Shown here one piece after another: positions 1 to 64,000 of a stretch of DNA of 64,000 bases (positions within the stretch are counted from its first letter, which is position 1; each line of letters begins with the position of its first letter). This DNA is from a virus, in IMG/VR virus record IMGVR_UViG_3300048809_000073, positions 1-64,000 of that record. The stretch is one strand, 5' to 3'. The notes under the pieces were generated by a model. It was not told the origin of the DNA. It was given only the letters and a program-made list of their open reading frames with translations, and did no database searches. The position numbers and the translations under genes were made by a program.

Positions 1-525
1 ACTTTTCGTTGCTTAGACATTTTTCTGGTTCTCCACATACTGCTTGATGACCGCCAAGGGTGCTCCACCGACAGTTGAAACAAAGTACGAGTTGGTCCAT
101 AGCGTTGGCAGTTTCGACTTCAGCGTGGCCAACTCCGCCGCCACGTGTGTGACGAAACGCCCTTGAGATTCTTGACAAGTCGATGGATTCCGAACTGTGG
201 GTCTACTTCAACCAGCACATGAACGTGGTCGGGCATGATTTCAATGGCGGTGATTTCAGCATCGTATTTTTCTGCCACCTGTCGAATGACGGCTTCACAC
301 CGTTTGGCGATAACGCCGACAAGAACGGGACGGCGATATTTCGGCGTGAACACCACATGGTACTTGCTTGAGTACACGACGTTGTTGTTCGATTTGTAGC
401 CTTCGAGTGCCATATAAGAACTATACCAGATGAAGCAGTATACTGTCAAGAACAAAACAACAGCAAGAGCACGGCTTATATCCCCATACCTGAAGGCAGG
501 GGCTTTACGCCGCTTTTTGGTAAAA
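1..525 (-). mobile_element. IS200/IS605-type insertion sequence, left end plus transposase
   Basis: The element is on the minus strand. Its transposase-proximal left end lies near 482-525 and its right end is beyond or at the window edge. The imperfect hairpin at 482-502 (CCCC/GGGG outer stem, CCT/AGG inner stem, mismatched bases between) is the subterminal hairpin type bound by Y1 transposases, and it lies about 70 bases upstream of a Y1 transposase start. TTTTAC beside the left end is a plausible target tetranucleotide; this exact boundary is inference. The element is GC-richer than the flanking phage DNA, which suggests recent arrival. Confidence 0.75.
13..413 (-). pseudogene. tnpA: IS200-type Y1 transposase TnpA, frameshifted
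   Basis: Single-strand transposase of the HUH/Y1 family. The protein starts MALEGYKSN and shows KYHVVFTPKYRR, then the metal-binding HUH motif in MPDHVHVLVE. After KNLKG the frame goes to a stop within 15 codons (VSSHTWRRSWPR). In another frame the normal C-terminus continues (RFVTHVAAELATLK, then LWTNSYFVSTVGGAPL) and ends with IKQYVENQKNV, which holds the expected catalytic tyrosine. One missing base near 160 explains the break. Either the transposase is inactive or there is a sequencing error. The family is clear; the inactivation is an inference from a one-base difference. Confidence 0.8.
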
Positions 526-776
526 CTTCCTTTTAGAAAGTGGCTAGATGAAAGATTACCACATTCTTTACATTGGCTTTTTCGTTTGCTGTGCTCACAT
601 ATTTGAGAACCACAACATTCATGACAAGTATATTTTATTCTGCCGTGTTCACAAAATGTAGAACCACCACATTCTTTACAAAAACCTTTTTGTCGTTTAT
701 GTTCGCATATTCCAATACCGCCACATTCTTCACATCTGCTATGTTGCCTTCCGTGTTCACATTTCTTTTGCGTCAT
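526..776 (-). pseudogene. CEHGR/CKECGG-repeat protein interrupted by the IS element
   Basis: The N-terminus carries at least four copies of a short Cys/His unit (C-E-H-x-R-x-K-x2-C-x-E-C-G), probably a small zinc-binding repeat. The frame runs on without a stop through the IS left end into the transposase, so one long ORF spans both, but the part after KKRRKAPAF is IS left-end sequence. An intact three-repeat relative lies at 22072-22284. The native C-terminus cannot be seen here. Function unknown; such repeats occur in large phages and giant viruses. Confidence 0.6.
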
Positions 777-796
777 TTTACCTCTTAAATAGAAAT

Positions 797-824
797 GCCC
801 ACATCTGTTAGAAGCAGTGTGGGC
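797..824. other. 7-bp hairpin upstream of the CEHGR-repeat gene
   Basis: GCCCACA at 797-803 pairs with TGTGGGC at 818-824 around a 14-base loop. It lies 21 bases before the CEHGR gene start on the minus strand. The paralogous gene at 22072 also has a GGGC/GCCC hairpin just upstream, so this could be a leader structure. It has no T-run typical of a terminator. Confidence 0.5.
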
Positions 825-957
825 TGACTAATAATTGTGATTGATGACAATCATAGTCAAAATCTATTTATTTCAACCTGAGCTTCTAACTCATCTTTAT
901 TTAGCCTCGTAAAATAAAACTTGGTAACAATATTTTCAAAATAAGTTAACTTTTTAC

Positions 958-986
958 TTGACAAGTTATTACATTTCTGCCATACT
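958..986 (+). promoter_or_regulatory. Sigma-70-type promoter for the ncRNA locus
   Basis: TTGACA (958-963), a 17-base spacer, then CATACT (981-986). The predicted transcription start is near 993. There is no ORF with a ribosome site in the next 700 bases; the first paired helix begins at 1012. This implies transcription of a non-coding RNA. Confidence 0.65.
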
Positions 987-992
987 TAATAT

Positions 993-1574
993 ACATCAAT
1001 AGTTGTATTAAATGCCTCGCGTTGAGGCCAACAACTCGTTAGCGACGAAACATCAGAGGCATACAAAAAGGAGTTTCTGGTGACGCAAGGCAAGTGGTGA
1101 CCTTTCCGAGTAATTGGATAAATAAACCCAGAAACGGAGTGGATTTAACAAGAACATAATTTGTTCTAATTCCACAGGTCATTTCAATCTCTTGAATCGT
1201 TGAAATGATTGCGCTGCTAATAAAGATCGTCGTTGAATTTATTCATATTTGGGAACAGAGCAACCCTCCCAAAGCAGATTTTGACCGATGATGTATTCAT
1301 GCGGGATAGCAGTAAATGCCGTTCCGTTTTTTAAAACAACGCATTTTAGCGTTTCTGTCTTTAAAAATAAACCAAAATAAAGCGTATTTTGAAGGAAGGA
1401 CGAGTCCGAAGGACGAGTAATTCCTTCAAAAAATCATAGCGAACGAAGTGAGCTATGATTCTTATGAGGAATAGAAAAATCTATTCTGATTTCATAGAAG
1501 TGTATTTAAAAACAAATTTCCTACAGGCCCGGTTGTGCTACGCACAACGCCACCCGCTTCGCGGCTGGCTTTTT
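993..1574 (+). ncRNA. Large structured RNA candidate, about 580 nt
   Basis: No credible protein is encoded here, but there is a dense run of helices: 1012-1018 with 1056-1062 (enclosing small hairpins at 1021-1032 and 1036-1048), 1073-1080 with 1128-1135, 1139-1143 with 1171-1175 plus 1151-1156 with 1162-1167, 1179-1186 with 1201-1208, 1248-1254 with 1267-1273, 1389-1397 with 1421-1429, 1433-1440 with 1452-1459, and 1532-1538 with 1542-1548. A promoter precedes it and a terminator hairpin ends it. Size and phage context recall the large phage RNAs ROOL and GOLLD, but no family can be assigned by eye. Pairings were found by inspection, without folding energies. Confidence 0.6.
1549..1574 (+). 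terminator. Rho-independent terminator of the ncRNA
   Basis: GCCACCCGC at 1549-1557 pairs with GCGGCTGGC at 1561-1569 (one internal mismatch) around a TTC loop, followed by TTTTT. A second perfect 7-bp stem with a TAC loop sits directly before it. More TTCG-rich hairpins follow up to about 1670; nothing else was recognised there. Confidence 0.65.
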
Positions 1575-1733
1575 GTAAAGAAGTCTTTCTCTCTCCTTCG
1601 CTGCGCTGTCCTCCGCTTCGCTCCGGACTGCTCGCTTGGTTCGAGAAATACTATTTTGCTTCGCATTTCTTTTGTTTGAGAAACCAGAGGTTTTTTAAAT
1701 ATATTTGCTTTTAAATAAAATCCGCCGCGAAAG

Positions 1734-1741
1734 TATAAATA
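1734..1741 (+). promoter_or_regulatory. T4-type late promoter TATAAATA
   Basis: A perfect TATAAATA ends six bases before the ATG at 1747. Transcription would start at or next to the ATG, so the mRNA would be essentially leaderless; no Shine-Dalgarno sequence is visible. Confidence 0.6.
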
Positions 1742-1746
1742 TCGGT

Positions 1747-2190
1747 ATGGACACAGGACATTGGTATTTTTTCAAGGAATTTGATACAGATCAATTTGTT
1801 GGATTTGTTTATCGTATAACTCACATACCTTCTGGTAGATCGTATATTGGAAAGAAATTTTTCAAATCAACTACCAGAAAAATAGTCAAAGATAGGAAAA
1901 ATAGAAAAAAGGTTATAAAGGAATCAAATTGGAAAAAGTATACAGGCAGTTCAAATTGGTTGAATGCAGAGATTTTGTTACATGGTAAAGACCAATTCAA
2001 ATTTGAAATTTTGAGTCTACACGAATCTCGTGGAACTTTGGCTTATACAGAAATTGAAACATTGGTTAAATATAATACATTGAGGGAAAAATTACCGGAT
2101 GGATCAAAAGCGTTTTTTAATGGTTTAATCCCTCCGTGCAAGTTTACACCAGGAGATGAAACCGAAATAGAAAAACAATTCAAAACTTGA
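1747..2190 (+). CDS. GIY-YIG endonuclease (SegE-like)
   Basis: Predicted DNA nuclease of the GIY-YIG superfamily. The core is near residues 14-30: FVYRITHIPSGRSYIGKK gives the two tyrosine motifs, followed by a basic region and the conserved E in YTEIETLVKY. At about 147 residues it matches the free-standing seg-type genes of T4-like phages, which can act in homing or recombination. I chose ATG 1747 because the TATAAATA promoter lies directly upstream; a longer frame exists but covers hairpin-rich non-coding DNA. It is followed after 13 bases by a DnaJ-like gene. Confidence 0.8.
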   Translation: MDTGHWYFFKEFDTDQFVGFVYRITHIPSGRSYIGKKFFKSTTRKIVKDRKNRKKVIKESNWKKYTGSSNWLNAEILLHGKDQFKFEILSLHESRGTLAYTEIETLVKYNTLREKLPDGSKAFFNGLIPPCKFTPGDETEIEKQFKT

Positions 2191-2203
2191 GAGGTGCAGG
2201 AGA

Positions 2204-2809
2204 ATGATTGAAAAGACTGTGACAAGTGAGGAACTCCGAACCAAATACATTAGACTTGCCAAAGTCTTACATCCAGATCATAATCCAAATGACCCTGACG
2301 CTGATCAAAAATTTCAGGAACTTCAAAAACAATACGAGAAGGCACGAAAAATATTGGGAGTAAAAACTCAATATCAAGCATCTATATCTATAACCTTAAA
2401 AGAATCTATACTGGGAACAGAAAGATTTTTTACCACAGATGATGGCAAACAAAAATTTTCTTTGTCAATACCAGCAGGGGTTAAAAATAAACAAACAATA
2501 TCATTTCGCGGAATAACTGTAAACTCTGTTACGGATACCGCTCTTCATATTAAAATTTTGATTGATGTTCCGCATGATTTTTCCATTGTTGGAGAACAAT
2601 TAATTTTGAAAGAATCCGTCTCATATTGGAAATTGTTTTTTGGTGGCAAACATAAGATTACAGGAGCCACAGGAAACCAAATTATAATTACTGTGGCAAA
2701 ACGAACCAAAAGTGAAAAAATGTTCAAAGTCAGAGGAGAAGGTTTATGGAATCGTGTTGAAAACAAAAGGAATCCGCTATATATTCAATTTTTTGGTTCA
2801 ATAATTTGA
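2204..2809 (+). CDS. DnaJ-like co-chaperone
   Basis: The N-terminal region is a short J-domain: RLAKVLHPDHNPND contains the HPD motif at residues 23-25 that stimulates DnaK ATPase. Residues ~60-195 resemble the C-terminal substrate-binding beta-sandwich of DnaJ/CbpA (SIPAGVKNKQTISFRG). There is no Gly/Phe linker and no zinc finger, and at 201 residues it is shorter than bacterial DnaJ. A GAGG ribosome site precedes ATG 2204. It lies just upstream of a ClpA-like unfoldase, which suggests a phage protein-remodelling module that would borrow host DnaK. Confidence 0.8.
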   Translation: MIEKTVTSEELRTKYIRLAKVLHPDHNPNDPDADQKFQELQKQYEKARKILGVKTQYQASISITLKESILGTERFFTTDDGKQKFSLSIPAGVKNKQTISFRGITVNSVTDTALHIKILIDVPHDFSIVGEQLILKESVSYWKLFFGGKHKITGATGNQIIITVAKRTKSEKMFKVRGEGLWNRVENKRNPLYIQFFGSII

Positions 2810-2834
2810 CATTTGTGTAACTATATGGTATTAT
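2806..2834 (+). promoter_or_regulatory. Sigma-70 promoter for the clpA-like gene
   Basis: TTGACA (2806-2811), 17-base spacer, TATTAT (2829-2834). The -35 box overlaps the stop codon of the dnaJ-like gene. Transcription would begin near 2841, only about ten bases before ATG 2851, at the GAGGG ribosome site. Confidence 0.75.
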
Positions 2835-2850
2835 TATCTTGAGGGTAAAA

Positions 2851-5148
2851 ATGGCTAAGATAAATTTAGGAGCAGCATTAATTTCAAATGTAGTTGAAAT
2901 GAGCTTTGCTATAGCAATGAGTATGGAGCAAACTACAATTACTACCGAGCATATGCTATGTGCGTTAATTCAAAGCAATTTGATTAGACGATATTTCACT
3001 GCCAAAGGTATTGAAATGAATATGTTGAGCGTTGAAATACTTGAGCATATTCAGGAAAATTCCCATCTGCTAAAGAATCAAATGAAAAACCCTGACCCTA
3101 ATGTTATGGAAGGTCAACTAACATCCGAAGTTGCAAGCATAATCCGCACTATCCAAGATTTGGCAAAAGCAGAAAAACGGGAAGTTGATATTTCCGATAT
3201 GTTGCTTACTTTGCTCAATGCTCGTGAAACTCACGCCTCTTACTTTCTCAGTAAGTACGGCATAACCGAGGAAATGATTATTCAACTCAGAAAGGATATA
3301 ACTGCTACCGTGGATATCGTACATAATATGGGAGGTTCCTCTGAAAGCGCACTTACGCAGTATTGCCAGAATCTAAACGAAAAAGCAAAAGATAAGGTTG
3401 CCGATCCGCTAATTGGTAGGGATAAGGAAATTTTTACAATTGCCCATACTCTTAGCAAGCGCAAGAAATGCAATGTGTTGCTTATTGGTGATCCTGGTGT
3501 TGGCAAGTCTATGATTGTTGAAGGCTTGGCACAGCGTATCAATGATGGTAAGGTTCCATCCTCACTCAAGGGCAAAGAAATTTTCAGCCTTGATGTTGGC
3601 ACGCTAATTTCTGGAAGCAAATTCCGTGGTGACTTTGAAGAGAAGGTCACAGATATTTTGAAAGAACTTGCCACCAAACCAAATGCCATTTTGTTTATTG
3701 ACGAAGCCCACCAGATTGATACGGGCGATGGCAAAGGACAAATGGGCCTTGGCTTGGCTTCAATGCTCATGCCCGAATTGAGTCGTGGAACAATCAAGGT
3801 AATTGCGTCAACAACTTGGGAAGGATTCCGCCAAACTTTTGAAAAAAATACTGCTCTTATGCGCCGTTTTCGTGTAACGGCAGTTGATGAACCATCTCTT
3901 GCAGAAACTCTTGAAATTTTGAAGGGAACTCGTTCTACAATTGAAGAATTTCATAAGGTAAAAATCAATGATACGGCTCTTGATGCCGCCATTGAATTGA
4001 CCGTCAAGTATCAACCAGACAAAAAGTTGCCAGATAAGGCAGTTGATATTTTGGACAGTGCTTGCGCTCGTAAGAAGGTTCTTGAAACTGAAGGGAACAA
4101 GGTTGATAGAGCAAGCATCATTCGTGAAATTACTGATATGACTGGAATTACTGTAAAGAGTGAAGCCACAAGCGGGGATGCTGCCAAGTTTATTCTAACT
4201 CTGGGTGATAGACTCAATAACAGCGTTTTCCATCAAAATAAGGCAGTTGATCGTGTGTCACAATGCTTGATTATTAGTCAAGCAGGACTCAAGAATCCAA
4301 AGAAACCAATTGGTAGTTTTCTATTTGTTGGGCCGAGTGGTGTTGGTAAGACATATTTGGCTCGTCAGTTAGCAGAAAACTTGAATATGCATTTTACCAA
4401 GTATGATATGAGTGAATTTCAGGAGAAACATGCCGTTGCTAGATTGATTGGTGCGCCTCCTGGATATGTTGGTTTTGGTGACGGTAAAACTGGTGAAGGT
4501 CAGCTTGTCAATGATTTGTTGAAGCATCCAAACAGTGTTATTCTTTTTGATGAAGTTGAAAAGGCACATCCTGATACATTCAATGTATTTTTGAGTTTGC
4601 TTGATGATGGTGAAATTACTGGCACTACTGGTAAGGTTGCCAGTGCCAAGAATTGCATTATCATCATGACAAGCAATCTTGGAACTCGTGAGGGCGCAAA
4701 GGCTCAGTTGGGTTTTGACACAAATAAAACAGGAAAATCTGCATCTGCTAAGGCAGTCAATGATTTCTTCCTGACTGAAATGCGTGGCCGTATGACTAGT
4801 ATTGTTGAGTTTGTTGATTTGGACGAACTCAGCTATCGCAGGATTGTGGCTGAAAGAATTACTGAAATTGGTAAGATGCTTACTTCTCGTAATCTTCGTA
4901 TCGTGGCGAGTGAAGCGCTCATTACTCATATTCTGAAACTAAATAAGAACAGTGAGTATGGCGCAAGAAAGATAGCTGGAACTGTGGATGATATTATCAA
5001 CTATCCTCTCAGCATTCAATTGTTGAAGGGAAAGATTAAGAATAACAGCACAATTCATCTTGATTGGGTCACTGATGTATTGGTGATTGAAGCAAAAAAG
5101 ATTAAGGTTGCAGTCAAGGAATCAATCAAAATTAAAAAGGAAATTTAA
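2851..5148 (+). CDS. clpA-like: ClpA-like AAA+ unfoldase
   Basis: Hsp100-family ATPase of 765 residues. An N-terminal Clp repeat domain (residues ~1-150) is followed by two AAA+ modules with Walker A motifs GDPGVGKS (~213) and GPSGVGKT (~494), Walker B LFIDEAHQ in the first module and LFDEVEKAH in the second, and the ClpA-type linker DPLIGRDKEI. LGF at 620-622 lies where ClpA/ClpX carry the IGL/IGF loop that docks ClpP, so it could feed host ClpP; that is inference. ATG 2851 (MAKINLG) is preferred over the in-frame TTG at 2839. DnaJ and ClpA together are unusual in phages. Possible roles are host protein turnover or virion assembly. Confidence 0.88.
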   Translation: MAKINLGAALISNVVEMSFAIAMSMEQTTITTEHMLCALIQSNLIRRYFTAKGIEMNMLSVEILEHIQENSHLLKNQMKNPDPNVMEGQLTSEVASIIRTIQDLAKAEKREVDISDMLLTLLNARETHASYFLSKYGITEEMIIQLRKDITATVDIVHNMGGSSESALTQYCQNLNEKAKDKVADPLIGRDKEIFTIAHTLSKRKKCNVLLIGDPGVGKSMIVEGLAQRINDGKVPSSLKGKEIFSLDVGTLISGSKFRGDFEEKVTDILKELATKPNAILFIDEAHQIDTGDGKGQMGLGLASMLMPELSRGTIKVIASTTWEGFRQTFEKNTALMRRFRVTAVDEPSLAETLEILKGTRSTIEEFHKVKINDTALDAAIELTVKYQPDKKLPDKAVDILDSACARKKVLETEGNKVDRASIIREITDMTGITVKSEATSGDAAKFILTLGDRLNNSVFHQNKAVDRVSQCLIISQAGLKNPKKPIGSFLFVGPSGVGKTYLARQLAENLNMHFTKYDMSEFQEKHAVARLIGAPPGYVGFGDGKTGEGQLVNDLLKHPNSVILFDEVEKAHPDTFNVFLSLLDDGEITGTTGKVASAKNCIIIMTSNLGTREGAKAQLGFDTNKTGKSASAKAVNDFFLTEMRGRMTSIVEFVDLDELSYRRIVAERITEIGKMLTSRNLRIVASEALITHILKLNKNSEYGARKIAGTVDDIINYPLSIQLLKGKIKNNSTIHLDWVTDVLVIEAKKIKVAVKESIKIKKEI

Positions 5149-5162
5149 AGAAAGGAAATGAT

Positions 5163-5324
5163 ATGGCAAAAATTATTGAAGGGAAGTGGGTAATTCAGTT
5201 AAGTAAGTTGGTTAAAAACGATAATCAAGATGAAATTGCATTAACTGATGAAGAATTGGAAACAATTCAATCAGCAGTAGAACAATTAGTTGATGATGAA
5301 ACCATTGTTGTTGAAATCATTTAA
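5163..5324 (+). CDS. Small acidic protein, 53 residues
   Basis: Starts MAKIIEGKWVIQ with a good ribosome site (AAAGGAAATGAT) 14 bases after the clpA-like stop. The C-terminal half is acidic (TDEELETIQSAVEQLVDDE). The tight spacing supports co-translation with clpA. No family recognised. Confidence 0.6.
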   Translation: MAKIIEGKWVIQLSKLVKNDNQDEIALTDEELETIQSAVEQLVDDETIVVEII

Positions 5325-5337
5325 GTAATGGAGTAGT

Positions 5338-5778
5338 ATGAAAGGAAAAACTGATTTTGGCGAAGTGATGGTGTCGGGGTTAAATTACTACGGAAGCGTA
5401 GAAAATCAGCACACTAAGCAGACCAGTTTTGTTAGTCCATCATGCAAAGGTGATGGACTTGTTCATCGCGCCAGCGGTCAACACACGATTCAAGTCCACA
5501 CAATTAATTTCAACGGAAATATTTCAATTGAAGGCACTCTTGACCGATATTCAAATACCGGGGCGTGGCTCCCTGTTCAATTGACAAATACAATGACGGG
5601 TAATGTTGCCACCGATTTGGGATATACTTATACCATTCCAGTTCCTGGTGTGCCATACTCTGGAAAAACAATTGAACTTAATCAATTTTTCATTGCGACT
5701 GGTCAATACGCTTGGTTGAGAGCAAATATCAGTAATATTTCAAATGGTATTGTGGATTCAATCAAGCTGTCTTTTTAG
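5338..5778 (+). CDS. Beta-rich hypothetical protein, possible virion component
   Basis: 146 residues, mostly alternating polar and hydrophobic beta-like segments (NGNISIEGTL, YTYTIPVPGV, AWLRANISNISNG) and no charged helices. No signal peptide. A GGAG ribosome site lies before ATG 5338. The composition suits a small beta-sandwich such as a capsid decoration or fibre-associated protein, but no family is recognised. It converges with, and overlaps by four bases, the minus-strand gene that ends at 5775. Confidence 0.55.
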   Translation: MKGKTDFGEVMVSGLNYYGSVENQHTKQTSFVSPSCKGDGLVHRASGQHTIQVHTINFNGNISIEGTLDRYSNTGAWLPVQLTNTMTGNVATDLGYTYTIPVPGVPYSGKTIELNQFFIATGQYAWLRANISNISNGIVDSIKLSF

Positions 5779-6287
5779 CGCCAAAAATGTCCAATTATTC
5801 CTGTTAGTCCAGCCATTATAAACGGCCATAGTTTTTCTAAAATAGTTCTTTCACCCGACCCTGTATCACGACTTTTGCGTAGGTCACTGATATCCATGTG
5901 TAGTTGTTCATGTTCTTTGTCATGCATTTCTCGCGTGACATAAAGATTTCGTTCTTCAACGAATTGATTTCGGACATCAACGATTTCTTGACCTAAAGCG
6001 TCGTGTTCTCTATCATACAATTCTCTTGCGACAAAACTGCCGCGTTCACTCTCAATCTGTTCTCTTAATTTATTTCCAGCCAGTAAACGCCGTTCAATCT
6101 CTTCTTTTGCAGTGGAAAGTGCGATATTTGCCGCTGTAAATGCAGTAGCAACACCTTCTTTTTCAAGTCGGTGAATATCTGGATGAGCGCGTTGCCATTC
6201 TTCCATTTTCGATACTCGTTCGCGAAGTGTGGGTAATGCATCATGAAGTTTTTCAAACTCTTTTGCTAAGTGTTCTAAGTCAATCAT
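5775..6287 (-). CDS. Coiled-coil protein with C-terminal membrane anchor
   Basis: 170 residues starting MIDLEHLAKEFEK after a strong GGAGAAAACT ribosome site. Residues ~5-145 are heptad-rich and highly charged, with two similar segments (VARELYDREHDAL and VTREMHDKEHEQL). The last ~20 residues (LWPFIMAGLTGIIGHFWR) form one hydrophobic segment. The topology fits a membrane-anchored coiled coil, as in phage spanin or holin-accessory proteins; function is not proven. Confidence 0.6.
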   Translation of the reverse strand: MIDLEHLAKEFEKLHDALPTLRERVSKMEEWQRAHPDIHRLEKEGVATAFTAANIALSTAKEEIERRLLAGNKLREQIESERGSFVARELYDREHDALGQEIVDVRNQFVEERNLYVTREMHDKEHEQLHMDISDLRKSRDTGSGERTILEKLWPFIMAGLTGIIGHFWR

Positions 6288-6386
6288 AGTTTTCTCCAAA
6301 AATATTACAATAAAACAAAGTTCAATAATATTTATCAAAATGGGATAAAATGTTTTGAATGTACGGTATGTGACTTTAGATTTTTC

Positions 6387-6415
6387 TTGACATTTACAAA
6401 ACAATCCTCTATAGT
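6387..6415 (+). promoter_or_regulatory. Sigma-70 promoter for the glycosyltransferase gene
   Basis: TTGACA (6387-6392), 17-base spacer, TATAGT (6410-6415). The start codon is at 6441 behind an AAGGA ribosome site. Confidence 0.75.
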
Positions 6416-6440
6416 TGTAATATATACCATAAGGAATCCA

Positions 6441-7436
6441 ATGAATATAACCGCAGAACAAGTAGAATATCTTAGAAAACAGCATGTGCAATTTGGACTA
6501 CCTTGCTACGCAGGAATGGTTCATGAGTGTGTCATGACTTCTCTTATCAAATTTGTAATTTATGCTCAACGAATGGGAATGCCATTTTCCCTCGACACAA
6601 TGATCAATGAAAGTTTGATTCAACGAGCAAGAAACCATTTGGCAGCGAAGTTTTTAGAAAATGGTGTTGCAACCCATCTAATGTTTATTGATAGTGATAT
6701 CGGTTTTGAACCAGAACATATTTTCAAATTGTTGTTGCATGACAAGGATATTGTTGGTGGTTTATATCCCAAAAAGGCTCTCCCTCCTGATTATGTAGTC
6801 AATGTCAGTCCAGATGCAGTTAGTGAAGAGGGTCAAATAAAAAATCTGGACACTTTAATTCCTGTAAGCCGTTTGGGAACTGGGTTTATGCTTATCAAAC
6901 GCAATGTTTTTGAAAAGCATATGGCCGCATATCCAAATACCAAATTTACAAATAACATTGGACTTGATCCAAAGTTCAATCCATTTTGCTACACTTTCTT
7001 TGATTGTTGGATTAGTCAAGACGCAAATCGTGAATATTTGTCAGAAGATTGGGGATTTATTGTCAAGAGTCGAGTAATTGGTATTCAAGCATATGCAGAC
7101 CCAACAGTTCGTCTCAATCATAGTGGAACTTTTGTATTTCCTGGCGATCCTACCGCATTGTATACCAGCATGGGATTGAAGTTGGAAGATGTTCCTCACC
7201 TTACTCCAAGAATTGCTATGAGGAAGGACGAGATAGCAGATGAATCTGCCAAACTCTGCGTACAACCCGATATGGAAGCATTAAACAAATATATTGAAAA
7301 GAAAAAGCAAGAAGCTGAATTATTGGCTATGACAACAGGGAATATTTCAATTTCTTCAACAGATGTTTCAATACCTAATGTTTCAATACCACAAACTTCC
7401 AGAGTAGTTTTGTCAAAGAAGAAAAATAAAGGATAA
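6441..7436 (+). CDS. Glycosyltransferase, GT-A-like
   Basis: 331 residues. FIDSDIGFEPEHI carries the DxD-type motif of GT-A glycosyltransferases, and DIVGGLYPKK, VSRLGTGFMLIKR and EDWGFIVKSR fit the phage glycosyltransferase-2-like family. The substrate is unknown; phage enzymes of this kind modify DNA bases, virion proteins or host glycans. The C-terminal ~50 residues are low-complexity (DVSIPNVSIPQ). ATG 6441 was chosen from the promoter and ribosome site. The 3' end overlaps a convergent homing-nuclease gene by 24 bases. Confidence 0.7.
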   Translation: MNITAEQVEYLRKQHVQFGLPCYAGMVHECVMTSLIKFVIYAQRMGMPFSLDTMINESLIQRARNHLAAKFLENGVATHLMFIDSDIGFEPEHIFKLLLHDKDIVGGLYPKKALPPDYVVNVSPDAVSEEGQIKNLDTLIPVSRLGTGFMLIKRNVFEKHMAAYPNTKFTNNIGLDPKFNPFCYTFFDCWISQDANREYLSEDWGFIVKSRVIGIQAYADPTVRLNHSGTFVFPGDPTALYTSMGLKLEDVPHLTPRIAMRKDEIADESAKLCVQPDMEALNKYIEKKKQEAELLAMTTGNISISSTDVSIPNVSIPQTSRVVLSKKKNKG

Positions 7437-8354
7437 AATTTTCTTTTCCATCGTTTTTGATTCATTGTAATTTAACTCTAACAAGGGAATTCTGTGCGAC
7501 ATACAGTATTCCATTTTAATTTTGTCTCGCTCTTGAATAGTTTTAAGACCATCATTTCCATTCCAAATGAAAACTGGTTTGAAATGTTGTTTTCCTTGAA
7601 ATTCGATTAACCCATTGAGTTTTTGATTATTGTTGTACACACCAAAATCAAATGGAAGTGCTCTTTTAAATTTACAATCATTGAATCTGATTTGCTTTGA
7701 AAATGGCACACCTAATTTTATAAGTATGTTTTCAATTTTAGTTTCTCCTCGGCTGTTGTTACACGAGGGACAGCCTCTACCACGCAAATGATTATCTGGA
7801 GTAACAGAAAAATCTCTGTGTATTGGACAAGTAACCAGTAATTTTTCTCGTACTCCATTAAAGATAGAATTTTCATAAGTGTAAAAATTATTATGATACA
7901 ATCTTGCTTTCTCTTTAAAATTCTTAGATTTGGCGGTTCGATGGCGATTTATAATCATTTTGGCACATTTATGACATCCTTTGTCACGTAAATGATTATC
8001 TGGTGTAATTGAAAAATCTCCATGTATTGGACAGGTAACAAGTAATTTGATCCTTGCGGTTTGATACTTAGCATTTTCATAACTATAAAATTTGCTATGA
8101 ATGATATTTGCTCTATTGATAAAGTCTGATAGCAAACCGGTTTGCTTTTGAATTGTTTTGATTCTGCCACATTCGTAACAACCATTACCATTTAAATGCT
8201 GGTTTGGTCGCTGTTGAAATTCTCCATGTATAGGGCAAATAATTCTGACTTTGGTGAAATTGTTGCTGTATTCCACCAAGGTATAATCGTAAAAATGGTG
8301 ATGTTTAATTTTGGCTTTATTAATAAAAATTTGAGTTGTTGATTGTTGGCTCAT
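7413..8354 (-). CDS. CPxHG-repeat zinc protein with PD-(D/E)xK-like nuclease domain
   Basis: 313 residues, probably a free-standing homing endonuclease. Three ~65-residue units each carry CPIHG(E/D)F, a conserved NxHL and a final GCxxC, a repeated zinc-ribbon-like DNA-binding array. Residues ~195-310 resemble Vsr/PD-(D/E)xK nucleases (LPFDFGVY, LIEFQGKQHF, then DKIKMEYC). Relatives in this window are at 26196-26942 and 42891-43610. A GGAGAC ribosome site precedes the ATG. It is an inserted, convergent gene between accessory genes. Confidence 0.7.
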   Translation of the reverse strand: MSQQSTTQIFINKAKIKHHHFYDYTLVEYSNNFTKVRIICPIHGEFQQRPNQHLNGNGCYECGRIKTIQKQTGLLSDFINRANIIHSKFYSYENAKYQTARIKLLVTCPIHGDFSITPDNHLRDKGCHKCAKMIINRHRTAKSKNFKEKARLYHNNFYTYENSIFNGVREKLLVTCPIHRDFSVTPDNHLRGRGCPSCNNSRGETKIENILIKLGVPFSKQIRFNDCKFKRALPFDFGVYNNNQKLNGLIEFQGKQHFKPVFIWNGNDGLKTIQERDKIKMEYCMSHRIPLLELNYNESKTMEKKILSFIFLL

Positions 8355-8437
8355 AAGTTGTCTCCTCTTTATTTATCTTTTTTCAGAAGATTCTGCGTAA
8401 TTAGTATATAATTCTATTATAACACAAAGGAATAAAT

Positions 8438-8977
8438 ATGAATATGAGAATAGAAGAAATCGAACATCACCCCGCTAAAATATATTTGGATTTAGATGGT
8501 GTTGTTGTATGGCTTGATAAAGCTATCGCTGAATACAATAATGTATCCTTGGCAGAATATGATTTGTTGGGATTCAACAATAAGTATTGGACAAATGTGT
8601 TAAATACAGCTAATCTTAAGGACTTTTTTGCTAATGCGGAATGGGAAAGTAATGGCAAGAGTATGTTGGGATGGATATTATCTCAGTATATTCCAGTTAC
8701 TTTTTTGAGCCGACCTGTACGAGAACCGGGTACAAAAGATTGTATTGCTGGAAAAAATATTTGGTTACATCGGCATGGAGTATCTGTTATTCCAGTAATT
8801 TATGAATTTGATAAAGAAAAATACGCCACTACAAAAGGCAGACCAAATATTTTGATTGATGATCATCCTGACAATATTAATAAATGGAACGCGGCTGGCG
8901 GAATTGGAATACTCTACAAAAATGCTTGGTTTCCAGAGGTTATTTCCAAACTTAACAAGATATATGGAATCACATGA
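8438..8977 (+). CDS. HAD-superfamily phosphatase (5'-nucleotidase-like)
   Basis: 179 residues. YLDLDGVVVW places the catalytic D18xD20 motif, and ILIDDHPDNINKW supplies the later acidic motif of HAD hydrolases. It resembles phage and bacterial 5'(3')-deoxyribonucleotidase-like proteins. Ribosome site AAAGGA. The stop overlaps the next start (ATGA), so the following ART-like gene is probably translationally coupled. Confidence 0.72.
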   Translation: MNMRIEEIEHHPAKIYLDLDGVVVWLDKAIAEYNNVSLAEYDLLGFNNKYWTNVLNTANLKDFFANAEWESNGKSMLGWILSQYIPVTFLSRPVREPGTKDCIAGKNIWLHRHGVSVIPVIYEFDKEKYATTKGRPNILIDDHPDNINKWNAAGGIGILYKNAWFPEVISKLNKIYGIT

Positions 8978-9549
8978 AGATAAACGAAGTAATTGAAGAT
9001 GTGTCGCAAACCATGACCCTTTGGCATGGTGGAAGAAATCTTCAATTCAATCAGATGAATATGATTCCCGCTAAGAAAGGCCGATGGGAATACGGCCCAG
9101 GTTTATATCTCACTACTCATTATGAAACTGCCAGAAAGTACGCCAAAGGCGGCGGAACAACTTTTAAACTCACAATTGAAAAGGGAACAGATATTTCTAA
9201 AGTCACTATTGAGTTACAAGAAGCAATTGATTTTGTTAAACGATATGTAATTGGTCAGTATCGCAAGCCAATGATTGAAGATTTGACGAACAATATCAAC
9301 AGACTTGGAAAGCTATTTCTTGAAGTGTTGGTTAACCTTTGTGTAAATTATCAATGTTTGTCACCAAAAAATACGGTTGAATTGAGAAAGTTTATTGTAA
9401 ATCACGGTGCCGATTATGAAATATCTCGTGGTTTTGCTGGAAGGGCTGAAACCATCGTTGTGATTTTTAACCCTGCAATAATCAAAAAAATTGAAGCTGT
9501 CAAGGCTTCCGATGTGTCGTTAGATCAAAGGGAACAACATATAGAGTAG
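8974..9549 (+). CDS. ADP-ribosyltransferase-fold protein with capsid-targeting-like leader
   Basis: 191 residues. After MKINEVIED, a leader like those of T4 internal proteins (possible cleavage after V-I-E8), comes TLWHGG (H18) and YGPGLYLTTHYETARKYA. This His...Tyr arrangement recalls NAD-binding ADP-ribosyltransferases of the H-Y-E group; the third catalytic residue is not assigned. T4 packages ADP-ribosyltransferases (Alt), so an injected ART would have precedent. Function is an inference from two motifs and the context. Confidence 0.5.
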   Translation: MKINEVIEDVSQTMTLWHGGRNLQFNQMNMIPAKKGRWEYGPGLYLTTHYETARKYAKGGGTTFKLTIEKGTDISKVTIELQEAIDFVKRYVIGQYRKPMIEDLTNNINRLGKLFLEVLVNLCVNYQCLSPKNTVELRKFIVNHGADYEISRGFAGRAETIVVIFNPAIIKKIEAVKASDVSLDQREQHIE

Positions 9550-9553
9550 TTTG

Positions 9554-9561
9554 AATAAATA
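9554..9561 (+). promoter_or_regulatory. Late-type promoter motif AATAAATA
   Basis: A TAAATA core nine bases before ATG 9570 of the polyprotein gene; no clear Shine-Dalgarno sequence is seen. Same class as the motifs before the head genes. Confidence 0.45.
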
Positions 9562-9569
9562 CTCATACT

Positions 9570-12500
9570 ATGCTATTAAATGACTTGTATAATCATGCTT
9601 GGAGAAGTACAACACTATTTGAAGGCGGTAATATTTGGCCAGAAAGTAGTCATTTTGATCAAGTCATTGCTTCTCAATTGGTAGCTGAAACTGATAGGTA
9701 TCTTCATGATATTGGTTTACAAGCTTACGTAATTGGTAGTGCAGCCACACCCACCAGCGGAAAAATGAGCGGAGATTTAGATGTTTTAGTTGATCTAACT
9801 CACTTGGAAAATACTTTCAAAATTTCTGATTCAAAAATAATTCGTCAAAAATTTGAGCAATATCTTCAACAAAAGGGATTAAAGACCAGAAAAACTGGAA
9901 TTACAGTTCATATTTTGCTTCCATTTAAAGGTAAATTTTATCAAGTTGATATTAAGCCTGTAAAAAATGCAGAACGCATCAGATTGTTTCATACACATAT
10001 CCTTCCTAAAAATAGTCCGTTTAAAGGTTTACATAAGCAATTACTTATTAATGCATTGGCAACAAGCCAAGGTTTCGTTTGGAGTTCTGATGAAGGTCTT
10101 TTTATGCGAGATTCCGATGGAAAGAAATCAAGTTTCATTACCGACGACTTAAACGAAATTGCTCACTATTTAATCGGTTCAAACGCTAAAGCATCTGATC
10201 TTGGTAGTGTTGAAAGTATTATTGCTGCTATACCCGATCCAGCACAAAAACGAGCGATGGTTGATTTGGCTTACAGTTATGAACGATGGGATGCTGTTCG
10301 TCCGATTACAGAGGCGGCTGCCCCCCAGGTGGGTCGCAAATATCAACATATTGAAGATTTAGTTTTTACCAATGGTAGCATTGGTGGACTTCATGCTGTT
10401 GAACGATTGAAGGAGATGAGTAGTGAAGGAAAGGGTATAGAATTAAAAATGGATGGAAGCCCAGTTTTATATTGGGGCCGTGATGATACTGGCAAGTTTC
10501 ATATGTTACCTAAGAATGCGGTGGAATATCTCAAAAGAGGAGTTCAAACTACTAAGGGTGGAGTTCAAACTTTGCTGGGTAGTTCAAAAGATGTAGAAAA
10601 ATTTATTGCTACTACTGGAAATGTTGAACAAGGTCAAGAATTACTTCGTCAAAAATACGCTCAAAATTTATCTAAATTATGGAGCTATTTTGAAAAGATA
10701 AGTCCAAAGAAAGGATTTATTGAAGGTGGATTGTTATTTTGGCCCGGTGATCCTGCAACATTAAATCCTAAAACGAATGAGTGGGATTTTAAGCCAAATG
10801 TTACAGAATTTCATGTTCCTGCTGACTCTGAACTTGGTCAACGGATTTCAAAAGCAAAAGTAATGATCGCCGCTACTGGCTATTACAAATATATTGGAGC
10901 AGATGAAGAAAGATATCCAAATGTTTCAAAATTATCATCAGATGATGTTCTCGTCGTGGGAACAACATATGTAGAATCAATTCCTAAAATTGATATAAAG
11001 GGATTGGATAAAGTTGCAGCTTTTATCAGTAAGAACGCTAAAATCATTGATTCTTTTGTTGCTGGTCAGCCGGGGTTGTCTCGTCCCGGCGATATATTAT
11101 ACAAATTTTTCAATCAAAATTTTCGTGTAGAACAAGTTACTAAACAATTTATAGCTTGGGCTGCTAAAAATCTTAGTGCTGAAAAAACTAAAAAAATGTT
11201 GGATCATCCAGGATTGAAAGCAATTTTTGCTGCTATGGAAATGCTTACGGCAGAAAAATATAAGTTGCTTAGTGTTTTGGCACAAGGAACTCATGGCGGT
11301 ATTCGTCAAACAAATCCAGAGGGATATGTTCAAGCTCATTCTGATAAAAAATTTAAGTATGATCTTCCCGGTCAATTCATTAAAGCTATTGATCAAAAAA
11401 ATTGGAATCCAAAAATGAAGGCTGATCGTCTTCAAGAGGATTTGCAACGAACTGGTAATAGCAAAATTGCTGTGCTTGGATGGGGAAGAGGTATGGGACA
11501 TAAAGGACATATGTTTCTTGCCAGCAGTGTTCTTACTCAAGCGAAGAAAATGGGAGGCGATCCGTACTTCGTAGTAAGTCGTACCATGGGGAAGGATGAT
11601 CCAATTACTCCCAGAGAAAAACTTGCCATCTATCGTAAGGTTTTTCCGTCCCAAAAGAAAATATTTTTTGCAGCAACAGACGAAATGCCAGATTTAACTC
11701 GCGTTCTTCGTAAATTACAAGAAATGGGATATACCCAATTAACGGTAGTAGTTGGTGAAGATCAAGTTAACGCATTGAGTTACGTAAAAAAATATAACGG
11801 AGTATCAAATAACAAAGGGGAAATTCCCTTTTCATTTGACAAGATTGATGTCATTAGCCGCCAAGAAACTGGTGACCCAAGTAGTACCGAGGCAGGACCA
11901 CGAGCTACACCAATGAGAGATATTCTTCGTGATCCACAAGCAACCGTCCAGCAAAAAATTCAAATATGGCGATCAGCGATGAATTCTTCTATTAGCGATA
12001 AGGATGTTATGATTCTTATGAAGAAGGCTGCTAAAAGACTTGGGGTTCCGATTCAAGAGGCAAATGATATATATAATTTTTCTGAACTTGTAGAAGTTAA
12101 AGAAAATTTGAACCAAATTTTTGAAGGACACTCAATAACGGAAGATGGATATAGAGCCAACGCTGGAATGTTTCGTAAGGCTATTCTTTCTCAAGCAGAA
12201 AGAGATGACATTCTTCATGAATTGTTATCACATTTCAAAATTAGTAAAGTTCCACCAATAGGGATACATTCAGTAAAAATGAAAAAGTATTGTTTGGGTG
12301 TTACTTATTGGGCAATTAATCATACCTTGTATGTAGGAATCAATCCAGATGCGGCAAGAGATGCGTTTATTTATAAATCTGTTTTGGCTCATGAATTGTG
12401 CCATGTTGAAGATTTTTTAAATAATATATTCCCGCGTTGGCTTGACAATGAGAAACCAGATATAGAAGATGAGGAGTCTGAACCGAATTGGTCTAAAAAT

Positions 12501-14264
12501 GATGATGACGATGATGGATCAGGTACAGAAGAAGTAGATATAGACGGTCACGGCCCAAAGTGGCTACAAATTGCTAATCGTATTAATGGGATTTATGGAA
12601 ACAACTTTATTACAATATATACTGGCGATAGATTCAAATATTCTCTAGTAGGAAATATAAAAACAGGAAAATTATATATTCCAAAAGAACCAGTGACGGA
12701 AGCCGTTGATAATCAAATCAACGATGATGGTTGGATACTACCCAGTGGAAAGTTTATACCACTCAATTTTAGATTATCTAATCATCTTATGATACTTCGT
12801 GATCATGGTATGGATTCTTATAAAGAAGCATATAAGGAGGGATGGATTCATTTATATATCCTGAATAGAACTACTGTTGAGTTAGATACTACAACAGTTG
12901 GAACAGAAAATAGTAAAAAATTAATGAATGTAGTTCGTACACGCTTGGCACAAAAGTATCCAAGCATTATATTGTCAATATGGGGAGAGTCAGGTTTCAA
13001 AAAGAAGACACTTGAATGGAATGGTAGATATTTTGATACTTATAGACGAAGGGATGAGTCCATAAATGAAGGCATCTCCGTACAACAAGTTGGTCAGGAT
13101 GGTTGGTTATTGCCAACAGGAAAGTTTATTCCAAATGCGCCAGGGGAAGGACATTGGAATACTTTGAAAAAGGCTGGTATTAAAACTTATACATCTGCTT
13201 GGCGCAAAGGATGGCTTCATGTTTCTTGTCAAGGGAGAGGAGAATGTGTTATTCAAACTATTTTACCATATGAACGGGTTTGCAAAAGATCAGAAAAGAT
13301 AGCCACAGATATTCAGTCTTCGTTTCCAAATATTTTTCTTTTATGTGGTGAAAGTTTTGGAAATGATGAATATGAATGGACTGGTAAAGAATTTGTTCGG
13401 AACGCAAAACGACGTAATATGTATGAATCCTACGGTTCACCCGCTACGAAAGCAAGACACAGTTTTTTCGTTCATACGGCATCATCCCTAATTAGCCGTG
13501 ATGACGTAGCAAAGCATCTGGCGTCTCTGTGGCATCACTCAGTCACACCTGAGCAAGTTAATCATCTTCTCCAAGCTGATTGGTACGAGCTTAAGAAGGT
13601 ACCTCTTGATTTGATTCGGGCTGAAGAGGGTTGTTTCAGTGAAGAGCAAGCCAAAGAGTATGGGAGTCGATTAACACCACTTCCTCCGGTTATTCTTCAG
13701 CCTCGCGATTATTGGGATGATGATAGCCCAATTGTAGATGGGCATCATCGCGCCTATGCTGCCTATCTACGTGGTGACAAAGATATCATGGCTTACGTTC
13801 CGGTTGAAGATTCTTTGATTCCGCCGCGTGGTGGAAGATTCGCCGCAAATCATATATTTGAATCCTACGATACACCCGCTACGAAAGCAAGTGGCGTAGC
13901 CTTTATAAAAAGAAATGGTAGTAAAACATCCCCGATTGATGATGATGGTTGGTTATTGCCAAATGGAACTTTTGTTCCAAATGGAATAACAAGAGGTCAT
14001 GTAACGACAGCCCTTAAAATGGGATTCAAATATGGATATGATGCGGCGTATGAAGCAGGTTTGATTCGTTTGTCAATATATATTCATCAATTTGAAACGT
14101 CACAACAAATGTCACCAAGATTGGAAAATCTTGTCATAAAAGCAATCAAAAGAATGCGCAGTTCCCAAGATGCAACTCTTATTAGCGGTTCAGGTTCTCC
14201 ATTTTATAAAAGATTTAATTGGGATGGTAAACAATTAGTTTCACAGAACCGAAGGGCGTGGTAA
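9570..14264 (+). CDS. Multidomain polyprotein: nucleotidyltransferase, ligase-like, HxGH, SprT-like, ParB-like and DGW repeats
   Basis: 1564 residues. Order: leader 1-18 ending L-F-E; Pol-beta-type nucleotidyltransferase (G56-S57, D69xD71, possible third Asp D127); a ligase-like unit with K293-M-D-G296 and I-E385-G; a cytidylyltransferase-like unit with H644xGH647; a SprT-like zincin (H941-E-L-C-H945, then H994-G-P-K-W); two DGW repeats (~1050-1160, ~1170-1280); a ParB-like unit (D1390-G-H-H-R-A-Y); a third DGW repeat (~1440-1564). Prohead-protease-type sites follow E248, E830, E858, E1044, E1167, E1286 and E1431, mostly at domain borders. No host or phage enzyme with this order is known to me. 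I infer a packaged precursor cut by gp21. Individual substrates are unknown. Confidence 0.72.
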   Translation: MLLNDLYNHAWRSTTLFEGGNIWPESSHFDQVIASQLVAETDRYLHDIGLQAYVIGSAATPTSGKMSGDLDVLVDLTHLENTFKISDSKIIRQKFEQYLQQKGLKTRKTGITVHILLPFKGKFYQVDIKPVKNAERIRLFHTHILPKNSPFKGLHKQLLINALATSQGFVWSSDEGLFMRDSDGKKSSFITDDLNEIAHYLIGSNAKASDLGSVESIIAAIPDPAQKRAMVDLAYSYERWDAVRPITEAAAPQVGRKYQHIEDLVFTNGSIGGLHAVERLKEMSSEGKGIELKMDGSPVLYWGRDDTGKFHMLPKNAVEYLKRGVQTTKGGVQTLLGSSKDVEKFIATTGNVEQGQELLRQKYAQNLSKLWSYFEKISPKKGFIEGGLLFWPGDPATLNPKTNEWDFKPNVTEFHVPADSELGQRISKAKVMIAATGYYKYIGADEERYPNVSKLSSDDVLVVGTTYVESIPKIDIKGLDKVAAFISKNAKIIDSFVAGQPGLSRPGDILYKFFNQNFRVEQVTKQFIAWAAKNLSAEKTKKMLDHPGLKAIFAAMEMLTAEKYKLLSVLAQGTHGGIRQTNPEGYVQAHSDKKFKYDLPGQFIKAIDQKNWNPKMKADRLQEDLQRTGNSKIAVLGWGRGMGHKGHMFLASSVLTQAKKMGGDPYFVVSRTMGKDDPITPREKLAIYRKVFPSQKKIFFAATDEMPDLTRVLRKLQEMGYTQLTVVVGEDQVNALSYVKKYNGVSNNKGEIPFSFDKIDVISRQETGDPSSTEAGPRATPMRDILRDPQATVQQKIQIWRSAMNSSISDKDVMILMKKAAKRLGVPIQEANDIYNFSELVEVKENLNQIFEGHSITEDGYRANAGMFRKAILSQAERDDILHELLSHFKISKVPPIGIHSVKMKKYCLGVTYWAINHTLYVGINPDAARDAFIYKSVLAHELCHVEDFLNNIFPRWLDNEKPDIEDEESEPNWSKNDDDDDGSGTEEVDIDGHGPKWLQIANRINGIYGNNFITIYTGDRFKYSLVGNIKTGKLYIPKEPVTEAVDNQINDDGWILPSGKFIPLNFRLSNHLMILRDHGMDSYKEAYKEGWIHLYILNRTTVELDTTTVGTENSKKLMNVVRTRLAQKYPSIILSIWGESGFKKKTLEWNGRYFDTYRRRDESINEGISVQQVGQDGWLLPTGKFIPNAPGEGHWNTLKKAGIKTYTSAWRKGWLHVSCQGRGECVIQTILPYERVCKRSEKIATDIQSSFPNIFLLCGESFGNDEYEWTGKEFVRNAKRRNMYESYGSPATKARHSFFVHTASSLISRDDVAKHLASLWHHSVTPEQVNHLLQADWYELKKVPLDLIRAEEGCFSEEQAKEYGSRLTPLPPVILQPRDYWDDDSPIVDGHHRAYAAYLRGDKDIMAYVPVEDSLIPPRGGRFAANHIFESYDTPATKASGVAFIKRNGSKTSPIDDDGWLLPNGTFVPNGITRGHVTTALKMGFKYGYDAAYEAGLIRLSIYIHQFETSQQMSPRLENLVIKAIKRMRSSQDATLISGSGSPFYKRFNWDGKQLVSQNRRAW

Positions 14265-14265
14265 A

Positions 14266-15147
14266 ATGCTGATTGAAGATTTCATTCCCGAAGTTTATCG
14301 GCAGAAACCTCCTACTCCTCTTGAGTATAAGAAGAAGTATGGAAGTAAAACTGTGCCGATTACTGATCAAGGATGGTTATTTCCAGATGGAACATTTATT
14401 TCAAATGGAGGAAGAAGTCATGTAGCGATGGCCGACAAAATGGGATATGGTCGTGGGTATGATGAAGCCTTTACTGCTGGATTACTTCGTGTAGCATTTA
14501 TGGGATTTGGTAGAGGCGGCGACGGCGAAGCTTATTTAGAAACCGACAAACGTATGTCTCCAGAATTGGAAAAGATTGTTTTGAAGGCCATAAAAAGGTT
14601 TCCTAAAGGTTATGGATTAGAATTTGTGAGTGGCTCTGGAACTGGCTTTCAAAAAAGATTTGATTGGGATGGAAGACAGTTAGTTCCACAAAGACGACAA
14701 CGTAACGTTTATGAAGATTTCAATTCACCCGCAAAGAAAGCAGTTGACAAATGGGCCATTGAAAAATGGCGATCTTCCGAGTTTATAAAAAGGGTTGGTA
14801 GTAAAACTGCGCCGATCAATGGTCATGGTTGGTTATTTCCAAGTGGTAGATTTGTTCCAAATGGATATGAAAGAACACATTTAGGAACTGCTAAGATGAT
14901 GGGTTTCTTTCATGATTATGAGGATGCGTATAAAGCAGGGTTGCTTCGTGTAGTTGTTCATGAGGGGTTTTCTTATTTTGAAACTATACAAAAAATGTCT
15001 CCAAAACTGGAAAGTTTTACTATTAGGGAGATGAAGAGAATATCAGACTTAGTAGATTTTGAATTGAAGACTGGTTCTGGAACCGAATACTATCAAGCAT
15101 TTCAATGGGATGGAAAACAACTAAAACTAAGAAGGGGTATGTGGTAA
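14266..15147 (+). CDS. Two-copy DGW-repeat protein with capsid-targeting-like leader
   Basis: 293 residues. The leader MLIEDFIPE ends in the gp21-type site I7-P-E9. Two copies of the DGW unit follow (GWLFPDGTF, GWLFPSGRF; each with HxxxxxxMG, SPxLE, a Gly/Ser-rich SGSG or TGSG and F-x-W-DG-x-QL). V148-Y-E150 separates them. The unit is about 110-120 residues and is the same as in the preceding polyprotein. ATG lies two bases after the upstream stop. Function unknown; possibly an adaptor or DNA-binding module. Confidence 0.6.
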   Translation: MLIEDFIPEVYRQKPPTPLEYKKKYGSKTVPITDQGWLFPDGTFISNGGRSHVAMADKMGYGRGYDEAFTAGLLRVAFMGFGRGGDGEAYLETDKRMSPELEKIVLKAIKRFPKGYGLEFVSGSGTGFQKRFDWDGRQLVPQRRQRNVYEDFNSPAKKAVDKWAIEKWRSSEFIKRVGSKTAPINGHGWLFPSGRFVPNGYERTHLGTAKMMGFFHDYEDAYKAGLLRVVVHEGFSYFETIQKMSPKLESFTIREMKRISDLVDFELKTGSGTEYYQAFQWDGKQLKLRRGMW

Positions 15148-15148
15148 A

Positions 15149-16909
15149 ATGTTTGTTGATGATTTGATTTCTGAATCCGTTATTGAACGACCATTGAAGG
15201 CTGCGCTGATGGCCTTGAAGCCTTATGTGGTTCAAAAAGTTCAATGGGAATATGATAATTGGGGAGGTTCTTATGGATTATGTAATGATGTTGCGAAAGT
15301 CATGGCAAACTGTATTAAATATGATATTTTCGGCGTAAAAACATCTATTATTGATAAGGATAACGATCATTATTGGGTTAGAGCGTGGATGGGTAAAGAA
15401 TGTTACGATATTGATATTCCGTTTGGAAAATATGAACGATGGAGTGAAAAGCGTGAACAATTTTTCAAAGTTTCAAATGTAATTTTTACTCCGCGAGATA
15501 TTTTTATCTATAAGTCATCCAAAATGTTTTTGAAGGCTCCGTGGGAAGCGAGAAAACGATATAATCCAATGAATGTCAAGAAATTTTTTATGAGAGAGTC
15601 TCCAGATTTTGGCTACTCTCAATTCAACAACAGAGATAAGGACATAAAGAAAATCAAATTCGTTGTGGAAAGAGAACCACCAAATGCTCCTGGATTTGAG
15701 ATTAACATTCAAAATGATCCATGGACAAAAATTCGTTGTTTTTCATTTGGAAATAATGATGTTATAGAAGTTACACGAATTCAAATAACTCGCGAATGGC
15801 AAGGAACTGGCGTTGGTCAAATATTGTATGATAAAGCAATTCAACTCTCAAAGAAAATGGGTTATCATTATTTTGAGTCTGGATTTTTCAGAACAAGTGA
15901 TGCCGAAAGTGCATGGGATAGATTGAGACAACGATATTCAGTTGAAAAAGTTCCAAATAAGAAAGGCCCAGCAAACGCATTGAAAACAGTTTATCGAATT
16001 GACCTGACAAAAATTCCATTGAAGGAGTCTCCAGATTTTGGGTATTCACGATTCAATGATCGTGATAAAGAATTGTCATCAGTAAAGTTTAATATAAGAA
16101 GTGGCCCCAAGAATGTAGATCATCAATCATTTATAATAGAAGCAATAAATGAAAATAATGAAATTGGAAAAATGGTTCTTAGTTTTATATTCTCATCATC
16201 AAGTATGAATGTTTTGAGAAGCGAAATTGTAAAGGAATGGAAAGGAACTGGTCTTGGACAAATGTTATATGACAAGGCTATTGATTTGGCAAAGTCAAAA
16301 GGTTGTAGAGAATTTCGTTCGGATACTACACGAAGTTATGACGCTGATCAGGCATGGGAAAAGTTGAGAAAGAGATATCCAGTCCGATATAGAGATTCAC
16401 ATACATACATTCCTCATTCATATTTTTATATTGTCTTGAGCAGAATAAAAGTGGCTGAGTCTCCAGATTTCGGTTATCGTCATTACAATGATCGTGATGC
16501 CGAGATTTCAAAGTTGACGTGGAAAGTAAAAAGTGACGAAAATGGTATAGAAATTAGAGCAATTGATAAAAATAATATTTCTGGTTTTAGTGAAGGGGTA
16601 ATAATAGCTCGCCCAATGAAATCTGATAGTTGTGGAGACATTTCGTGTATAGAACTCAATGGCATTCAAATAACTACAAGTAAATTAACAGAAAGAGGTA
16701 ACTGGCATAATACTGGTCTTGGTCAAATGCTATACGATAGAATGATTCATGAAGCCAAAAAAGCTGGATATTCTTATATTGTTAGTGATTTTACAAGATC
16801 ACTGTATGCTAAATCGGCGTGGGAAAAATTGGCTAAAAGATATTCAGTGAAAAAATTGAAAGATTCTGACGGTGATAGTTATTTCAGAATTGATTTACAA
16901 GGAAAATAA
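15149..16909 (+). CDS. Polyprotein: Cys/His/Asp domain plus three GNAT acetyltransferase domains
   Basis: 586 residues. Leader MFVDDLISE (I7-S-E9), then residues 10-150 with GLCNDV, DHYWVRAW and CYDIDIP, a Cys-His-Asp order like transglutaminase or papain-like folds. Three GNAT domains follow, with acetyl-CoA loops GTGVGQ (219-224), GTGLGQ (366-371) and NTGLGQ (521-526), each beginning ESPDFGY. Sites M-R-E150, L-K-E293 and V-A-E437 precede SPDFGY exactly at the domain borders. Likely cut into four proteins. GNAT enzymes acetylate proteins, tRNA or small molecules; targets are unknown. The upstream junction repeats the TGGTAAAATG junction of the gene before it. Confidence 0.7.
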   Translation: MFVDDLISESVIERPLKAALMALKPYVVQKVQWEYDNWGGSYGLCNDVAKVMANCIKYDIFGVKTSIIDKDNDHYWVRAWMGKECYDIDIPFGKYERWSEKREQFFKVSNVIFTPRDIFIYKSSKMFLKAPWEARKRYNPMNVKKFFMRESPDFGYSQFNNRDKDIKKIKFVVEREPPNAPGFEINIQNDPWTKIRCFSFGNNDVIEVTRIQITREWQGTGVGQILYDKAIQLSKKMGYHYFESGFFRTSDAESAWDRLRQRYSVEKVPNKKGPANALKTVYRIDLTKIPLKESPDFGYSRFNDRDKELSSVKFNIRSGPKNVDHQSFIIEAINENNEIGKMVLSFIFSSSSMNVLRSEIVKEWKGTGLGQMLYDKAIDLAKSKGCREFRSDTTRSYDADQAWEKLRKRYPVRYRDSHTYIPHSYFYIVLSRIKVAESPDFGYRHYNDRDAEISKLTWKVKSDENGIEIRAIDKNNISGFSEGVIIARPMKSDSCGDISCIELNGIQITTSKLTERGNWHNTGLGQMLYDRMIHEAKKAGYSYIVSDFTRSLYAKSAWEKLAKRYSVKKLKDSDGDSYFRIDLQGK

Positions 16910-16932
16910 TCTTGGAAATCTCAAAAGATTGG

Positions 16933-16938
16933 TAAATA
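16933..16938 (+). promoter_or_regulatory. Late-type promoter core TAAATA
   Basis: TAAATA fourteen bases before ATG 16952, with GAAGGTGA between as ribosome site. Confidence 0.4.
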
Positions 16939-16951
16939 CTGAAGGTGAACT

Positions 16952-17152
16952 ATGAGAATTTCTGAAATCATTCAAGAAACATCATCTGGAGGGTCAACTT
17001 CGGCCGGAAATATGGGAACCACGATTGCTGGCGGAACCCCACCAAAAGGTCAATTTTTTGGCGGTGATCCAGCCTCTTCAATATATAGCACAATCAAAAA
17101 GAATAGAAAAGATCGTAAAACCGTTAGTCCTACGTTGATCAAAAGAACATAA
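16952..17152 (+). CDS. Small Gly/Ser-rich protein with capsid-targeting-like leader
   Basis: 66 residues: MRISEIIQE (I7-Q-E9) then a Gly/Ser/Thr-rich stretch and a basic end (KKNRKDRKTVSP, IKRT). The leader, small size and basic tail resemble T4 internal proteins. Its STSAGNMGT recalls STSAGNIAT next to the processing site of the capsid protein encoded at 48697, which may be coincidence. Confidence 0.5.
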   Translation: MRISEIIQETSSGGSTSAGNMGTTIAGGTPPKGQFFGGDPASSIYSTIKKNRKDRKTVSPTLIKRT

Positions 17153-17164
17153 AGAGGAATTGAA

Positions 17165-18556
17165 ATGCTGTTACAAGAATTTTGGCAATCTAACTCGTCT
17201 GGTGATGATGAATGGATAGAGACTAATGAACCTGTCCATACACGAGGTTTATATGAACCTGCCAAGAACGAAGCGCTTGCTAAATGGCGTAATGCAGATA
17301 TTAGTAATCCAAGATTTACTGGAAAGTATGTATGGATTTATGATCCAACTGTAGGATTGCTCATTGGTGAAGGAAATTACGCGGCCCACAGCAGAGTTTT
17401 TGGTAACATAATGAATCAGTCTGATACTGATTATGATGATTTTGATAGAGGATATGCTCAAACCGATGTAGATAATCATGTATTGTATTTCTATCCAACA
17501 GATGTTCACGAATTTTTTGCACATCCAATGGAGAAGATATTCAAAAAAACATTTCCAAATTGGGAGATTGTCAAGTTTGATTCCTATAAAGGAGATAATT
17601 GGAAACCAATGGGGGCGGTAAAAGAGGCAATTATAGATGGAATTGATGAATACATTGATTTGGCTCGTATGTCTATAAGATTTGATCCGCCAGGTGGTAC
17701 TTTCGAAAAAAGTGATTCTCTTGAGCGTTTGGAACTATTGAAGAAGGAAATTGCGCAAAGATTGGCTGGTAGATATATTGTGGCAAAGATAACACGACTT
17801 GGTAACTCTCTTTTGGTAAAAGGAACATACGAAAAGTATGTGGTTACGCCGCCAGAAAATTTGCGACCAGGAATTAGAAGCAATAACTTTGTGGTGGTTC
17901 CTTGGACTGCAAAGAGGAGTCCAGCGAAGCGAGTAGTCGAGGGTGTAGAAGATACAACAAGGTTTGGAACATATCTATGGATTTATTATCCAACATATGG
18001 ATTGACAATTCGTAAAGGACATTATGCAATGCATACCACTCGATTTCATGACATTATAAATAAGAGACGAATGACAGGTGGATTTGCACCCCATTTTGAT
18101 AGTTATGATCGCGGGTATTTGAAACTTGATCCGAAGACCAAATCAATGTATGTTATGCCAACAGATGTACGAGAACATTTTACTTATGATGTGAAAGAAG
18201 CATTTGAAAAAGAATTTCCAAATTGGCATATTGAAACTTTTGATAAGCAACGATACGATTTCAAACCAGGTACGAAACTTCTTGATGCAGTAAAGGAAGG
18301 GATTCGTTTAGCGGCAAAAACAATCGGATATAATTATTTTAATCGTAAAAGTGAAGAAAGAGGAGCCGCATTATATGTCTTGGTTAGAAAAATAAATTAT
18401 ACGTTGGAGCGTAGATATATTGTTGCAGATGTGGAAACTAGAGATGATGTAGTTTATGCGGTGGGAAGTTTTGAGAGATATAAAATAGAATTACCACTTT
18501 CACTCAGACCAAGACTTACAGTTAAAGATTTCAAAATAAGCGTGGTGTCAAACTAA
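17165..18556 (+). CDS. Tandem-repeat protein with two ~220-residue copies
   Basis: 463 residues. Starts MLLQEFWQ, then two copies of a domain: each has YVWIYDP or YLWIYYP, a GxYA(A/M)H motif, FD(R/S)..DRGY, PTDV.E.F and FPNW.I..FD. The copies (about 50-255 and 262-463) are separated by V257-V-E259-G, a prohead-protease-type site. Ribosome site GAGGAA. The domain is not recognised. It belongs to the same accessory run as the leader-bearing genes. Confidence 0.6.
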   Translation: MLLQEFWQSNSSGDDEWIETNEPVHTRGLYEPAKNEALAKWRNADISNPRFTGKYVWIYDPTVGLLIGEGNYAAHSRVFGNIMNQSDTDYDDFDRGYAQTDVDNHVLYFYPTDVHEFFAHPMEKIFKKTFPNWEIVKFDSYKGDNWKPMGAVKEAIIDGIDEYIDLARMSIRFDPPGGTFEKSDSLERLELLKKEIAQRLAGRYIVAKITRLGNSLLVKGTYEKYVVTPPENLRPGIRSNNFVVVPWTAKRSPAKRVVEGVEDTTRFGTYLWIYYPTYGLTIRKGHYAMHTTRFHDIINKRRMTGGFAPHFDSYDRGYLKLDPKTKSMYVMPTDVREHFTYDVKEAFEKEFPNWHIETFDKQRYDFKPGTKLLDAVKEGIRLAAKTIGYNYFNRKSEERGAALYVLVRKINYTLERRYIVADVETRDDVVYAVGSFERYKIELPLSLRPRLTVKDFKISVVSN

Positions 18557-19350
18557 TGAAAAAGAAAAAGTCATCTAAACCTGGAACACTAAGAGCAACT
18601 GATAAAGTTGCATCTGTCGGCCCTGTGCTTGGTGGGAATCCAAAGAAAGGAACTCTGAGTAAGAAATTTTTTGGCTGTGGCATTACGCCAGAAATTGGCG
18701 ATAGAGAAGTTTTGGATGAAGCCACACGTAACCAATTTGCAAAACTTAAAAAAGTTAACATAGATCACCCTGCCGCTTTGATTACTCCCAAAAATCATGT
18801 TTATGTTGGTAGAATGCATTATGAGTTGCGTGATGTAGTTGCACGAATGCATGATGATCCTAGTCTTTTAAGTGGAACTGTTAGAGTTCGTTTTGCAGGA
18901 ACAGTTGGATATGCTCATACAGTAATTGAATTTGCTAATAAGGATGAAGCAACTTTACAAAGAGTTTTTGCCGCATTGGAAATTAGAACCCCCGGTGATT
19001 GGTTTACTGTGGAATATTCAGTTCCACCATTATATCCAAGTTGGAAGGGAAAAAAAGATGAAGTAAAAGAAGAAATACAAAATTGGGCAACAATGGCAGA
19101 ACCAGAACCCGTTCGTTCCTATAGTCCAGCTATGGCGTTTTGGCGTGAGTCAAAAAATGAAAAGACAAGAAAGGTGCTATCATATAAGGAATTTCAAAAT
19201 GCAAGTCACGCCACTAAAAAAGTGTGTCCATCTTGTCAGAATACTTTCAAAAATGTACATAGTGTAGATCAACAATTTTGTTCATTACCATGTGAAAAGG
19301 ATGGTGGACTAACTTCTGCATTACAAGAAGCATTTAGCAAATTTGTATAA
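18556..19350 (+). CDS. Hypothetical protein with C-terminal zinc finger
   Basis: 264 residues. The N-terminus is lysine-rich (MKKKKSSKP). EVLDEATRNQ near residue 55 contains an L-D-E-A site of the gp21 type. A beta-rich middle follows, then near 220-250 CPSCQNTF...QQFCSLPCEKDG, a four-cysteine zinc finger. The start overlaps the previous stop (TAATG). Not recognised further. Confidence 0.5.
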   Translation: MKKKKSSKPGTLRATDKVASVGPVLGGNPKKGTLSKKFFGCGITPEIGDREVLDEATRNQFAKLKKVNIDHPAALITPKNHVYVGRMHYELRDVVARMHDDPSLLSGTVRVRFAGTVGYAHTVIEFANKDEATLQRVFAALEIRTPGDWFTVEYSVPPLYPSWKGKKDEVKEEIQNWATMAEPEPVRSYSPAMAFWRESKNEKTRKVLSYKEFQNASHATKKVCPSCQNTFKNVHSVDQQFCSLPCEKDGGLTSALQEAFSKFV

Positions 19351-19359
19351 GGATATTAT

Positions 19360-20706
19360 ATGAGCCATCTCGTAATTGGTAGTAAAGGTCAAGTTGGTAA
19401 GGCATTAATAACTGTGCTATCCGAAGGACAATTTCTAAAAGTTGAAGGGCTGGATATTGGGGTATTACCAATATCAGCTAAATTCAGCATTATTCATATC
19501 TGTATTCCTTTCAATGATGAATTTGTAGACGCAGTTCAAAAATATCTTGATAAATATCTTACCAAGGATGGATTGGTAATTATCCATTCCACTGTGGATG
19601 TTAGCACTTCATCTTATTTCAATGCTGTGCATTCTCCGATTCGTGGAGTTCATCCACATTTGGTTAGTGGAATTTATACCTTCACCAAATATTTTGGTGG
19701 AGCAAGAGCAGAAGAAGCGGCTGTTGTTTTTAGAAAGCTTGGTATTGATTGTGTAACCACTCCAAAATCAGAAACCACAGAAGCGATGAAGTTGTGGGAT
19801 ACCACTTATTATGGTTGGAATATAGTTTTTGAAAAAGCGGTCAAAGCGTATTGTGATCAACTTGGTTTAGATTTTGATTTGGTTTACACGCAAGCAAATA
19901 AAAGCTATAATTCTGGATATGCATCTCTTGGTATGAAAAATGTTCAACGGCCGGTGTTGAAAGATTATCCTGGTGGAATCGGCGGTCACTGTATACAAAA
20001 TAATGCGATGATTTTACACGAATCAATTGGTCAGTCTGTTGGAAAGAATATTTTAGAACAAGTTCTTATGGCTGGTCAAAGTTTAAAAGAAGATGAAAAA
20101 CCAATTAGTAATAGATCATGGTTATATTGTGAATATTGGGGGAAAAAGAAAGGATCAGAACAGATTGGAAAAGAACTTGGTTGCACAGGCGCAAATATTA
20201 TAAGATCAATGCGATATAGAAATATTAAAAGAAGAGATCGTATTTGGACAAATAGTGAAATAGAAAATCTTATCGAATTATCAGAAACCAAAACTTTTAA
20301 AGAGATATCAGAAATATTGGGGAAAACACATGATGCCATTAGACTGAAGGCAATTAAATTAGGATTGGAAAGTTGTTATTTGCCAGGAGAACAAACAAAA
20401 CGAGAAGCAACTCGTAAAAAGATAAGTTGTACTTTACAAGGAATTACAGAAAGTGAATGGGATGGCTTTAAAGCAAGTGCCAATGCTCTTATAAGAAAAA
20501 GTGAAGAATATCAAAATTGGAGAAAATCTGTTTTTAAGCGGGATGAATATAAATGTATGGATTGTAAAGCAACTGGATTCCTCCATGCTCATCATATTAA
20601 AGAATTTGCTAAATATCCAGAACTTAGATTTGATATTGATAATGGACTTACTCTTTGTGAACCCTGTCACAAGAAAGTACATAGAGTTAATAGCGTAGAA
20701 TTATGA
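19360..20706 (+). CDS. UDP-sugar dehydrogenase-like domain fused to an HNH homing endonuclease
   Basis: 448 residues. Residues 1-~240 are a UDP-glucose/UDP-ManNAc dehydrogenase-type protein: Rossmann start LVIGSKGQVGKAL, VIIHSTVD, and GGIGGHCI with the catalytic-type Cys211. After ~250 the sequence changes to homing-nuclease modules: a helix-turn-helix region (WTNSEIENLIELSE, then KTHDAIRLKA), and an HNH with CMDC, HAHHIKEF and LCEPCHKKVH. The frame is open across the junction and the dehydrogenase is shorter than the usual ~400 residues. This looks like a homing gene inserted in frame near the end of the dehydrogenase. The next gene overlaps by four bases. Confidence 0.72.
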   Translation: MSHLVIGSKGQVGKALITVLSEGQFLKVEGLDIGVLPISAKFSIIHICIPFNDEFVDAVQKYLDKYLTKDGLVIIHSTVDVSTSSYFNAVHSPIRGVHPHLVSGIYTFTKYFGGARAEEAAVVFRKLGIDCVTTPKSETTEAMKLWDTTYYGWNIVFEKAVKAYCDQLGLDFDLVYTQANKSYNSGYASLGMKNVQRPVLKDYPGGIGGHCIQNNAMILHESIGQSVGKNILEQVLMAGQSLKEDEKPISNRSWLYCEYWGKKKGSEQIGKELGCTGANIIRSMRYRNIKRRDRIWTNSEIENLIELSETKTFKEISEILGKTHDAIRLKAIKLGLESCYLPGEQTKREATRKKISCTLQGITESEWDGFKASANALIRKSEEYQNWRKSVFKRDEYKCMDCKATGFLHAHHIKEFAKYPELRFDIDNGLTLCEPCHKKVHRVNSVEL

Positions 20707-21554
20707 GACTTACAGAATTGACAAGACGAAAGAAAGTTGTGGCTCCATATGATCCTGTGGAACGCGAACGAGAGATGCTTGAATATTATAAAGAGCAAGG
20801 GATGACAAAAATGCCAAATGGAACGAAGCAACTTTTTGTTCCAAGAAAAGTAGAAAGTTATCACACTAAAAAAGAATTTTCTGATTATATTTTTCAAAAC
20901 CGCGCTCAATATGCGTATGACGATGAAGGAAATCTTAAACCAGAATATCAACGAATGATTGATTTAGCCAACGAAAGTATTATGTTTGAAGGCGCTCCAA
21001 TTTTGGTTAACACTACTCCAAATGTCGGTGGACAAAAACCTACTAATTCTGCCTTATGGACAAGCACAGCAAAAGAAAAATCAAATGGAAAATGGACAAG
21101 TTCTTGGAATGATTTTGTTCAAGAGGGAGGATTACCAGATAAAATGAAAGGTCAAGGACAACTTGGCTATCTTTATGATGTAAAGCCAGGCACTACAGTA
21201 TGTGAAATTGATTCCACAAATGATGCCAAATGTATGTATGAAATGTTTGCTACTCTTGGAAGGGAAAATACGGCGTATGCTGATCCCGAAGAATGGAAAA
21301 GGATAAGGGAGATAGGATTTGATTCTGGTTATTTGTTACAGAAAGATTTTCCGTGGCAACATATCGCTCGTCATTTTGATTGCGTTCATCATTATAATTT
21401 TGGTCGTTCTTCATACGATGGATTTTCAGATTTTACCTATGGTTATGATTGCGAAAGCACTGCGTGGTTCAAATCTGACCATTTGACATTGCTAGGAAAA
21501 GTGCCATTATGGACCGCCGCCGATATGAAACAAGAGCGAGATGCAGACGATTGA
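20703..21554 (+). CDS. Hypothetical protein, 283 residues
   Basis: Starts MRLTELTRRKK and overlaps the previous stop by four bases, so it is translationally coupled. It contains YVPxK-like and WTS-rich segments, a Cys/Asp-rich middle (TVCEIDSTNDAKCMYEM) and an aromatic His-rich end (FDCVHHYNFGRSSYDGF). No family recognised. It ends the 9-21.5 kb accessory run. Confidence 0.5.
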   Translation: MRLTELTRRKKVVAPYDPVEREREMLEYYKEQGMTKMPNGTKQLFVPRKVESYHTKKEFSDYIFQNRAQYAYDDEGNLKPEYQRMIDLANESIMFEGAPILVNTTPNVGGQKPTNSALWTSTAKEKSNGKWTSSWNDFVQEGGLPDKMKGQGQLGYLYDVKPGTTVCEIDSTNDAKCMYEMFATLGRENTAYADPEEWKRIREIGFDSGYLLQKDFPWQHIARHFDCVHHYNFGRSSYDGFSDFTYGYDCESTAWFKSDHLTLLGKVPLWTAADMKQERDADD

Positions 21555-21576
21555 AAATAAAGGACTTAGAAAGTTC

Positions 21577-21605
21577 TTGACTTTTGCCAACCAAAGTGAT
21601 ATACT
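21577..21605 (+). promoter_or_regulatory. Sigma-70 promoter
   Basis: TTGACT (21577-21582), 17-base spacer, TATACT (21600-21605). ATG 21635 follows behind GAAAGGG. Confidence 0.75.
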
Positions 21606-21634
21606 TATCTTGTAGTCAGAGAAAGGGTAAACGA

Positions 21635-21982
21635 ATGAATAAGCCGTATACGCTATTGACTGAGAGACAAAAGACTCTAATCGTCAACAATGTTCTCGCC
21701 GCTGTAACAGACATTAACAAGCTGAATAACATTGGCTACCATTTCCTTTATTTGTCGTGTGGTTTTATTGCACACTATAATCGCTACGGATTCATTAATT
21801 ATTACTCTACTGAGAGTTTGCGTGACGATATTATTACAAATGCTCAGATGAATCAGTGGAACAATTTTCATCTCGGTGATCGTGATTATGACCATCAGAT
21901 GGAAAAGAAGGAAATTTATAATCGGATTTTGGTTGGTCTTGGTGCAGAGTATAAGGCATCAAATTGGCTTCGTTACTATTGA
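21635..21982 (+). CDS. Hypothetical protein, 115 residues
   Basis: Starts MNKPYTLLTERQK, chosen from the ribosome site and the promoter at 21577. Aromatic-rich, soluble, no motif recognised. A hairpin at 22013-22046 follows the stop. Confidence 0.5.
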   Translation: MNKPYTLLTERQKTLIVNNVLAAVTDINKLNNIGYHFLYLSCGFIAHYNRYGFINYYSTESLRDDIITNAQMNQWNNFHLGDRDYDHQMEKKEIYNRILVGLGAEYKASNWLRYY

Positions 21983-22012
21983 AATTAATTGTAATTGCCG
22001 TAAATTAGAAAA

Positions 22013-22046
22013 GGGCTACCTTACTTCCTAACGGAGCGGGTAGCCC
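22013..22046 (+). terminator. Hairpin between ORFs, possible terminator
   Basis: GGGCTACC at 22013-22020 pairs with GGTAGCCC at 22039-22046; AAATTATTTT follows. It could end the preceding transcript or act as a leader for the CEHGR gene at 22072, whose paralog also has an upstream hairpin. Confidence 0.5.
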
Positions 22047-22071
22047 AAATTATTTTATGAGGTATTATATG

Positions 22072-22284
22072 AATAAAAAATGTAAACATGAAAGACTAAA
22101 ATCCCAATGTAAAGAATGCGGTGGTTCTCAGATATGTGAACATGGAAGACGAAAATCCAGTTGTAAAGAGTGTGGTGGTTCTCAGATATGTGAACACGGA
22201 AGACAAAAAAATTATTGTAAGGAATGCGGCGGTAAATCTAAAAGAAATAATTTGATTAGAGAAATTTTAATGATTGACAATTGA
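22072..22284 (+). CDS. CEHGR/CKECGG-repeat protein
   Basis: 70 residues starting MNKKCKHERLK; three copies of C-x-H-x-R-x-K-x2-C-K-E-C-G-G, then a basic tail. Likely small zinc-binding repeats. An intact paralog of the IS-interrupted gene at 526-776. The end of the gene contains the -35 box of the next promoter. Function unknown. Confidence 0.6.
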   Translation, partial: NKKCKHERLKSQCKECGGSQICEHGRRKSSCKECGGSQICEHGRQKNYCKECGGKSKRNNLIREILMIDN

Positions 22285-22302
22285 AAAATAAAATAGTAAA
22301 CT
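22274..22302 (+). promoter_or_regulatory. Sigma-70 promoter for the dsbA-like gene
   Basis: TTGACA (22274-22279), 17-base spacer, TAAACT (22297-22302); ribosome site GAGGAGA before ATG 22325. Confidence 0.75.
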
Positions 22303-22324
22303 AAGAATTGAGGAGAAATATATT

Positions 22325-22585
22325 ATGGCACTACAAACTAAATTAGGACCAGCCGAAATTACCAGACTAAAAGATTTGATTTATGATGGTGTAAAAACCA
22401 AAGAAGAAATTACTTCACTGACCGAAGGAATGAACGATACGGTGAAAGCTATTTCAGAGGAACTTCAAATCCCCGCAGGTCTACTCAAAAAAGCAATCAA
22501 TACCGCAGCCAAAGGAAATTTTTCTGAACTCGAATCAGAATTGGGTGATTTGGAACAGATTCTAAAAGCTGTTGGACGTAAGTGA
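22325..22585 (+). CDS. dsbA: DsbA-like double-stranded DNA-binding protein
   Basis: 86 residues. The pattern ITRLKDLIYDGVKTKEEI, then NDTVKAISEELQIP and a helical acidic end matches the T4 DsbA family, which binds dsDNA and is linked to late transcription. Length is close to T4 DsbA (89). It has its own early-type promoter and precedes DNA polymerase. Confidence 0.7.
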   Translation: MALQTKLGPAEITRLKDLIYDGVKTKEEITSLTEGMNDTVKAISEELQIPAGLLKKAINTAAKGNFSELESELGDLEQILKAVGRK

Positions 22586-22740
22586 TTTTCCCACCAATCA
22601 AAGATAATCTAATTGGTTATCTTGGTATTGCTGCACCCATCGGTGCTTTGTGTGGATATTTATTTTGTAAAATAGCACTGGGAATCATTTACAATGCAAG
22701 TAGCATTGTGAATTGGATTGGTTTGATTAGGATATCATAG
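22582..22740 (+). CDS. Small membrane protein, 52 residues
   Basis: GTG start overlaps the dsbA-like stop (GTGA), so it is translationally coupled. The peptide MIFPPIKDNLIGYLGIAAP is followed by two hydrophobic segments (GALCGYLFCKIALGIIY and SIVNWIGLIRIS). It ends seven bases before the polymerase start. Probable inner-membrane peptide of unknown role. Confidence 0.5.
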   Translation: MIFPPIKDNLIGYLGIAAPIGALCGYLFCKIALGIIYNASSIVNWIGLIRIS

Positions 22741-22747
22741 GATATAG

Positions 22748-25408
22748 ATGTACACTTCTGCGCGGAGTAATAAAAAAACCGAAAAAATTGATGTAGTTGA
22801 AAGAGTAAATGGTAAAAGGGTATATAACAGTTTTCCCATTGATCACTCATTTTACATTGATGATGCGAATGGAAAATACTATTCAATCTATAATACTCCT
22901 GTCTCTAAAATTGAACCAAGATCAACAGCCGAGTTTCATAAAGAGCTAAACAGTGTCAACAACAAACGAATATGGGAATCAGATTTGAATCCTGTTTTCA
23001 AATGTTTGGCACAGTATTATCGTCACCAAGAACCGCCTGAATTACATATAGCATTTTTTGATATTGAAGTTGATTTCAATACTGATAAAGGCTACGCTCC
23101 CATTGACGATCCATTTTCATCAATTACTGCAATTACAATTTATCATCAATGGACACAAGAATTGATCACTCTGTCTCTGCGCCCCCACACGCTTACTATG
23201 GAGAAAGCAAATACAATAGCCGCAAAGTTTGAAAATACGATGGTATTTGATAACGAAGTGGAATTGATTAGCACAACCTTGGATTTACTTGAAGATGTTG
23301 ATGTTGTTTCTGGATGGAACAGCGAAGGATTTGATATTCCATATTTGGTAAATCGTATCGCTCGTATTATGAGTAAAGATGACACTCGTAAACTTTGCTT
23401 ATGGGGTGAGAAGCCAAAAGAAAAAGAAGTTGAAAAGTATGGAAAAGTTTTCAAAACTTATGAACTAATTGGGCGCACTCATATTGATTTGATGGATGCT
23501 TATAGAAAATTTACATATGAAGAACGACATAGTTATGCTTTGAATTCAATTGCGGAATATGAATTGAAGCAAAGTAAAACACCTTACGCCGGAAGTTTAG
23601 ACAAATTATACAATGAAGATTTTGAAAAGTTTTTGGAGTATAGCAGACAAGATGTAACGCTTTTACATTTGTTGGAAGACAAACTCAAACTTCTCTCTTT
23701 GATGAATGAAATCGCTCATAATACAACCACTCTGTTGCCCAATTGTCTCGGCACAGTTGCGGTATTTGATCAAGCAGTAATCAATAGAGCGCATGATTTA
23801 GGTTTGATCGTTCCAAATAAAAGCAAGAATTATGGTGCGGATTCTGAAGATGGAATCGCTGGTGCCCACGTTGCTCAACCAAAAGCTGGTATTCATGATT
23901 GGGTTGGAGTAATTGATATCAACGGCCTGTATCCAAGTTCTCTTCGTGCTTTGAATATGGGAGTGGAAACAATCGTTGGTCAATTACGTCCAGAATTGAC
24001 AGATCAATTTATTTCTGAAAAGATAGCCAGTGGAAATACTTTTGCTCAAGCTTGGGAAGGTGTGTTTGGTTCCATTGAATATCAGGCAGTAATGGATCGT
24101 CGCGAAGGTATTGATTTAGTTATTGATTGGGAAACTTCTGGTAAGAGCGACACACTTACAGCAAGTCAATGCTATGAATTGATTTTTGAAAGTGGTCAAC
24201 CATGGATGATAAGTGGTAATGGCACAATTTTTACTTATGGTCGTGATGCGTTGGTTCCAAGTGTATTTGCAGAATGGTATAGAGTTAGAAAAGAATATCA
24301 GAAAAAACTTGGTGAAACAACTGATGTAGAACTGAGAAAGTTTTACGATCAGAGACAGCAAGTTCAAAAGATTTTGCAAAATTCTGGATACGGAGCGCTG
24401 ACGAACCCAGCCTCAAGATTCAACGATAAAAGAGTTGGACAATCCATTACGTTGACTGGGAAACTTATTTGTAAGCATATGAATTCATCTGTCAATGAGT
24501 GTATTACAGGAAAGTATGAAATTGAAGGTGATGCTATTATTGCCATTGATACAGATTCAAGTCAATTTTCTGCTTGGCCGATGATGAAACCACTTGTTGA
24601 AGCCAAAGAAACCGAATGGAATAAGGAAACGGCTGTGGCATTGTATACTGCAATTGGTGATAAAGTCAATGAATCATTTCCAGAATTTATGAAAAAGAAT
24701 TTCAACTGCCCAGAAAATTTTGGCAGTCTGATTCGTGGTTCATGTGAAAGTGTTGGAACGAAAGCGTTATACATTACTAAGAAAAGATATGCAATTCTAA
24801 ATTATTGGAAAGATGATGTAAAGTATCTCAAGGAACCAAAACTCAAGGCAATGGGTTTGGATTTAAGACGAGCCGACACTCCAGTTGTATGTCAGAAATT
24901 TCTCAAATCAATTTTGATGGAATTACTGACGAATGGCACAGAAAAAACCATTGTCACTATGATCAATGATTTCAAGAAAACATTTAGTGAGTTGCCGTTG
25001 CCAGAGCAAGGCACTCCTAAGCGAGTAAACAAGATTACAAATTATACAGAGATGATTGCCAAGGGTAAAGGCAATCGTGTACCAGGTCATGTTCGGGCGG
25101 CAATTAATTGGAATGTTCTTCGTGAAATCAATCACGATAAAGTTCATACTCGTATAGTGGACGGTATGAAGTGCGTTATCTGTCCACTCAAAGCCAACAC
25201 AATGAATATGACTTCTATAGCATATCCAATTGATGAAATTTATCTTCCAAACTGGTTTAAGAGTTTGCCATTTGACAACGAAAGTATGATGGCGGCTGTT
25301 GTAGACAAGAAGATTGAAAATCTATTTGGTAAGCTAAAAAATTGGAAATCCATTTCAAGTTCAACACGAAAGGTAAACACATTTGATGACTTCTTCGCAG
25401 AGGTCTAA
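22748..25408 (+). CDS. 43: Family B DNA polymerase (T4 gp43-like)
   Basis: 886 residues, near the T4 gp43 length (898). The exonuclease region has FFDIEVDFN (~104), and YSRQDVTLLH supplies a later exonuclease motif. The polymerase region has DINGLYPS (~390, motif A), QNSGYGALTN (motif B) and AIDTDSS (~600, motif C with the catalytic Asp pair), then TKKRYA. All key residues are present and no intein or intron is seen. It replicates the phage genome with the clamp encoded at 27073. Confidence 0.95.
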   Translation: MYTSARSNKKTEKIDVVERVNGKRVYNSFPIDHSFYIDDANGKYYSIYNTPVSKIEPRSTAEFHKELNSVNNKRIWESDLNPVFKCLAQYYRHQEPPELHIAFFDIEVDFNTDKGYAPIDDPFSSITAITIYHQWTQELITLSLRPHTLTMEKANTIAAKFENTMVFDNEVELISTTLDLLEDVDVVSGWNSEGFDIPYLVNRIARIMSKDDTRKLCLWGEKPKEKEVEKYGKVFKTYELIGRTHIDLMDAYRKFTYEERHSYALNSIAEYELKQSKTPYAGSLDKLYNEDFEKFLEYSRQDVTLLHLLEDKLKLLSLMNEIAHNTTTLLPNCLGTVAVFDQAVINRAHDLGLIVPNKSKNYGADSEDGIAGAHVAQPKAGIHDWVGVIDINGLYPSSLRALNMGVETIVGQLRPELTDQFISEKIASGNTFAQAWEGVFGSIEYQAVMDRREGIDLVIDWETSGKSDTLTASQCYELIFESGQPWMISGNGTIFTYGRDALVPSVFAEWYRVRKEYQKKLGETTDVELRKFYDQRQQVQKILQNSGYGALTNPASRFNDKRVGQSITLTGKLICKHMNSSVNECITGKYEIEGDAIIAIDTDSSQFSAWPMMKPLVEAKETEWNKETAVALYTAIGDKVNESFPEFMKKNFNCPENFGSLIRGSCESVGTKALYITKKRYAILNYWKDDVKYLKEPKLKAMGLDLRRADTPVVCQKFLKSILMELLTNGTEKTIVTMINDFKKTFSELPLPEQGTPKRVNKITNYTEMIAKGKGNRVPGHVRAAINWNVLREINHDKVHTRIVDGMKCVICPLKANTMNMTSIAYPIDEIYLPNWFKSLPFDNESMMAAVVDKKIENLFGKLKNWKSISSSTRKVNTFDDFFAEV

Positions 25409-25420
25409 AAAGGATATTTT

Positions 25421-25921
25421 ATGAAATTAAAAATTGTTTTTGCACTCATTTTATGTGTCATGTTCTGTAACACTGTTATGGCACAAACTCCAACTCCACC
25501 TACGCCTCCAATAATCAATTTATATGCAGCGGGAGTTTCATATAATATAAATGGACAGCCAAGTATTGCAGGTACAGCTATGTATGCTCATTATATTGTT
25601 AGTCCAGGAACATATACTTTTGCTGTAATTGATGTTTTGCCAAATACAATAAAACCATTTTCGGTGACTAGTAATATCGGGATGGGTCTTGCACAAAAAA
25701 TGTTTTCAGTTGGAAAAGTGAATATATTTATGCCAACTGCTGCTGGTATAAGTTGGTCTGGAGCAAATACTGGATGGCAATGGACTGGTGGAGTAGCAGT
25801 AACAGTTCATTTGAAGGCTGGTTCATATCTCGTTCCAACAGTACGATTTGTAAAATCATCAGTGTCAGGTGGGTCTGGATATCAACCAATTATTGGAGTA
25901 GCTTATGGTTGGGGCAAGTAA
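25421..25921 (+). CDS. Secreted beta-rich protein with signal peptide
   Basis: 166 residues. MKLKIVFALILCVMFCNTVMAQ is a clear Sec signal with likely cleavage before Gln22 or after it. A Thr/Pro linker follows, then Gly- and aromatic-rich alternating strands (GWQWTGGVAVTVHL, IGVAYGWG), like small outer-membrane or periplasmic proteins. Ribosome site AAAGGA, 12 bases after the polymerase. Possible role in envelope modification or superinfection exclusion; speculative. Confidence 0.55.
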   Translation: MKLKIVFALILCVMFCNTVMAQTPTPPTPPIINLYAAGVSYNINGQPSIAGTAMYAHYIVSPGTYTFAVIDVLPNTIKPFSVTSNIGMGLAQKMFSVGKVNIFMPTAAGISWSGANTGWQWTGGVAVTVHLKAGSYLVPTVRFVKSSVSGGSGYQPIIGVAYGWGK

Positions 25922-25933
25922 CCATAAAATTTA

Positions 25934-25962
25934 TTTACATTATCATATTACTGTGATAGTAT
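25934..25962 (+). promoter_or_regulatory. Promoter with start codon at the predicted +1
   Basis: TTTACA (25934-25939), 17-base spacer, TAGTAT (25957-25962). ATG 25969 begins seven bases after the -10 box, so the transcript would be leaderless. Confidence 0.6.
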
Positions 25963-25968
25963 AGAAAT

Positions 25969-26187
25969 ATGCAGGATTATTTAGGAAATCAAATAAATGT
26001 CGGAGATTATGTTTTTGGTGGATCGGGATACTGTCTTTATAAGGTGACAGCAGTTGATGAATTGGCAAAAATGCAAGTGGTTGAATTAGGTCGTACCGTA
26101 GAATACTCAGTAGCTCCCCGTCAATATGTAAGAATTTCTGAAGAAGATTTGACTCTATATTTTTTAAGCAAAGGATACAAAACATGA
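25969..26187 (+). CDS. Small SH3-like hypothetical protein, 72 residues
   Basis: INVGDYVFGGSGYCLYKVTAVDE followed by short strands suggests a small barrel such as SH3. No ribosome site; the promoter places +1 at the ATG. Convergent with the following nuclease gene. Function unknown. Confidence 0.5.
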   Translation: MQDYLGNQINVGDYVFGGSGYCLYKVTAVDELAKMQVVELGRTVEYSVAPRQYVRISEEDLTLYFLSKGYKT

Positions 26188-26195
26188 TTGATATA

Positions 26196-26942
26196 TTATT
26201 TTGTATACTGAATAAATTTTTTGATTAACTTGGGTATATTTGATTTTTCCCAATAGGGAATTTCTAATAATGGTATATTGGTCTTGATGCAATATTCTTT
26301 TTTGATAATATCTCGCAGTTTACATTCATTAAAAAGTTCAATTGCTGATTTGTGTTTACTGCCAAAAGAACACGGAACATAATGTTGTTTTCCTTGAAAT
26401 TCAATCAATCCAATTAGAGTTAAATTATTAAATATAGCAAAATCAAATGGAAGTGGTCGTTTATCACAACAAGTTGAAATTTTATATTGTGTTTGATATT
26501 TACAAGGTAAGCTTTCCAAAATTTCGCGAATTCTTATCTCATTTTTTGATAATGAACATTTTGGGCAACCTTGACCACTTAAATGTGAATTAGGAGTTTG
26601 ATTAAAATCGCCGTGTATATTACAAGTGATTTTAATTTTCTTTTTGTTATGAATGTATATAGTGTTTTTATATTGATATTGTTCTTTATGTACTAGCTTC
26701 GCGGCAGCTATAAATGACATTGTATTATTTGTTTTACTAATACTTTTCTTTTGGTGACCACAAATTGGACAACCTTGGCCTCGTAGATGGGCATTTGGTT
26801 GTTGCCAAAAGTAACCGTGTATTTTACAAGTAATACAAAGTTTAATATGAATGCCTTTATACTCTATGTTTTCGTATGACCATATGTAATTATGAATGGT
26901 ATTGGCTTTTTGAATGAATGTTTTGTTGGTGTAAATACGCAT
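26196..26942 (-). CDS. CPxHG-type zinc repeat homing endonuclease
   Basis: 248 residues from ATG 26942 (MRIYTNKTFIQKA) behind GAGG. Two repeat units (CKIHGYFWQQPNAHL...GCPIC and CNIHGDFNQTPNSHL...GCPKC), then the PD-(D/E)xK-like region (LPFDFAIF, LIEFQGKQHYV, then KKEYC). Paralog of the gene at 7413-8354, with two repeats instead of three. Inserted between accessory genes and the clamp gene, on the opposite strand. Confidence 0.68.
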   Translation of the reverse strand: MRIYTNKTFIQKANTIHNYIWSYENIEYKGIHIKLCITCKIHGYFWQQPNAHLRGQGCPICGHQKKSISKTNNTMSFIAAAKLVHKEQYQYKNTIYIHNKKKIKITCNIHGDFNQTPNSHLSGQGCPKCSLSKNEIRIREILESLPCKYQTQYKISTCCDKRPLPFDFAIFNNLTLIGLIEFQGKQHYVPCSFGSKHKSAIELFNECKLRDIIKKEYCIKTNIPLLEIPYWEKSNIPKLIKKFIQYTK

Positions 26943-27020
26943 AGCTGTTGCCTCGGATGGCGATAGAGCGATTGGGTGTTTTCTGCACCGCGAATCGCAT
27001 TTGTATTTAGTATATTTTTC

Positions 27021-27049
27021 TTGCTTTTTGTAGATGTTTGTGATAATAT
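27021..27049 (+). promoter_or_regulatory. Promoter for the sliding-clamp gene
   Basis: TTGCTT (27021-27026), 17-base spacer, TAATAT (27044-27049), then AAAGGA before ATG 27073. Confidence 0.55.
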
Positions 27050-27072
27050 ATTTGTAGTAAAAGGATATTATT

Positions 27073-27807
27073 ATGATTTTAGATGCATTAAAAGAAATAA
27101 TTGGATACACTCACGCCTTGGGATTTTTGGAACTTGTCAAGGTAACAGGTACAGATGAAACAACTGAATTGAATGCAATGGCCGCTGATAAGACTGTTGT
27201 ACTAAATTCAACTTTTGTTCAACCGGTGAAGGAATTGGAAGGTGTTTTTGGTTTGCATGACCTTGGTAAATTGAATACTATTTTGAATATTCCTGAATAT
27301 AAGGAAGGTGCTTCCATCACGGTAACTACCTTGGATGTAAATGGAACAAGTATGCCAACAGGTATTGCTTTTTCAAACGCCAAGAAGGATTTCAAAAACG
27401 AATATCGTTTTATGAGTCGTGATGTTGTTGAAATGCAACTTCCTGATAGACCAAGAAAAGATATTAAGTGGAATATTTCAATTCAACCAACTACCGCTGC
27501 AATCCAACGATTGAAGTATCAAGCGCAAGCCGCAGGATCAGCAACAAGTACATTTTCTGCAAAAGTAGAAAATCGAAATCTTATTTTTTCTCTTGGTGAT
27601 TACAGCACACATAGTGGAGAATTTGTTTTTCATAGCGATGTAGCTGGTGCGTTGAAAAATCCTCGTGAATGGCCGTTGGTTCACATTCAAGGAATTCTTG
27701 GATTGACGGGTGATAAGGTATTGGAAATTACTGACGCTGGTGCTATGCAGATTACAGTTACTACTGGTCAGGCAGTTCATCAATACACTATTCTGGCATC
27801 TGTGTAA
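27073..27807 (+). CDS. 45: DNA polymerase sliding clamp (T4 gp45-like)
   Basis: 244 residues, near T4 gp45 (228). LNSTFVQPVKELEGVFGLHDL and the FKNEYRFMSRDVVE region match the gp45 family of trimeric processivity clamps. T4 gp45 also activates late transcription, so it could serve the TAAATA promoters here. No gp44/gp62 clamp loader is seen in this window. Confidence 0.8.
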   Translation: MILDALKEIIGYTHALGFLELVKVTGTDETTELNAMAADKTVVLNSTFVQPVKELEGVFGLHDLGKLNTILNIPEYKEGASITVTTLDVNGTSMPTGIAFSNAKKDFKNEYRFMSRDVVEMQLPDRPRKDIKWNISIQPTTAAIQRLKYQAQAAGSATSTFSAKVENRNLIFSLGDYSTHSGEFVFHSDVAGALKNPREWPLVHIQGILGLTGDKVLEITDAGAMQITVTTGQAVHQYTILASV

Positions 27808-27878
27808 TAAATGACCTCAGAACCAAAAATCGGTGACTATGTAAATAAGAATGTGTTAGCAATGTTAGAGAGGTAATC

Positions 27879-28280
27879 ATGGGATTTTGGAAAAATTTTA
27901 TCAATGCTTGGAAGACAGCAAAAGAAGAAGAAAAGTGGAAGGCGCAGTTCAATAAAAAGAAAATTCCAAATGAACTACAAGCAGAAAAGGAAGAATTTAC
28001 TGCTAGAGGCGAACCGTGGGTTGGTATTTTGCGTATGGATGTTGATCCATCCGATCTTGCCAATGGTGCATTTGAACTTGATTGGAATCCTATTTTTGTT
28101 GCCCGTTTAGTGAAGGCTGGATATTCTGGTCGCGATGATCAAGCAATCGTTGATCAATGGTTCAATAGAATTTGTGAAAATGTTGTTGCTGGAACTTATG
28201 AGCAGGAAATTGCTGATCCAGAAAAAAGAAAACGAATTCAACGTAAGCAAATTACTGATGATTTTTCGGAGATGTCATAG
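27879..28280 (+). CDS. Conserved T4-like protein of unknown function
   Basis: 133 residues. EPWVGILRMDVDPSDLANG, then FELDWNPIFVARLVKAGY and YEQEIADPEKRKRI match a small protein common in marine T4-like phages next to replication genes. No enzymatic motif. Ribosome site GAGAGGTAA. A 21-codon ORF (27811-27876) lies directly upstream and may be a leader peptide, but support is weak. Confidence 0.6.
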   Translation: MGFWKNFINAWKTAKEEEKWKAQFNKKKIPNELQAEKEEFTARGEPWVGILRMDVDPSDLANGAFELDWNPIFVARLVKAGYSGRDDQAIVDQWFNRICENVVAGTYEQEIADPEKRKRIQRKQITDDFSEMS

Positions 28281-28288
28281 GAGATGTG

Positions 28289-28588
28289 ATGGGTGTATTA
28301 TTTAATTTGAATACAGAAGACCCAAATAATCCAGATGTATTGATTTTGGGTGGTGCAGGAACAGTAAGTTTGGATAGATTGAAGACACGAGTTATAGGAA
28401 GACTTACAGCAGTTCAGGATTCACTTCTTAGTGATTTGGATGAACCATTGCTTTGGGCTAGTGCGGCATATAAAATAGAGAATAGTGTTTTGAATGATTT
28501 GAAAACTATTATTGCTGCGAATGATGAACTGAAAATATTGAGAACCAGCAAAAGTGGAATAAAGAGTAGGGGCATCAAGAAACCATAA
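28289..28588 (+). CDS. Hypothetical protein, 99 residues
   Basis: MGVLFNLNTEDPNNPDV from ATG 28289 behind AGGAGA. Helical and charged, with a basic C-terminus (TSKSGIKSRGIKKP). The stop overlaps the next start (ATAATG), indicating an operon with the neighbours. Confidence 0.5.
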   Translation: MGVLFNLNTEDPNNPDVLILGGAGTVSLDRLKTRVIGRLTAVQDSLLSDLDEPLLWASAAYKIENSVLNDLKTIIAANDELKILRTSKSGIKSRGIKKP

Positions 28589-28995
28589 TGAACGATGAAG
28601 AATATCTTCGCAATAAGTGGCAACTTGTCACTTGCTATCAATTGTATGGATCAAGTTATCGCGGCCCAGAAAAATGGGCGGTAAATTTTGGGCTGGAACA
28701 ATTCACTGTGGAAGGCAATAAAGAGAAGTGTCTTGCAGCCGCCAGAGAATTTACTGAAAACAGAATTGAAGAAGTTCGTCAAACCAAATTGGATTTAGTT
28801 TTGCTGGAAAGTTATCAAATTGCTGTCACTGAACAATTGGGAGATTCGGTTTATATTGATTCTCGATTACGAGAAGATTTTATTATAATGCAAACAAAAG
28901 AAATTGTTCATCTATCCAGAATCACTCACCAAATAAATGAATATTTGGTTTCTATATCAAGATATTTGAAACTTGACTCTCCCGTTCTATCATGA
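28588..28995 (+). CDS. Hypothetical protein, 135 residues
   Basis: MNDEEYLRNKWQLVTCYQLYG followed by long amphipathic helices. No motif. The 3' end carries the -35 box and touches the -10 box of the exonuclease promoter. Confidence 0.5.
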   Translation: MNDEEYLRNKWQLVTCYQLYGSSYRGPEKWAVNFGLEQFTVEGNKEKCLAAAREFTENRIEEVRQTKLDLVLLESYQIAVTEQLGDSVYIDSRLREDFIIMQTKEIVHLSRITHQINEYLVSISRYLKLDSPVLS

Positions 28996-29001
28996 TATAA
29001 T
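28973..29001 (+). promoter_or_regulatory. Consensus promoter giving a leaderless exonuclease mRNA
   Basis: TTGACT (28973-28978), 17-base spacer, perfect TATAAT (28996-29001). ATG 29007 starts six bases after the -10 box, about where +1 is expected, so there is no room for a ribosome site. Confidence 0.75.
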
Positions 29002-29006
29002 TAGGT

Positions 29007-30011
29007 ATGAACAAATTTTTAATAGTTGATGCGTCACATCTTTTCTACAGGGCCAGATATGCGGTTCGCGGAACTGCCGATGAAAAGATTGGTATGGCGT
29101 TGCATATTTTGTTTACCAGTCTGAGCAAATCTTGGAGAACTCAAAAAACAAATCATATTGTGTTTGCTTTTGATGGCCATTCTTGGAGAAAAGATGAATA
29201 CAAACCATATAAGGCCAATCGCTCTGCAAAACGAGCCAAAGAAACACCTGCCCAAGTTGCCGAAGGAAAACTATTTTTTGAAGCGTTTGATATCTTTCAA
29301 GATTTTATCAAAACCAGAACCAATTGTACTGTTCTTGAAGACAGCATTCTTGAGGCTGATGATTTGATTGCTGGTTTCATACAATCGCATCCATTTGATG
29401 AGCATGTGATTGTTAGCCGTGATGGAGATTTTGAACAATTGATGGCACCTAATGTTGTCATTTACAATGGAATTGCAGATACTACAACTACTATGGCTGG
29501 CGTTTTTGATTACAAGGGAAAACCAGTAATTGAAAAGCGTACAGGGTTGATGAAGGCTGCTCCAAATCCAGAATGGAGTGTGTTTGAAAAATGTATGCGT
29601 GGTTGTTCTTCAGATAATATTTTCAGTGCATATCCTGGTATTCGTGAAAAGGGAACTAAAAAGAAACTTGGATTGGAAGACGCATTTGAAGATCGCCATA
29701 AACAAGGATTTGATTGGAGTTCAGTGATGCATCATCATTGGACTGACCCACAAGGTACAGAGCATAAGGTATTTGATGATTATCAAAGAAACAAAATACT
29801 TGTGGATTTGACAGCCCAACCTGATAGAATCAAAACAGCAATTTTTGAAACCATTGATAAATCTTGTGTGCCATTGAATAGACCACAGATTGGGTTATAT
29901 TTTTTGAAATTCTGTGGTAAATACGAGCTAACAAGGCTTAGTGATCAAGCCAACACATTTTCGCAATTACTGAGCGCTGCGTATCCAAATCATGGCCGAA
30001 AGACTGTCTAA
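29007..30011 (+). CDS. rnh: 5'-3' exonuclease / T4 RNase H-like (FEN family)
   Basis: 334 residues. FLIVDASHLFYRAR (D8), FAFDGHSWRKDEYKPYKANR, ILEADDLIAGF and VSRDGDFEQLM are the acidic metal sites of the flap-nuclease family, as in T4 RNase H, which removes RNA primers and flaps. A helix-three-turn region is less clear. It starts an operon with 29992 and 30399, overlapping the next gene by 20 bases. Confidence 0.82.
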   Translation: MNKFLIVDASHLFYRARYAVRGTADEKIGMALHILFTSLSKSWRTQKTNHIVFAFDGHSWRKDEYKPYKANRSAKRAKETPAQVAEGKLFFEAFDIFQDFIKTRTNCTVLEDSILEADDLIAGFIQSHPFDEHVIVSRDGDFEQLMAPNVVIYNGIADTTTTMAGVFDYKGKPVIEKRTGLMKAAPNPEWSVFEKCMRGCSSDNIFSAYPGIREKGTKKKLGLEDAFEDRHKQGFDWSSVMHHHWTDPQGTEHKVFDDYQRNKILVDLTAQPDRIKTAIFETIDKSCVPLNRPQIGLYFLKFCGKYELTRLSDQANTFSQLLSAAYPNHGRKTV

Positions 30012-30402
30012 ATCCGAGTGGGAGCAAAAGATCAAGGAAAAGATTATTGATTTCTTTGAAAATACGGATGTGAAGGAATTTACAGATAAGGATATGAAAG
30101 TGATGTGGTGGGTATCTCCTGTCAATACTGTAAGTGGTATGAGACTCACTGAGATGGGATATAATTGGTTTACCAAAGCCGGAATAGTGTTTCATAAATA
30201 TGAATGTAGTGTTCCAGCTTGGAACGGGGCGTTACTTTTGGGATTGAGTCGTATGCCGTGTCCATATTTTATTGAAAGTAGTAGTAAACTTGGCAATTTT
30301 GATGAACATTTTACTTTTTGCATTCCAGATGAAGAGTATGCAATGATGTTGATGTTTTTGAACAATGATCTTATTCAGTTTGCAAAAGGATTTTTGAGAT
30401 GA
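29992..30402 (+). CDS. Hypothetical protein, 136 residues
   Basis: MAERLSKSEWEQKIKEK; overlaps the exonuclease 3' end and the next start (ATGA). Mixed alpha/beta with tryptophans and cysteines (KVMWWVSPVNTVSG). Not recognised. Confidence 0.5.
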   Translation: MAERLSKSEWEQKIKEKIIDFFENTDVKEFTDKDMKVMWWVSPVNTVSGMRLTEMGYNWFTKAGIVFHKYECSVPAWNGALLLGLSRMPCPYFIESSSKLGNFDEHFTFCIPDEEYAMMLMFLNNDLIQFAKGFLR

Positions 30403-30887
30403 AATTATTCAGTGAATTTTTAGTAGAAGAAGTGGCTAAAACAAAAGACCATGGAACTTATGCGGCTTTATTGCCAACAAAAGAATGTAGAGAAAAATTA
30501 TATAAATGGATGGAAGAACAGAGTATTGCTCGTCTGGTTGATGTTGAGGATTATCATTGTACAATAGTATATTCAACAAAATCTGTTCCAGCAGTGGCAG
30601 ATATTCCTGTTGCGTTGCCGATCAAGGCAACTTGTAAAGAGTGGAAAGTTTTTGGTGATGATAAAATGCTTGTGCTTGTCTTGACTGCACCGAGAGCGCA
30701 AAAATTATTTGATAAAACCATCAAACTTGGTGCGGTATCTGATTATCCAGAGTATGTTCCACATATTACATTGGCTCTCAGGTATAGAGGCGAAGTGCCC
30801 AAAGAAGTTCCTGATTTTGAAATTGAATTTGTCAAATTCAAGGTTGGCACGATTGACGAGGATTTTTCATATAGCGACGATAAATAA
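30399..30887 (+). CDS. 2H phosphoesterase, Acb1-like, with capsid-targeting-like leader
   Basis: 162 residues. Two HxT motifs, H53-C-T55 (YHCTIVYS) and H122-I-T124 (VPHITLAL), define a 2H phosphoesterase. Size, spacing and the start GTYAALLPTKE fit phage Acb1 (T4 57B), which degrades the cyclic nucleotides that activate CBASS. A ligT/RNA-ligase-like 2H enzyme is the alternative. The leader MKLFSEFLVEE ends in L8-V-E10, like T4 internal-protein leaders, so it may be packaged and injected. Its start overlaps the previous stop (ATGA). Confidence 0.6.
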   Translation: MKLFSEFLVEEVAKTKDHGTYAALLPTKECREKLYKWMEEQSIARLVDVEDYHCTIVYSTKSVPAVADIPVALPIKATCKEWKVFGDDKMLVLVLTAPRAQKLFDKTIKLGAVSDYPEYVPHITLALRYRGEVPKEVPDFEIEFVKFKVGTIDEDFSYSDDK

Positions 30888-30917
30888 GAATGTAATAAAA
30901 TTTGACGATTCGCATAG

Positions 30918-30941
30918 AAAGAGGTCCGTTTGGACCTCTTT
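30918..30941 (+). terminator. Rho-independent terminator
   Basis: AAAGAGGTCC (30918-30927) pairs with GGACCTCTTT (30932-30941) around a 4-base loop. Ends the exonuclease-phosphoesterase operon. Confidence 0.75.
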
Positions 30942-30973
30942 ATGTATATGAAAACAAAGGGTTTATTTTTATC

Positions 30974-31002
30974 TTGACTTTTGGTTTGGGATTTGCTATA
31001 CT
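30974..31002 (+). promoter_or_regulatory. Sigma-70 promoter
   Basis: TTGACT (30974-30979), 17-base spacer, TATACT (30997-31002). It drives a ~140-base leader before the 35-residue ORF at 31147. I see no clear structure in the leader. Confidence 0.7.
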
Positions 31003-31146
31003 ATATTTGTAGTTGAGAAGAATCAACACAAGTAAACCCGCTTCATGATGGATAGCACTTAACTGAATCGTTTGGTGTATGGGGTTCAGGTAGATTATGA
31101 GATTGTAACGGGGCAATTTGTTTTGATTTGTAAATGAGAGGAAAAC

Positions 31147-31254
31147 ATGACCGTTCTGCTTGGATTGAGCATTGCAACTGTTGTAATGACTCCGATTTTG
31201 CTTTTGCAATACAAGTATCGTCTTGTACTGGCAAAGATTTCTACAAGAAAGTAA
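31147..31254 (+). CDS. 35-residue membrane peptide
   Basis: MTVLLGLSIATVVMTPILLL followed by a basic end (QYKYRLVLAKISTRK). One transmembrane helix with a positive C-terminus; GAGAGG ribosome site and its own promoter. Too short for family assignment. Confidence 0.5.
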   Translation: MTVLLGLSIATVVMTPILLLQYKYRLVLAKISTRK

Positions 31255-31274
31255 AGTTTTCCACAGATTTGCTA

Positions 31275-31303
31275 TTGACAAATATACCAAACCTTGCTAT
31301 TAT
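31275..31303 (+). promoter_or_regulatory. Sigma-70 promoter for the MoxR-like gene
   Basis: TTGACA (31275-31280), 17-base spacer, TATTAT (31298-31303); GAAAGGA ribosome site before ATG 31341. Confidence 0.78.
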
Positions 31304-31340
31304 AAAACAGTAGCAAGAAACCGAAAGGAAATTAAACATA

Positions 31341-32558
31341 ATGGCAACCCGTTCAGAAGCCGTAAACACGAGAGAAGAATTAACTATCAACGAACTCATC
31401 CCGCGTTTGAAGCGTTGTATGAGAGTTAAACTTCCTGCCTTTCTATGGGCTGGACCAGGTGTTGGTAAGTCGTCTATTATTCAGGCTTTAGCCAAGGAAG
31501 AGGGCGGTATCTGTTTTGATATGCGTCTCAGCCAAATGTCTCCTACTGACATTATCGGCATTCCTTATCTTGACAAGACTTTTGATCCTGTTACTGGCTT
31601 TGAGACAAGCCGTACCATGAAGTTTGCGCCTCCGTCTCGTCTTCCTTCTGAAGCAACTGCAAAGAAGTATAAGACTGTTGTTCTCTTTCTTGACGAAATG
31701 AATTCTGCACCGCCAGCAGTTCAGGCGGCTGCGTATGAACTCGTCCTTGATCGTCGTTGCGGCGATTATGTTCTCCCTGACAATTGCGTAGTTTTTGCGG
31801 CTGGAAACCGTGATAGTGACCGTGGCGTTACTTACCGCCTCGCCGCTCCGCTTGCAAACCGTCTGCTTCACTTTGATCTAAAGGTTGATTTTTTTAGCTG
31901 GCTTGACTGGGCGCTTGCGTCCAACATCCATTCTGATGTTATCGCATATATCACAACTAATAAGGGTGAATTGTACGATTTTGATCCGAACAGCGCAAGC
32001 AAGAGTTTTCCAACTCCCCGTTCTTGGGAGTTTGTAAGCAAGTTGCTTTCCACGGATACACCCGAAGATCCAATGTCAGACAGTGAAATTCGTAGTTTGG
32101 TTGGTTCTGCCGTTGGCGATGGTTCCGCAGTAAAGTATATGAATTTTCTCAAGGTTGGCAAGAATTTGCCGAAGGCTTGCGATATTCTGAGCGGCAAGGT
32201 GAAGGAAATCAAGACAAAGGAGATTTCCGCTCACTATCAACTGATCATCAACATGCTGTATGAGATGCGCGATTACTGGCATAGCAATACGACTTTGCTT
32301 GATTCGTTTACTGTCGTCGGCAACAACAAGAAGGTTCCGCAGAGAAAGTGGAACTCTCCAAAGTTGGAGACTGAGTGGGTGCGTATGTTTGATACTTTCA
32401 ACACCTTCATCATTGGTCAGATTTCTTTGGAAATCGGAATTATGGCAATGAGAATGGCAGTTTCAAACTACAACTTTTCGTCTAGTACTGATATGACGAA
32501 GTTGAAGACGTGGCCGAAAATGGCCGAGTGCTACTTCCCGTATATGAAGGAAGCATAA
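31341..32558 (+). CDS. MoxR-family AAA+ ATPase
   Basis: 405 residues. Walker A GPGVGKSS (38-45), Walker B VVLFLDEMNSAPP (~115), sensor AAGNRDSD and an arginine-containing LANRLLHFDL. MoxR ATPases work with VWA/MIDAS metalloproteins (RavA-ViaA type) as chaperone-like remodelling pairs; the VWA partner is the next gene at 32918. Codon use is somewhat GC-richer than the neighbours. Target unknown. Confidence 0.82.
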   Translation: MATRSEAVNTREELTINELIPRLKRCMRVKLPAFLWAGPGVGKSSIIQALAKEEGGICFDMRLSQMSPTDIIGIPYLDKTFDPVTGFETSRTMKFAPPSRLPSEATAKKYKTVVLFLDEMNSAPPAVQAAAYELVLDRRCGDYVLPDNCVVFAAGNRDSDRGVTYRLAAPLANRLLHFDLKVDFFSWLDWALASNIHSDVIAYITTNKGELYDFDPNSASKSFPTPRSWEFVSKLLSTDTPEDPMSDSEIRSLVGSAVGDGSAVKYMNFLKVGKNLPKACDILSGKVKEIKTKEISAHYQLIINMLYEMRDYWHSNTTLLDSFTVVGNNKKVPQRKWNSPKLETEWVRMFDTFNTFIIGQISLEIGIMAMRMAVSNYNFSSSTDMTKLKTWPKMAECYFPYMKEA

Positions 32559-32563
32559 TAGAA

Positions 32564-32853
32564 TCAACAGTTTAGGGGTAGTCGTAATGACTTAGCGATG
32601 TTCATAATTGGCCGCTATGGACTACCCCTAACCCAACCCTTTTCAACAGTTTAGGGGTGGCCTAGACCGCCGTAACAATGGTTTTGACTGAATTCTTGGT
32701 TACGGTGCCACTCTTATATTTTAGCTATCTGACCTGTAAATTAGCATTTCCAACTTACTGATTCTAAAGGGTCAAAAAAGTGGAATTCGACGTATTTGAG
32801 GCTCTAAGGGGTTTGGACGTGTCCTAGCATGGTTTTGAGTTAGAAACCCCTTA
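32564..32853 (+). ncRNA. Three-hairpin structured intergenic RNA
   Basis: The 359-base gap between the MoxR and VWA genes has no ORF but three long stem-loops. Stem 1: 32572-32583 with 32620-32631, 12 bp perfect. Stem 2: 32657-32661 with 32707-32711, extended by 32670-32676 with 32699-32705. Stem 3: 32805-32814 with 32844-32853, 10 bp, enclosing GGAC/GTCC. Stems 1 and 2 begin with the same 16-base direct repeat (32564-32579, 32643-32658). All three use AGGGG arms. None has a T-run, so simple terminators are unlikely. Confidence 0.6.
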
Positions 32854-32883
32854 AAACGGCATTTAGATCAGTTGTAAAAACAG

Positions 32884-32911
32884 TTGCTTTTTCCTATGAA
32901 AGTGGTATAAT
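32884..32911 (+). promoter_or_regulatory. Promoter giving a leaderless VWA-protein mRNA
   Basis: TTGCTT (32884-32889), 16-base spacer, perfect TATAAT (32906-32911). ATG 32918 starts seven bases after the -10 box. Confidence 0.68.
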
Positions 32912-32917
32912 AAGAAT

Positions 32918-34279
32918 ATGAGAAATAGCATCACTCCCGTAATCACAGCAGACCAAATCAATATGTTGACAATGGCGACTGCTAGTGCAGAAGACTTGAA
33001 GGCTCAGAAGGCTTGCCGTCTTACCGATGAACCAATTCCCAAAGATTTTCATAAGATAGTAGAAACCAAGATTATCAGGGCTCGTGTGAAGATGCTTTTC
33101 CAACAGCCGTTTTTTGGTACGCTTATTTCTCGTCTCCAAATTTTTCCTGCCGATTCTTGGCTTCCTACAATGGCCGTTGACGGCAAATATATGTATTACA
33201 ATCACGCTTTTGTGAATGCGCTTGAAATGGATGAATTGGTTTTCGTTCTTGCGCATGAAGTTTTGCATATGGTTTACGATCACATTTGCCGTACAACTGA
33301 TTATGGCATGGATCATCAGCTTGCAAATTGTGCGCAAGATTACATTGTCAATGATGAATTGATTCTTGCCAAGGTTGGCACATTCCCCACGACAGTTCCA
33401 GGATTGCACGATCTTAAATATCGTGGCTGGAGTAGTGAAAAGGTTTATGACGATCTTCTGAAAAAGCAGAAGAATGATCCGAACGCTGGAAAATCTCTTG
33501 ACGATATGCTTGACAAACTTTTGGATGAGCATCTCAACGGTAATAATTCCAGCAAAAGTAAAGATGGTAAGGAAGGCAACGGCCCTAGTCCTAGTGGCCC
33601 TGCAAAGATGACTGAAGAGGAGCGTAAGCAACTCAAGGCCGAACTCAAGCAGAATATCATCAATTCAGCAAATCTTACTGGAATTGGTAATCTTCCAGCG
33701 GGTGTTCAGCGACTCGTCAATGATTTGCTTGCACCAAAGATGAACTGGAAAGAATTACTTCAGTGCCAGCTTAACAGCATCGTTCCTGCCGATTACAGTT
33801 TTCTTCGCGTCAATCGTAAGGGATGGGATTTGGATTGCATACTTCCTGGTATGACTGAAATGCCAATGCTGAAGATTGCATGTGCTTTGGATATGTCTGG
33901 AAGTATTACACCGAAAATGGTTCAGGAATTTCTTTCAGAAGTTGCTGGAATCATGCAACAATATCCAATGTATGAGATTCGCGTTTTCTGTTTTGATACC
34001 AAGTGTTATGCAGATCAAACTTTTACCAGTGAAAATGGCGAAAATATTTGCTCTTACATTCCACTAGGTGGCGGCGGTACAGATGGTGGAGCAATCTTCC
34101 GCTATATGAAGGATGAAGGTTTTGTTCCTGAAAGGCTTGTAATCTTCACAGATGGTTATGTTGGCGACTTTGGCGATGAAAATTATTGCCCAACAGTTTG
34201 GATTCTCAAGGGTTCAAATGTGGTTCCTCCGTTTGGAATGCACGCTTACTTTGACGATAACACCACTGCCGATGAATAA
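32918..34279 (+). CDS. VWA-like metallopeptidase-domain protein (MoxR partner)
   Basis: 453 residues. The N-terminal half is the putative metallopeptidase domain usually found with VWA-like proteins (H113-E-V-L-H117 in LAHEVLHMVYDH). The C-terminal half is VWA-like with a MIDAS start D325-M-S327-G-S329 and LVIFTDGYVGDFGD. A charged Gly/Ser-rich linker (~205-235) joins them. It pairs with the MoxR ATPase upstream. The leaderless promoter suggests expression separate from MoxR. A strong terminator follows. Confidence 0.8.
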   Translation: MRNSITPVITADQINMLTMATASAEDLKAQKACRLTDEPIPKDFHKIVETKIIRARVKMLFQQPFFGTLISRLQIFPADSWLPTMAVDGKYMYYNHAFVNALEMDELVFVLAHEVLHMVYDHICRTTDYGMDHQLANCAQDYIVNDELILAKVGTFPTTVPGLHDLKYRGWSSEKVYDDLLKKQKNDPNAGKSLDDMLDKLLDEHLNGNNSSKSKDGKEGNGPSPSGPAKMTEEERKQLKAELKQNIINSANLTGIGNLPAGVQRLVNDLLAPKMNWKELLQCQLNSIVPADYSFLRVNRKGWDLDCILPGMTEMPMLKIACALDMSGSITPKMVQEFLSEVAGIMQQYPMYEIRVFCFDTKCYADQTFTSENGENICSYIPLGGGGTDGGAIFRYMKDEGFVPERLVIFTDGYVGDFGDENYCPTVWILKGSNVVPPFGMHAYFDDNTTADE

Positions 34280-34313
34280 GTTTCTCCATTAATTTGTTTT
34301 ACTTGTCCGACTT

Positions 34314-34346
34314 TTGACCCACTTTTACGAGTGGGTCAACTTTTTT
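34314..34346 (+). terminator. Rho-independent terminator
   Basis: TTGACCCACT (34314-34323) pairs with AGTGGGTCAA (34330-34339), loop TTTACG, then C and six T. Confidence 0.85.
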
Positions 34347-34401
34347 GTGTCAAAAACCAAATAATTATGAATTATAATTGCCTAATTTTTGTTTCCGATG
34401 C

Positions 34402-34407
34402 TAAATA
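34402..34407 (+). promoter_or_regulatory. Late-type promoter core TAAATA
   Basis: TAAATA about 35 bases before ATG 34442; a small hairpin (GCGTA/TACGC) and AGGAG ribosome site lie between. Confidence 0.4.
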
Positions 34408-34441
34408 CTTGCGCGTAGGAAAATACGCCAGGAGATTTACA

Positions 34442-35185
34442 ATGAAGAAACACGTAGGGCTATTTAATGCCCAAAAAATTACAATTATTTTGAACAAAAT
34501 GCCAAATGAAGATCATATGGCACTTGTGGTTTACGATGATAAACTTCCACCCCGCTATTATCAGGCACTAAAGGCGGCTCTTGATACTCCCGAAGGTCAG
34601 GAAGCAAAGGAATTTGCAACTGTTCTTGAAAATGTATTTTTGGAAGATCATAGAAATTTGGGTTTTGTTCTTCATTCTGAGGGACATTTGAAGAAAGTTC
34701 CTGCGAACCAAGTGTTCGCAACTCCATTTGGTTACGAATCCAGCAATAAAATCAGACTCAATGAACTCAACGAGTATCTCACAAAAATTGAGAATGGCGG
34801 CGATGCTTTGAAAAAACTCGAAGACTTTGAGGAAAACAAGGGATTGAATCGCAAAACCAAGTCTGCAACAGCCAGAGCAACAACCCCTCCAGTTGCAGAA
34901 GCCGTTGAACAGCGTGGCAGTCCTTCATACCCAGTCAAACAACCAATTCCTCATTTTGATAATGTGGAAGACCTTAGAAAAGAAACACATAAATTTGCAG
35001 TTGAACCACAGATTGCAAGTGCTGACTTACGCGCACAAGGTGAAAATCTTCGTGCAGTCGCTTCTCAGTTATTGGAACAAGCAAAACTTTTGGCTAAGAA
35101 AGCAGATCAGCTTTATCCAAGTTTGCTACAACGTGGTCCAGGTCGTCCAAAGGGAACTGGTTTGAAAAAGTTACAAACCAAGTAA
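34442..35185 (+). CDS. Hypothetical protein with AT-hook-like tail
   Basis: 247 residues from ATG 34442 (MKKHVGLFNAQKITIIL), chosen from AGGAG. Residues 1-100 are alpha/beta; the middle is acidic and helical; a Ser/Thr/Pro linker follows; the end GPGRPKGTGLKK resembles an AT-hook DNA-binding motif. Family not recognised. Convergent with the baseplate genes across a shared terminator. Confidence 0.5.
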   Translation: MKKHVGLFNAQKITIILNKMPNEDHMALVVYDDKLPPRYYQALKAALDTPEGQEAKEFATVLENVFLEDHRNLGFVLHSEGHLKKVPANQVFATPFGYESSNKIRLNELNEYLTKIENGGDALKKLEDFEENKGLNRKTKSATARATTPPVAEAVEQRGSPSYPVKQPIPHFDNVEDLRKETHKFAVEPQIASADLRAQGENLRAVASQLLEQAKLLAKKADQLYPSLLQRGPGRPKGTGLKKLQTK

Positions 35186-35191
35186 TCAATG

Positions 35192-35215
35192 AACCCGGCC
35201 TGCAAAGGTCGGGTT
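35192..35215. terminator. Bidirectional terminator between convergent genes
   Basis: AACCCGGCC (35192-35200) pairs with GGTCGGGTT (35207-35215) with one G-T. It lies between the stop at 35185 and the minus-strand stop at 35223. Confidence 0.65.
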
Positions 35216-35222
35216 TAGTGTT

Positions 35223-36239
35223 TTACATGAACGACATTCCAGATTCCTTAGTTAGTTCAATATTGTCTTCGATAATTTTGGCTATGCATTCGCGCTCGTG
35301 CGTGGTTAGGGCATATGCTTCTGAATAAGAAATGCTGCCATGCATATAGCGACACATTTTCAAGAGGTCGTTGGATAATGCTTTGGTTTCCTCTCCATAG
35401 CGCTTGATAATGTCAATCACTTCACTTTCGCTTGCAGAAATAAGTTGATTTCTGAATTGAACACAAGGATCAAGGTCAATCGGTACTTTAAAATTTTTCT
35501 TACATTCAGAGCAATCAATTGAAAAATCAGTCAACCATCCTTCTTTCTTGGCTGCATCAAGATACTCAAGTATTTGTTTTTGAATGAATATTTCGCATTG
35601 ACTAAACCATTCTACGATATGGTTATGGTTGATTACAGTTGTATTTTCATCTATGGCAACGCTACTAATACAAAGAGTTTCAAAATCCAAATTTAATTTT
35701 ATCTTTTGGGACAGCAATGACGCAATTGCATCATTGTAATCATCTGGAGTTTCCATTATGGATATTTGGTATAGTTGTTTGGATATTTTGAACTCTTCAA
35801 TGGAGAAGTGAGTGAACTCTTCGTATGTTGGAGAGCGAAAGGTTATCACAAAATTGTCAATGGTTAGTGGAGAGAACCATTTTTTAGCGCTCAAAAACGG
35901 AGTGCTTTGTTGTAAGTTGATTTCATAAGGATCATTTGCTTTGCAGTGTGGACACCTCAAAAGCACCTCTAAATTGGCCCCTTGTGAGGCTATTTTTATG
36001 CTGGCAAGCAATTGTTGAATATCACATAATTGTATCTTTCCTGGGTTGATAAGATCCGGAACACAATTTTGAATATACAACTGAGTTGCCAAGCCATTCA
36101 GTAAGGCATCTGGCGTTCGAATTGTAAACTCGTCGGCTACAACAGATGAATAGATGGCATGATTTCCATTTACATCCATTATTTGTTCGCTGAGCAATGA
36201 TGTGTATAAGACTGGCCGATTGAAAACTGGCTTGTTCAT
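35223..36239 (-). CDS. 26: Baseplate hub protein, gp26-like, with zinc site
   Basis: 338 residues. FTIRTPDALLNGLATQLYIQNCVPD and the IKIASQG region match the gp26-like hub family of T4-type baseplates. CPHC (~100) and CSECKK (~255) can form a zinc site. It is encoded directly after its longer-diverged relative at 36241. Structural role in the central tail hub is inferred from family. Confidence 0.7.
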   Translation of the reverse strand: MNKPVFNRPVLYTSLLSEQIMDVNGNHAIYSSVVADEFTIRTPDALLNGLATQLYIQNCVPDLINPGKIQLCDIQQLLASIKIASQGANLEVLLRCPHCKANDPYEINLQQSTPFLSAKKWFSPLTIDNFVITFRSPTYEEFTHFSIEEFKISKQLYQISIMETPDDYNDAIASLLSQKIKLNLDFETLCISSVAIDENTTVINHNHIVEWFSQCEIFIQKQILEYLDAAKKEGWLTDFSIDCSECKKNFKVPIDLDPCVQFRNQLISASESEVIDIIKRYGEETKALSNDLLKMCRYMHGSISYSEAYALTTHERECIAKIIEDNIELTKESGMSFM

Positions 36240-36240
36240 A

Positions 36241-37257
36241 TTAGATTAGCTCTTTTGTGGTATTCTCCGGCAAGAAGTCGCTTCCCATGAAGGTCAATTC
36301 TGTTGTCCATGTAGCTGGGGCACCCGCGTTGATTTCTTTCTCGGTGCTGATTTGTTCTGGAGAATAGAAAACATATTTCTTTCGTTGAGCATCAATATGA
36401 TCGCGAATCGCATTGAAATAAGCAATATCCAATTGATGAATGGTTTGCTTGATTTGTGCCGAGTCTTGTGGAAGTTCTGCATCTAGTGTTAGTAATACTT
36501 TGTTTGCAGGATCGGTGATACTTAATCGTCTGATGCTGGTACTCAACAAATCAATGGCACTAAGAGTCAATGTAGACATGCTAATGTTGAATTCGCTTTC
36601 GTTTTTGATATTTTCATCAGCATCAAAATTTTTGGTCAATGCCTTGCGTAGTTGAAAGATATTTTTCGATGTTGCAAATAAGTTTGCCATTGGAATTGGT
36701 GTGATTACTAGTGATAAAGTTTGACCAGTTTCATCTACAACATTCAAATCTTCTTCCCAATGATCTGTGCGATGTGTAAGTTCATCAAGAAGTGCGTTGG
36801 CGTCTATTTCCATAGACCGAGTGAGAGTTGTTTGTGGAACGCTTACGGTAAAATTGAAATTTGATCCATAGCTTGCAACACGAATGGCTAACAAGATGGC
36901 ATCAATGTCGATGTGTGGAATTTGATTTGGAATTGTAATTCCTGGAACACAACTTTGAACAACTTCATAAATATTTTTGCCAGTCATTGTGGCATCACCA
37001 GTACGAAACTTGATATCGTCTGAGGCGGTCATGGCAAAAACAGACAATTTACCCACTGTATCATAGTTTACACTATTTTTTGGATACCAATTTCCATGGC
37101 TTGGTAAGGTCAATGATAGTTTACTCTTTCTAAAGAAAGCACTTAGGGGATTAGCTTGTGTTTGAGGTTCTTCTTTTTGATGATATTGCTTAAGTGGCCC
37201 AGTTGGAATTGTAGATGCCGATTGTGGTGCTGGAAACTGCTTGGAACGAGTTGTCAT
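36241..37257 (-). CDS. Baseplate hub protein, gp26-like paralog
   Basis: 338 residues. LPSHGNWYP, then MTASDDIKFRTGDATMTGK and NIYEVVQSCVPGI share the RTxDAxxxG...CVP layout with the next gene, but there are no zinc cysteines. A Pro/Gln-rich N-terminus precedes residue 45. A GATAAATA late motif lies upstream. The two genes look like an old duplication. Confidence 0.68.
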   Translation of the reverse strand: MTTRSKQFPAPQSASTIPTGPLKQYHQKEEPQTQANPLSAFFRKSKLSLTLPSHGNWYPKNSVNYDTVGKLSVFAMTASDDIKFRTGDATMTGKNIYEVVQSCVPGITIPNQIPHIDIDAILLAIRVASYGSNFNFTVSVPQTTLTRSMEIDANALLDELTHRTDHWEEDLNVVDETGQTLSLVITPIPMANLFATSKNIFQLRKALTKNFDADENIKNESEFNISMSTLTLSAIDLLSTSIRRLSITDPANKVLLTLDAELPQDSAQIKQTIHQLDIAYFNAIRDHIDAQRKKYVFYSPEQISTEKEINAGAPATWTTELTFMGSDFLPENTTKELI

Positions 37258-37273
37258 ATGTTACTCCTACTAA

Positions 37274-37281
37274 TATTTATC
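37274..37281 (-). promoter_or_regulatory. Late-type promoter GATAAATA for the baseplate genes
   Basis: Minus-strand GATAAATA 17 bases before ATG 37257, followed by AGGAGTAAC. Confidence 0.5.
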
Positions 37282-37296
37282 TGTATAAAACTATGC

Positions 37297-37302
37297 TAAA
37301 TA
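37297..37302 (+). promoter_or_regulatory. Late-type promoter core TAAATA for the tape-measure gene
   Basis: TAAATA 25 bases before ATG 37328; divergent from the minus-strand late motif at 37274. Confidence 0.45.
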
Positions 37303-37327
37303 CAGAAAAGATGTCTACGGTGAAATA

Positions 37328-39676
37328 ATGGCGGAAACAGTTCGTATCAAAATACAGAATAGTACCGTTGGAGATATTACGGCTGAGAATTTCTCCACCG
37401 AAACAACGTTGCTTGCTATTCTTGACTTGATTAAAACTTTTTCTACTGGAACAAGAGTTTCTGCTGATAATCTTGACAAGAAAACCGAAAAACATCAAAC
37501 CAAACTTGAAAAATGGATGCAAAATTTGTTTGGGGGTGCCGTTGGTGGTGTCGCTGGTGGCGAAGTGGTAGCTGGTGGAAAGGCAGCTAGTGTGGCGGCC
37601 GGTATTGTGGGTCCGACATTGAAAGCCCTTCTTCCATTTGGCGATATGCTGATAGACCTTGTGGAATTAACACCAGAACTTATTTTGGTATATGCAGCGT
37701 TTAAAGCAATCACGGCAGTTTTGGCAGTATTTCAAGCTGGTTTGAATTTGATTTCCAGAACAATTACTTCACTTTTTAGTGTAGCTGGCAATTTTACAGG
37801 AGCGCTTTTTTCTGGTAAAACTGCCATGACCGATTATGTGAATGCTCTTGCGAGAGGAACTGAATCTATTCCAATCCTTGGATTTTTTACAAAATTGTTA
37901 GCAGAAGGAATAACTATTCTTGATTCGTGGAATAAATCATTGATTGATTTATCAAAGAGTGGTGCATATTTTAATGGTAGTATAATGAATTTGGTTGAAA
38001 GTGCGGCTGATGCTGGATTATCAGTATCCGAATATTCGCGAGTAATTAAAGAAAATGTTAGTGGGTTAGCAACTTTTGGTTCAGTAATGGCAGGAGTGGA
38101 CGTACATAAGCATATTACTAAAATGGTTATGGAATCAGATGCACTTTCTGGACAATTATCTGATTTGGGTATTTCTTTTGCTCAATTTAGCGAAGAAAGT
38201 TTGAAAATTTTCCCTTTATTTGGAGCTTCCGCAAAGGCTCATGGAGCATCTGAAAGAGATTTAACAAAAAGTACAATTGAACTTATTACACAATTTCAAG
38301 CTATGGCTGATTTGACTGGAAAATCTCGTGATTCGCAAGAAGCAGATTTAGCTAAACTTACTGAAGATGCCGCTTGGCAACAAAAGATGACCCATATGAG
38401 TGGGGAAGAATCCAAGAATTATGCGATGGCATTAGGCGAAGTAAACAGTGCTGCTGGTGGGGTATATGCTCAGTTATATAAATTGAGTGTGTTGGGAATC
38501 CCGCCATTGACCAAAGAGTTACAAACTATTATAGCCACAACCCCTGGATTATCAAGTGAATTTGAAAGAATGACTGCTGCTGTTAAAGCAGGAGGACCAG
38601 CACTCGGATCAAAATTGGATGCTATTACAGCGGATATGGTAAAAACTGGATTAGCCGCTGGTCAATCATTTGAAACTTTGATTTCAGCTACTTCAGCCGG
38701 TTTGCCAGTCGGTGCAGATATCGCCGCAGCACAAAAAGAGTTGTTGAAAAATACTCAAGCCTTTTTTACAAATGGACAATTTGATGAAAATATGTTGAAG
38801 AAAGCGATGGCAGCATCCAGAGAACACGCGCAGTCAACAGAAAAAACTTCTAAGAGTATGCTGGATTTTAGTAACATAATGACTAAATTGGTTGACGCAT
38901 TGACCGAAAAAGTTATCGGACCTTTGATAGAAGCGGTTTCTCCAGTTATTGATCAGATTACTAGAAGTTTGAGAGGTAGTGCGACACCATTAAATGAGAT
39001 TGTTACTATGTTAATGGGAATAGTTGGAGAATTTACATCGTGGGTAAAAGGCGTTGATTTCAAAAAAGACATTATGGCATTTATACAAACCATTGTTGAT
39101 ACTGTAAAATTCTCTATCAAGATTGTCCAAGTTCTCGGAGAAATTGTTGCATGGACCATGAAAAATTGGCAAACAGTAAAAGATATAGCAGTAGTTATTG
39201 CTGCTCTATTGTTACCAGGTTTTATAGCAATTGGTGTGATTTTTGCTGCAATTTCTTTTGCTTTGACTGGTGCAGCTATAGCACTTGGTGTTGTGTTTGG
39301 TATTATAGTTATGGCATTTTATGATATCTATCAAGGTATTCGAAGAATTGCTAGTTGGTTTCATATTACAATGCCGGACGTGTCTCTTTCAGGAAGTACT
39401 GGAGAAATGCTCGGAAATTCACCAACAACTACCGCAACTCCATCCAATGATTTGACTAATCATTTCAAAAACAAAAAAGAAGATAAACTTGCTGCGGAAC
39501 TTAATAGTAAGAATGCTGCGGCCCCCACAGAAAATACTGCTTCTTTGGGCGATGTTCATGATACATTAAAAAGTATGTTGGAGACTTTTAAGAATAACAC
39601 TGATATTTTGTCCTCAGTAAAGGAAAATACTGGTGCAAGTGTAAAACCATTAAGATTGATAGCGAACAATGTATAA
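37328..39676 (+). CDS. Tail tape-measure-like protein
   Basis: 782 residues. Long Ala/Gly-rich helical protein with a hydrophobic hairpin near 70-100, a long helical middle (~180-520), and strongly hydrophobic membrane-like segments at ~610-680 (VVIAALLLPGFIAIGVIF, LTGAAIALGVVFGIIVM). The layout and the neighbouring gp26-like genes fit a gp29-type tape measure that sets tail length and may enter the host membrane. T4 gp29 is about 590 residues. Family assignment is by layout only. Confidence 0.55.
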   Translation: MAETVRIKIQNSTVGDITAENFSTETTLLAILDLIKTFSTGTRVSADNLDKKTEKHQTKLEKWMQNLFGGAVGGVAGGEVVAGGKAASVAAGIVGPTLKALLPFGDMLIDLVELTPELILVYAAFKAITAVLAVFQAGLNLISRTITSLFSVAGNFTGALFSGKTAMTDYVNALARGTESIPILGFFTKLLAEGITILDSWNKSLIDLSKSGAYFNGSIMNLVESAADAGLSVSEYSRVIKENVSGLATFGSVMAGVDVHKHITKMVMESDALSGQLSDLGISFAQFSEESLKIFPLFGASAKAHGASERDLTKSTIELITQFQAMADLTGKSRDSQEADLAKLTEDAAWQQKMTHMSGEESKNYAMALGEVNSAAGGVYAQLYKLSVLGIPPLTKELQTIIATTPGLSSEFERMTAAVKAGGPALGSKLDAITADMVKTGLAAGQSFETLISATSAGLPVGADIAAAQKELLKNTQAFFTNGQFDENMLKKAMAASREHAQSTEKTSKSMLDFSNIMTKLVDALTEKVIGPLIEAVSPVIDQITRSLRGSATPLNEIVTMLMGIVGEFTSWVKGVDFKKDIMAFIQTIVDTVKFSIKIVQVLGEIVAWTMKNWQTVKDIAVVIAALLLPGFIAIGVIFAAISFALTGAAIALGVVFGIIVMAFYDIYQGIRRIASWFHITMPDVSLSGSTGEMLGNSPTTTATPSNDLTNHFKNKKEDKLAAELNSKNAAAPTENTASLGDVHDTLKSMLETFKNNTDILSSVKENTGASVKPLRLIANNV

Positions 39677-39686
39677 TAAGAAGAAG

Positions 39687-39692
39687 TAAATA
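39687..39692 (+). promoter_or_regulatory. Late-type promoter core TAAATA for the portal gene
   Basis: TAAATA 26 bases before the TTG start at 39719, with AAAAGGGG ribosome site between. Confidence 0.45.
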
Positions 39693-39718
39693 GAGTAGTA
39701 GTTGAAAAGGGGTGTATT

Positions 39719-41482
39719 TTGGCGTGGAAAAAGTATTTCCGGTCTGCAAAAAATCAAGGTAACATGAGTCCATTATCTCGTCGAGGGGGTCATTCCTCTA
39801 GCACGGATGCTGGTCAAGGTGTAATGAACTACCCAAATCTGCTTCAAGAGAGTTATATGGGTTGCCCAAATAGAATTGAGCGATACCAAAATTTTGAAAG
39901 CATGGATCAAGATAGTGAAATCAATTCAGCATTGGATATCCTTGCAGAGTTTAGCACGCAAAGTGGCGAAGATGATCAAGTTTGTTTTGATGTTCAATAT
40001 AAGGAACCTCCAACAGAAACAGAATCTAAAATTATCAAAGAGCGTCTTTCAAATTGGTATTATCTCAATGAGTTCAGCAAACGTGCCTTCAAGATGTTTC
40101 GTAATGTATTGAAATATGGCGATCAAGTATTTTTGCGTGATCCAGAAACCTTTCAATTGTTCTATGTTGAAATGGACAATGTAATCAAGGTTATTGTAAA
40201 CGAAAGCAAGGGTAAGAAGCCAGAGCAATACATCATTAGAAACATAAACCCAAATTTTCAAAACCTGACAGTCACCCAAGTTTCATCTCAAAATATGTAT
40301 AATGTTGTTCCTAGTGGACCCGGTGTTGCTCCCGCTGGTGGATACAATACGGCAAACTCTCCAAATAGTAGCAACAGCCGATTCACTCATGGTCAGAACG
40401 AACATGCCATTGAAGCCCAGCATGTATTACATTTGTCTCTTACCGAAGGGTTAGACCCTAACTGGCCTTTTGGAACAAGCATTTTGGAAATGGTTTTCAA
40501 AGTTTTCAAACAAAAGGAATTGCTTGAAGACAGTATTGTAATCTATCGTGTGCAACGCGCACCTGAACGTCGCGTATTCACTATTGATGTTGGTGAAATG
40601 CCAAGCCATCTTGCTATGGCGTTCATTGAAAAAGTCAAGAATGAAATTCACCAACGCCGTATTCCATCGTTTGGTGAAAATCAACATTTTATGGATTCAA
40701 CTTATTTTTCGTTGGCTCCTAATGCCGACTTCTTTTTTCCAACAACTGCAACCGGCCGTGGTTCAAAGGTTGAACAATTGCCGGGTGGTCAGAACTTAGA
40801 TCAAATTGCTGACTTGCTTTATTTCAATAATAAAATGACACGAGCGCTTCGTATTCCAAGTAGTTATCTACCGTCGATTACGTCATCTGGACCAGAAGCA
40901 TCTCCAGCAACAATGAATGATGGTCATGTTGGAACAGCATTGATTCAGGAATATCGTTTCAATCAGTATTGTCAAAGATTGCAGAGACTTATTTGCGCCC
41001 CGCTTGATTTGGAATTTAAGGCATATTTGAAATGGTGCGGAGTCAATATTGATTCCAGCATGTTCCTACTTACATTCAAACCACCACAAAATTTTGCTCA
41101 TTATCGTCAAGCAGAACTTGATTCAGCTAAGATTGGAAGCTTTACACAACTTGAAAGTTTCCCATATTTCAGTAAGCGTTGGTTGATGCAGCGTTATCTT
41201 GGCGTTACGCAAGATGAAATGCAGGAAAATCAGAAGTTGTGGCGTGAAGAAAATGAAGAGGCTACGGCTATTGATGGTGAGCCAATTTCTTCTCGTAATC
41301 TTGGAATTACACCAGGCGGTATTCAATCCGATCTTGATACTTTCAATGCAAATGAATTGCCAGAAGGCGAGGTTGAAGGTCCAGGAGGAGCAGAAGCCCA
41401 AGGCGGAACCGAAGGTGAGGCCGCTGGCGGTCAAGGTGGTGGCGGAAAGGCTCCTGCTGGTGGTCCACAACCTGAATTCTAA
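39719..41482 (+). CDS. 20: Portal protein (T4 gp20-like)
   Basis: 587 residues. Starts MAWKKYFRSAKN from a TTG codon, the usual N-terminus of T4-like portals. MNYPNLLQESYMGCPNRIERY, YGDQVFLRDPETF, YRVQRAPERRVF and YLPSITSSGPE are gp20 family features. It forms the dodecameric portal ring that starts head assembly and conducts DNA. The last ~60 residues are Gly/Glu/Ala-rich low complexity. First gene of the head cluster 20-core-21-22-23. Confidence 0.9.
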   Translation: MAWKKYFRSAKNQGNMSPLSRRGGHSSSTDAGQGVMNYPNLLQESYMGCPNRIERYQNFESMDQDSEINSALDILAEFSTQSGEDDQVCFDVQYKEPPTETESKIIKERLSNWYYLNEFSKRAFKMFRNVLKYGDQVFLRDPETFQLFYVEMDNVIKVIVNESKGKKPEQYIIRNINPNFQNLTVTQVSSQNMYNVVPSGPGVAPAGGYNTANSPNSSNSRFTHGQNEHAIEAQHVLHLSLTEGLDPNWPFGTSILEMVFKVFKQKELLEDSIVIYRVQRAPERRVFTIDVGEMPSHLAMAFIEKVKNEIHQRRIPSFGENQHFMDSTYFSLAPNADFFFPTTATGRGSKVEQLPGGQNLDQIADLLYFNNKMTRALRIPSSYLPSITSSGPEASPATMNDGHVGTALIQEYRFNQYCQRLQRLICAPLDLEFKAYLKWCGVNIDSSMFLLTFKPPQNFAHYRQAELDSAKIGSFTQLESFPYFSKRWLMQRYLGVTQDEMQENQKLWREENEEATAIDGEPISSRNLGITPGGIQSDLDTFNANELPEGEVEGPGGAEAQGGTEGEAAGGQGGGGKAPAGGPQPEF

Positions 41483-41506
41483 TTTAGAGCAATTTAGTAC
41501 AGTTTA

Positions 41507-41514
41507 GATAAATA
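41507..41514 (+). promoter_or_regulatory. Late-type promoter GATAAATA
   Basis: GATAAATA 19 bases before ATG 41533. Confidence 0.45.
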
Positions 41515-41532
41515 TAGTTGGTGATACTATCA

Positions 41533-41772
41533 ATGAACATTACAGAAATGTTTCAATCCGATGATGAACAAGAAAGAGAAAATGAGTATATGGACCCAGG
41601 AGAAGACAATGAGGTTCCAAAACTCAATGATCTTCGTAAGACCAAACTAACCTTGGGTCAGATCAATCGTATGCGCCTTATTCGTGATGTTAGAAATTTT
41701 GAATTGAAAAGTAATCTTGAAAATATTAGAAAGCAGTATGGTCGTCCCGCCGAAACAGAACAACCGATGTAA
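41533..41772 (+). CDS. Small charged protein after the portal gene, possible prohead core
   Basis: 79 residues: MNITEMFQSDDEQ, very acidic, then a basic helical part (RKTKLTLGQINRMRLIRDVR). In T4 small core proteins (gp67, gp68) follow gp20, and the position is the same here. Assignment is positional. Confidence 0.5.
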   Translation: MNITEMFQSDDEQERENEYMDPGEDNEVPKLNDLRKTKLTLGQINRMRLIRDVRNFELKSNLENIRKQYGRPAETEQPM

Positions 41773-41783
41773 CCAGAGGTAAC

Positions 41784-42887
41784 ATGATAATCAACAACGC
41801 TAAAATTCTATTCATTCTAAAGCGCCGTCATTATGGTGATTATGATTATCCAGATGCACCATGCGATTCAGAAAATCCAGACATTCCACGACTCACAAGT
41901 GGTTTGTATAACAGTGCCTTGTTTGTTGAAAAAATGTTGTTGAATTCGGGAATACATTGTAAATTGGTTGAAGTAACTGACAATAATGATATTGACAGAG
42001 AGGTTTATCATTTTAAACCAACTCATGTAATCATCGAAGGTCTTTGGGTTGTTCCTGAGAAATTTGAAATTCTCACAAAATTGCATCCATACGTGAAATG
42101 GATTGTTCGTTTACATTCAGAAATTCCATTTTTGGCTATGGAAGGAATTGCTATTGAATGGATATTGAGATATGTTCTTCATCACAATGTATTAGTGGCT
42201 TGTAATTCATCACATGCAGTTGGAAATTTGCGACAATTAGTAAAAGCGAATCATGAAAATTGGAGTGATTTTACATTGGAAGAAAAAGTTTGGTTCTTGC
42301 CAAATTATTATCCAACAACTGATGAGCCAGAAGAAAAGGAAAGAGAAAAACGCAACAGCCCATTACATTTTGGCTGTTTTGGTGCGGTTCGCCCACTAAA
42401 AAATCAACTTATTCAAGCGATGGCAGCAATCAATTATGCCACAAAGCATAATCGTGTATTGCACTTTCATATGAATGGTTCACGTCTTGAGCAAGGTGGT
42501 AATAATAATTTCAAAAATATTGCAGCCTTGTTTGTTGGAACAAAAAATGTTCTTGTTGCTCATCCTTGGATGCCACATTATGATTTTCTAAAATTAGTTC
42601 GTCAGATGGACCTTTCAATGTGTGTTTCTTTTTCAGAAACCTTTTGTATCGTGGCGGCTGATTCCGTCAATGAGCGAGTTCCATTAGTTGCATCCAAAGA
42701 AATTAATTGGTGTTCACCGTTTAGTCATGCTGATCCAACTGATATCAATTCAATTGATACTGTGATTCATAGAGTGTTGAATCCAATAACTAAACACATT
42801 TTCACTGAGATAAATTACAGAAAATTAATTGATTATTGTAAAGATTCAAAAGATGTATGGTGTGATTACTTTAAGAAAAGTCGCTAA
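41784..42887 (+). CDS. GT-B-type glycosyltransferase
   Basis: 367 residues. FILKRRHYGDYDY at the start, a middle WFLPNYYP, and a second Rossmann half beginning HFGCFGAVRPLKNQ with SFSETFCIVAADSV, the E-x7-E-like donor region of GT4-like enzymes. Inserted between head genes, as glycosyltransferases often are in this genome. Substrate unknown; virion or host glycan modification is possible. Confidence 0.65.
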   Translation: MIINNAKILFILKRRHYGDYDYPDAPCDSENPDIPRLTSGLYNSALFVEKMLLNSGIHCKLVEVTDNNDIDREVYHFKPTHVIIEGLWVVPEKFEILTKLHPYVKWIVRLHSEIPFLAMEGIAIEWILRYVLHHNVLVACNSSHAVGNLRQLVKANHENWSDFTLEEKVWFLPNYYPTTDEPEEKEREKRNSPLHFGCFGAVRPLKNQLIQAMAAINYATKHNRVLHFHMNGSRLEQGGNNNFKNIAALFVGTKNVLVAHPWMPHYDFLKLVRQMDLSMCVSFSETFCIVAADSVNERVPLVASKEINWCSPFSHADPTDINSIDTVIHRVLNPITKHIFTEINYRKLIDYCKDSKDVWCDYFKKSR

Positions 42888-42890
42888 TTT

Positions 42891-43610
42891 ATGAGACGAA
42901 AAAATACACGAGATGAATTTGCTGAAAAAGCCAATCAGATTTTTAATCAGGTATACGATTATAGCAGATTCATTTATTTCGATAATCAAACCAAAGGAAT
43001 CATCGTTTGTCCTGTGCATGGAGAATTTTTGCAACGACCGAAAAATCATCTAAATGGGCAAGGATGCGCCAAGTGTTCGAATAATCAAAAATTGGATAAA
43101 CAGACATTCATAATCAAAGCAAACTGTATTCATCAATCAAAATATAATTATTCGTTAGTAGATTATGTGAATAGTGCAACCAAGATAGAAATTATTTGCC
43201 CTGTTCATGGAAAATTCCCTCAACGACCAAATAATCATTTGGCCGGGCAAGGTTGTCCAAAATGTAAAGGATCAAAGGGAGAAAGATTGATCAGAAGTTG
43301 GTTAGTAAAAAATAAAATTGAGTTTGATAGCCAATTTACAATTTTTGGATGTAAAAATGAAAGATCGTTGCTTTTTGATTTTGCTATCTTTGATCAAACT
43401 AAATTAGTTGGATTGATTGAGTACGATGGCGAACATGAAATAAATGATAATTCTTCAAAAGCAAAACAGCAAAAAATGCATCATCGGGATCAAATTAAAA
43501 AGGAGTATTGCAAGATACATAACATTCCTTTATTGGTAGTTTCTTATGAAGAGGTAGCCAAAGTTAATGAGTTTTTGAAGGAATTCGTGGCTAATAGTCA
43601 TAATTTTTGA
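42891..43610 (+). CDS. CPxHG-type zinc repeat homing endonuclease
   Basis: 239 residues. Two units (CPVHGEFLQRPKNHL...GCAKC and CPVHGKFPQRPNNHL...GCPKC), then a PD-(D/E)xK-like region (LLFDFAIF, LIEYDGEHE, KKEYC). Third member of this family here. Starts four bases after the glycosyltransferase stop and lies inside the head cluster, typical of a homing insertion. Confidence 0.68.
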   Translation: MRRKNTRDEFAEKANQIFNQVYDYSRFIYFDNQTKGIIVCPVHGEFLQRPKNHLNGQGCAKCSNNQKLDKQTFIIKANCIHQSKYNYSLVDYVNSATKIEIICPVHGKFPQRPNNHLAGQGCPKCKGSKGERLIRSWLVKNKIEFDSQFTIFGCKNERSLLFDFAIFDQTKLVGLIEYDGEHEINDNSSKAKQQKMHHRDQIKKEYCKIHNIPLLVVSYEEVAKVNEFLKEFVANSHNF

Positions 43611-43618
43611 AAAGAAAG

Positions 43619-43624
43619 TAAATA
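43619..43624 (+). promoter_or_regulatory. Late-type promoter core TAAATA for the core gene
   Basis: TAAATA 33 bases before ATG 43658, with a GAGGAG ribosome site. Confidence 0.45.
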
Positions 43625-43657
43625 CTACAGAAATTTAGAAATCGAGGAGATTATAAT

Positions 43658-44557
43658 ATGTCGAAAACAAAGTTTGATAAACTTATTGAATACGTTATTG
43701 CTGACGATACAGAAAAGGCTCGCAGCCTATTTCACCAAATTGTCGTTGACAAGAGCCGTAAAATCTATGAAGCGTTGGATATTGATGATACCGAACGCGC
43801 ATTTGACGATGTTGAAGCCGATCACACAGCCGCCGGGGAAAGTGAAGATGAACTTGGTGGAGACGAATCCGATGATCTTGAAACGGATGTTTTTGCCGAT
43901 GATGAAGGCGCAGGTTTTGGTGATGAAGGTCTTGGCGAAGAAGGCGATGAAGCCGAACTAAACCCAGAGCTTGATGATCGTGTTGCCGATCTTGAATCTG
44001 AATTTGATACACTCAAGGCCGAATTCGAAGAACTTCTACACGCTGAAGAAGGTGGAGCAGAAGGTGAAGAAGAAGGTGGTTTTGAAGAGGAAGAAGGTCT
44101 GGAAGGACTTGATTCCGCAGTTGATGATGAAGGTGGCGAAGAAGATGTAGAAGGCGAAGACGAAACCGAAGGTGAATTCGGTGGCGACGACGAAGGCGAA
44201 GAAAAGGAAGAGAAGGAAGAAGACGAAGAAGAAAAAGAAGAGCCAGTTGACGAATCTGTAATTCGTGAATATGTTGATCGTGTAACTGCTGGTCTTTCTA
44301 ATGAGACAGAAGAAGGCTTTGTTCAAAAGACTAGCCCAATCAAGGCTCAGCCAAGTCTTGCATCCGGTGTTTCTGCCAAGAATTTGAACAAAGGCGGAAC
44401 TTCACAGGGTCGTCCAAATCCAACATCAAAAGAATTGACAACTGATAAGATTCAGAATCGTCCAGGTGGAAAGGCAGGTGTCAAGTCACTCACAGCAGCA
44501 CCAAAGCCAGTTACTAAGGAAGAACCAACCGTCAACAAGAAGAGTGTTGAAGCATAA
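43658..44557 (+). CDS. Prohead core protein (gp67/68-like), acidic
   Basis: 299 residues. The start MSKTKFDKLIEYVIADDTEKARSL is typical of prohead core proteins in T4-like phages. Residues ~50-205 are almost entirely Asp/Glu/Gly low complexity, then a Ser/Thr/Lys-rich tail. Probably part of the internal scaffold degraded by gp21. Followed by a terminator. Confidence 0.72.
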   Translation: MSKTKFDKLIEYVIADDTEKARSLFHQIVVDKSRKIYEALDIDDTERAFDDVEADHTAAGESEDELGGDESDDLETDVFADDEGAGFGDEGLGEEGDEAELNPELDDRVADLESEFDTLKAEFEELLHAEEGGAEGEEEGGFEEEEGLEGLDSAVDDEGGEEDVEGEDETEGEFGGDDEGEEKEEKEEDEEEKEEPVDESVIREYVDRVTAGLSNETEEGFVQKTSPIKAQPSLASGVSAKNLNKGGTSQGRPNPTSKELTTDKIQNRPGGKAGVKSLTAAPKPVTKEEPTVNKKSVEA

Positions 44558-44586
44558 ATTCATAACTTAGTTCATTTATGACCAAG

Positions 44587-44610
44587 ATTCGGCTGAGTAT
44601 TCAGCCGAAT
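44587..44610 (+). terminator. Rho-independent terminator
   Basis: ATTCGGCTGA (44587-44596) pairs with TCAGCCGAAT (44601-44610) around GTAT, then TTT. Confidence 0.75.
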
Positions 44611-44621
44611 TTTAGTTTGTA

Positions 44622-44629
44622 TATAAATA
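44622..44629 (+). promoter_or_regulatory. T4-type late promoter TATAAATA for gene 21
   Basis: A perfect TATAAATA 24 bases before ATG 44654. Confidence 0.6.
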
Positions 44630-44653
44630 CAACAGATACTATGAGGTTAACCT

Positions 44654-45298
44654 ATGAACAAACAGATGTTAATGGAATATCAAAATCCTTCGTCAATGTC
44701 CACGGAAATTTTAGAATCAGTTGACGCTTTGGGACAAAAAAAGAAAGATTTATACATGAAGGGAATATTTATTCAGGGAGATATTCGCAATCATAATCAG
44801 CGAGTTTATCCAGTTTCAGAAATTCAAAATGCTGTTACATCATTGAATACATTGATTGAAACTGATATACCTGTGTATGGACAATTAGATCATCCGGATG
44901 ATCTAAAAATTAGTTTGGATCGTGTAAGTCATATAATTACTGGAATGTGGATGGAAGGGGCCAATGGACTTGGTAAGTTGAAAGTTCTTTCTACTCCAAT
45001 GGGAAATATTATTCGTTCAATCATTGAAAGTGGCGCAAAACTTGGCGTTAGTAGTCGTGGTAGTGGTAATGTCAATGAAAGTACTGGTCAGGTAAGCGAG
45101 TTTGAAATTATTACAGTAGATGTAGTTGCCCAGCCAAGTGCGATGAATGCATGGCCAAAACCCGTATATGAATCGTTGCTTAATTCTCGCGGCGGATATA
45201 AAGCTTTTGAAATAGCAGAAGAAATTAATCATAATCCCCGCGTTCAAAAATATTTAACTGAACAGCTTACAAGGTTTATCAAGGAACTAAAGAGGTAA
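44654..45298 (+). CDS. 21: Prohead protease (T4 gp21-like)
   Basis: 214 residues, near T4 gp21 (212). GQLDHPD gives the catalytic His80, and GVSSRGSG the catalytic Ser (133 or 134); FEIITVDVVAQPSA completes the assemblin-like core. In T4 this enzyme cuts core, capsid and internal proteins after (L/I)-x-E. An I-L-E-S site at residue ~20 may be a self-cleavage site. It is the predicted processor of the leader-bearing and polyprotein genes in this window. A homing nuclease gene overlaps its stop. Confidence 0.88.
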   Translation: MNKQMLMEYQNPSSMSTEILESVDALGQKKKDLYMKGIFIQGDIRNHNQRVYPVSEIQNAVTSLNTLIETDIPVYGQLDHPDDLKISLDRVSHIITGMWMEGANGLGKLKVLSTPMGNIIRSIIESGAKLGVSSRGSGNVNESTGQVSEFEIITVDVVAQPSAMNAWPKPVYESLLNSRGGYKAFEIAEEINHNPRVQKYLTEQLTRFIKELKR

Positions 45299-45963
45299 TG
45301 GAAAAGAAAACACAAGCATTTGTATATAAATGGACAGAGCTTTCAACTGGAAAATGGTATATTGGTTCTCATGCAAGTAAAGGATGTCATCCTAATGATA
45401 GATATATTTGCTCCAGTAAGTTAGTTAAAACTTTGATACGAGAGAATCCCGCGAACTGGAATAGAACTATTTTATTAATGGTTGATCCAATAGATGCATT
45501 ACCATATGAAACCCAAGTACTGATTGGTTTGGATGCTAAGCACGATCCAATGTGTTATAATCTACATAACGGTAATGGTAAATGGTCATTTGTTGGAAAA
45601 GTGGGTAATAGAAAAGGAAAAGAACCTTGGAATAAAGGATTAACAAAAGAAACGAGTTTGATTGTGGCACGTTCAGCGAAGTTAGAAAGTATTGCTAAAA
45701 CGGGATGTATTAGTTTAAATAAAGGAAGAAAATTTGGCCCACAGTCGCCAGCGGTGGTAGAAAAACGGGCAGCGTTATTGCGAGGTAAAACTCGACCAAA
45801 AGAAGTATGTGAGAAAATTAGTGTAACTAAGAAGGCAAATAACCTGACAAAGCAAAAACAAACTTGGGAAGAAATATATGGTTTAGAACGCGCAATTAGT
45901 CGTAGAGAAAAATTAAAAAATAGAAAACGTGATGTAATTGGTGTATTCGTTAAGGAGCAGTAA
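45298..45963 (+). CDS. GIY-YIG homing endonuclease
   Basis: 221 residues. FVYKWTELSTGKWYIGSH is the GIY-YIG core, E in LPYETQVLIG follows, then NUMOD3-like repeats (EPWNKGLTKET, then RGKTRPKEVCEKIS) that bind DNA. The start overlaps the gene 21 stop and the end overlaps the next start (TAATG): a homing gene set into the head cluster. Confidence 0.8.
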   Translation: MEKKTQAFVYKWTELSTGKWYIGSHASKGCHPNDRYICSSKLVKTLIRENPANWNRTILLMVDPIDALPYETQVLIGLDAKHDPMCYNLHNGNGKWSFVGKVGNRKGKEPWNKGLTKETSLIVARSAKLESIAKTGCISLNKGRKFGPQSPAVVEKRAALLRGKTRPKEVCEKISVTKKANNLTKQKQTWEEIYGLERAISRREKLKNRKRDVIGVFVKEQ

Positions 45964-46382
45964 TGGAACTCCGAGAAGAACTTGAGAAGTACCGCGACAT
46001 TTTTAGTGAAGATAAAAAGCCTTTGTTGGAAGGTCAAGGTAAATGTCAAAAATGTGGTTCAGATAAAATCCTTACTTTCAGTGGCAAATGTAGTGATTTA
46101 TGCTACACATCATTCAAGGGTATAGAATTAGATGGCTATGTTCCTGCTGGAATCGGCATTGATCAGAATGATGGTTACGGAGATTATGTTCAGGGCGACC
46201 TTTGTTTAGCGTGCGGTCAAATGCAAGGTAGATTTCCAATCTCTGATAAGGCACTCGCCGCCGTGTTTGGAAAGAATGTAGTGTTCAAGTCTGTTGGAAA
46301 CGATGTCGCAAGAAAACCAGCCATAAAGGGATCGCTTCACAATATAGAATTAGGTGACGAACAGAAATATCCAAGGAGATAA
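45963..46382 (+). CDS. Zinc-ribbon protein with prohead-type propeptide
   Basis: 139 residues. Starts MELREELEKYRDIFSEDKK, then L-L-E-G, a gp21-type site at ~23. The mature part has CQKCG...CSDLC and CLACG zinc-binding cysteines. Its N-terminus is nearly the same as that of the next gene, so the propeptide is a shared module. Probable internal head protein; zinc role unknown. Confidence 0.58.
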   Translation: MELREELEKYRDIFSEDKKPLLEGQGKCQKCGSDKILTFSGKCSDLCYTSFKGIELDGYVPAGIGIDQNDGYGDYVQGDLCLACGQMQGRFPISDKALAAVFGKNVVFKSVGNDVARKPAIKGSLHNIELGDEQKYPRR

Positions 46383-46396
46383 TAAAGGAGATAATA

Positions 46397-46660
46397 ATGG
46401 AACTTAGAGAAGAATTAGAAAAATATCTCGCCATTTTTAAAGAAGCCGTAACTCCATTAGGATTCCCACCAAAAAAACCCGTAGCACAAAATGGCGCTTT
46501 TGAAACAGATGATAAATTTTATGATGCTTATCAAATGGACAAATATATCGCATATCTTGAAAAACAAATTTTTGATTTGAAACAGCAAAATTCTGATGCT
46601 GGTTGGCAAGCGGAATACAATAGACAAATGGATCCGGATCAATTCAGAAATAATTGGTAA
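46397..46660 (+). CDS. Small protein sharing the MELREELEKY propeptide
   Basis: 87 residues: MELREELEKYLAIFKEAVTP with a possible cut at F-K-E-A, then a soluble helical part (MDKYIAYLEKQIFDLKQQ). Ribosome-site repeat AAGGAGATAATA occurs twice just before the ATG. Propeptide paralog of 45963-46382. Confidence 0.55.
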   Translation: MELREELEKYLAIFKEAVTPLGFPPKKPVAQNGAFETDDKFYDAYQMDKYIAYLEKQIFDLKQQNSDAGWQAEYNRQMDPDQFRNNW

Positions 46661-46663
46661 ATA
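46658..46663 (+). promoter_or_regulatory. Late-type promoter core TAAATA
   Basis: TAAATA overlaps the previous stop and lies 24 bases before ATG 46687. Confidence 0.4.
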
Positions 46664-46686
46664 GTAAGGAGTATCGAGGGATCAAA

Positions 46687-47436
46687 ATGACAACTTTAAC
46701 AGAAACAATGGCAAAATATCGTAACACCTTGCTTAATGAAGGCAAGAAAAAAGATGAGAAAGCAAAAGATAAAAAGAACGTAAAAGAGTCAACTCTTAAA
46801 GAAAGCGTTCATCACAAGTTGGAAGCTATCCTTCAGCAGTATTCACCGGATGTTGATCAATTTATTGAAGGTGAGCAATTATTTAACCTTAGTAAAGAAT
46901 TTCAATATGCTCTATATGAATATTATTCACCTGATATGCCTTATGGAACAGCAAAAGCAAGAACTGGCGATCCTGATCAGTGGATAGAAGAACATCTTAT
47001 GGATTATTTGGGAAAAGAAGGTTTACTTCCTCAAGATGAAGTGGCATCAACAGATGATCGTATAGGTAGTATTGAGAGTGATAACGCTACTATTCCTGGC
47101 CCCTTCCTTGAAGGTAAATCTTCTGATTGGAAAAATGAAAGATTGAAAGGATGTAAATGTCCAACCAGTAAAAAAGTTAACCCAAATTGTAGTATTCATG
47201 GAGGCAAAGATTCAAAGAAAAAGAATGTAAAAGAATCAACTCCGGGTCCATTTTCAAAGCATGGTTCATTCGCTAAGAAATTAGCCGAAGGTAAGGATAA
47301 GAAAGACAAAAAGACAAAAATAGTACATGGTGAAAATTGTTCTGGCTGTGGTGGACCAATTCCTTATAAAACTTCCACTGCTAAAGGAAAGAAAATTTTT
47401 TGTAAGGATTGTTTCGGGAGAAAGGATAAGAAATAA
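46687..47436 (+). CDS. Lysine-rich protein with propeptide and C-terminal zinc ribbon
   Basis: 249 residues from ATG 46687 (MTTLTETMAKYRNTLL-N-E-G). Further gp21-type sites F-L-E-G (~141) and L-A-E-G (~200) divide it. It has KKKDEKAKDKK-type basic stretches, CKCPTS...CSIHGG and a C-terminal CSGCGGP...CKDC zinc ribbon. The basic, site-rich character fits a DNA-associated internal head protein. Confidence 0.58.
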   Translation: MTTLTETMAKYRNTLLNEGKKKDEKAKDKKNVKESTLKESVHHKLEAILQQYSPDVDQFIEGEQLFNLSKEFQYALYEYYSPDMPYGTAKARTGDPDQWIEEHLMDYLGKEGLLPQDEVASTDDRIGSIESDNATIPGPFLEGKSSDWKNERLKGCKCPTSKKVNPNCSIHGGKDSKKKNVKESTPGPFSKHGSFAKKLAEGKDKKDKKTKIVHGENCSGCGGPIPYKTSTAKGKKIFCKDCFGRKDKK

Positions 47437-47541
47437 TCATTAATTTATAGGATGCATATATAATAATTTGGTAAAAGTGAGCTATATTATACAAAAACCA
47501 TCAAAAATGTGCATTATAGCTCTAATAATTAGTAAACACAG

Positions 47542-47547
47542 TAAATA
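47542..47547 (+). promoter_or_regulatory. Late-type promoter core TAAATA for the scaffold gene
   Basis: TAAATA 21 bases before ATG 47569; TTAGGAGAC ribosome site. Confidence 0.45.
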
Positions 47548-47568
47548 TATTCAATTAGGAGACACATT

Positions 47569-48663
47569 ATGTTGGATGCCCTACAGCCATTGCTAGAAAG
47601 CGGATTAATAAATGAATCCACTCGTGGTGCCATCGAAGAAGCGTGGGAAGCAAAACTCAAGGAACTTCAGACTTCTGTAAGAACTGAAATTCGCGAAGAA
47701 TTTGCCGGCCGTTACGAACACGATAAAGAGGTTATGATCAAGACTCTTGACAAGATGGTTAATGAAACGCTCAATACCGAAATCACAAAAGTCAAAACAG
47801 AACGAAACGAATTAGCAAAGTTGAAGATTGGCACAGTCAAGGAAACACGAAACGCAGCCAAGAAGTTCAACGCTTTTGCAACTCGCGCTTTGGCAGAAGA
47901 ATTAGCAGAGTTTGCTACAGATCGTAAGAAGGGTTCAGCACATCAAGATAAGTTGGAGCGTTTTGTTATGAGCGCTCTTGCAGAAGAGATTAATGAATTC
48001 TCAGAAGATAAGCAAGCACTTCGTGAAACTCGTGTCAAGTTGATTGCAGAAGCAAAGATTCAACTTTCAGAATTGAAGAAGAAGTTTGTAGCACGTAGCG
48101 GTGAAGCAGTTACTAAGATCGTTTCTGAGACTCTCAATCACGAAATTACTCAGCTTCATGATGATATTAAAGTGGCTCGTGAAAATAATTTTGGCCGAAA
48201 GATTTTTGAAGCCTTTGCAACAGAATTTACTGGCACTTACCTCAACGAAAATGTTGAAGTCAAGAAGCTAAAGGCAGCAAAGGTAGTAGCCGAAAAGAAT
48301 CTTGCTGAATCTCGTAAAGAGATTGTAGCCAAGAACAAATTAGTTGAATCAAAGAATCAGGATTTGAAAAAGCTTGAGGATCGTACCAAGAGAGAGCAAC
48401 TTCTTTCCGAATTACTAAGTCCTCTTGGGAAAGAAAAGCGTGATGTAATGAGTCAACTATTAGAAAGTACGCAGACAGATAGATTGCGCACCGCCTATAA
48501 CAAATATCTTCCAGCAGTTCTCAACAACAGAGAGAAGCCAGTTGTAAAAATTGGTAAGGATATGTTGCACGAATCAACTGGGGATAAAACTAACAAAGTT
48601 GTCGTAATGGACGAAACCGAACTAAGCGAAATCAAACGTTTGGCAGGGCTAACAGCAAATTAA
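47569..48663 (+). CDS. 22: Prohead scaffolding core protein (gp22-like)
   Basis: 364 residues, almost all long charged helices and coiled coil. Many L/I-x-E sites (LLESG, INEST, LLEST, LHEST) fit the gp22 scaffold, which gp21 destroys during maturation. Position directly before the major capsid gene is the T4 order. T4 gp22 is 269 residues. Confidence 0.8.
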   Translation: MLDALQPLLESGLINESTRGAIEEAWEAKLKELQTSVRTEIREEFAGRYEHDKEVMIKTLDKMVNETLNTEITKVKTERNELAKLKIGTVKETRNAAKKFNAFATRALAEELAEFATDRKKGSAHQDKLERFVMSALAEEINEFSEDKQALRETRVKLIAEAKIQLSELKKKFVARSGEAVTKIVSETLNHEITQLHDDIKVARENNFGRKIFEAFATEFTGTYLNENVEVKKLKAAKVVAEKNLAESRKEIVAKNKLVESKNQDLKKLEDRTKREQLLSELLSPLGKEKRDVMSQLLESTQTDRLRTAYNKYLPAVLNNREKPVVKIGKDMLHESTGDKTNKVVVMDETELSEIKRLAGLTAN

Positions 48664-48696
48664 TTGATTTGCTGTAACAAATTAAAGGAGAAAACA

Positions 48697-49881
48697 ATGT
48701 CAACACCATTATTGGAAAATCGTTGGGCCGATACCAAGAACGCCCTGCTCGAAGGACTAACAGGAAATCGCAAAACGGTTATGAGTGTAGTCCTAGAGAA
48801 CACGCGCAAGCAATTGCGTGAAAGTGCTACCACAGGTTCTACATCTGCTGGTAACATTGCAACCCTTAACCGCGTTATTCTACCAGTCATTCGACGTGTA
48901 ATGCCAACCGTTATTGCTAACGAGTTGGTTGGTGTTCAGCCAATGACAGGTCCAGTAGGCCAGATTCAGACACTTCGTGTCCGTTATGGTCAGACTGACA
49001 ACGTTTCTGCTCCATATCCATGGAACACAAGCGTAAATGCCGGTGATGAAGCTTTGTCACCATTCAAGATTGCAACAGCTTATTCTGGTAGTGCAACTAC
49101 TGGTCAGGCAGATTGGACAGCAAACTTGGAAGGCGTAGCAGGTAACAAGATCAATGTTCAGATTCTTCGTCAGACAGTTGAAGCCAAGAGCCGTAAGCTT
49201 TCTGCCCGTTGGACATTTGAAGCCGCGCAAGACGCACAAGCAATGCACGGAATCGACATCGAAGCCGAAATCATGGCTGCTTTGGCACAGGAAATCACAG
49301 CAGAAATCGACCAGGAAATTCTTGGTTCGCTCTACTCGCTTTCCGGTACAGATCAGACATTTGATCAGTCTTTGGTTAGCGGTACCGCAACATATGTTGG
49401 TGACGAACACGCAGCTTTGGCAATCATGATCAATCGCGCAAGCAACTTGATCGCACAGCGCACTCGTCGTGGTGCAGGTAACTGGGCTGTTGTTAGTCCA
49501 ATTGCTCTTACCGTTTTGCAGAGCGCAACAACTTCTGCATTTGCTCGTACAACTGAAGGTACCTTTGAAGCACCAACAAACACCAAGTTTGTCGGAACTT
49601 TGAATGGCTCATTGAAGGTTTACGTCAATGGTTATGCAAACGATGCAGTTCCAGTGTTGGTTGGTTATAAGGGTTCTTCGGAATCTGATGCAGCCGCCTT
49701 CTACTGCCCATACATTCCTTTGATGAGTTCTGGTGTCGTACTTGACCCAGTTACCTTCGAACCAGTAACGAGTTTCTTGACCCGTTATGGATATGTAGAA
49801 CTTACAAACTCCAGTTCCTCACTTGGTAATGCTGGCGATTATCTCAGCTCGATTGCCGTCGCGAACTTGAGCTTCAGCTAA
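48697..49881 (+). CDS. 23: Major capsid protein (T4 gp23-like)
   Basis: 394 residues from ATG 48697 (AAAGGAG ribosome site). N-terminal leader with L-L-E and L40-R-E42-S43; cleavage at LRE-S would give a mature start SATTGSTSAGN. The body has VIRRVMPTVIANELVGVQPMTGP and the HK97-fold features of gp23. Shorter than T4 gp23 (521), as in many relatives lacking an insertion domain. A strong terminator follows. Confidence 0.92.
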   Translation: MSTPLLENRWADTKNALLEGLTGNRKTVMSVVLENTRKQLRESATTGSTSAGNIATLNRVILPVIRRVMPTVIANELVGVQPMTGPVGQIQTLRVRYGQTDNVSAPYPWNTSVNAGDEALSPFKIATAYSGSATTGQADWTANLEGVAGNKINVQILRQTVEAKSRKLSARWTFEAAQDAQAMHGIDIEAEIMAALAQEITAEIDQEILGSLYSLSGTDQTFDQSLVSGTATYVGDEHAALAIMINRASNLIAQRTRRGAGNWAVVSPIALTVLQSATTSAFARTTEGTFEAPTNTKFVGTLNGSLKVYVNGYANDAVPVLVGYKGSSESDAAAFYCPYIPLMSSGVVLDPVTFEPVTSFLTRYGYVELTNSSSSLGNAGDYLSSIAVANLSFS

Positions 49882-49908
49882 TACAAAACAAACAAGTTAT
49901 AACCAATC

Positions 49909-49935
49909 AGCCCTTGATGAAAATCAAGGGCTTTT
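49909..49935 (+). terminator. Rho-independent terminator after the capsid gene
   Basis: AGCCCTTGAT (49909-49918) pairs with ATCAAGGGCT (49923-49932), loop GAAA, then a T-run. Confidence 0.88.
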
Positions 49936-50003
49936 TGTTTGGTCTACCTATCCTCAACAATATATCAACTGTCGTCCTTATCAAAAGTATTTCTTGACTT
50001 CTA

Positions 50004-50011
50004 TATAAATA
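50004..50011 (+). promoter_or_regulatory. T4-type late promoter TATAAATA
   Basis: TATAAATA 17 bases before ATG 50029, with TTAGGAT between. Confidence 0.5.
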
Positions 50012-50028
50012 GATGTTAGGATGTTATT

Positions 50029-51321
50029 ATGATAAACGAAATAAACAAACTAATTACACAATATGGTCCAAAAAGTTTTGGTCGCCTCGCCACTTGTAGA
50101 CCAAATTTGAAAATTTTTCTGCAACAATGGAATGAAACACGAAATTGTCCCACTATTGGAGAACAGTTTTTCTGTATTCATTACAATATTGAGCCACCTA
50201 CTTGTATTTGTGGGAAGAAACGATTATTCAAAACCTATGTAAAAGGATATTGGCCGACTTGTGGTAATAAGGATTGCAAGGCTAAAAGTCAGGCAACCAA
50301 ATTATCTCAATTTTGGCAAAATAATCCAGAAATCAAAAAAACTATGTTGATTAACCAACGTAATACTTGTTTGGAAAAATATGGCGCTCCAAACGCAATG
50401 CAAAACCCAGAAAAACTTGAAGAAATTCGTTGTAAAATGCTTGAAAAAACTGGATACGCTTCTCCATTAGATAATCCAATAGTACAAGACAAATGTAAAA
50501 AAACTATGCAGGAAAAATATGGAGTTGAACGACCATTCCAATCCAAAAAACTTCGTGATAAGGCAATTCAATCATATATTGGTTCACATGGATATGCTCC
50601 AAATATGCAAGAGGCTCGCGATGCCTCCGCAATTATTTTGAAGCAAAAGAAAGAAGAATATGAAAAAGAAGTAATTGCCAATAGAATTCAAACAAGACGA
50701 CAATTGAGTTCAAGTTATCAACGACTGATCAATGAGATTAGACCGTACACTTATTTGATAAGATTTAAACCAACAGGGCAAGTTTATTATGGGGTTCGTG
50801 CAGGAAATGTTCCGCTAGGGTTGACACCGATGCAGGATTTTATGATCCACTATAAAACAAGTAGTGAACAAATTTTGGCATTATTAGAAGATCATGGAAT
50901 TTCAGCATTTGAATGGGAAATTCGACGGACTTTTGATACCCTTACACAAGCATATTATTGGGAACAAAATGTGCTGAAGCGTTGTAAAGTAGTTGGAGAC
51001 GATAGATGGTTCAATCAAAATGCTTGCGGTTATATTATTCCTACCGAAGCGGGCAGAAGGAAAATTAGCGAATTCCACAAAGGAAAACCAAAGCCATTAT
51101 CACAACGAAAAAAGATGAGTGAAGCAAATTTAGGAAGAATTTTTTCAGCGGAGCATATATTGAATTTAAGTAAATCACATAAAGGGTTTCGTCGTCCTGC
51201 TGGAGAGAAAAGCCCAAGTTTTGGAATGATTTGGATTGTCAAAAAACACAAGGCAATAAGAATCTATCCAATACAATTAGAAGACTATTTGCAACAGGGA
51301 TGGAAGAAAGGTAGGAAATAA
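50029..51321 (+). CDS. Large GIY-YIG-like homing endonuclease
   Basis: 430 residues. N-terminal zinc region (CICGKKRLF...CGNKDCKAKS), then repeated YG(A/V)xxxxQ-type units (KYGAPNAMQNPEK, KYGVERPFQSKK). A GIY-YIG-like core is near 240 (YTYLIRFKPTGQVYYGVRAGN). NUMOD3-like (HKGKPKPLSQRKK, then HKGFRRPAGEKSP) and a helix-turn-helix-like end follow. Lies after the capsid gene terminator with its own late promoter. Confidence 0.7.
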   Translation: MINEINKLITQYGPKSFGRLATCRPNLKIFLQQWNETRNCPTIGEQFFCIHYNIEPPTCICGKKRLFKTYVKGYWPTCGNKDCKAKSQATKLSQFWQNNPEIKKTMLINQRNTCLEKYGAPNAMQNPEKLEEIRCKMLEKTGYASPLDNPIVQDKCKKTMQEKYGVERPFQSKKLRDKAIQSYIGSHGYAPNMQEARDASAIILKQKKEEYEKEVIANRIQTRRQLSSSYQRLINEIRPYTYLIRFKPTGQVYYGVRAGNVPLGLTPMQDFMIHYKTSSEQILALLEDHGISAFEWEIRRTFDTLTQAYYWEQNVLKRCKVVGDDRWFNQNACGYIIPTEAGRRKISEFHKGKPKPLSQRKKMSEANLGRIFSAEHILNLSKSHKGFRRPAGEKSPSFGMIWIVKKHKAIRIYPIQLEDYLQQGWKKGRK

Positions 51322-51322
51322 A

Positions 51323-51766
51323 TTAAAACGGTTCCACCTTCAAAATTTGCGCCTTTAGTGTAAGATATTCCCACAGACTTTCATTGGTATGAGGAATACT
51401 ATTCCAATAATTTTCGGCGGCTTTTTGCACTGCTGGAGAGTCCACGGAAAAACCATCACTTACTAAACAATCAATTTCGCTACCCCAATTCATATCATGT
51501 TTTTGTACTATTCCAAGTGGTTTTAAAGTAAATACCCATTCTGTTCCACCTCCAGCCGCGTCAAGATCATCAGGATTATCACACATAAATACACATTGCT
51601 TGTGAGAAAGTTGATTTGATGGTCTGAATTTTTCAAGGATTTGATAGAAATTGTTATCTTGCCATCTATTTTCATAGTCATTACTGGCTTTTAAAATTGT
51701 GCCAACCGGAAGTTCTATTTCACTTCCATGATAGAATATTTTTGATTGAATTTCATTAAGCTTCAT
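51323..51766 (-). CDS. ADP-ribosyltransferase-like protein
   Basis: 147 residues from ATG 51766 (MKLNEIQSKIFYHGSEI). YHGS (H13) and CVFMCDNPDDLDAAGGG, then WVFTL recall small ART-fold proteins with an H/Y pair. A GATAAATA motif sits six bases before the ATG, so it is probably expressed late with a leaderless mRNA. The leader MKLNEI resembles that of the ART-like gene at 8974. Function inferred weakly. Confidence 0.42.
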   Translation of the reverse strand: MKLNEIQSKIFYHGSEIELPVGTILKASNDYENRWQDNNFYQILEKFRPSNQLSHKQCVFMCDNPDDLDAAGGGTEWVFTLKPLGIVQKHDMNWGSEIDCLVSDGFSVDSPAVQKAAENYWNSIPHTNESLWEYLTLKAQILKVEPF

Positions 51767-51771
51767 ATCAA

Positions 51772-51779
51772 TATTTATC
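51772..51779 (-). promoter_or_regulatory. Late-type promoter GATAAATA, leaderless start
   Basis: Minus-strand GATAAATA ends five bases before ATG 51766 and lies at the 3' end of the next upstream gene. Confidence 0.45.
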
Positions 51780-52521
51780 TGCGACCATTTGGAATATCCT
51801 TTAAACCATTCAACAACCAATAATCAGCCGCGTTCCCAATATCAAGAGATACCTTTGATATTCCAGAAGTTGCTATTCTGTGACCAATGTATTTGGATGC
51901 TGGCCCTGCACTGAATAGAACCAATGGGGCTTCAATTTTTGAACCTTTTTCAATTACTTCTTCTGATTGTGTCCACGATTCCAGCTTGATATATGTAACC
52001 TTTACATCCAATGCATATTTTGCACGAATTTGCATAGCATCTGCCGCTGATGTATTTCTATGAATAAACAAAACATGCTTAGCTGTGTTAAATAGTTGAA
52101 TCTTCATTTCTTCAGTCCAAGCATTACAAAAGAAATTGTCTACATATTTGGTGCGAGGTTGAAATAAATCGTACAGATTGAAATTATCTAATTGAATACC
52201 AGAAATTGATGGGGCGAAATAAGAACATTCGTCAGCGGCCCATCCCAACCGATTAATAAGTTCTGAATTTGAAATGCCATAGCAACCCATTCTTTTTAGC
52301 CAGCCAATAGGATCAGCCTGTTCTTCAATAGTTGCTTGATTATGTATAGGACTTTGCATTGCGGCGTGCAATAATTGTCGCTCTCCATCTCCCATACGAA
52401 CAACAGAGAGTGGTTTTGAATTGACTAATGCATTACCAACCAACATATAAAAGGTGTTGGAACTCATTGTCTGTTCACACAAGTTGATTTGATTTTCTGT
52501 TAGTGCTTTAGGTTCAAACAT
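51775..52521 (-). CDS. GT-D-type glycosyltransferase (DUF1792-like)
   Basis: 248 residues from ATG 52521 (MFEPKALTENQ), behind AAGGTT; an ATG five codons upstream is also possible. LSVVRMGDGER carries the DxE-type donor motif and VSLDIGNAADYW the second conserved motif of the GT-D fold, which transfers glucose in bacterial glycosylation systems. Start overlaps the upstream gene. Confidence 0.65.
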   Translation of the reverse strand: MFEPKALTENQINLCEQTMSSNTFYMLVGNALVNSKPLSVVRMGDGERQLLHAAMQSPIHNQATIEEQADPIGWLKRMGCYGISNSELINRLGWAADECSYFAPSISGIQLDNFNLYDLFQPRTKYVDNFFCNAWTEEMKIQLFNTAKHVLFIHRNTSAADAMQIRAKYALDVKVTYIKLESWTQSEEVIEKGSKIEAPLVLFSAGPASKYIGHRIATSGISKVSLDIGNAADYWLLNGLKDIPNGRR

Positions 52522-52774
52522 TGTTAACCTTGCCATTCAAAACTTTACAGGCTTTCTTCCATACGCCTCTTACTGTGTGGGATGATGCAATAATAGCGAA
52601 TGATTTTAAATGGTTATTCTTTCCACGAATTTTTAGCATATCCCATATAAAACTATGAGGTTCAATTAGTGTAGTAGTAATGTAATATGTTTCAGCAATT
52701 TTTATTTGATATAATGGATCAACACTTAGCAATCGCGCCAGAACTTCGTAACCTTGTGTCGTTACTTTTTGCAT
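52514..52774 (-). CDS. Hypothetical protein, 86 residues
   Basis: MQKVTTQGYEVLARLLSVDPLYQ; helical, with a basic end (RGVWKKACKVLNGK). Overlaps the genes on both sides, so it belongs to a minus-strand operon. Not recognised. Confidence 0.5.
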   Translation of the reverse strand: MQKVTTQGYEVLARLLSVDPLYQIKIAETYYITTTLIEPHSFIWDMLKIRGKNNHLKSFAIIASSHTVRGVWKKACKVLNGKVNNV

Positions 52775-53142
52775 AGACTTTTACCTCTAACTTCACATTC
52801 TCCATCAGGAAAAATGATAATAACAGGTTTACTTTTTTCACCATAACGGATAGTAGCCCACGTTCCAGACCTTAGAATTTCATTCTTTTGGGCAGGAGTA
52901 GCAATCAACACTTCAGAGGCATCAACAATATCGTGATCACGAATTAGAAATGGTTTTTCGGGGTGAGTAATATTATTCTTGTCAAAACTTCCGCGAGAAC
53001 CTTTCCATGATGGATTTTTTGGAAGATAACCAGGATGTGCGATGATAGTAAATCCTAATTCATAAGCAACTTCCGCTGCCTCGCAATCTGCGGCTCCGTC
53101 ACAATGAATATGCACGATAACATAGCACATGTGATCGTGCAT
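52762..53142 (-). CDS. SLOG/Rossmann-like protein
   Basis: About 126 residues. VHIHCDGAADCEAAEVAYELGF, then HPGYLPKNPSWKG, DASEVLIATP and VIIIFPDGE resemble SLOG (DUF2493/YspA-like) nucleotide-binding proteins: a strand, GGAxG-like turn (here CDGAAD), and a later PDG. The start may be ATG 53142 or the ATG at MCYV; the frame continues to a GTG at 53160. Ligand unknown. Confidence 0.5.
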   Translation of the reverse strand: MHDHMCYVIVHIHCDGAADCEAAEVAYELGFTIIAHPGYLPKNPSWKGSRGSFDKNNITHPEKPFLIRDHDIVDASEVLIATPAQKNEILRSGTWATIRYGEKSKPVIIIFPDGECEVRGKSLCKK

Positions 53143-53324
53143 ATCAAGTGTTATATTCACAAACGGCGCTCTGCTGCACGATCAGCCCATTGGCCGCATG
53201 GTGTGCACACACTTTACCCGCAAAATACCGAGGGGTATCTACATAGGCGGAAGCCGTTGGTCTATGAGATGATTTCGCCCGACTGAGATTTCTTCCTCTT
53301 TTTGATAAGTATCATACAGCCCTT

Positions 53325-53573
53325 TCAACTCGCAAACTTATTTAGAACAGCGTCATTGTATCTTTCACGTTTCATCAAATGCCAATATTGTCCATCACGA
53401 TGGTATAGTTTAGTTTCAACATAGCGTTCCAGCCATATAATAGCTTGATAGTGCCAGCCGTCATGATCATATACGCTGTAGGCAATTTTGAGTTGCTTTG
53501 GCAAAAACGCAAATTTTTCTGTGATTTTTACTTCGCCATCTTTTGGTTTGGGAGAACCTTTGAAGAGGATCAT
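53325..53573 (-). CDS. Hypothetical protein, 82 residues
   Basis: MILFKGSPKPKDGEVKITEKF, rich in Tyr, Trp and Arg (WHYQAIIWLERYVETKLY). The start overlaps the upstream stop. The ~165-base gap after it (53161-53324) is GC-richer and contains a GTGTGTGCACAC palindrome; I recognise nothing else there. Confidence 0.5.
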   Translation of the reverse strand: MILFKGSPKPKDGEVKITEKFAFLPKQLKIAYSVYDHDGWHYQAIIWLERYVETKLYHRDGQYWHLMKRERYNDAVLNKFAS

Positions 53574-53785
53574 AAGTCGCTTTCGTTATAGAGAGGCCAA
53601 TTACCACAAATTTTGCATTGACCATCTATCTTTTTGCTATTTGGAATTGCTCGTCCATTTTTCATGCAAGAACAATGCACTGGACATTTTGGAGGTATCG
53701 CACTAGAACAACTAAGAGGATCACATATACAACCAGATGATCGCATTTTATTGGATTCGTCTATTGCTTGTTGTACGTTATACAT
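53570..53785 (-). CDS. Small cysteine-rich protein, 71 residues
   Basis: CICDPLSCSSAIPPKCPVHCSC and CKICGNWP give eight cysteines, probable zinc binding. Ribosome site GAAAGG. Followed by the ART/GT minus-strand genes and preceded by the tRNA array. Confidence 0.5.
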   Translation of the reverse strand: MYNVQQAIDESNKMRSSGCICDPLSCSSAIPPKCPVHCSCMKNGRAIPNSKKIDGQCKICGNWPLYNESDL

Positions 53786-53803
53786 ATTGCCTTTCTAAAT
53801 TGG

Positions 53804-53877
53804 TGCCAGTGGTTGAACTCGAATCAACTACGACAGCTTTATGAGGGCTGCGACTATCCACTTCGTCCTCACTGGCA
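53804..53877 (-). tRNA. tRNA-Met (CAT)
   Basis: Acceptor TGCCAGT/ACTGGCA, T-loop TTCGAGT, CCA encoded (53801-53803). The loop C-T-CAT-A-A gives anticodon CAT, with a mismatch at the loop-closing pair. Elongator Met, or Ile if the C is modified to lysidine. Confidence 0.75.
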
Positions 53878-53885
53878 AAAGTTGG

Positions 53886-53958
53886 TTGCGGGGAAGGGAT
53901 TTGCACCCTTGTCTCTGAGGTTATGAGCCTAGTGTATGACCTACGCTACCACCCCGCT
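53886..53958 (-). tRNA. Initiator-like tRNA-fMet (CAT)
   Basis: Starts AGCGGGGTGG and ends CCCCGCA-ACCA. Position 1 (A) cannot pair with A72, the hallmark unpaired 1-72 end of bacterial initiators. Anticodon region GGCTCATAACC is like fMet. The anticodon stem is weaker than in bacteria (two mismatches) and T-loop is TGCAAAT. Confidence 0.65.
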
Positions 53959-54071
53959 ATAATATTTATGCTTCCTTGCATTCAATAGAACTATATATAG
54001 TATACAGCAGATCGGTCTAAAAAGCAAGTAAAAACCAAAATTTATTTTCTCATTCTAAAGGACTTATTTAT

Positions 54072-54109
54072 TCTCAAACATCCATAACATTCTCAAACAT
54101 CCATAACAT
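54072..54109 (+). repeat. Perfect 19-base tandem duplication
   Basis: Two adjacent copies of a 19-base unit (54072-54090, 54091-54109) at the 3' end of the minus-strand gene 54074-54340. The duplication shifts frame and replaces the last residue by VMDV. Confidence 0.85.
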
Positions 54110-54340
54110 TGCCTTTTCATCACTGGCTTTTTCAATTTCAGTTGAGTACAACTCTGAAATATCTTTTTTATTTTTTACATTTTGAACAAATATGTACGCG
54201 CCATCAATCCTTTTAATTTTGCCTAAAACTATTTTTTCGCATGTAGAAGAACGCACAGACCAAAGATTAAAAAACACAAGATCGCCCTTGTTGATTGGTG
54301 TTCCGTTTTTATCGAAAGTGTCAGCTAATTTCTTTTTCAT
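54074..54340 (-). CDS. Hypothetical protein, 88 residues
   Basis: MKKKLADTFDKNGTPINKGDLVFFN has an SH3/KOW-like small-barrel start. The C-terminal DEKAMLWMFEN matches the end of the partial gene at 63822-64000 (DEEAMLWMLEN), suggesting a paralogous tail; the VMDV end comes from a 19-base duplication. Function unknown. Confidence 0.55.
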   Translation of the reverse strand: MKKKLADTFDKNGTPINKGDLVFFNLWSVRSSTCEKIVLGKIKRIDGAYIFVQNVKNKKDISELYSTEIEKASDEKAMLWMFENVMDV

Positions 54341-54355
54341 ACATTTTGGTATTGG

Positions 54356-54447
54356 AGGAGAAGGTGGGATTTGAACCCACGGAACCTGTTATTCACAGGT
54401 TCGCTGGTTTTCAGGACCAGTCTATTCAGCCACTCTAGCACTTCTCC
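54356..54447 (-). tRNA. tRNA-Ser (TGA)
   Basis: Acceptor GGAGAAG/CTTCTCC, long variable arm (GAACCTG/CAGGTTC), CCA encoded. Loop C-C-TGA-A-A: position 33 is C rather than the near-invariant T, and the discriminator is T. Its 5' end overlaps the stop of the GIY-YIG gene by 13 bases. Confidence 0.78.
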
Positions 54448-55136
54448 GTTTTTATTCGACCAAATTTCCAACCTTTATTAAACCATTCTGAAATATTTTC
54501 TTTTTTGATCTTTTTATTTTCTATTTCATTAGTTATCCAACAAGTTCCATATTGTGAATTTTTGCTTCCTTGTTGATGCCCCATTGCGTGAAAGGTTTTA
54601 ATTCTTTTTGTCATCGCCTCTGGCGAGTTCATTTTGTCTAATCCTTTTTGCCGTATTTTAGGATGTTCATCAAACCATTTTGTAGGATTAAATTTACCTA
54701 TATCAATTAATTCTTGTATTTTCTTTTGTCCTCTTCTTCTCCATTCTTGAACATCAGCAACTCCATATTTCTCTGGATGTGAAAGCCAAGAAATATTTTT
54801 TTGATATTCTGGATCAAATCTTAGATTTTTTGATTTCGCCGTCCCATAATTTAGATGATCAAATCCTCCACTTCCGCCCAGTTTAATATTGTAAGTATCT
54901 TTACGAGATACAAACTCTTCATCAACAATTTCATTCTCTTTGACGAACATATCGTGTTGATTATCAAATTCAAATAATATTTTACGAGAAAAGTTTGAGT
55001 CTCCATATTTCTTTAATGCATGACGAAAATATTTACCTGACCCTAAGTAACCATCATTCAAATTTTTAGTTTGATGAGCACCAACATAAAAATTTCCATT
55101 TATCAAATTTGTTGTTTCGTAAATCAAATAATACAT
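54435..55136 (-). CDS. GIY-YIG homing endonuclease within the tRNA array
   Basis: 233 residues. YLIYETTNLINGNFYVGAHQ is the GIY-YIG core, followed by LNDGYLGSGKY, E in KENEIVDEEFV, GGSGGFDHLNYGT and a C-terminal domain (WITNEIENKKI, WFNKGWKFGR) common in phage SegB/SegD-like nucleases. Ribosome site TAGGAGAA; a CATAAATA motif lies upstream at 55158-55165. The last codons (TEKC-stop) run into tRNA-Ser(TGA). Confidence 0.8.
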   Translation of the reverse strand: MYYLIYETTNLINGNFYVGAHQTKNLNDGYLGSGKYFRHALKKYGDSNFSRKILFEFDNQHDMFVKENEIVDEEFVSRKDTYNIKLGGSGGFDHLNYGTAKSKNLRFDPEYQKNISWLSHPEKYGVADVQEWRRRGQKKIQELIDIGKFNPTKWFDEHPKIRQKGLDKMNSPEAMTKRIKTFHAMGHQQGSKNSQYGTCWITNEIENKKIKKENISEWFNKGWKFGRIKTEKC

Positions 55137-55202
55137 ATAAAATTATTCTCCTATATGTATTTATGCAAGACGAGGAATCGAATTTGATAAGTCCTAAAAT
55201 GG

Positions 55203-55287
55203 CGGGTAGCTGAAATGCCGACTTCCATACCTTTCGGTACCGCTTGTTTTCGAAACAAGGTTGTAGAACCGCTACAATTAACTACCC
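55203..55287 (-). tRNA. tRNA-Ser (CGA)
   Basis: Acceptor GGGTAGT/GCTACCC, anticodon arm CTTGT-TTCGAAA-ACAAG, long variable arm with GGTACC...GGTA, discriminator G, CCA encoded. The T-loop (GTCGGCA) lacks the usual TTC-A pattern, so function is less certain. Confidence 0.65.
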
Positions 55288-55587
55288 AATTGAAAAACTT
55301 GATCCGCATCCACAACTTTTTGTTGCTCGTGGATTGATAATATTGAAACCTTGACGCATCAACGTCTCTTCATAATCAAGTGTCACATCTTTCAAATACA
55401 CATTCGATTTTGGATCAACCAAAACCTTAATATTATTCAGTTCAAAAATTAAATCCCTTGTTCTTGGAGTATCAAGCTGAAATACATAAGATAAGCCTGA
55501 ACACCCGCCGCCTCTAATACCAACTCTGAGGCATTTATCATTTACAATTTCTTCAATATGCTTCCACGCATTGGGTGTTATGTTCAT
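55282..55587 (-). CDS. iscA-like: IscA/ErpA-type Fe-S carrier protein
   Basis: 101 residues from ATG 55587 (MNITPNAWKHIEEI). RVGIRGGGCSGLSYVF gives Cys29 and KSCGCGSS gives Cys92 and Cys94, the three ligands of A-type iron-sulfur carriers. The length fits the family. It lies between two tRNA-Ser genes and its end overlaps tRNA-Ser(CGA) by six bases. A link with Fe-S tRNA-modifying enzymes (MiaB or TtcA type) is possible but inferred only from location. Confidence 0.85.
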   Translation of the reverse strand: MNITPNAWKHIEEIVNDKCLRVGIRGGGCSGLSYVFQLDTPRTRDLIFELNNIKVLVDPKSNVYLKDVTLDYEETLMRQGFNIINPRATKSCGCGSSFSIG

Positions 55588-55596
55588 AATATTTGG

Positions 55597-55689
55597 CGGA
55601 AGAGACAGGACTTGAACCTGCACACGATGGTTTTATCCAACGTGAGTCTGCTTTCCAAGCAGGTGCGATGCCATTCCGCTCACTCTTCC
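55597..55689 (-). tRNA. tRNA-Ser (GGA)
   Basis: Acceptor GGAAGAG/CTCTTCC, loop T-T-GGA-A-A, long variable arm, T-loop TTCAAGT, discriminator G, CCA encoded. Its 5' end overlaps the stop of the small gene 55680-55859. Confidence 0.85.
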
Positions 55690-55859
55690 ATCTTGCTTTT
55701 TACAATCTTACCTTTTTTGTTTCTTATCCAAGTTTCAACAGAAGTAACTGATTTACCTATAGCCCAATTTAGTATCGGTGCGGCAACTGTTACTTTTTCA
55801 TTTTCAGTTATAATTCCTGCACAAAAATAACCAACATCAACTTGCCATACTTCTTTCAT
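55680..55859 (-). CDS. Small hypothetical protein, 59 residues
   Basis: MKEVWQVDVGYFCAGIITENEK, ending WIRNKKGKIVKSKMEE; ribosome site GAGGTAA. The final codons lie in tRNA-Ser(GGA). It resembles small phage proteins that sit between tRNA genes; no family. Confidence 0.5.
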   Translation of the reverse strand: MKEVWQVDVGYFCAGIITENEKVTVAAPILNWAIGKSVTSVETWIRNKKGKIVKSKMEE

Positions 55860-56060
55860 TTACCTCTTCAGCCTTTTGTCAATTCTAATTGACACTTCCG
55901 CTGTTTCGTCAATTGTTGGGTGAATGCTTATGTTGGCATTAGGACCATATTCCTTCATTAACGCTAATACAATTGTAGCGAATTCTTTTAAAGTGCCTCG
56001 ATAATCAGTTAATTCTGGAATATCAATATTTTCATAATTCAAATATTCTCTGTTGTCCAT
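55860..56060 (-). CDS. Small hypothetical protein, 66 residues
   Basis: MDNREYLNYENIDIPELTD from ATG 56060 behind GGAGAAA. Helix (LKEFATIVLALMKEYG) followed by beta strands (NISIHPTIDETAEVSIRI). Not recognised. Confidence 0.5.
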   Translation of the reverse strand: MDNREYLNYENIDIPELTDYRGTLKEFATIVLALMKEYGPNANISIHPTIDETAEVSIRIDKRLKR

Positions 56061-56083
56061 TAAATTTCTCCTTTTCAAAATGG

Positions 56084-56170
56084 AGGAGAGTACAGGATTT
56101 GAACCTGTGGAACCCTTTCAGGTTCGAGACTTTAGCAAAGTCTTGGTATAAACCACTCACCCAACTCTCC
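56084..56170 (-). tRNA. tRNA-Ser (GCT)
   Basis: Acceptor GGAGAGT/ACTCTCC, anticodon arm AGACT-TTGCTAA-AGTCT, long variable arm (GAACC/GGTTC), T-loop TTCAAAT, discriminator T, CCA encoded. With TGA, CGA and GGA it completes a Ser set covering all six codons. Confidence 0.88.
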
Positions 56171-56176
56171 ATAAAA

Positions 56177-56359
56177 CTATTTATCAGAAAGCAATCTATC
56201 CGATAATTCTCTTGCGTATGCTTCTAAACCTTTGCTAGTAAATGCTATTTCTTGACCCTTTGTTTTTTCAACTTCCACTACCAATCTTGCAACTTCTCCT
56301 GTCGGTAGTGAATCACGCATCAACATATACAAAAATGCAACTAGATTTTCTTTATTCAA
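56177..56359 (-). CDS. Small helical protein, 60 residues
   Basis: MNKENLVAFLYMLMRDSLPTG; amphipathic helices. Start overlaps the upstream stop by eight bases. Unknown. Confidence 0.48.
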   Translation of the reverse strand: MNKENLVAFLYMLMRDSLPTGEVARLVVEVEKTKGQEIAFTSKGLEAYARELSDRLLSDK

Positions 56360-56576
56360 TTTTCTTCACCGTTCCTCTACAATAGCAACATCTTCGTATG
56401 TTACATTTAAATTTCCCAGTTCCACTTACACCATATGGGTGTGTTGGATCGTCTTTTAGCACTTCGTGAACAATGGGTAATAGTTGATACCCAAACATTT
56501 CTTGTAGACAATCACGTTTCATGCATTGATATTTGGCATCATCATCAATACCCGAATTGTCTTCATAATATCCCAT
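56352..56576 (-). CDS. Small cysteine-containing protein, 74 residues
   Basis: MGYYEDNSGIDDDAKYQCMKRDC...CNIRRCCYCRG; possible zinc site at the C-terminus. Ribosome site GAAAGAAATACA is weak. Unknown. Confidence 0.48.
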   Translation of the reverse strand: MGYYEDNSGIDDDAKYQCMKRDCLQEMFGYQLLPIVHEVLKDDPTHPYGVSGTGKFKCNIRRCCYCRGTVKKIE

Positions 56577-56598
56577 TGTATTTCTTTCTAAATCTTGG

Positions 56599-56681
56599 TG
56601 CGTCTGAAAGGATTTGAACCTTCAATCCATTACTGGAAATGGCTTCTTAGACCATCGTGTATGCCGTTCCACCACAAACGC
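56599..56681 (-). tRNA. tRNA-Leu, apparent anticodon AAG
   Basis: Acceptor GCGTTTG/CAGACGC, class II variable arm (TCCA/TGGA), T-loop TTCAAAT, discriminator A, CCA encoded. With a T-G closing pair the loop is C-T-AAG-A-A. AAG is rare in bacteria and would need A-to-I editing to read CUC; a single change would make it TAG as in the Leu tRNA at 59690. Confidence 0.75.
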
Positions 56682-56694
56682 ATTTCTAAAATGG

Positions 56695-56784
56695 AGTTGG
56701 GGATGGGACTTGCGCCCACTAGACCGATTTTACGGTTCTCAACGGTTTTGCAGACCGCGCTCAATCTACTTAGAGTTCCCCAAC
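56695..56784 (-). tRNA. tRNA with GCA anticodon and long variable arm (Cys-like)
   Basis: Acceptor GTTGGGG/CCCCAAC, loop C-T-GCA-A-A, discriminator T73 as in tRNA-Cys, CCA encoded. However, a ~22-base variable region forms an ACCG/CGGT hairpin, which is a class II feature of Ser/Leu/Tyr. T-loop CGCAAGT is unusual. A normal tRNA-Cys(GCA) is at 57664. Confidence 0.68.
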
Positions 56785-56801
56785 ATAAATCTAAACTTTG
56801 G

Positions 56802-56872
56802 AGCGGCTAGTCGGATTTGAACCGACGACGTTTGGGTGGAAGCCAAAAATGTTACCACTACACCATAACCGC
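56802..56872 (-). tRNA. tRNA-Gly (TCC)
   Basis: Acceptor GCGGTTA/TAGCCGC, anticodon arm TTTGG-CTTCCAC-CCAAA, T-loop TTCGAAT, discriminator T, CCA encoded. Confidence 0.9.
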
Positions 56873-56897
56873 GTATTAAATTTGGGACTTATATACT

Positions 56898-57440
56898 TCA
56901 GTCCCTTGGCTGTTCGATTTCGACGATGTGCGTCAAGTGCCACTTGCCACTTGCGCGTGGATAAAGTTCCTTCAATAGCCACGGAACCAGCGTGTTAGTC
57001 CACTCACCAAGCCCAACCCATCCGGTCCCGTTGTTCAAACAGTTCACATCCCAGATGCCAATGTTGTCTAGGTTTACATAGCTCGCTCCGACCCAATGCG
57101 TTGCTCGGTAACGGGCGGCCATCGGCACACCGTCTTTCGTCCACGGTCCTTCCCATTGAACCCGCGCAAGGCCATATCTGGGCCACGGCGCTCTCCCTGT
57201 GCGCTCCATCTCAAACCGCCAGTTAAGCCTGCCAAACTCGATCACCTTAGCGCCGACGCTCTTGAGAATCTGAGCCATGAGGGTAGGATTTGTATACCCC
57301 TTCAGTTCAAAATCACCCAGATGTGGACGCAACTCAGCCAGCGAAAGTCCGCAGATAGAGGCAACCGCTGCGGGTCCGCAGTTAAAACCCCACTCATCAC
57401 GTGCGGCCTCGGCTTCGTCTATGGAAAACCGGAGTTTCAT
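56898..57440 (-). CDS. Papain-like cysteine peptidase candidate, GC-rich
   Basis: 180 residues. WGFNCGPAAVASICG gives a cysteine nucleophile at the head of a helix (NCGPAA), as in C39-like and papain-like enzymes; ATHWVGASY gives the histidine and IWDVNCLNNG a possible Asp/Asn. GC content and codon choice (CGC, GGC, GCC) differ clearly from all neighbours, which suggests recent acquisition. It lies among tRNA genes. It could instead be an inactive relative or a transglutaminase-like enzyme. Confidence 0.6.
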   Translation of the reverse strand: MKLRFSIDEAEAARDEWGFNCGPAAVASICGLSLAELRPHLGDFELKGYTNPTLMAQILKSVGAKVIEFGRLNWRFEMERTGRAPWPRYGLARVQWEGPWTKDGVPMAARYRATHWVGASYVNLDNIGIWDVNCLNNGTGWVGLGEWTNTLVPWLLKELYPRASGKWHLTHIVEIEQPRD

Positions 57441-57493
57441 GGGTTCATTTCTCCAAGGGAGTTAACTGCGTAATTCCCTTAAATTTTATGTCC

Positions 57494-57526
57494 TGCCATG
57501 CATAATTGCAATAAAAATGCATGGCA
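57494..57526. other. 10-bp inverted repeat in a non-coding gap
   Basis: TGCCATGCAT (57494-57503) pairs with ATGCATGGCA (57517-57526). It lies upstream of the peptidase gene in a 220-base gap (57441-57663) that holds no gene or tRNA I can recognise. Confidence 0.5.
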
Positions 57527-57663
57527 GTAAGATAACGCTTTGATTATCCGCGCAACTTACTTAGTACATCATTTGGCTTTTCGGTGGGCCTACTCAGATG
57601 TTCCAAACTTCACTTTTTAGCTGTCGTCTATGGCAGTCGTTATCATTCCTCTGCCCAAATTGG

Positions 57664-57735
57664 AGGCGCTGAGTGGAATCGAACCACCGAGTAAAGGCTT
57701 TGCAGGCCCTTGCATTACCATTTTGCTACAGCGCC
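57664..57735 (-). tRNA. tRNA-Cys (GCA)
   Basis: Acceptor GGCGCTG/CAGCGCC, loop C-T-GCA-A-A, short variable loop, T-loop TTCGATT, discriminator T, CCA encoded. The canonical Cys tRNA of the array. Confidence 0.9.
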
Positions 57736-57752
57736 GTGAATCTAAACTTTGG

Positions 57753-57823
57753 AGCGGGTAACGGAACTCGAATCCATATCTGAACTTAGGCAAAGTTCTA
57801 ATCTACCATTGATATATACCCGC
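57753..57823 (-). tRNA. tRNA-Gly (GCC)
   Basis: Acceptor GCGGGTA/TACCCGC, anticodon arm GAACT-TTGCCTA-AGTTC, T-loop TTCGAGT, discriminator T, CCA encoded. Confidence 0.88.
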
Positions 57824-57831
57824 TAAATCAA

Positions 57832-57993
57832 TTCCGTCGATGATTATTCTGTGATCCGCTAAGATTACAGTGAAATCATTATCTCATTGGCTTCCTGAGC
57901 GCCCAATTGTTATCGTGTCCACAACAATCTTCGATGAGCTTATGACCCGAACACCTGCCAAGCCACTTGTGTCACATCCACAATGCGACGGAA
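57832..57993 (-). ncRNA. Structured non-tRNA RNA in the array, about 160 nt
   Basis: Closed by a perfect 8-bp helix (57832-57839 with 57986-57993). On the minus strand it also shows TTGTG/CACAA, a long-range TGGCTT/AAGCCA, ATTGTT/AACAAT and GATT/AATC pairings. No tRNA features and no ORF. It may be cut from the same transcript as the tRNAs, like T4 RNA C and RNA D. Confidence 0.5.
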
Positions 57994-58000
57994 ACTTTGG

Positions 58001-58073
58001 AGCCGCGAACAGGGATCGAACCTGCGACATTTGGTTTACAAAACCAATGCTCTACCAACTGAGCTATCACGGC
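58001..58073 (-). tRNA. tRNA-Thr (TGT)
   Basis: Acceptor GCCGTGA/TCGCGGC, D-arm AGCTCAGTTGGTAGAGC, anticodon arm TTGGT-TTTGTAA-ACCAA, T-loop TTCGATC, CCA encoded. Confidence 0.92.
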
Positions 58074-58088
58074 ATTTCTAAATTTTGG

Positions 58089-58159
58089 TCGGGGTAGAGG
58101 TAATCGAAACCTCTCTACAAATTCCCGAAATTTGGGTGCGACCACTACACTATACCCCG
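58089..58159 (-). tRNA. tRNA-Pro (CGG)
   Basis: Acceptor CGGGGTA/TACCCCG, anticodon arm CAAAT-TTCGGGA-ATTTG, discriminator A, CCA encoded; C1-G72 agrees with Pro identity. Its 5' part overlaps the end of the nuclease gene at 58145. Confidence 0.82.
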
Positions 58160-58756
58160 ATATAACTTTGCTTTTTGAATAATATTTTCAATCAACTTCC
58201 AATATTTGTCTTTAGAACTTTGGTTCAAATACTTACAGGTCGAAGAATCAATAATTGCCAAATTAATTTGCTTTTGTGAACAGAGAAAGTATTTTTTAGT
58301 ATCATTACTTTGAATCTGTTCTAATTTTTTTGATCCATAAATTGGTTCAAAATGTAATATACCATTAAGTTCTATGGCAAGATTCAATTCAGGAAAATAA
58401 AAATCCAATTCTGAATTGATTGCTGTTTTATCGTTACAAAGTAGTTCCAAATTTGGATAGGTATTACGAATTTGTTCCTCCAGAAAAGTTTCAAGTTTTG
58501 ATCTGCGCGTTCCTGTTGTTTTATGCGTGTTATTAAATGTTGCCGCACATGATGACGAACAAAATTTATATGTTCGTTTGTAAAAATTCAAAGCGGTTGA
58601 ACAGTTAGCGCAAATATTTGGGTTTGTATCATATTCTTCCCTAAATTTTTTTGCTCCTTGCGAACTAACAGAATTACCGATTTTTCCAGCGTTTACAACA
58701 CTTATTAATTGTCTCCCACTTTTATAGTATTCTGTTTCTTTCATATTGTTTTTCAT
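58145..58756 (-). CDS. Zinc finger/PD-(D/E)xK-like homing endonuclease in the tRNA array
   Basis: 203 residues from ATG 58756 ([14 protein letters not shown]), because CATAAATA ends a few bases upstream (leaderless late start). A zinc finger (CANCSTAL...[10 protein letters not shown]) and a Vsr/PD-(D/E)xK-like nuclease ([36 protein letters not shown]) follow. The last codons (KLYRGIV-stop) run 15 bases into tRNA-Pro(CGG). Confidence 0.68.
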
Positions 58757-58808
58757 GCAAGTATTTATGCTCGGAGATGAAAAACTCGAATGTACTGATT
58801 CAAAATGG

Positions 58809-58882
58809 TCCAGGTGGCAAGATTCGAACTTGCGACTTTTCCGCCCCAAACGGAACGCGCTACCAGGCTGCGCTACACCCGG
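58809..58882 (-). tRNA. tRNA-Pro (TGG)
   Basis: Acceptor CCGGGTG/CACCTGG, D-arm with GCGCAGCCTGGTAGCGC, anticodon arm TTCCG-TTTGGGG-CGGAA, T-loop TTCGAAT, discriminator A, CCA encoded. The best-formed Pro tRNA here. Confidence 0.92.
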
Positions 58883-58903
58883 ATAAAATTTATTTACAGA
58901 TAT

Positions 58904-59050
58904 TTAGCAATACTTTTTCTTTGCTGTTACAATTGCGTGTGCTTCTTCAAGCAACTTAATTGTTTTTTCACAATATTCTTTCTTTTTCGGCACAGTATTC
59001 GCTACCTCTCTGAAATACTGTATATCTTCGTCATGATTGAACAATTTCAT
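58904..59050 (-). CDS. Small hypothetical protein, 48 residues
   Basis: MKLFNHDEDIQYFREVANTV, then a lysine-rich helix ending AKKKYC. Strong ribosome site AGGAAAGGAAA. Not recognised. Confidence 0.5.
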   Translation of the reverse strand: MKLFNHDEDIQYFREVANTVPKKKEYCEKTIKLLEEAHAIVTAKKKYC

Positions 59051-59072
59051 TTTCCTTTCCTCTTAAAATTGG

Positions 59073-59144
59073 TGGACTTGACTGGACTTGAACCAGCACC
59101 GCCTTCCTCTTCAGGGAAGCGCTCTACCTTGGAGCTACAAGTCC
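59073..59144 (-). tRNA. tRNA-Phe (GAA)
   Basis: Acceptor GGACTTG/CAAGTCC, anticodon arm CTTCC-CTGAAGA-GGAAG, T-loop TTCAAGT, discriminator A, CCA encoded. The 95-base gap after it holds nothing I can assign. Confidence 0.9.
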
Positions 59145-59239
59145 GTTTATAGCGCCACCGTCATATGTTAGTCTTGAACCGATCACAAGGCGTATTACCC
59201 AAGTCAGTATAAAGATACGGCATACAACAGTAAAATTGG

Positions 59240-59310
59240 TCAGGGAAGGAAATTACGATATTCCGCCACAAGTTTCCAGAACTTGGATGCTGCCTCTACA
59301 CTACCCCCTG
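59240..59310 (-). tRNA. Atypical tRNA, apparent Pro (TGG)
   Basis: Acceptor CAGGGGG/TTCCCTG with two G-T pairs, anticodon arm CAAGT-TCTGGAA-ACTTG. Position 33 is C and the T-loop is ATCGTAA with a mismatched closing pair. Discriminator A and CCA are present. May be decaying or specialised. Confidence 0.55.
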
Positions 59311-59454
59311 ATAAAACTAAGCCGTCGCTAGACGGAACATTTATAGGACTTACTCAAATCCCTGCATCATATCAAAGGTGGCCAGCCAATTATACAACGG
59401 AACGGATCACTGCCAAATGCTAGAGGATTTACGTGCCCGACCCCTACTGAGATT

Positions 59455-59670
59455 TTATAACTCAGTTCTTACACTCTTTGGAAGATTCAAACCCCAACCA
59501 CGTTGAATATTTTCTGAATCCGTGGTCATATACAATTCACTAATCTTCCATCTATCGTTTACATCTTTATCAAGTTCAATTTCACAGCCGAGTTTCAATC
59601 TTCGATCTGCTGGTAGCCAAGTAATCATATGGCTATTTCCTTGCTTGATTAGTGCCTGAATTAGTTTCAT
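59455..59670 (-). CDS. Small hypothetical protein, 71 residues
   Basis: MKLIQALIKQGNSHMITWLPADRRLKLGCEIELD; resembles small phage proteins of the tRNA region with a beta-rich end (WKISELYMTTDSE). Ribosome site AAGGAG. The 144-base gap after it (59311-59454) has one CCGTC/GACGG hairpin and no gene. Confidence 0.5.
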   Translation of the reverse strand: MKLIQALIKQGNSHMITWLPADRRLKLGCEIELDKDVNDRWKISELYMTTDSENIQRGWGLNLPKSVRTEL

Positions 59671-59689
59671 AACACTCCTTCAAATTTGG

Positions 59690-59770
59690 TACCCGAAGAG
59701 GGATTTGAACCCCCATGCCTTGCGGCGATGCGTTCTAAGCGCATTATGTCTGCCATTCCACCATTCGGGC
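59690..59770 (-). tRNA. tRNA-Leu (TAG)
   Basis: Acceptor GCCCGAA/TTCGGGT, anticodon arm ATGCG-CTTAGAA-CGCAT, class II variable arm (GCCGCAAGGC), T-loop TTCAAAT, discriminator A, CCA encoded. Confidence 0.9.
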
Positions 59771-59787
59771 AAAACTACTAAATTTGG

Positions 59788-59857
59788 CGTCCCTAACAGG
59801 AATTGAACCTGTCCATGTTTGGCTTCAAATCCAACTCATGACCCAACAATCTGGGAC
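59788..59857 (-). tRNA. Degenerate tRNA-like gene, anticodon uncertain
   Basis: The T-arm (ACAGG/CCTGT, loop TTCAATT), CCA and discriminator G are normal. The acceptor GTCCCAG/TAGGGAC has an A-A mismatch, the D-arm is poor, and the anticodon loop (GTTGG-ATTTGAAG-CCAAA) has eight bases. It reads TTG (Gln) or TGA depending on register. Confidence 0.5.
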
Positions 59858-60037
59858 GTATTACAAACAATTTTATGACTGTAAAACTTTTTGGTATTAC
59901 CATAGATTCAAAGTCTAGGTTTGCTTGTCATAACAATTGCTTAAAACTTAGTTCCGATTTTCCAATACTTCAACTTTCAATGGCATGACTGTGTGAGAGG
60001 CCAGAAGCGTAAGGTAGTATTCGGAGCTAAAATTTTT

Positions 60038-60130
60038 GTACGACGATTCGTTTTATGTGCTATCGGGTGGTGTCCTCCCTCACATTCCGAATTGATTACC
60101 ACCGTCAATGTGTTTCCACATCATCGTACA
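60038..60130 (-). ncRNA. Three-way-junction RNA in the tRNA array, about 93 nt
   Basis: On the minus strand a 10-bp closing helix (GTACGATGAT with ATCGTCGTAC-type partner, one mismatch), a hairpin TGTG-GAAA-CACA with a GNRA loop, and a GGTGGT/ACCACC helix. Not tRNA-like, no ORF. It lies directly upstream of the degenerate tRNA, in a 280-base gap (59858-60137). Confidence 0.5.
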
Positions 60131-60137
60131 AACTTGG

Positions 60138-60214
60138 TGGATCGTGTGGGAATTGAACCCACCTGAGTATCTTTCATGCCATGAAAGCGACCACCCCAAG
60201 TAGTCCTACGACCC
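60138..60214 (-). tRNA. tRNA-Ala (GGC)
   Basis: Acceptor GGGTCGT/ACGATCC with the G3-U70 pair that marks Ala, anticodon arm CTTTC-ATGGCAT-GAAAG, T-loop TTCAATT, discriminator A, CCA encoded. Overlaps the stop of the HNH gene by nine bases. Confidence 0.88.
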
Positions 60215-60772
60215 ATATTTCAAACTCCATTTCTTTACAACATAGTCATTGACTATATTGATAATCTTTGTTTTATGTCTGCTATGCATATATGTATGAT
60301 GCGTAGGACATAACGGAACTAAATTTTTTGGATCATTATCATCATGATTTCCATTTAAATGATGAACAGCAACAACATTTACTTCTTTACAAACAACACA
60401 TTTTCTTTCATGATATCTCCAAGCCACCACTAAATAACTTACATCTGAGTCTGCCAAGTAATGTTTGATTGCTCTTGCCTTTCCACCAACAGAGCAAGCA
60501 CATATTTTAGAACAGAAATATTTTTTCTTACTTGGAAAAATTTTTTCTCGTTCATTGACTTGAAAACATTTAGAACATACGTTGCATTTTACATCATAAT
60601 TTTGAAATGTACCAAATCTTGATGCAATTATTTTTTGTCCTCGTGTTGCATTATCTTTTTTATAATCTGCAACCTTTGGATTTTTAGCACACCATCTAGT
60701 ATGATTGGCAAAATCTGAAACTCCACTTTCTATTTGAACATTACAATGTTTACATTGTCTTATTTTTATCAT
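60206..60772 (-). CDS. HNH homing endonuclease in the tRNA array
   Basis: 188 residues. Several zinc pairs at the N-terminus (CKHCNV, CNVCSKCF, CSKICACS), then the HNH: CVVCKEVNVVAVHHLNGNHDDN, NLVPLCPTHHTYMH. The ending KKWSLKYGS-stop runs into tRNA-Ala(GGC). Likely a mobile nuclease of the same invasion class as the others here. Confidence 0.8.
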   Translation of the reverse strand: MIKIRQCKHCNVQIESGVSDFANHTRWCAKNPKVADYKKDNATRGQKIIASRFGTFQNYDVKCNVCSKCFQVNEREKIFPSKKKYFCSKICACSVGGKARAIKHYLADSDVSYLVVAWRYHERKCVVCKEVNVVAVHHLNGNHDDNDPKNLVPLCPTHHTYMHSRHKTKIINIVNDYVVKKWSLKYGS

Positions 60773-60802
60773 TGTAATAGTGTATCCTCATTCTAAACTT
60801 GG

Positions 60803-60874
60803 TGATCCCAACAGAAGTCGAATCTGTATCATCGGTTTCGTAAACCGGTACTCTGTCCATTGAGCTATGGGACC
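60803..60874 (-). tRNA. tRNA-Arg (ACG)
   Basis: Acceptor GGTCCCA/TGGGATC, D-arm AGCTCAATGGACAGAGT, loop T-T-ACG-A-A, T-loop TTCGACT, discriminator A, CCA encoded. It would need A34-to-I editing by host TadA. Confidence 0.88.
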
Positions 60875-60878
60875 ATAT

Positions 60879-61058
60879 TTAATCTTTTACAACAATCTTT
60901 TTCATAGTCTTCTTCAAATCCATTCTACAACCACAGAAAGGACATTTAGAACCACTTCTTACCCAAAATCGGTCACAGGGACAAATTCCAGACCCTTTTG
61001 GTTCTTGCACCATTTCTCTATTCGTTCTGCGATAACCATCTTCTGTTTCTCTTCGCAT
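60879..61058 (-). CDS. Small zinc-ribbon protein, 59 residues
   Basis: MRRETEDGYRRTNREM from ATG 61058 behind GAGGTACA. CPCDRFWVRSGSKCPFCGCRM is a z-ribbon; a basic tail follows. Ends four bases before tRNA-Arg. Unknown role. Confidence 0.52.
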   Translation of the reverse strand: MRRETEDGYRRTNREMVQEPKGSGICPCDRFWVRSGSKCPFCGCRMDLKKTMKKIVVKD

Positions 61059-61136
61059 TGTACCTCTAATATTTTGCTGAACACCGAATCGACTCAAATA
61101 AATTTGTGGCCTACTTGCTTACGCCCAGCAAATTGG

Positions 61137-61208
61137 TGGATACGGGGAGAGTTGAACTCCATCTTGTTCTTTGCGAAAGAACTGCTTTCCCAATTAAGCT
61201 ACCGACCC
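61137..61208 (-). tRNA. tRNA-Ala (CGC)
   Basis: Anticodon arm GTTCT-TTCGCAA-AGAAC, G3-U70, discriminator A, T-loop TTCAACT, CCA encoded. The acceptor (GGGTCGG with CGTATCC) has two mismatches near its base, so it may be partly decayed. The gap 61209-61332 holds nothing assignable. Confidence 0.7.
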
Positions 61209-61332
61209 ATAAATTCTCTTCACAGCATGTGCAGTTGGCGAAGTTGCATTATTTATCCTGAGATAAATGTCCTCGAATTCTCAAGGCTTACGAGAAATTC
61301 AGCGCCTTAGACGAACATGCTACAAAACTTGG

Positions 61333-61417
61333 TGCAAGCAGAAAGATTCGAACTTTCGTAGCCCCAGGGGGCATTTGTTTTACAGACAAACGGTTTTAGC
61401 CACTCACCCATACTTGC
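61333..61417 (-). tRNA. tRNA-Tyr (GTA)
   Basis: Acceptor GCAAGTA/TGCTTGC, anticodon arm TTTGT-CTGTAAA-ACAAA, long variable arm (GCCCCCTGGGGC), T-loop TTCGAAT, discriminator A, CCA encoded. Confidence 0.92.
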
Positions 61418-61435
61418 ATTACAACAAAATTTTGG

Positions 61436-61510
61436 TGGATCATAAGGGATTTGAACCCTTCGAATTTCTCATTGCAAGTGAGACGACCACGCCAAGCAGT
61501 CCCATGACCC
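61436..61510 (-). tRNA. tRNA-Ala (TGC)
   Basis: Acceptor GGGTCAT/ATGATCC with G3-U70, anticodon arm TCTCA-CTTGCAA-TGAGA, T-loop TTCAAAT, discriminator A, CCA encoded. First tRNA after the array promoter. Confidence 0.92.
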
Positions 61511-61535
61511 AAAATTTTTACTCCAAAAACTCAAA

Positions 61536-61560
61536 AGCCTCTAACTTTTGGCTAGAGGCT
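61536..61560 (-). terminator. Hairpin with T-run upstream of the tRNAs
   Basis: AGCCTCT/AGAGGCT (61536-61542 with 61554-61560) followed on the minus strand by TTTT. It lies between the promoter at 61694 and the first tRNA, so it may attenuate the array or end upstream transcripts. Confidence 0.5.
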
Positions 61561-61693
61561 GGAAAAATACTACTATCCAAACCTCTTACATGCCTCCACC
61601 AAATGGTGCAAATTGACTAGCGCATGAGCGGTAGTTTGCAAGTGTGGGGCGAGATGTACTAAATAGCGTCATTTTTCCTAACCTTCAATTATT

Positions 61694-61722
61694 AGTATAC
61701 ACAGTTATTTATCATTTGTCAA
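61694..61722 (-). promoter_or_regulatory. Consensus sigma-70 promoter of the tRNA array
   Basis: Minus strand: TTGACA (61717-61722), 17-base spacer, TATACT (61694-61699). No protein gene with a ribosome site follows before the first tRNA at 61510. A second TTGACA lies at 61732-61737. The spacer also contains GATAAATA. Confidence 0.82.
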
Positions 61723-61887
61723 GGGGTTTTTTGTCAATAATGGCAAAAAGTTGTTAAAATTTTCGTCTTTTAGACATTTCCTACGATCTTCAGCCATATC
61801 TCGTTCAATATCACACATAACTGGACCTTGAAATGCCTTTATAAAAGTGCAACATGCTTGCCAAAATTTGATTAGTTTATTTTTCAC
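61705..61887 (-). CDS. Small hypothetical protein, 60 residues
   Basis: GTG start at 61887 (VKNKLIKFWQACCTF), inside the end of the upstream gene. The end overlaps the tRNA promoter. A longer frame is open to 62070, but its first part is out of frame with the better supported gene at 61877-62038. Unknown. Confidence 0.42.
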   Translation of the reverse strand: MKNKLIKFWQACCTFIKAFQGPVMCDIERDMAEDRRKCLKDENFNNFLPLLTKNPLTNDK

Positions 61888-62038
61888 GATTCCATCCAAT
61901 ACTTTTACTGATTTCAGGTGTAAATCCGCCATAGTCTTGAAATAACTTGTGTGCAAAATAATCGCCAGTATCATCTTGAAGTAGAGGATGTGGACACTTC
62001 GCAAATCTCCACAATTTACACATTTCATACTGCGACAT
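61877..62038 (-). CDS. Small protein, 53 residues
   Basis: MSQYEMCKLWRFAKCPHPLLQDDTG..., then GGFTPEISKSIGWN: a compact globular-looking sequence with Trp/Cys/His, more protein-like than the overlapping frame. Unknown. Confidence 0.5.
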   Translation of the reverse strand: MSQYEMCKLWRFAKCPHPLLQDDTGDYFAHKLFQDYGGFTPEISKSIGWNREK

Positions 62039-62080
62039 TGCGTTGATTTCTCTTTTTGTTCCGTGGTCATATTTTGATCC

Positions 62081-62353
62081 TTATTGATTGTAAATTACTT
62101 GTGGATCAGTTGGTTGAATTTCATCATCACCTAAAAATATCTGATTATCTATATTTGGACATTGATAGAACTTTCCTGCTTCGTGAAAAACCTCGCCGTT
62201 AGAATACTCACTCCAATTTTTTCCTGCTTTTACAGTTTTAACCGCAACACAATATTGACGGATATATACAGCCTTTTTAACTTCGGGATTCCATGATTTT
62301 GAACTCCCGCAAGCACATATAAAAATGAGTAATAGGGTACTTAACAATTTCAT
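62081..62353 (-). CDS. Lipoprotein, 90 residues
   Basis: MKLLSTLLLIFICACGSSKS is a signal peptide with a lipobox-like ICAC; the lipidated Cys would be Cys15. The mature part (WNPEVKKAVYIRQYCVAVKTV) has two further cysteines. Could be an outer spanin-like or superinfection-exclusion lipoprotein; undetermined. It implies a Gram-negative host. Confidence 0.55.
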   Translation of the reverse strand: MKLLSTLLLIFICACGSSKSWNPEVKKAVYIRQYCVAVKTVKAGKNWSEYSNGEVFHEAGKFYQCPNIDNQIFLGDDEIQPTDPQVIYNQ

Positions 62354-62363
62354 AATTATCCTT

Positions 62364-62597
62364 TCAAAATTCTCTTTTTGGTCTTATCGTTTCAACATAA
62401 TGTTTGTCAAGAAATATTGCCAAGCAACATCCGTTGCCGAATCTCCATATTTTAAGCAACCACCAAACAATAAATGCTAATGTACGGCTTTCGGTTCGTG
62501 CAAGCGTCCAATATTCAAACGATATTTCGTAATGATGTTTTTGTCTTGGATGTATTGCGTTTGAGGCTTTTTTAATTCTTTCAAAATTAATAATCAT
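62364..62597 (-). CDS. Hypothetical protein with membrane-like segment, 77 residues
   Basis: MIINFERIKKASNAIHPRQ, then a Trp-rich hydrophobic stretch (LAFIVWWLLKIWRFGNGCCLAIF). Start overlaps the upstream stop. Unknown. Confidence 0.48.
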   Translation of the reverse strand: MIINFERIKKASNAIHPRQKHHYEISFEYWTLARTESRTLAFIVWWLLKIWRFGNGCCLAIFLDKHYVETIRPKREF

Positions 62598-62860
62598 GAT
62601 TTCCTTTTCAATTGTAGATCAGGATTCTTTGGAGGCAAATTTTTAAACGCTTCATAATCAAAATCATCGTCTTGCTCATCTCCAAGTTTATCACAAATAT
62701 CACCGCCAGTATCCGCAATTTTTGTAAGTTGCTCATACGCAGAGGTTAGATCGCCATCTAAATACAATTGCTTGAGTGTCAATACTTCTACGATCAAATC
62801 ATTCATTTGATTCAAAATTTTTGGGTTAACTTTATTCCCAGTAATTTTTCCATCCGTCAT
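62594..62860 (-). CDS. Hypothetical acidic protein, 88 residues
   Basis: MTDGKITGNKVNPKILNQMNDL; helical N-terminus and acidic middle (GDEQDDDFDYEAF). Overlaps the RNA ligase gene by 29 bases. Unknown. Confidence 0.5.
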   Translation of the reverse strand: MTDGKITGNKVNPKILNQMNDLIVEVLTLKQLYLDGDLTSAYEQLTKIADTGGDICDKLGDEQDDDFDYEAFKNLPPKNPDLQLKRKS

Positions 62861-63431
62861 GATAAGTCTCCTTCAATTTGGTCAAGTATGTATTTGTTTT
62901 GATTTTGCACATAAAATCATCGCCCTTGGCAACGACTCCCTCAACCACAGAATAAACACCATTACGAACATCGCTAATGAAATCCTGGTTGAGTGTTCCA
63001 TCGTAAACTACTTGTGCGGAAAATGGTAAATCATCAAAATTCTTCAAAAACTGTCGTGGCTTCATTATACCACGCTTGTAGAGATTTACGTCAAACAATC
63101 TCAACTCTTTTGTATCGGTTGGATTGTGGATGCCTGTAAAACTATTTTGACCAAAAAATTCAGTAAAAACAATTGCATTCTGTATACCACGTTCAATCTC
63201 CTTGATTCGTCTTTCAAGTTCTGGCCCAAGTGTGTCCTGAAATAGCGGGATCGCTTCTGCAAAAATTTCATCAGTATGATCAAAAAGTCGAGTTCTAGTC
63301 CCAAATTTATACCATCCCTTTTTAGACGACCATTCCCATCGCAAATTGCTACCATCATACTTGACAAATGCCAAGCAAGAGGCACCAATTGGTGCTTTGT
63401 TACTGCCGTCGATTTCAGGATACTGTTTCAT
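62832..63431 (-). CDS. RNA ligase (T4 Rnl2-like nucleotidyltransferase family)
   Basis: 199 residues from ATG 63431 (MKQYPEIDGSNKAPIG) behind AAAGGG. Motif I K24-Y-D-G27 (adenylated Lys), motif III-like VFTEFFGQNSF, motif IV VEGVVAK and motif V CKIKT are in order. It lacks a C-terminal domain, so it is a minimal ligase. Near the tRNA array, a role in repairing tRNA cleaved by host anticodon nucleases is plausible. Confidence 0.8.
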   Translation of the reverse strand: MKQYPEIDGSNKAPIGASCLAFVKYDGSNLRWEWSSKKGWYKFGTRTRLFDHTDEIFAEAIPLFQDTLGPELERRIKEIERGIQNAIVFTEFFGQNSFTGIHNPTDTKELRLFDVNLYKRGIMKPRQFLKNFDDLPFSAQVVYDGTLNQDFISDVRNGVYSVVEGVVAKGDDFMCKIKTNTYLTKLKETYHDGWKNYWE

Positions 63432-63822
63432 CGTTTTCCCTTTTGAGTAAGCATCGTTTATTACCAGCAAATAATTCATTCCAAACTTCAGGGTCAACCT
63501 TGGCTTGTAACCAATGTACCCACATATAGGACACCATTTGTTGTTTCCACTTTCGACTATTTACTATCTTACCTTTTTTGTTAAGCACTTGTCGTGGAAT
63601 TAGATTAGTTTTCTTATCTTGATGAATGATACCTTGCCATAATATACTTCCGTCTTCAGTATACACGGTAAAATCATCGTTCTCTTGAAGTTCACGCAAT
63701 CCATCATAACTACAGTGGATTCCATCTTTATCCATGAAGCCATCTTCTTGCATTGCCCACCAACCACCTTCGGTTCCGGTTTCGCTAAACAAGAAGCAAA
63801 ATCCTTTCATTTCTTTTATCAT
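63415..63822 (-). CDS. Hypothetical protein, 135 residues
   Basis: MIKEMKGFCFLFSETGTEGGWWAMQ from ATG 63822 behind GGAG. Resembles small phage proteins of unknown function with alternating strands (YTEDGSILWQGII). The start overlaps the upstream stop (TAATG). Confidence 0.52.
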   Translation of the reverse strand: MIKEMKGFCFLFSETGTEGGWWAMQEDGFMDKDGIHCSYDGLRELQENDDFTVYTEDGSILWQGIIHQDKKTNLIPRQVLNKKGKIVNSRKWKQQMVSYMWVHWLQAKVDPEVWNELFAGNKRCLLKRENDETVS

Positions 63823-64000
63823 TAGTTCTCCAACATCCATAACATTGCCTCTTCATCTGTTATAATGGTCAAGCCATCTGGATACCAACCATCAATATTA
63901 TCTTTATACTTGGACTTCCAGTGGGGCCGCTGAGCGACCGCGTAATATTTAAGATAACAATAAATTTCTCCATCATCTGGAGAAATTCTAATGAGTTTTC
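63822..64000 (-). CDS. Partial hypothetical protein, C-terminus only
   Basis: The frame is open to the window edge: KLIRISPDDGEIYCYLKYYAV... ending ITDEEAMLWMLEN. The last residues match the C-terminus of the gene at 54074-54340, suggesting a paralogous family. The start is outside the window. Confidence 0.55.
   Translation of the reverse strand, partial: KLIRISPDDGEIYCYLKYYAVAQRPHWKSKYKDNIDGWYPDGLTIITDEEAMLWMLEN

Follow-up and report, generated by a model that had tools for sequence, protein, structure and literature searches.

Leader-bearing, multi-domain proteins of a T4-like jumbo phage as candidate capsid-targeted effector polyproteins with putative head-protease sites between their domains

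The window, as the whole stretch of DNA analysed here is called, comprises 64,000 nucleotides of a 68 kb record of a T4-like jumbo phage, and its capsid gene resembles genes annotated as major capsid proteins in Sinorhizobium phage Phosso, Xanthomonas phage XbC2 and Escherichia phage 121Q (nucleotide matches). The locus of interest is a row of plus-strand genes, five of which carry the short N-terminal leaders reported in a first-pass annotation of the sequence. The first encodes a 191-residue ADP-ribosyltransferase-like protein (8974..9549; weak DUF3990/ART-PolyVal similarity) that starts with the leader MKINEVIE/D (8974-8997; here and below a slash marks a predicted cut), the leaders of its orthologs being MKITELLE/D and MKIREVIE/S. 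This is followed by a 1564-residue putative polyprotein (9570..14264) with a leader ending in L-F-E18 (9570-9623), by a 293-residue protein with two DGW domains (14266..15147; leader MLIEDFIPE/V, 14266-14292) and by a 586-residue protein in which an unknown N-terminal domain is joined to three GNAT domains (15149..16909; leader MFVDDLISE/S, 15149-15175). The fifth leader, MRISEIIQE/TSSGGSTSAGN (16952-16978), belongs to a 66-residue protein (16952..17152) and has a cut position common to its orthologs. A 463-residue protein of two repeats (17165..18556) has no clear leader; VVE259/G (17939-17941) lies between its repeats, and a homologous single-repeat gene in L005 bears the leader MKIKDIIRE/S. 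The adjoining 264-residue protein (18556..19350; LDE55/A at 18718-18720) is a possible further member of the set on a weak, by-eye comparison with orthologs in L005 and G015. At the other side of the row a 5'-nucleotidase-like gene (8438-8977) has the leader-like start MNMRIEEIE; its G015 ortholog begins MRLYEIKE/D and the relative in Pelagibacter phage HTVC008M has LVQE/Q ahead of the domain. Judged from these starts, the gene may belong to the putatively packaged set.

Several unrelated predicted effector domains (DUF6267, cytidylyltransferase, SprT-like, DGW and GNAT) are found within the chains of the window. In the 1564-residue protein the order is NTase-like, DUF6267, cytidylyltransferase, SprT-like, DGW, DGW, ParB-like and DGW, the NTase-like and ParB-like labels having been assigned by eye. 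The NTase-like domain matches a leader-bearing gene of G002, but only weakly, so that the leader end at E18 is a putative one. E248 (ITE/AAAPQV..YQHIED; 10311..10313) stands at the border to the DUF6267 domain (residues 259-615; 10344..11414; Pfam PF19782, E 1.5e-15), which aligns with a stand-alone gene of HTVC008M through that gene's C-terminus. The leaders of stand-alone DUF6267 genes in HTVC008M and Melnitz end in LVE/D and ITE/D near E248, the extrapolated cut lying about 5 residues off. Similarly, a stand-alone cytidylyltransferase of Melnitz starts with MKKFSEIIE/ARGD, and its extrapolated cut falls about 4 residues from E623 (RLQE/D; 11436..11438) at the border between the DUF6267 and cytidylyltransferase domains. 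The upstream border of the SprT-like zincin domain (residues 877-1033, with HELCH; 12198..12668; recognised by a Pfam match of E 0.0016, below the cut-off, and by alignment with L011) is marked by E852 and E858 (IFE/GHSITE/DG; 12123..12143), and a stand-alone SprT-like gene in L005 has the leader MKIKELLQE/S. Further along are E1044 (VTE/A; 12699..12701) and E1167 (INE/G; 13068..13070), at the borders to the first and second DGW domains, E1286 (MYE/S; 13425..13427), at the border to the ParB-like domain, and E1431 (IFE/S; 13860..13862), at the border to the third DGW domain and 2 residues from the point to which the leader cut of the 293-residue protein extrapolates. The first-pass annotation had placed E248, E1044, E1167, E1286 and E1431 at domain borders, as we also find; E623 and the E852/E858 pair had escaped it. 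In the 293-residue protein E150 (VYE/D; 14713..14715), likewise listed there, separates the two DGW domains, and in the 586-residue protein E150 (MRE/SPDFGY; 15596..15598), E293 (LKE/SPDFGY; 16025..16027) and E437 (VAE/SPDFGY; 16457..16459) each precede the same SPDFGY, as had been noted.

When two GNAT domains were modelled with AlphaFold2 from six sequences (mean pLDDT 68), the xE/SPDFGY stretches were found to fall in the low-confidence segments 1-27, 153-167 and 296-307, the domain bodies lying mostly at 70-87. E150 of the 586-residue protein is placed in a low-confidence, flexible stretch, E293 in segment 153-167 and E437 in segment 296-307. The repeated DGW domain (DGWLLPxGxF; 12717-13049, 13089-13418, 13935-14261, 14329-14706 and 14785-15144) was modelled confidently, with a pLDDT of 91.6 and a pTM of 0.85. 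Searches of this model against the PDB and BFVD gave no fold match below E 0.1, and the predicted structure is possibly a new fold.

The tripeptide common to these sites, (I/L/V/M/F)-x-E or hxE, is a frequent one, with 22 copies in the 1564-residue protein and 13 in the 586-residue protein, and the supposition that a reader merely picked suitable copies had to be met. The first-pass annotation chose five of the 21 internal copies in the 1564-residue protein, and tests free of selection were therefore needed. Domain edges were set from homologs (the HTVC008M DUF6267 protein, the cytidylyltransferase of the Methylophilales phage Melnitz, the L011 SprT-like domain, and DGW domains against each other), giving seven linkers, three of them with a single homology-set edge. 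Twelve of the 21 internal hxE copies lie within 143 linker residues and nine within 1403 domain residues (OR 14, p 3.6e-8), and no linker of the seven lacks a copy. Counted alone, the four linkers that have both edges set by homology took in nine of the 21 (p 8.5e-7). In the same protein neither glutamate outside hxE (OR 0.3) nor any of the control motifs hxD, hxK, hxQ, hxN, hxS, hxT, hxG, hxA, hxR and hxP was enriched in linkers. These unselected tests, with those on related phages below, reject coincidence, which is refuted at the sequence level and to which we attach next to no credence. The tripeptide alone is nonetheless insufficient, since eight of the 13 copies in the 586-residue protein lie away from the leader and borders; as several also lie inside domains, specificity must depend on exposure, and an exposed linker seems to be required in addition to hxE. 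In G002 a genome-wide scan showed leaders to be no more than mildly enriched (10, where about 3 were expected), and leaders of this kind are therefore clustered rather than general.

Further evidence came from related uncultured phages. For every protein with a leader, the position at which the leader ends was projected by alignment onto the internal domains homologous to that protein. In the group to which the window belongs the projected end coincided exactly with an internal hxE in 16 of 25 junctions (0.46 expected) and lay within five residues of one in 20 of 25 (4.7 expected). Neither count was reached by any of 2002 random placements; as related sequences do not give independent junctions, such permutation values set an upper limit to the strength of the result and are not exact probabilities. 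The GNAT family accounts for 13 of the 16 exact matches, and with it left out 3 of 12 junctions remain exact (p 0.001) and 7 of 12 within five residues (p 0.003). Among the non-GNAT matches the leader MRFEEFIVE/NKLNGLT corresponds to an internal KLSKISE/GMLNGLT, the leader cut of the 293-residue protein falls exactly on HLKE/G in L011, and MKISELLKE/TASCGSTSAG, from the G001 ortholog of the 66-residue protein, falls exactly on an internal DLEE/SASCGSTSSG in G015. For the GNAT domains themselves, an alignment starting at SPDFGY found 21 loci, and in the window's group every full-length domain start is preceded by hxE (13 internal and one stand-alone); the stand-alone gene, in L006, has the leader MLLRELFE/SPDFGY, its SPDFGY being the one found behind the internal sites. 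Conservation of the tripeptides between the domains of homologs, which had been named beforehand as the point on which the first reading would stand or fall, was thus found, the border sites being kept. Some searches gave little: single proteins of the locus returned a near-identical contig as their sole match in IMG/VR, the GNAT alignment found no relative among genome contigs, the 191- and 463-residue proteins found no match in cultured phages, and the DGW domains were too divergent for their alignment to serve as a query.

It was also found that in the Kyanoviridae the DUF6267, cytidylyltransferase and 5'-nucleotidase-like proteins are each encoded by a gene of their own and that several of these genes have such leaders; the chain of the window therefore looks like a fusion of leader genes that has retained their cut sites. 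Those sites might then be no more than relics of genes fused head to tail, the chain being packaged and working uncut in the manner of a classical polyvalent protein. Some fusions do hold whole leaders with their own methionine (LMKINEVTINE/AWF and KMRFSEIKE/SRK), and the virion RNA polymerase of N4, which is a polyvalent protein, is reported to be packaged without processing (PMC5512222). Most internal copies, however, keep the cut tripeptide only and have lost the acidic residue at P4/P5 (present in 1 of 13 internal copies against 18 of 23 leaders, from a leader list chosen partly by that feature). Together with the motif switching described below, this makes persistence as relics unlikely.

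A protease that would be expected to cut at these sites is encoded in the same genome. The gene at 44654..45298 on the plus strand specifies a gp21-type prohead protease (Peptidase S77; phrog_207), and the homology claimed by the first-pass annotation is borne out by matches to PF03420 (E 4.6e-25; 88.7 bits, the curated cut-off being 27) and to PDB 5jbl (E 7e-14), with the serine and histidine kept in the alignment. The S77 gene is also present in G001 (80% identical) and G002 (74% identical); none was seen in G003, G006 and G015, all of which are fragments. The major capsid protein (48697..49881, plus strand) contains LRE42/S at 48820-48822, within KQLRE/SATTGSTSAGN, at the position of the T4 gp23 maturation cut. 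The predicted mature starts of the 66-residue protein (TSSGGSTSAGN) and of the capsid protein (SATTGSTSAGN, 48823 onward) are alike.

In a second group of jumbo phages the same kinds of junction carry another motif. Here alanine precedes the GNAT domain in 10 of 10 junctions, mostly as K-x-A, and in gp273 of Tunturi_5 as RVA ahead of SPDFDY; none of 18 projected junctions has hxE within five residues (3.5 expected), whereas K(T/V/A/S/K)A lies exactly at 7 of the 18 (0.09 expected) and within five residues of 12 (0.92 expected). KTA itself is 9-12-fold above expectation in L061, L064, L068 and L073 and 4-5-fold above it in L070 and L071, and also precedes other domains, for example a YHGT-type ADP-ribosyltransferase-like domain. 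By eye, a Nudix domain shows the same switch (VKE/DYIDDQGFW in L011 against KVA/REGLDENGFW in Tunturi_5). The S77 and S78 Pfam models gave no match in this group, the S77 model being silent in all control genomes as well, and a head module of another kind is common to Tunturi_5 and G013, with a phrog_18299 protease, a scaffold-like protein that contains K(T/V)A sites and a major capsid protein of 70% identity; the phrog_18299 protease would be the enzyme that reads K-x-A. The search of related phages for leaders and sites suggested in the first-pass annotation thus found the pattern in the window's group, and another motif where a gp21-type protease was undetected. In a tree of GNAT domains the two junction types are interleaved, monophyly of the E-type being rejected (AU p 0.0245) and an ITE-type domain of G002 being sister to a KTA-type domain of L068, although many forks are weakly supported and branches are long, so that the number of motif switches is uncertain. 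This interleaving indicates that the cut site follows the phage and not the domain, a switching at the same junctions that relics of fusion do not explain. The uncultured jumbo phages L068, L070, L071/L072 and L073 also have single open frames of 2490-3390 residues in which numerous enzyme-like domains are joined at K(T/V)A junctions.

The same comparison bears on the suggestion that the chains are cut after injection by a host enzyme or by the embedded SprT-like metallopeptidase, a role that Iyer et al. propose for MPTase domains in their study of polyvalent proteins (PMC5512222). The 1564-residue protein does possess such a domain with HELCH, the only one among the chains of the window, yet the 586-, 293- and 463-residue proteins have sites although no peptidase domain was recognised in them. 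Both phage groups have SprT-like domains while their motifs differ, and the E-type motif is identical with that of gp21 and with the site found in the window's own capsid protein. Cutting by an embedded or host enzyme is accordingly rated as very improbable.

We therefore favour cutting by the head-maturation protease, and give a probability of about 0.8 to the reading that the locus encodes capsid-targeted effector polyproteins processed between their domains in this way. Short leaders of the T4 type would load the effector precursors into the prohead, where during maturation gp21 would remove the leaders after hxE and would also cut at hxE in the flexible linkers between domains, so that few precursors give rise to many proteins. 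The products would include an ADP-ribosyltransferase-like protein, nucleotidyl- and cytidylyltransferases, SprT-like and ParB-like proteins, several GNAT acetyltransferases and DGW domains, and would leave the head together with the DNA; a single leader on fused genes would then be one targeting signal for several enzymes. In the second group the same scheme would operate with a protease that reads K-x-A. The first-pass annotation had proposed such a packaged precursor, and this is supported at the level of sequence by the conserved sites, gp21 and the LRE/S of the capsid protein; from the leaders, the sites, their positions and conservation and the motif switch we infer packaging, cutting, injection and effector function. 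A weak point is that M, F and V at P3 extend the T4 motif, which is L/I-x-E.

It has been shown that T4 internal proteins lose their leaders to gp21 with L/I-x-E specificity (PMC9026906) and that they act as anti-restriction effectors (PMC12373910). The proteins described here resemble T4 IPI-III and Alt in the leader of about 7-10 residues, the genomic gp21 homolog, the (L/I)-x-E motif and (here putative) injected effectors that include an ADP-ribosyltransferase (PMC9026906; PMC12373910), but the single units of T4 lose terminal propeptides whereas the sites of the window separate up to eight domains per chain. Chains of 293-1564 residues with several domains would work like T4 internal proteins rather than being such proteins. 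Polyvalent proteins are large multi-domain phage proteins, predicted to be injected, that were likened to polyproteins by those who described them, and they similarly combine ART, GNAT, metallopeptidase, ParB-like and other domains; their release, however, is ascribed to embedded metallopeptidases, and capsid-protease sites between domains are unmentioned in the passages found (PMC5512222). The ejection proteins of phiKZ and SPN3US are likewise packaged in the head and cut behind a short motif whose last residue is Glu, although in SPN3US 13 of 14 mapped sites serve to remove an N-terminal propeptide and the remaining one a C-terminal propeptide, enzyme domains not being separated (PMC10052503). 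The Dar proteins of phage P1 are capsid-targeted anti-restriction proteins and the N-terminus of DarA is removed by a head protease (PMC9024508; PMC12810830); P1 has this one N-terminal removal and no series of inter-domain sites. In the open literature, most subscription papers being outside its scope, we found no description of effector domains set apart by sites for a head protease. Neither virion proteomics nor a cleavage assay was found for any of these phages, and the paper on Tunturi_5 contains no proteomics of virions. To that extent the lack of precedent claimed in the first-pass annotation stands, whereas multi-enzyme injected chains as such are already known (PMC5512222).

A broader proposal, which we hold to be reasonably probable, is that capsid-maturation proteases are general processors of injected effector polyproteins in at least two jumbo-phage groups with different codes, effector domains moving between the groups and adopting the local code, so that the site would be a readable punctuation marking injected effectors. 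If true, this would tie the maturation of the head to the production of effectors for host takeover, show how few targeting signals can suffice to load many enzymes, and provide an alternative to embedded metallopeptidases for the release of polyvalent proteins. The cut code could serve to recognise injected effectors in uncultured phages and to mark out their limits; the idea is testable now in Tunturi_5, a phage of the second group that is in culture with its host Tunturiibacter psychrotolerans.

Close to the protease gene of the window, two adjoining short genes (45963-46660) both start with MELREELEKY and contain IFSE/D and IFKE/A; they are perhaps gp67/gp68-like core proteins with gp21 sites. 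Probable homing-endonuclease-type genes lie between the protease and scaffold-type genes (45298-45963) and near the effector locus (7413-8354, minus strand), and similar-looking genes are common in G002.
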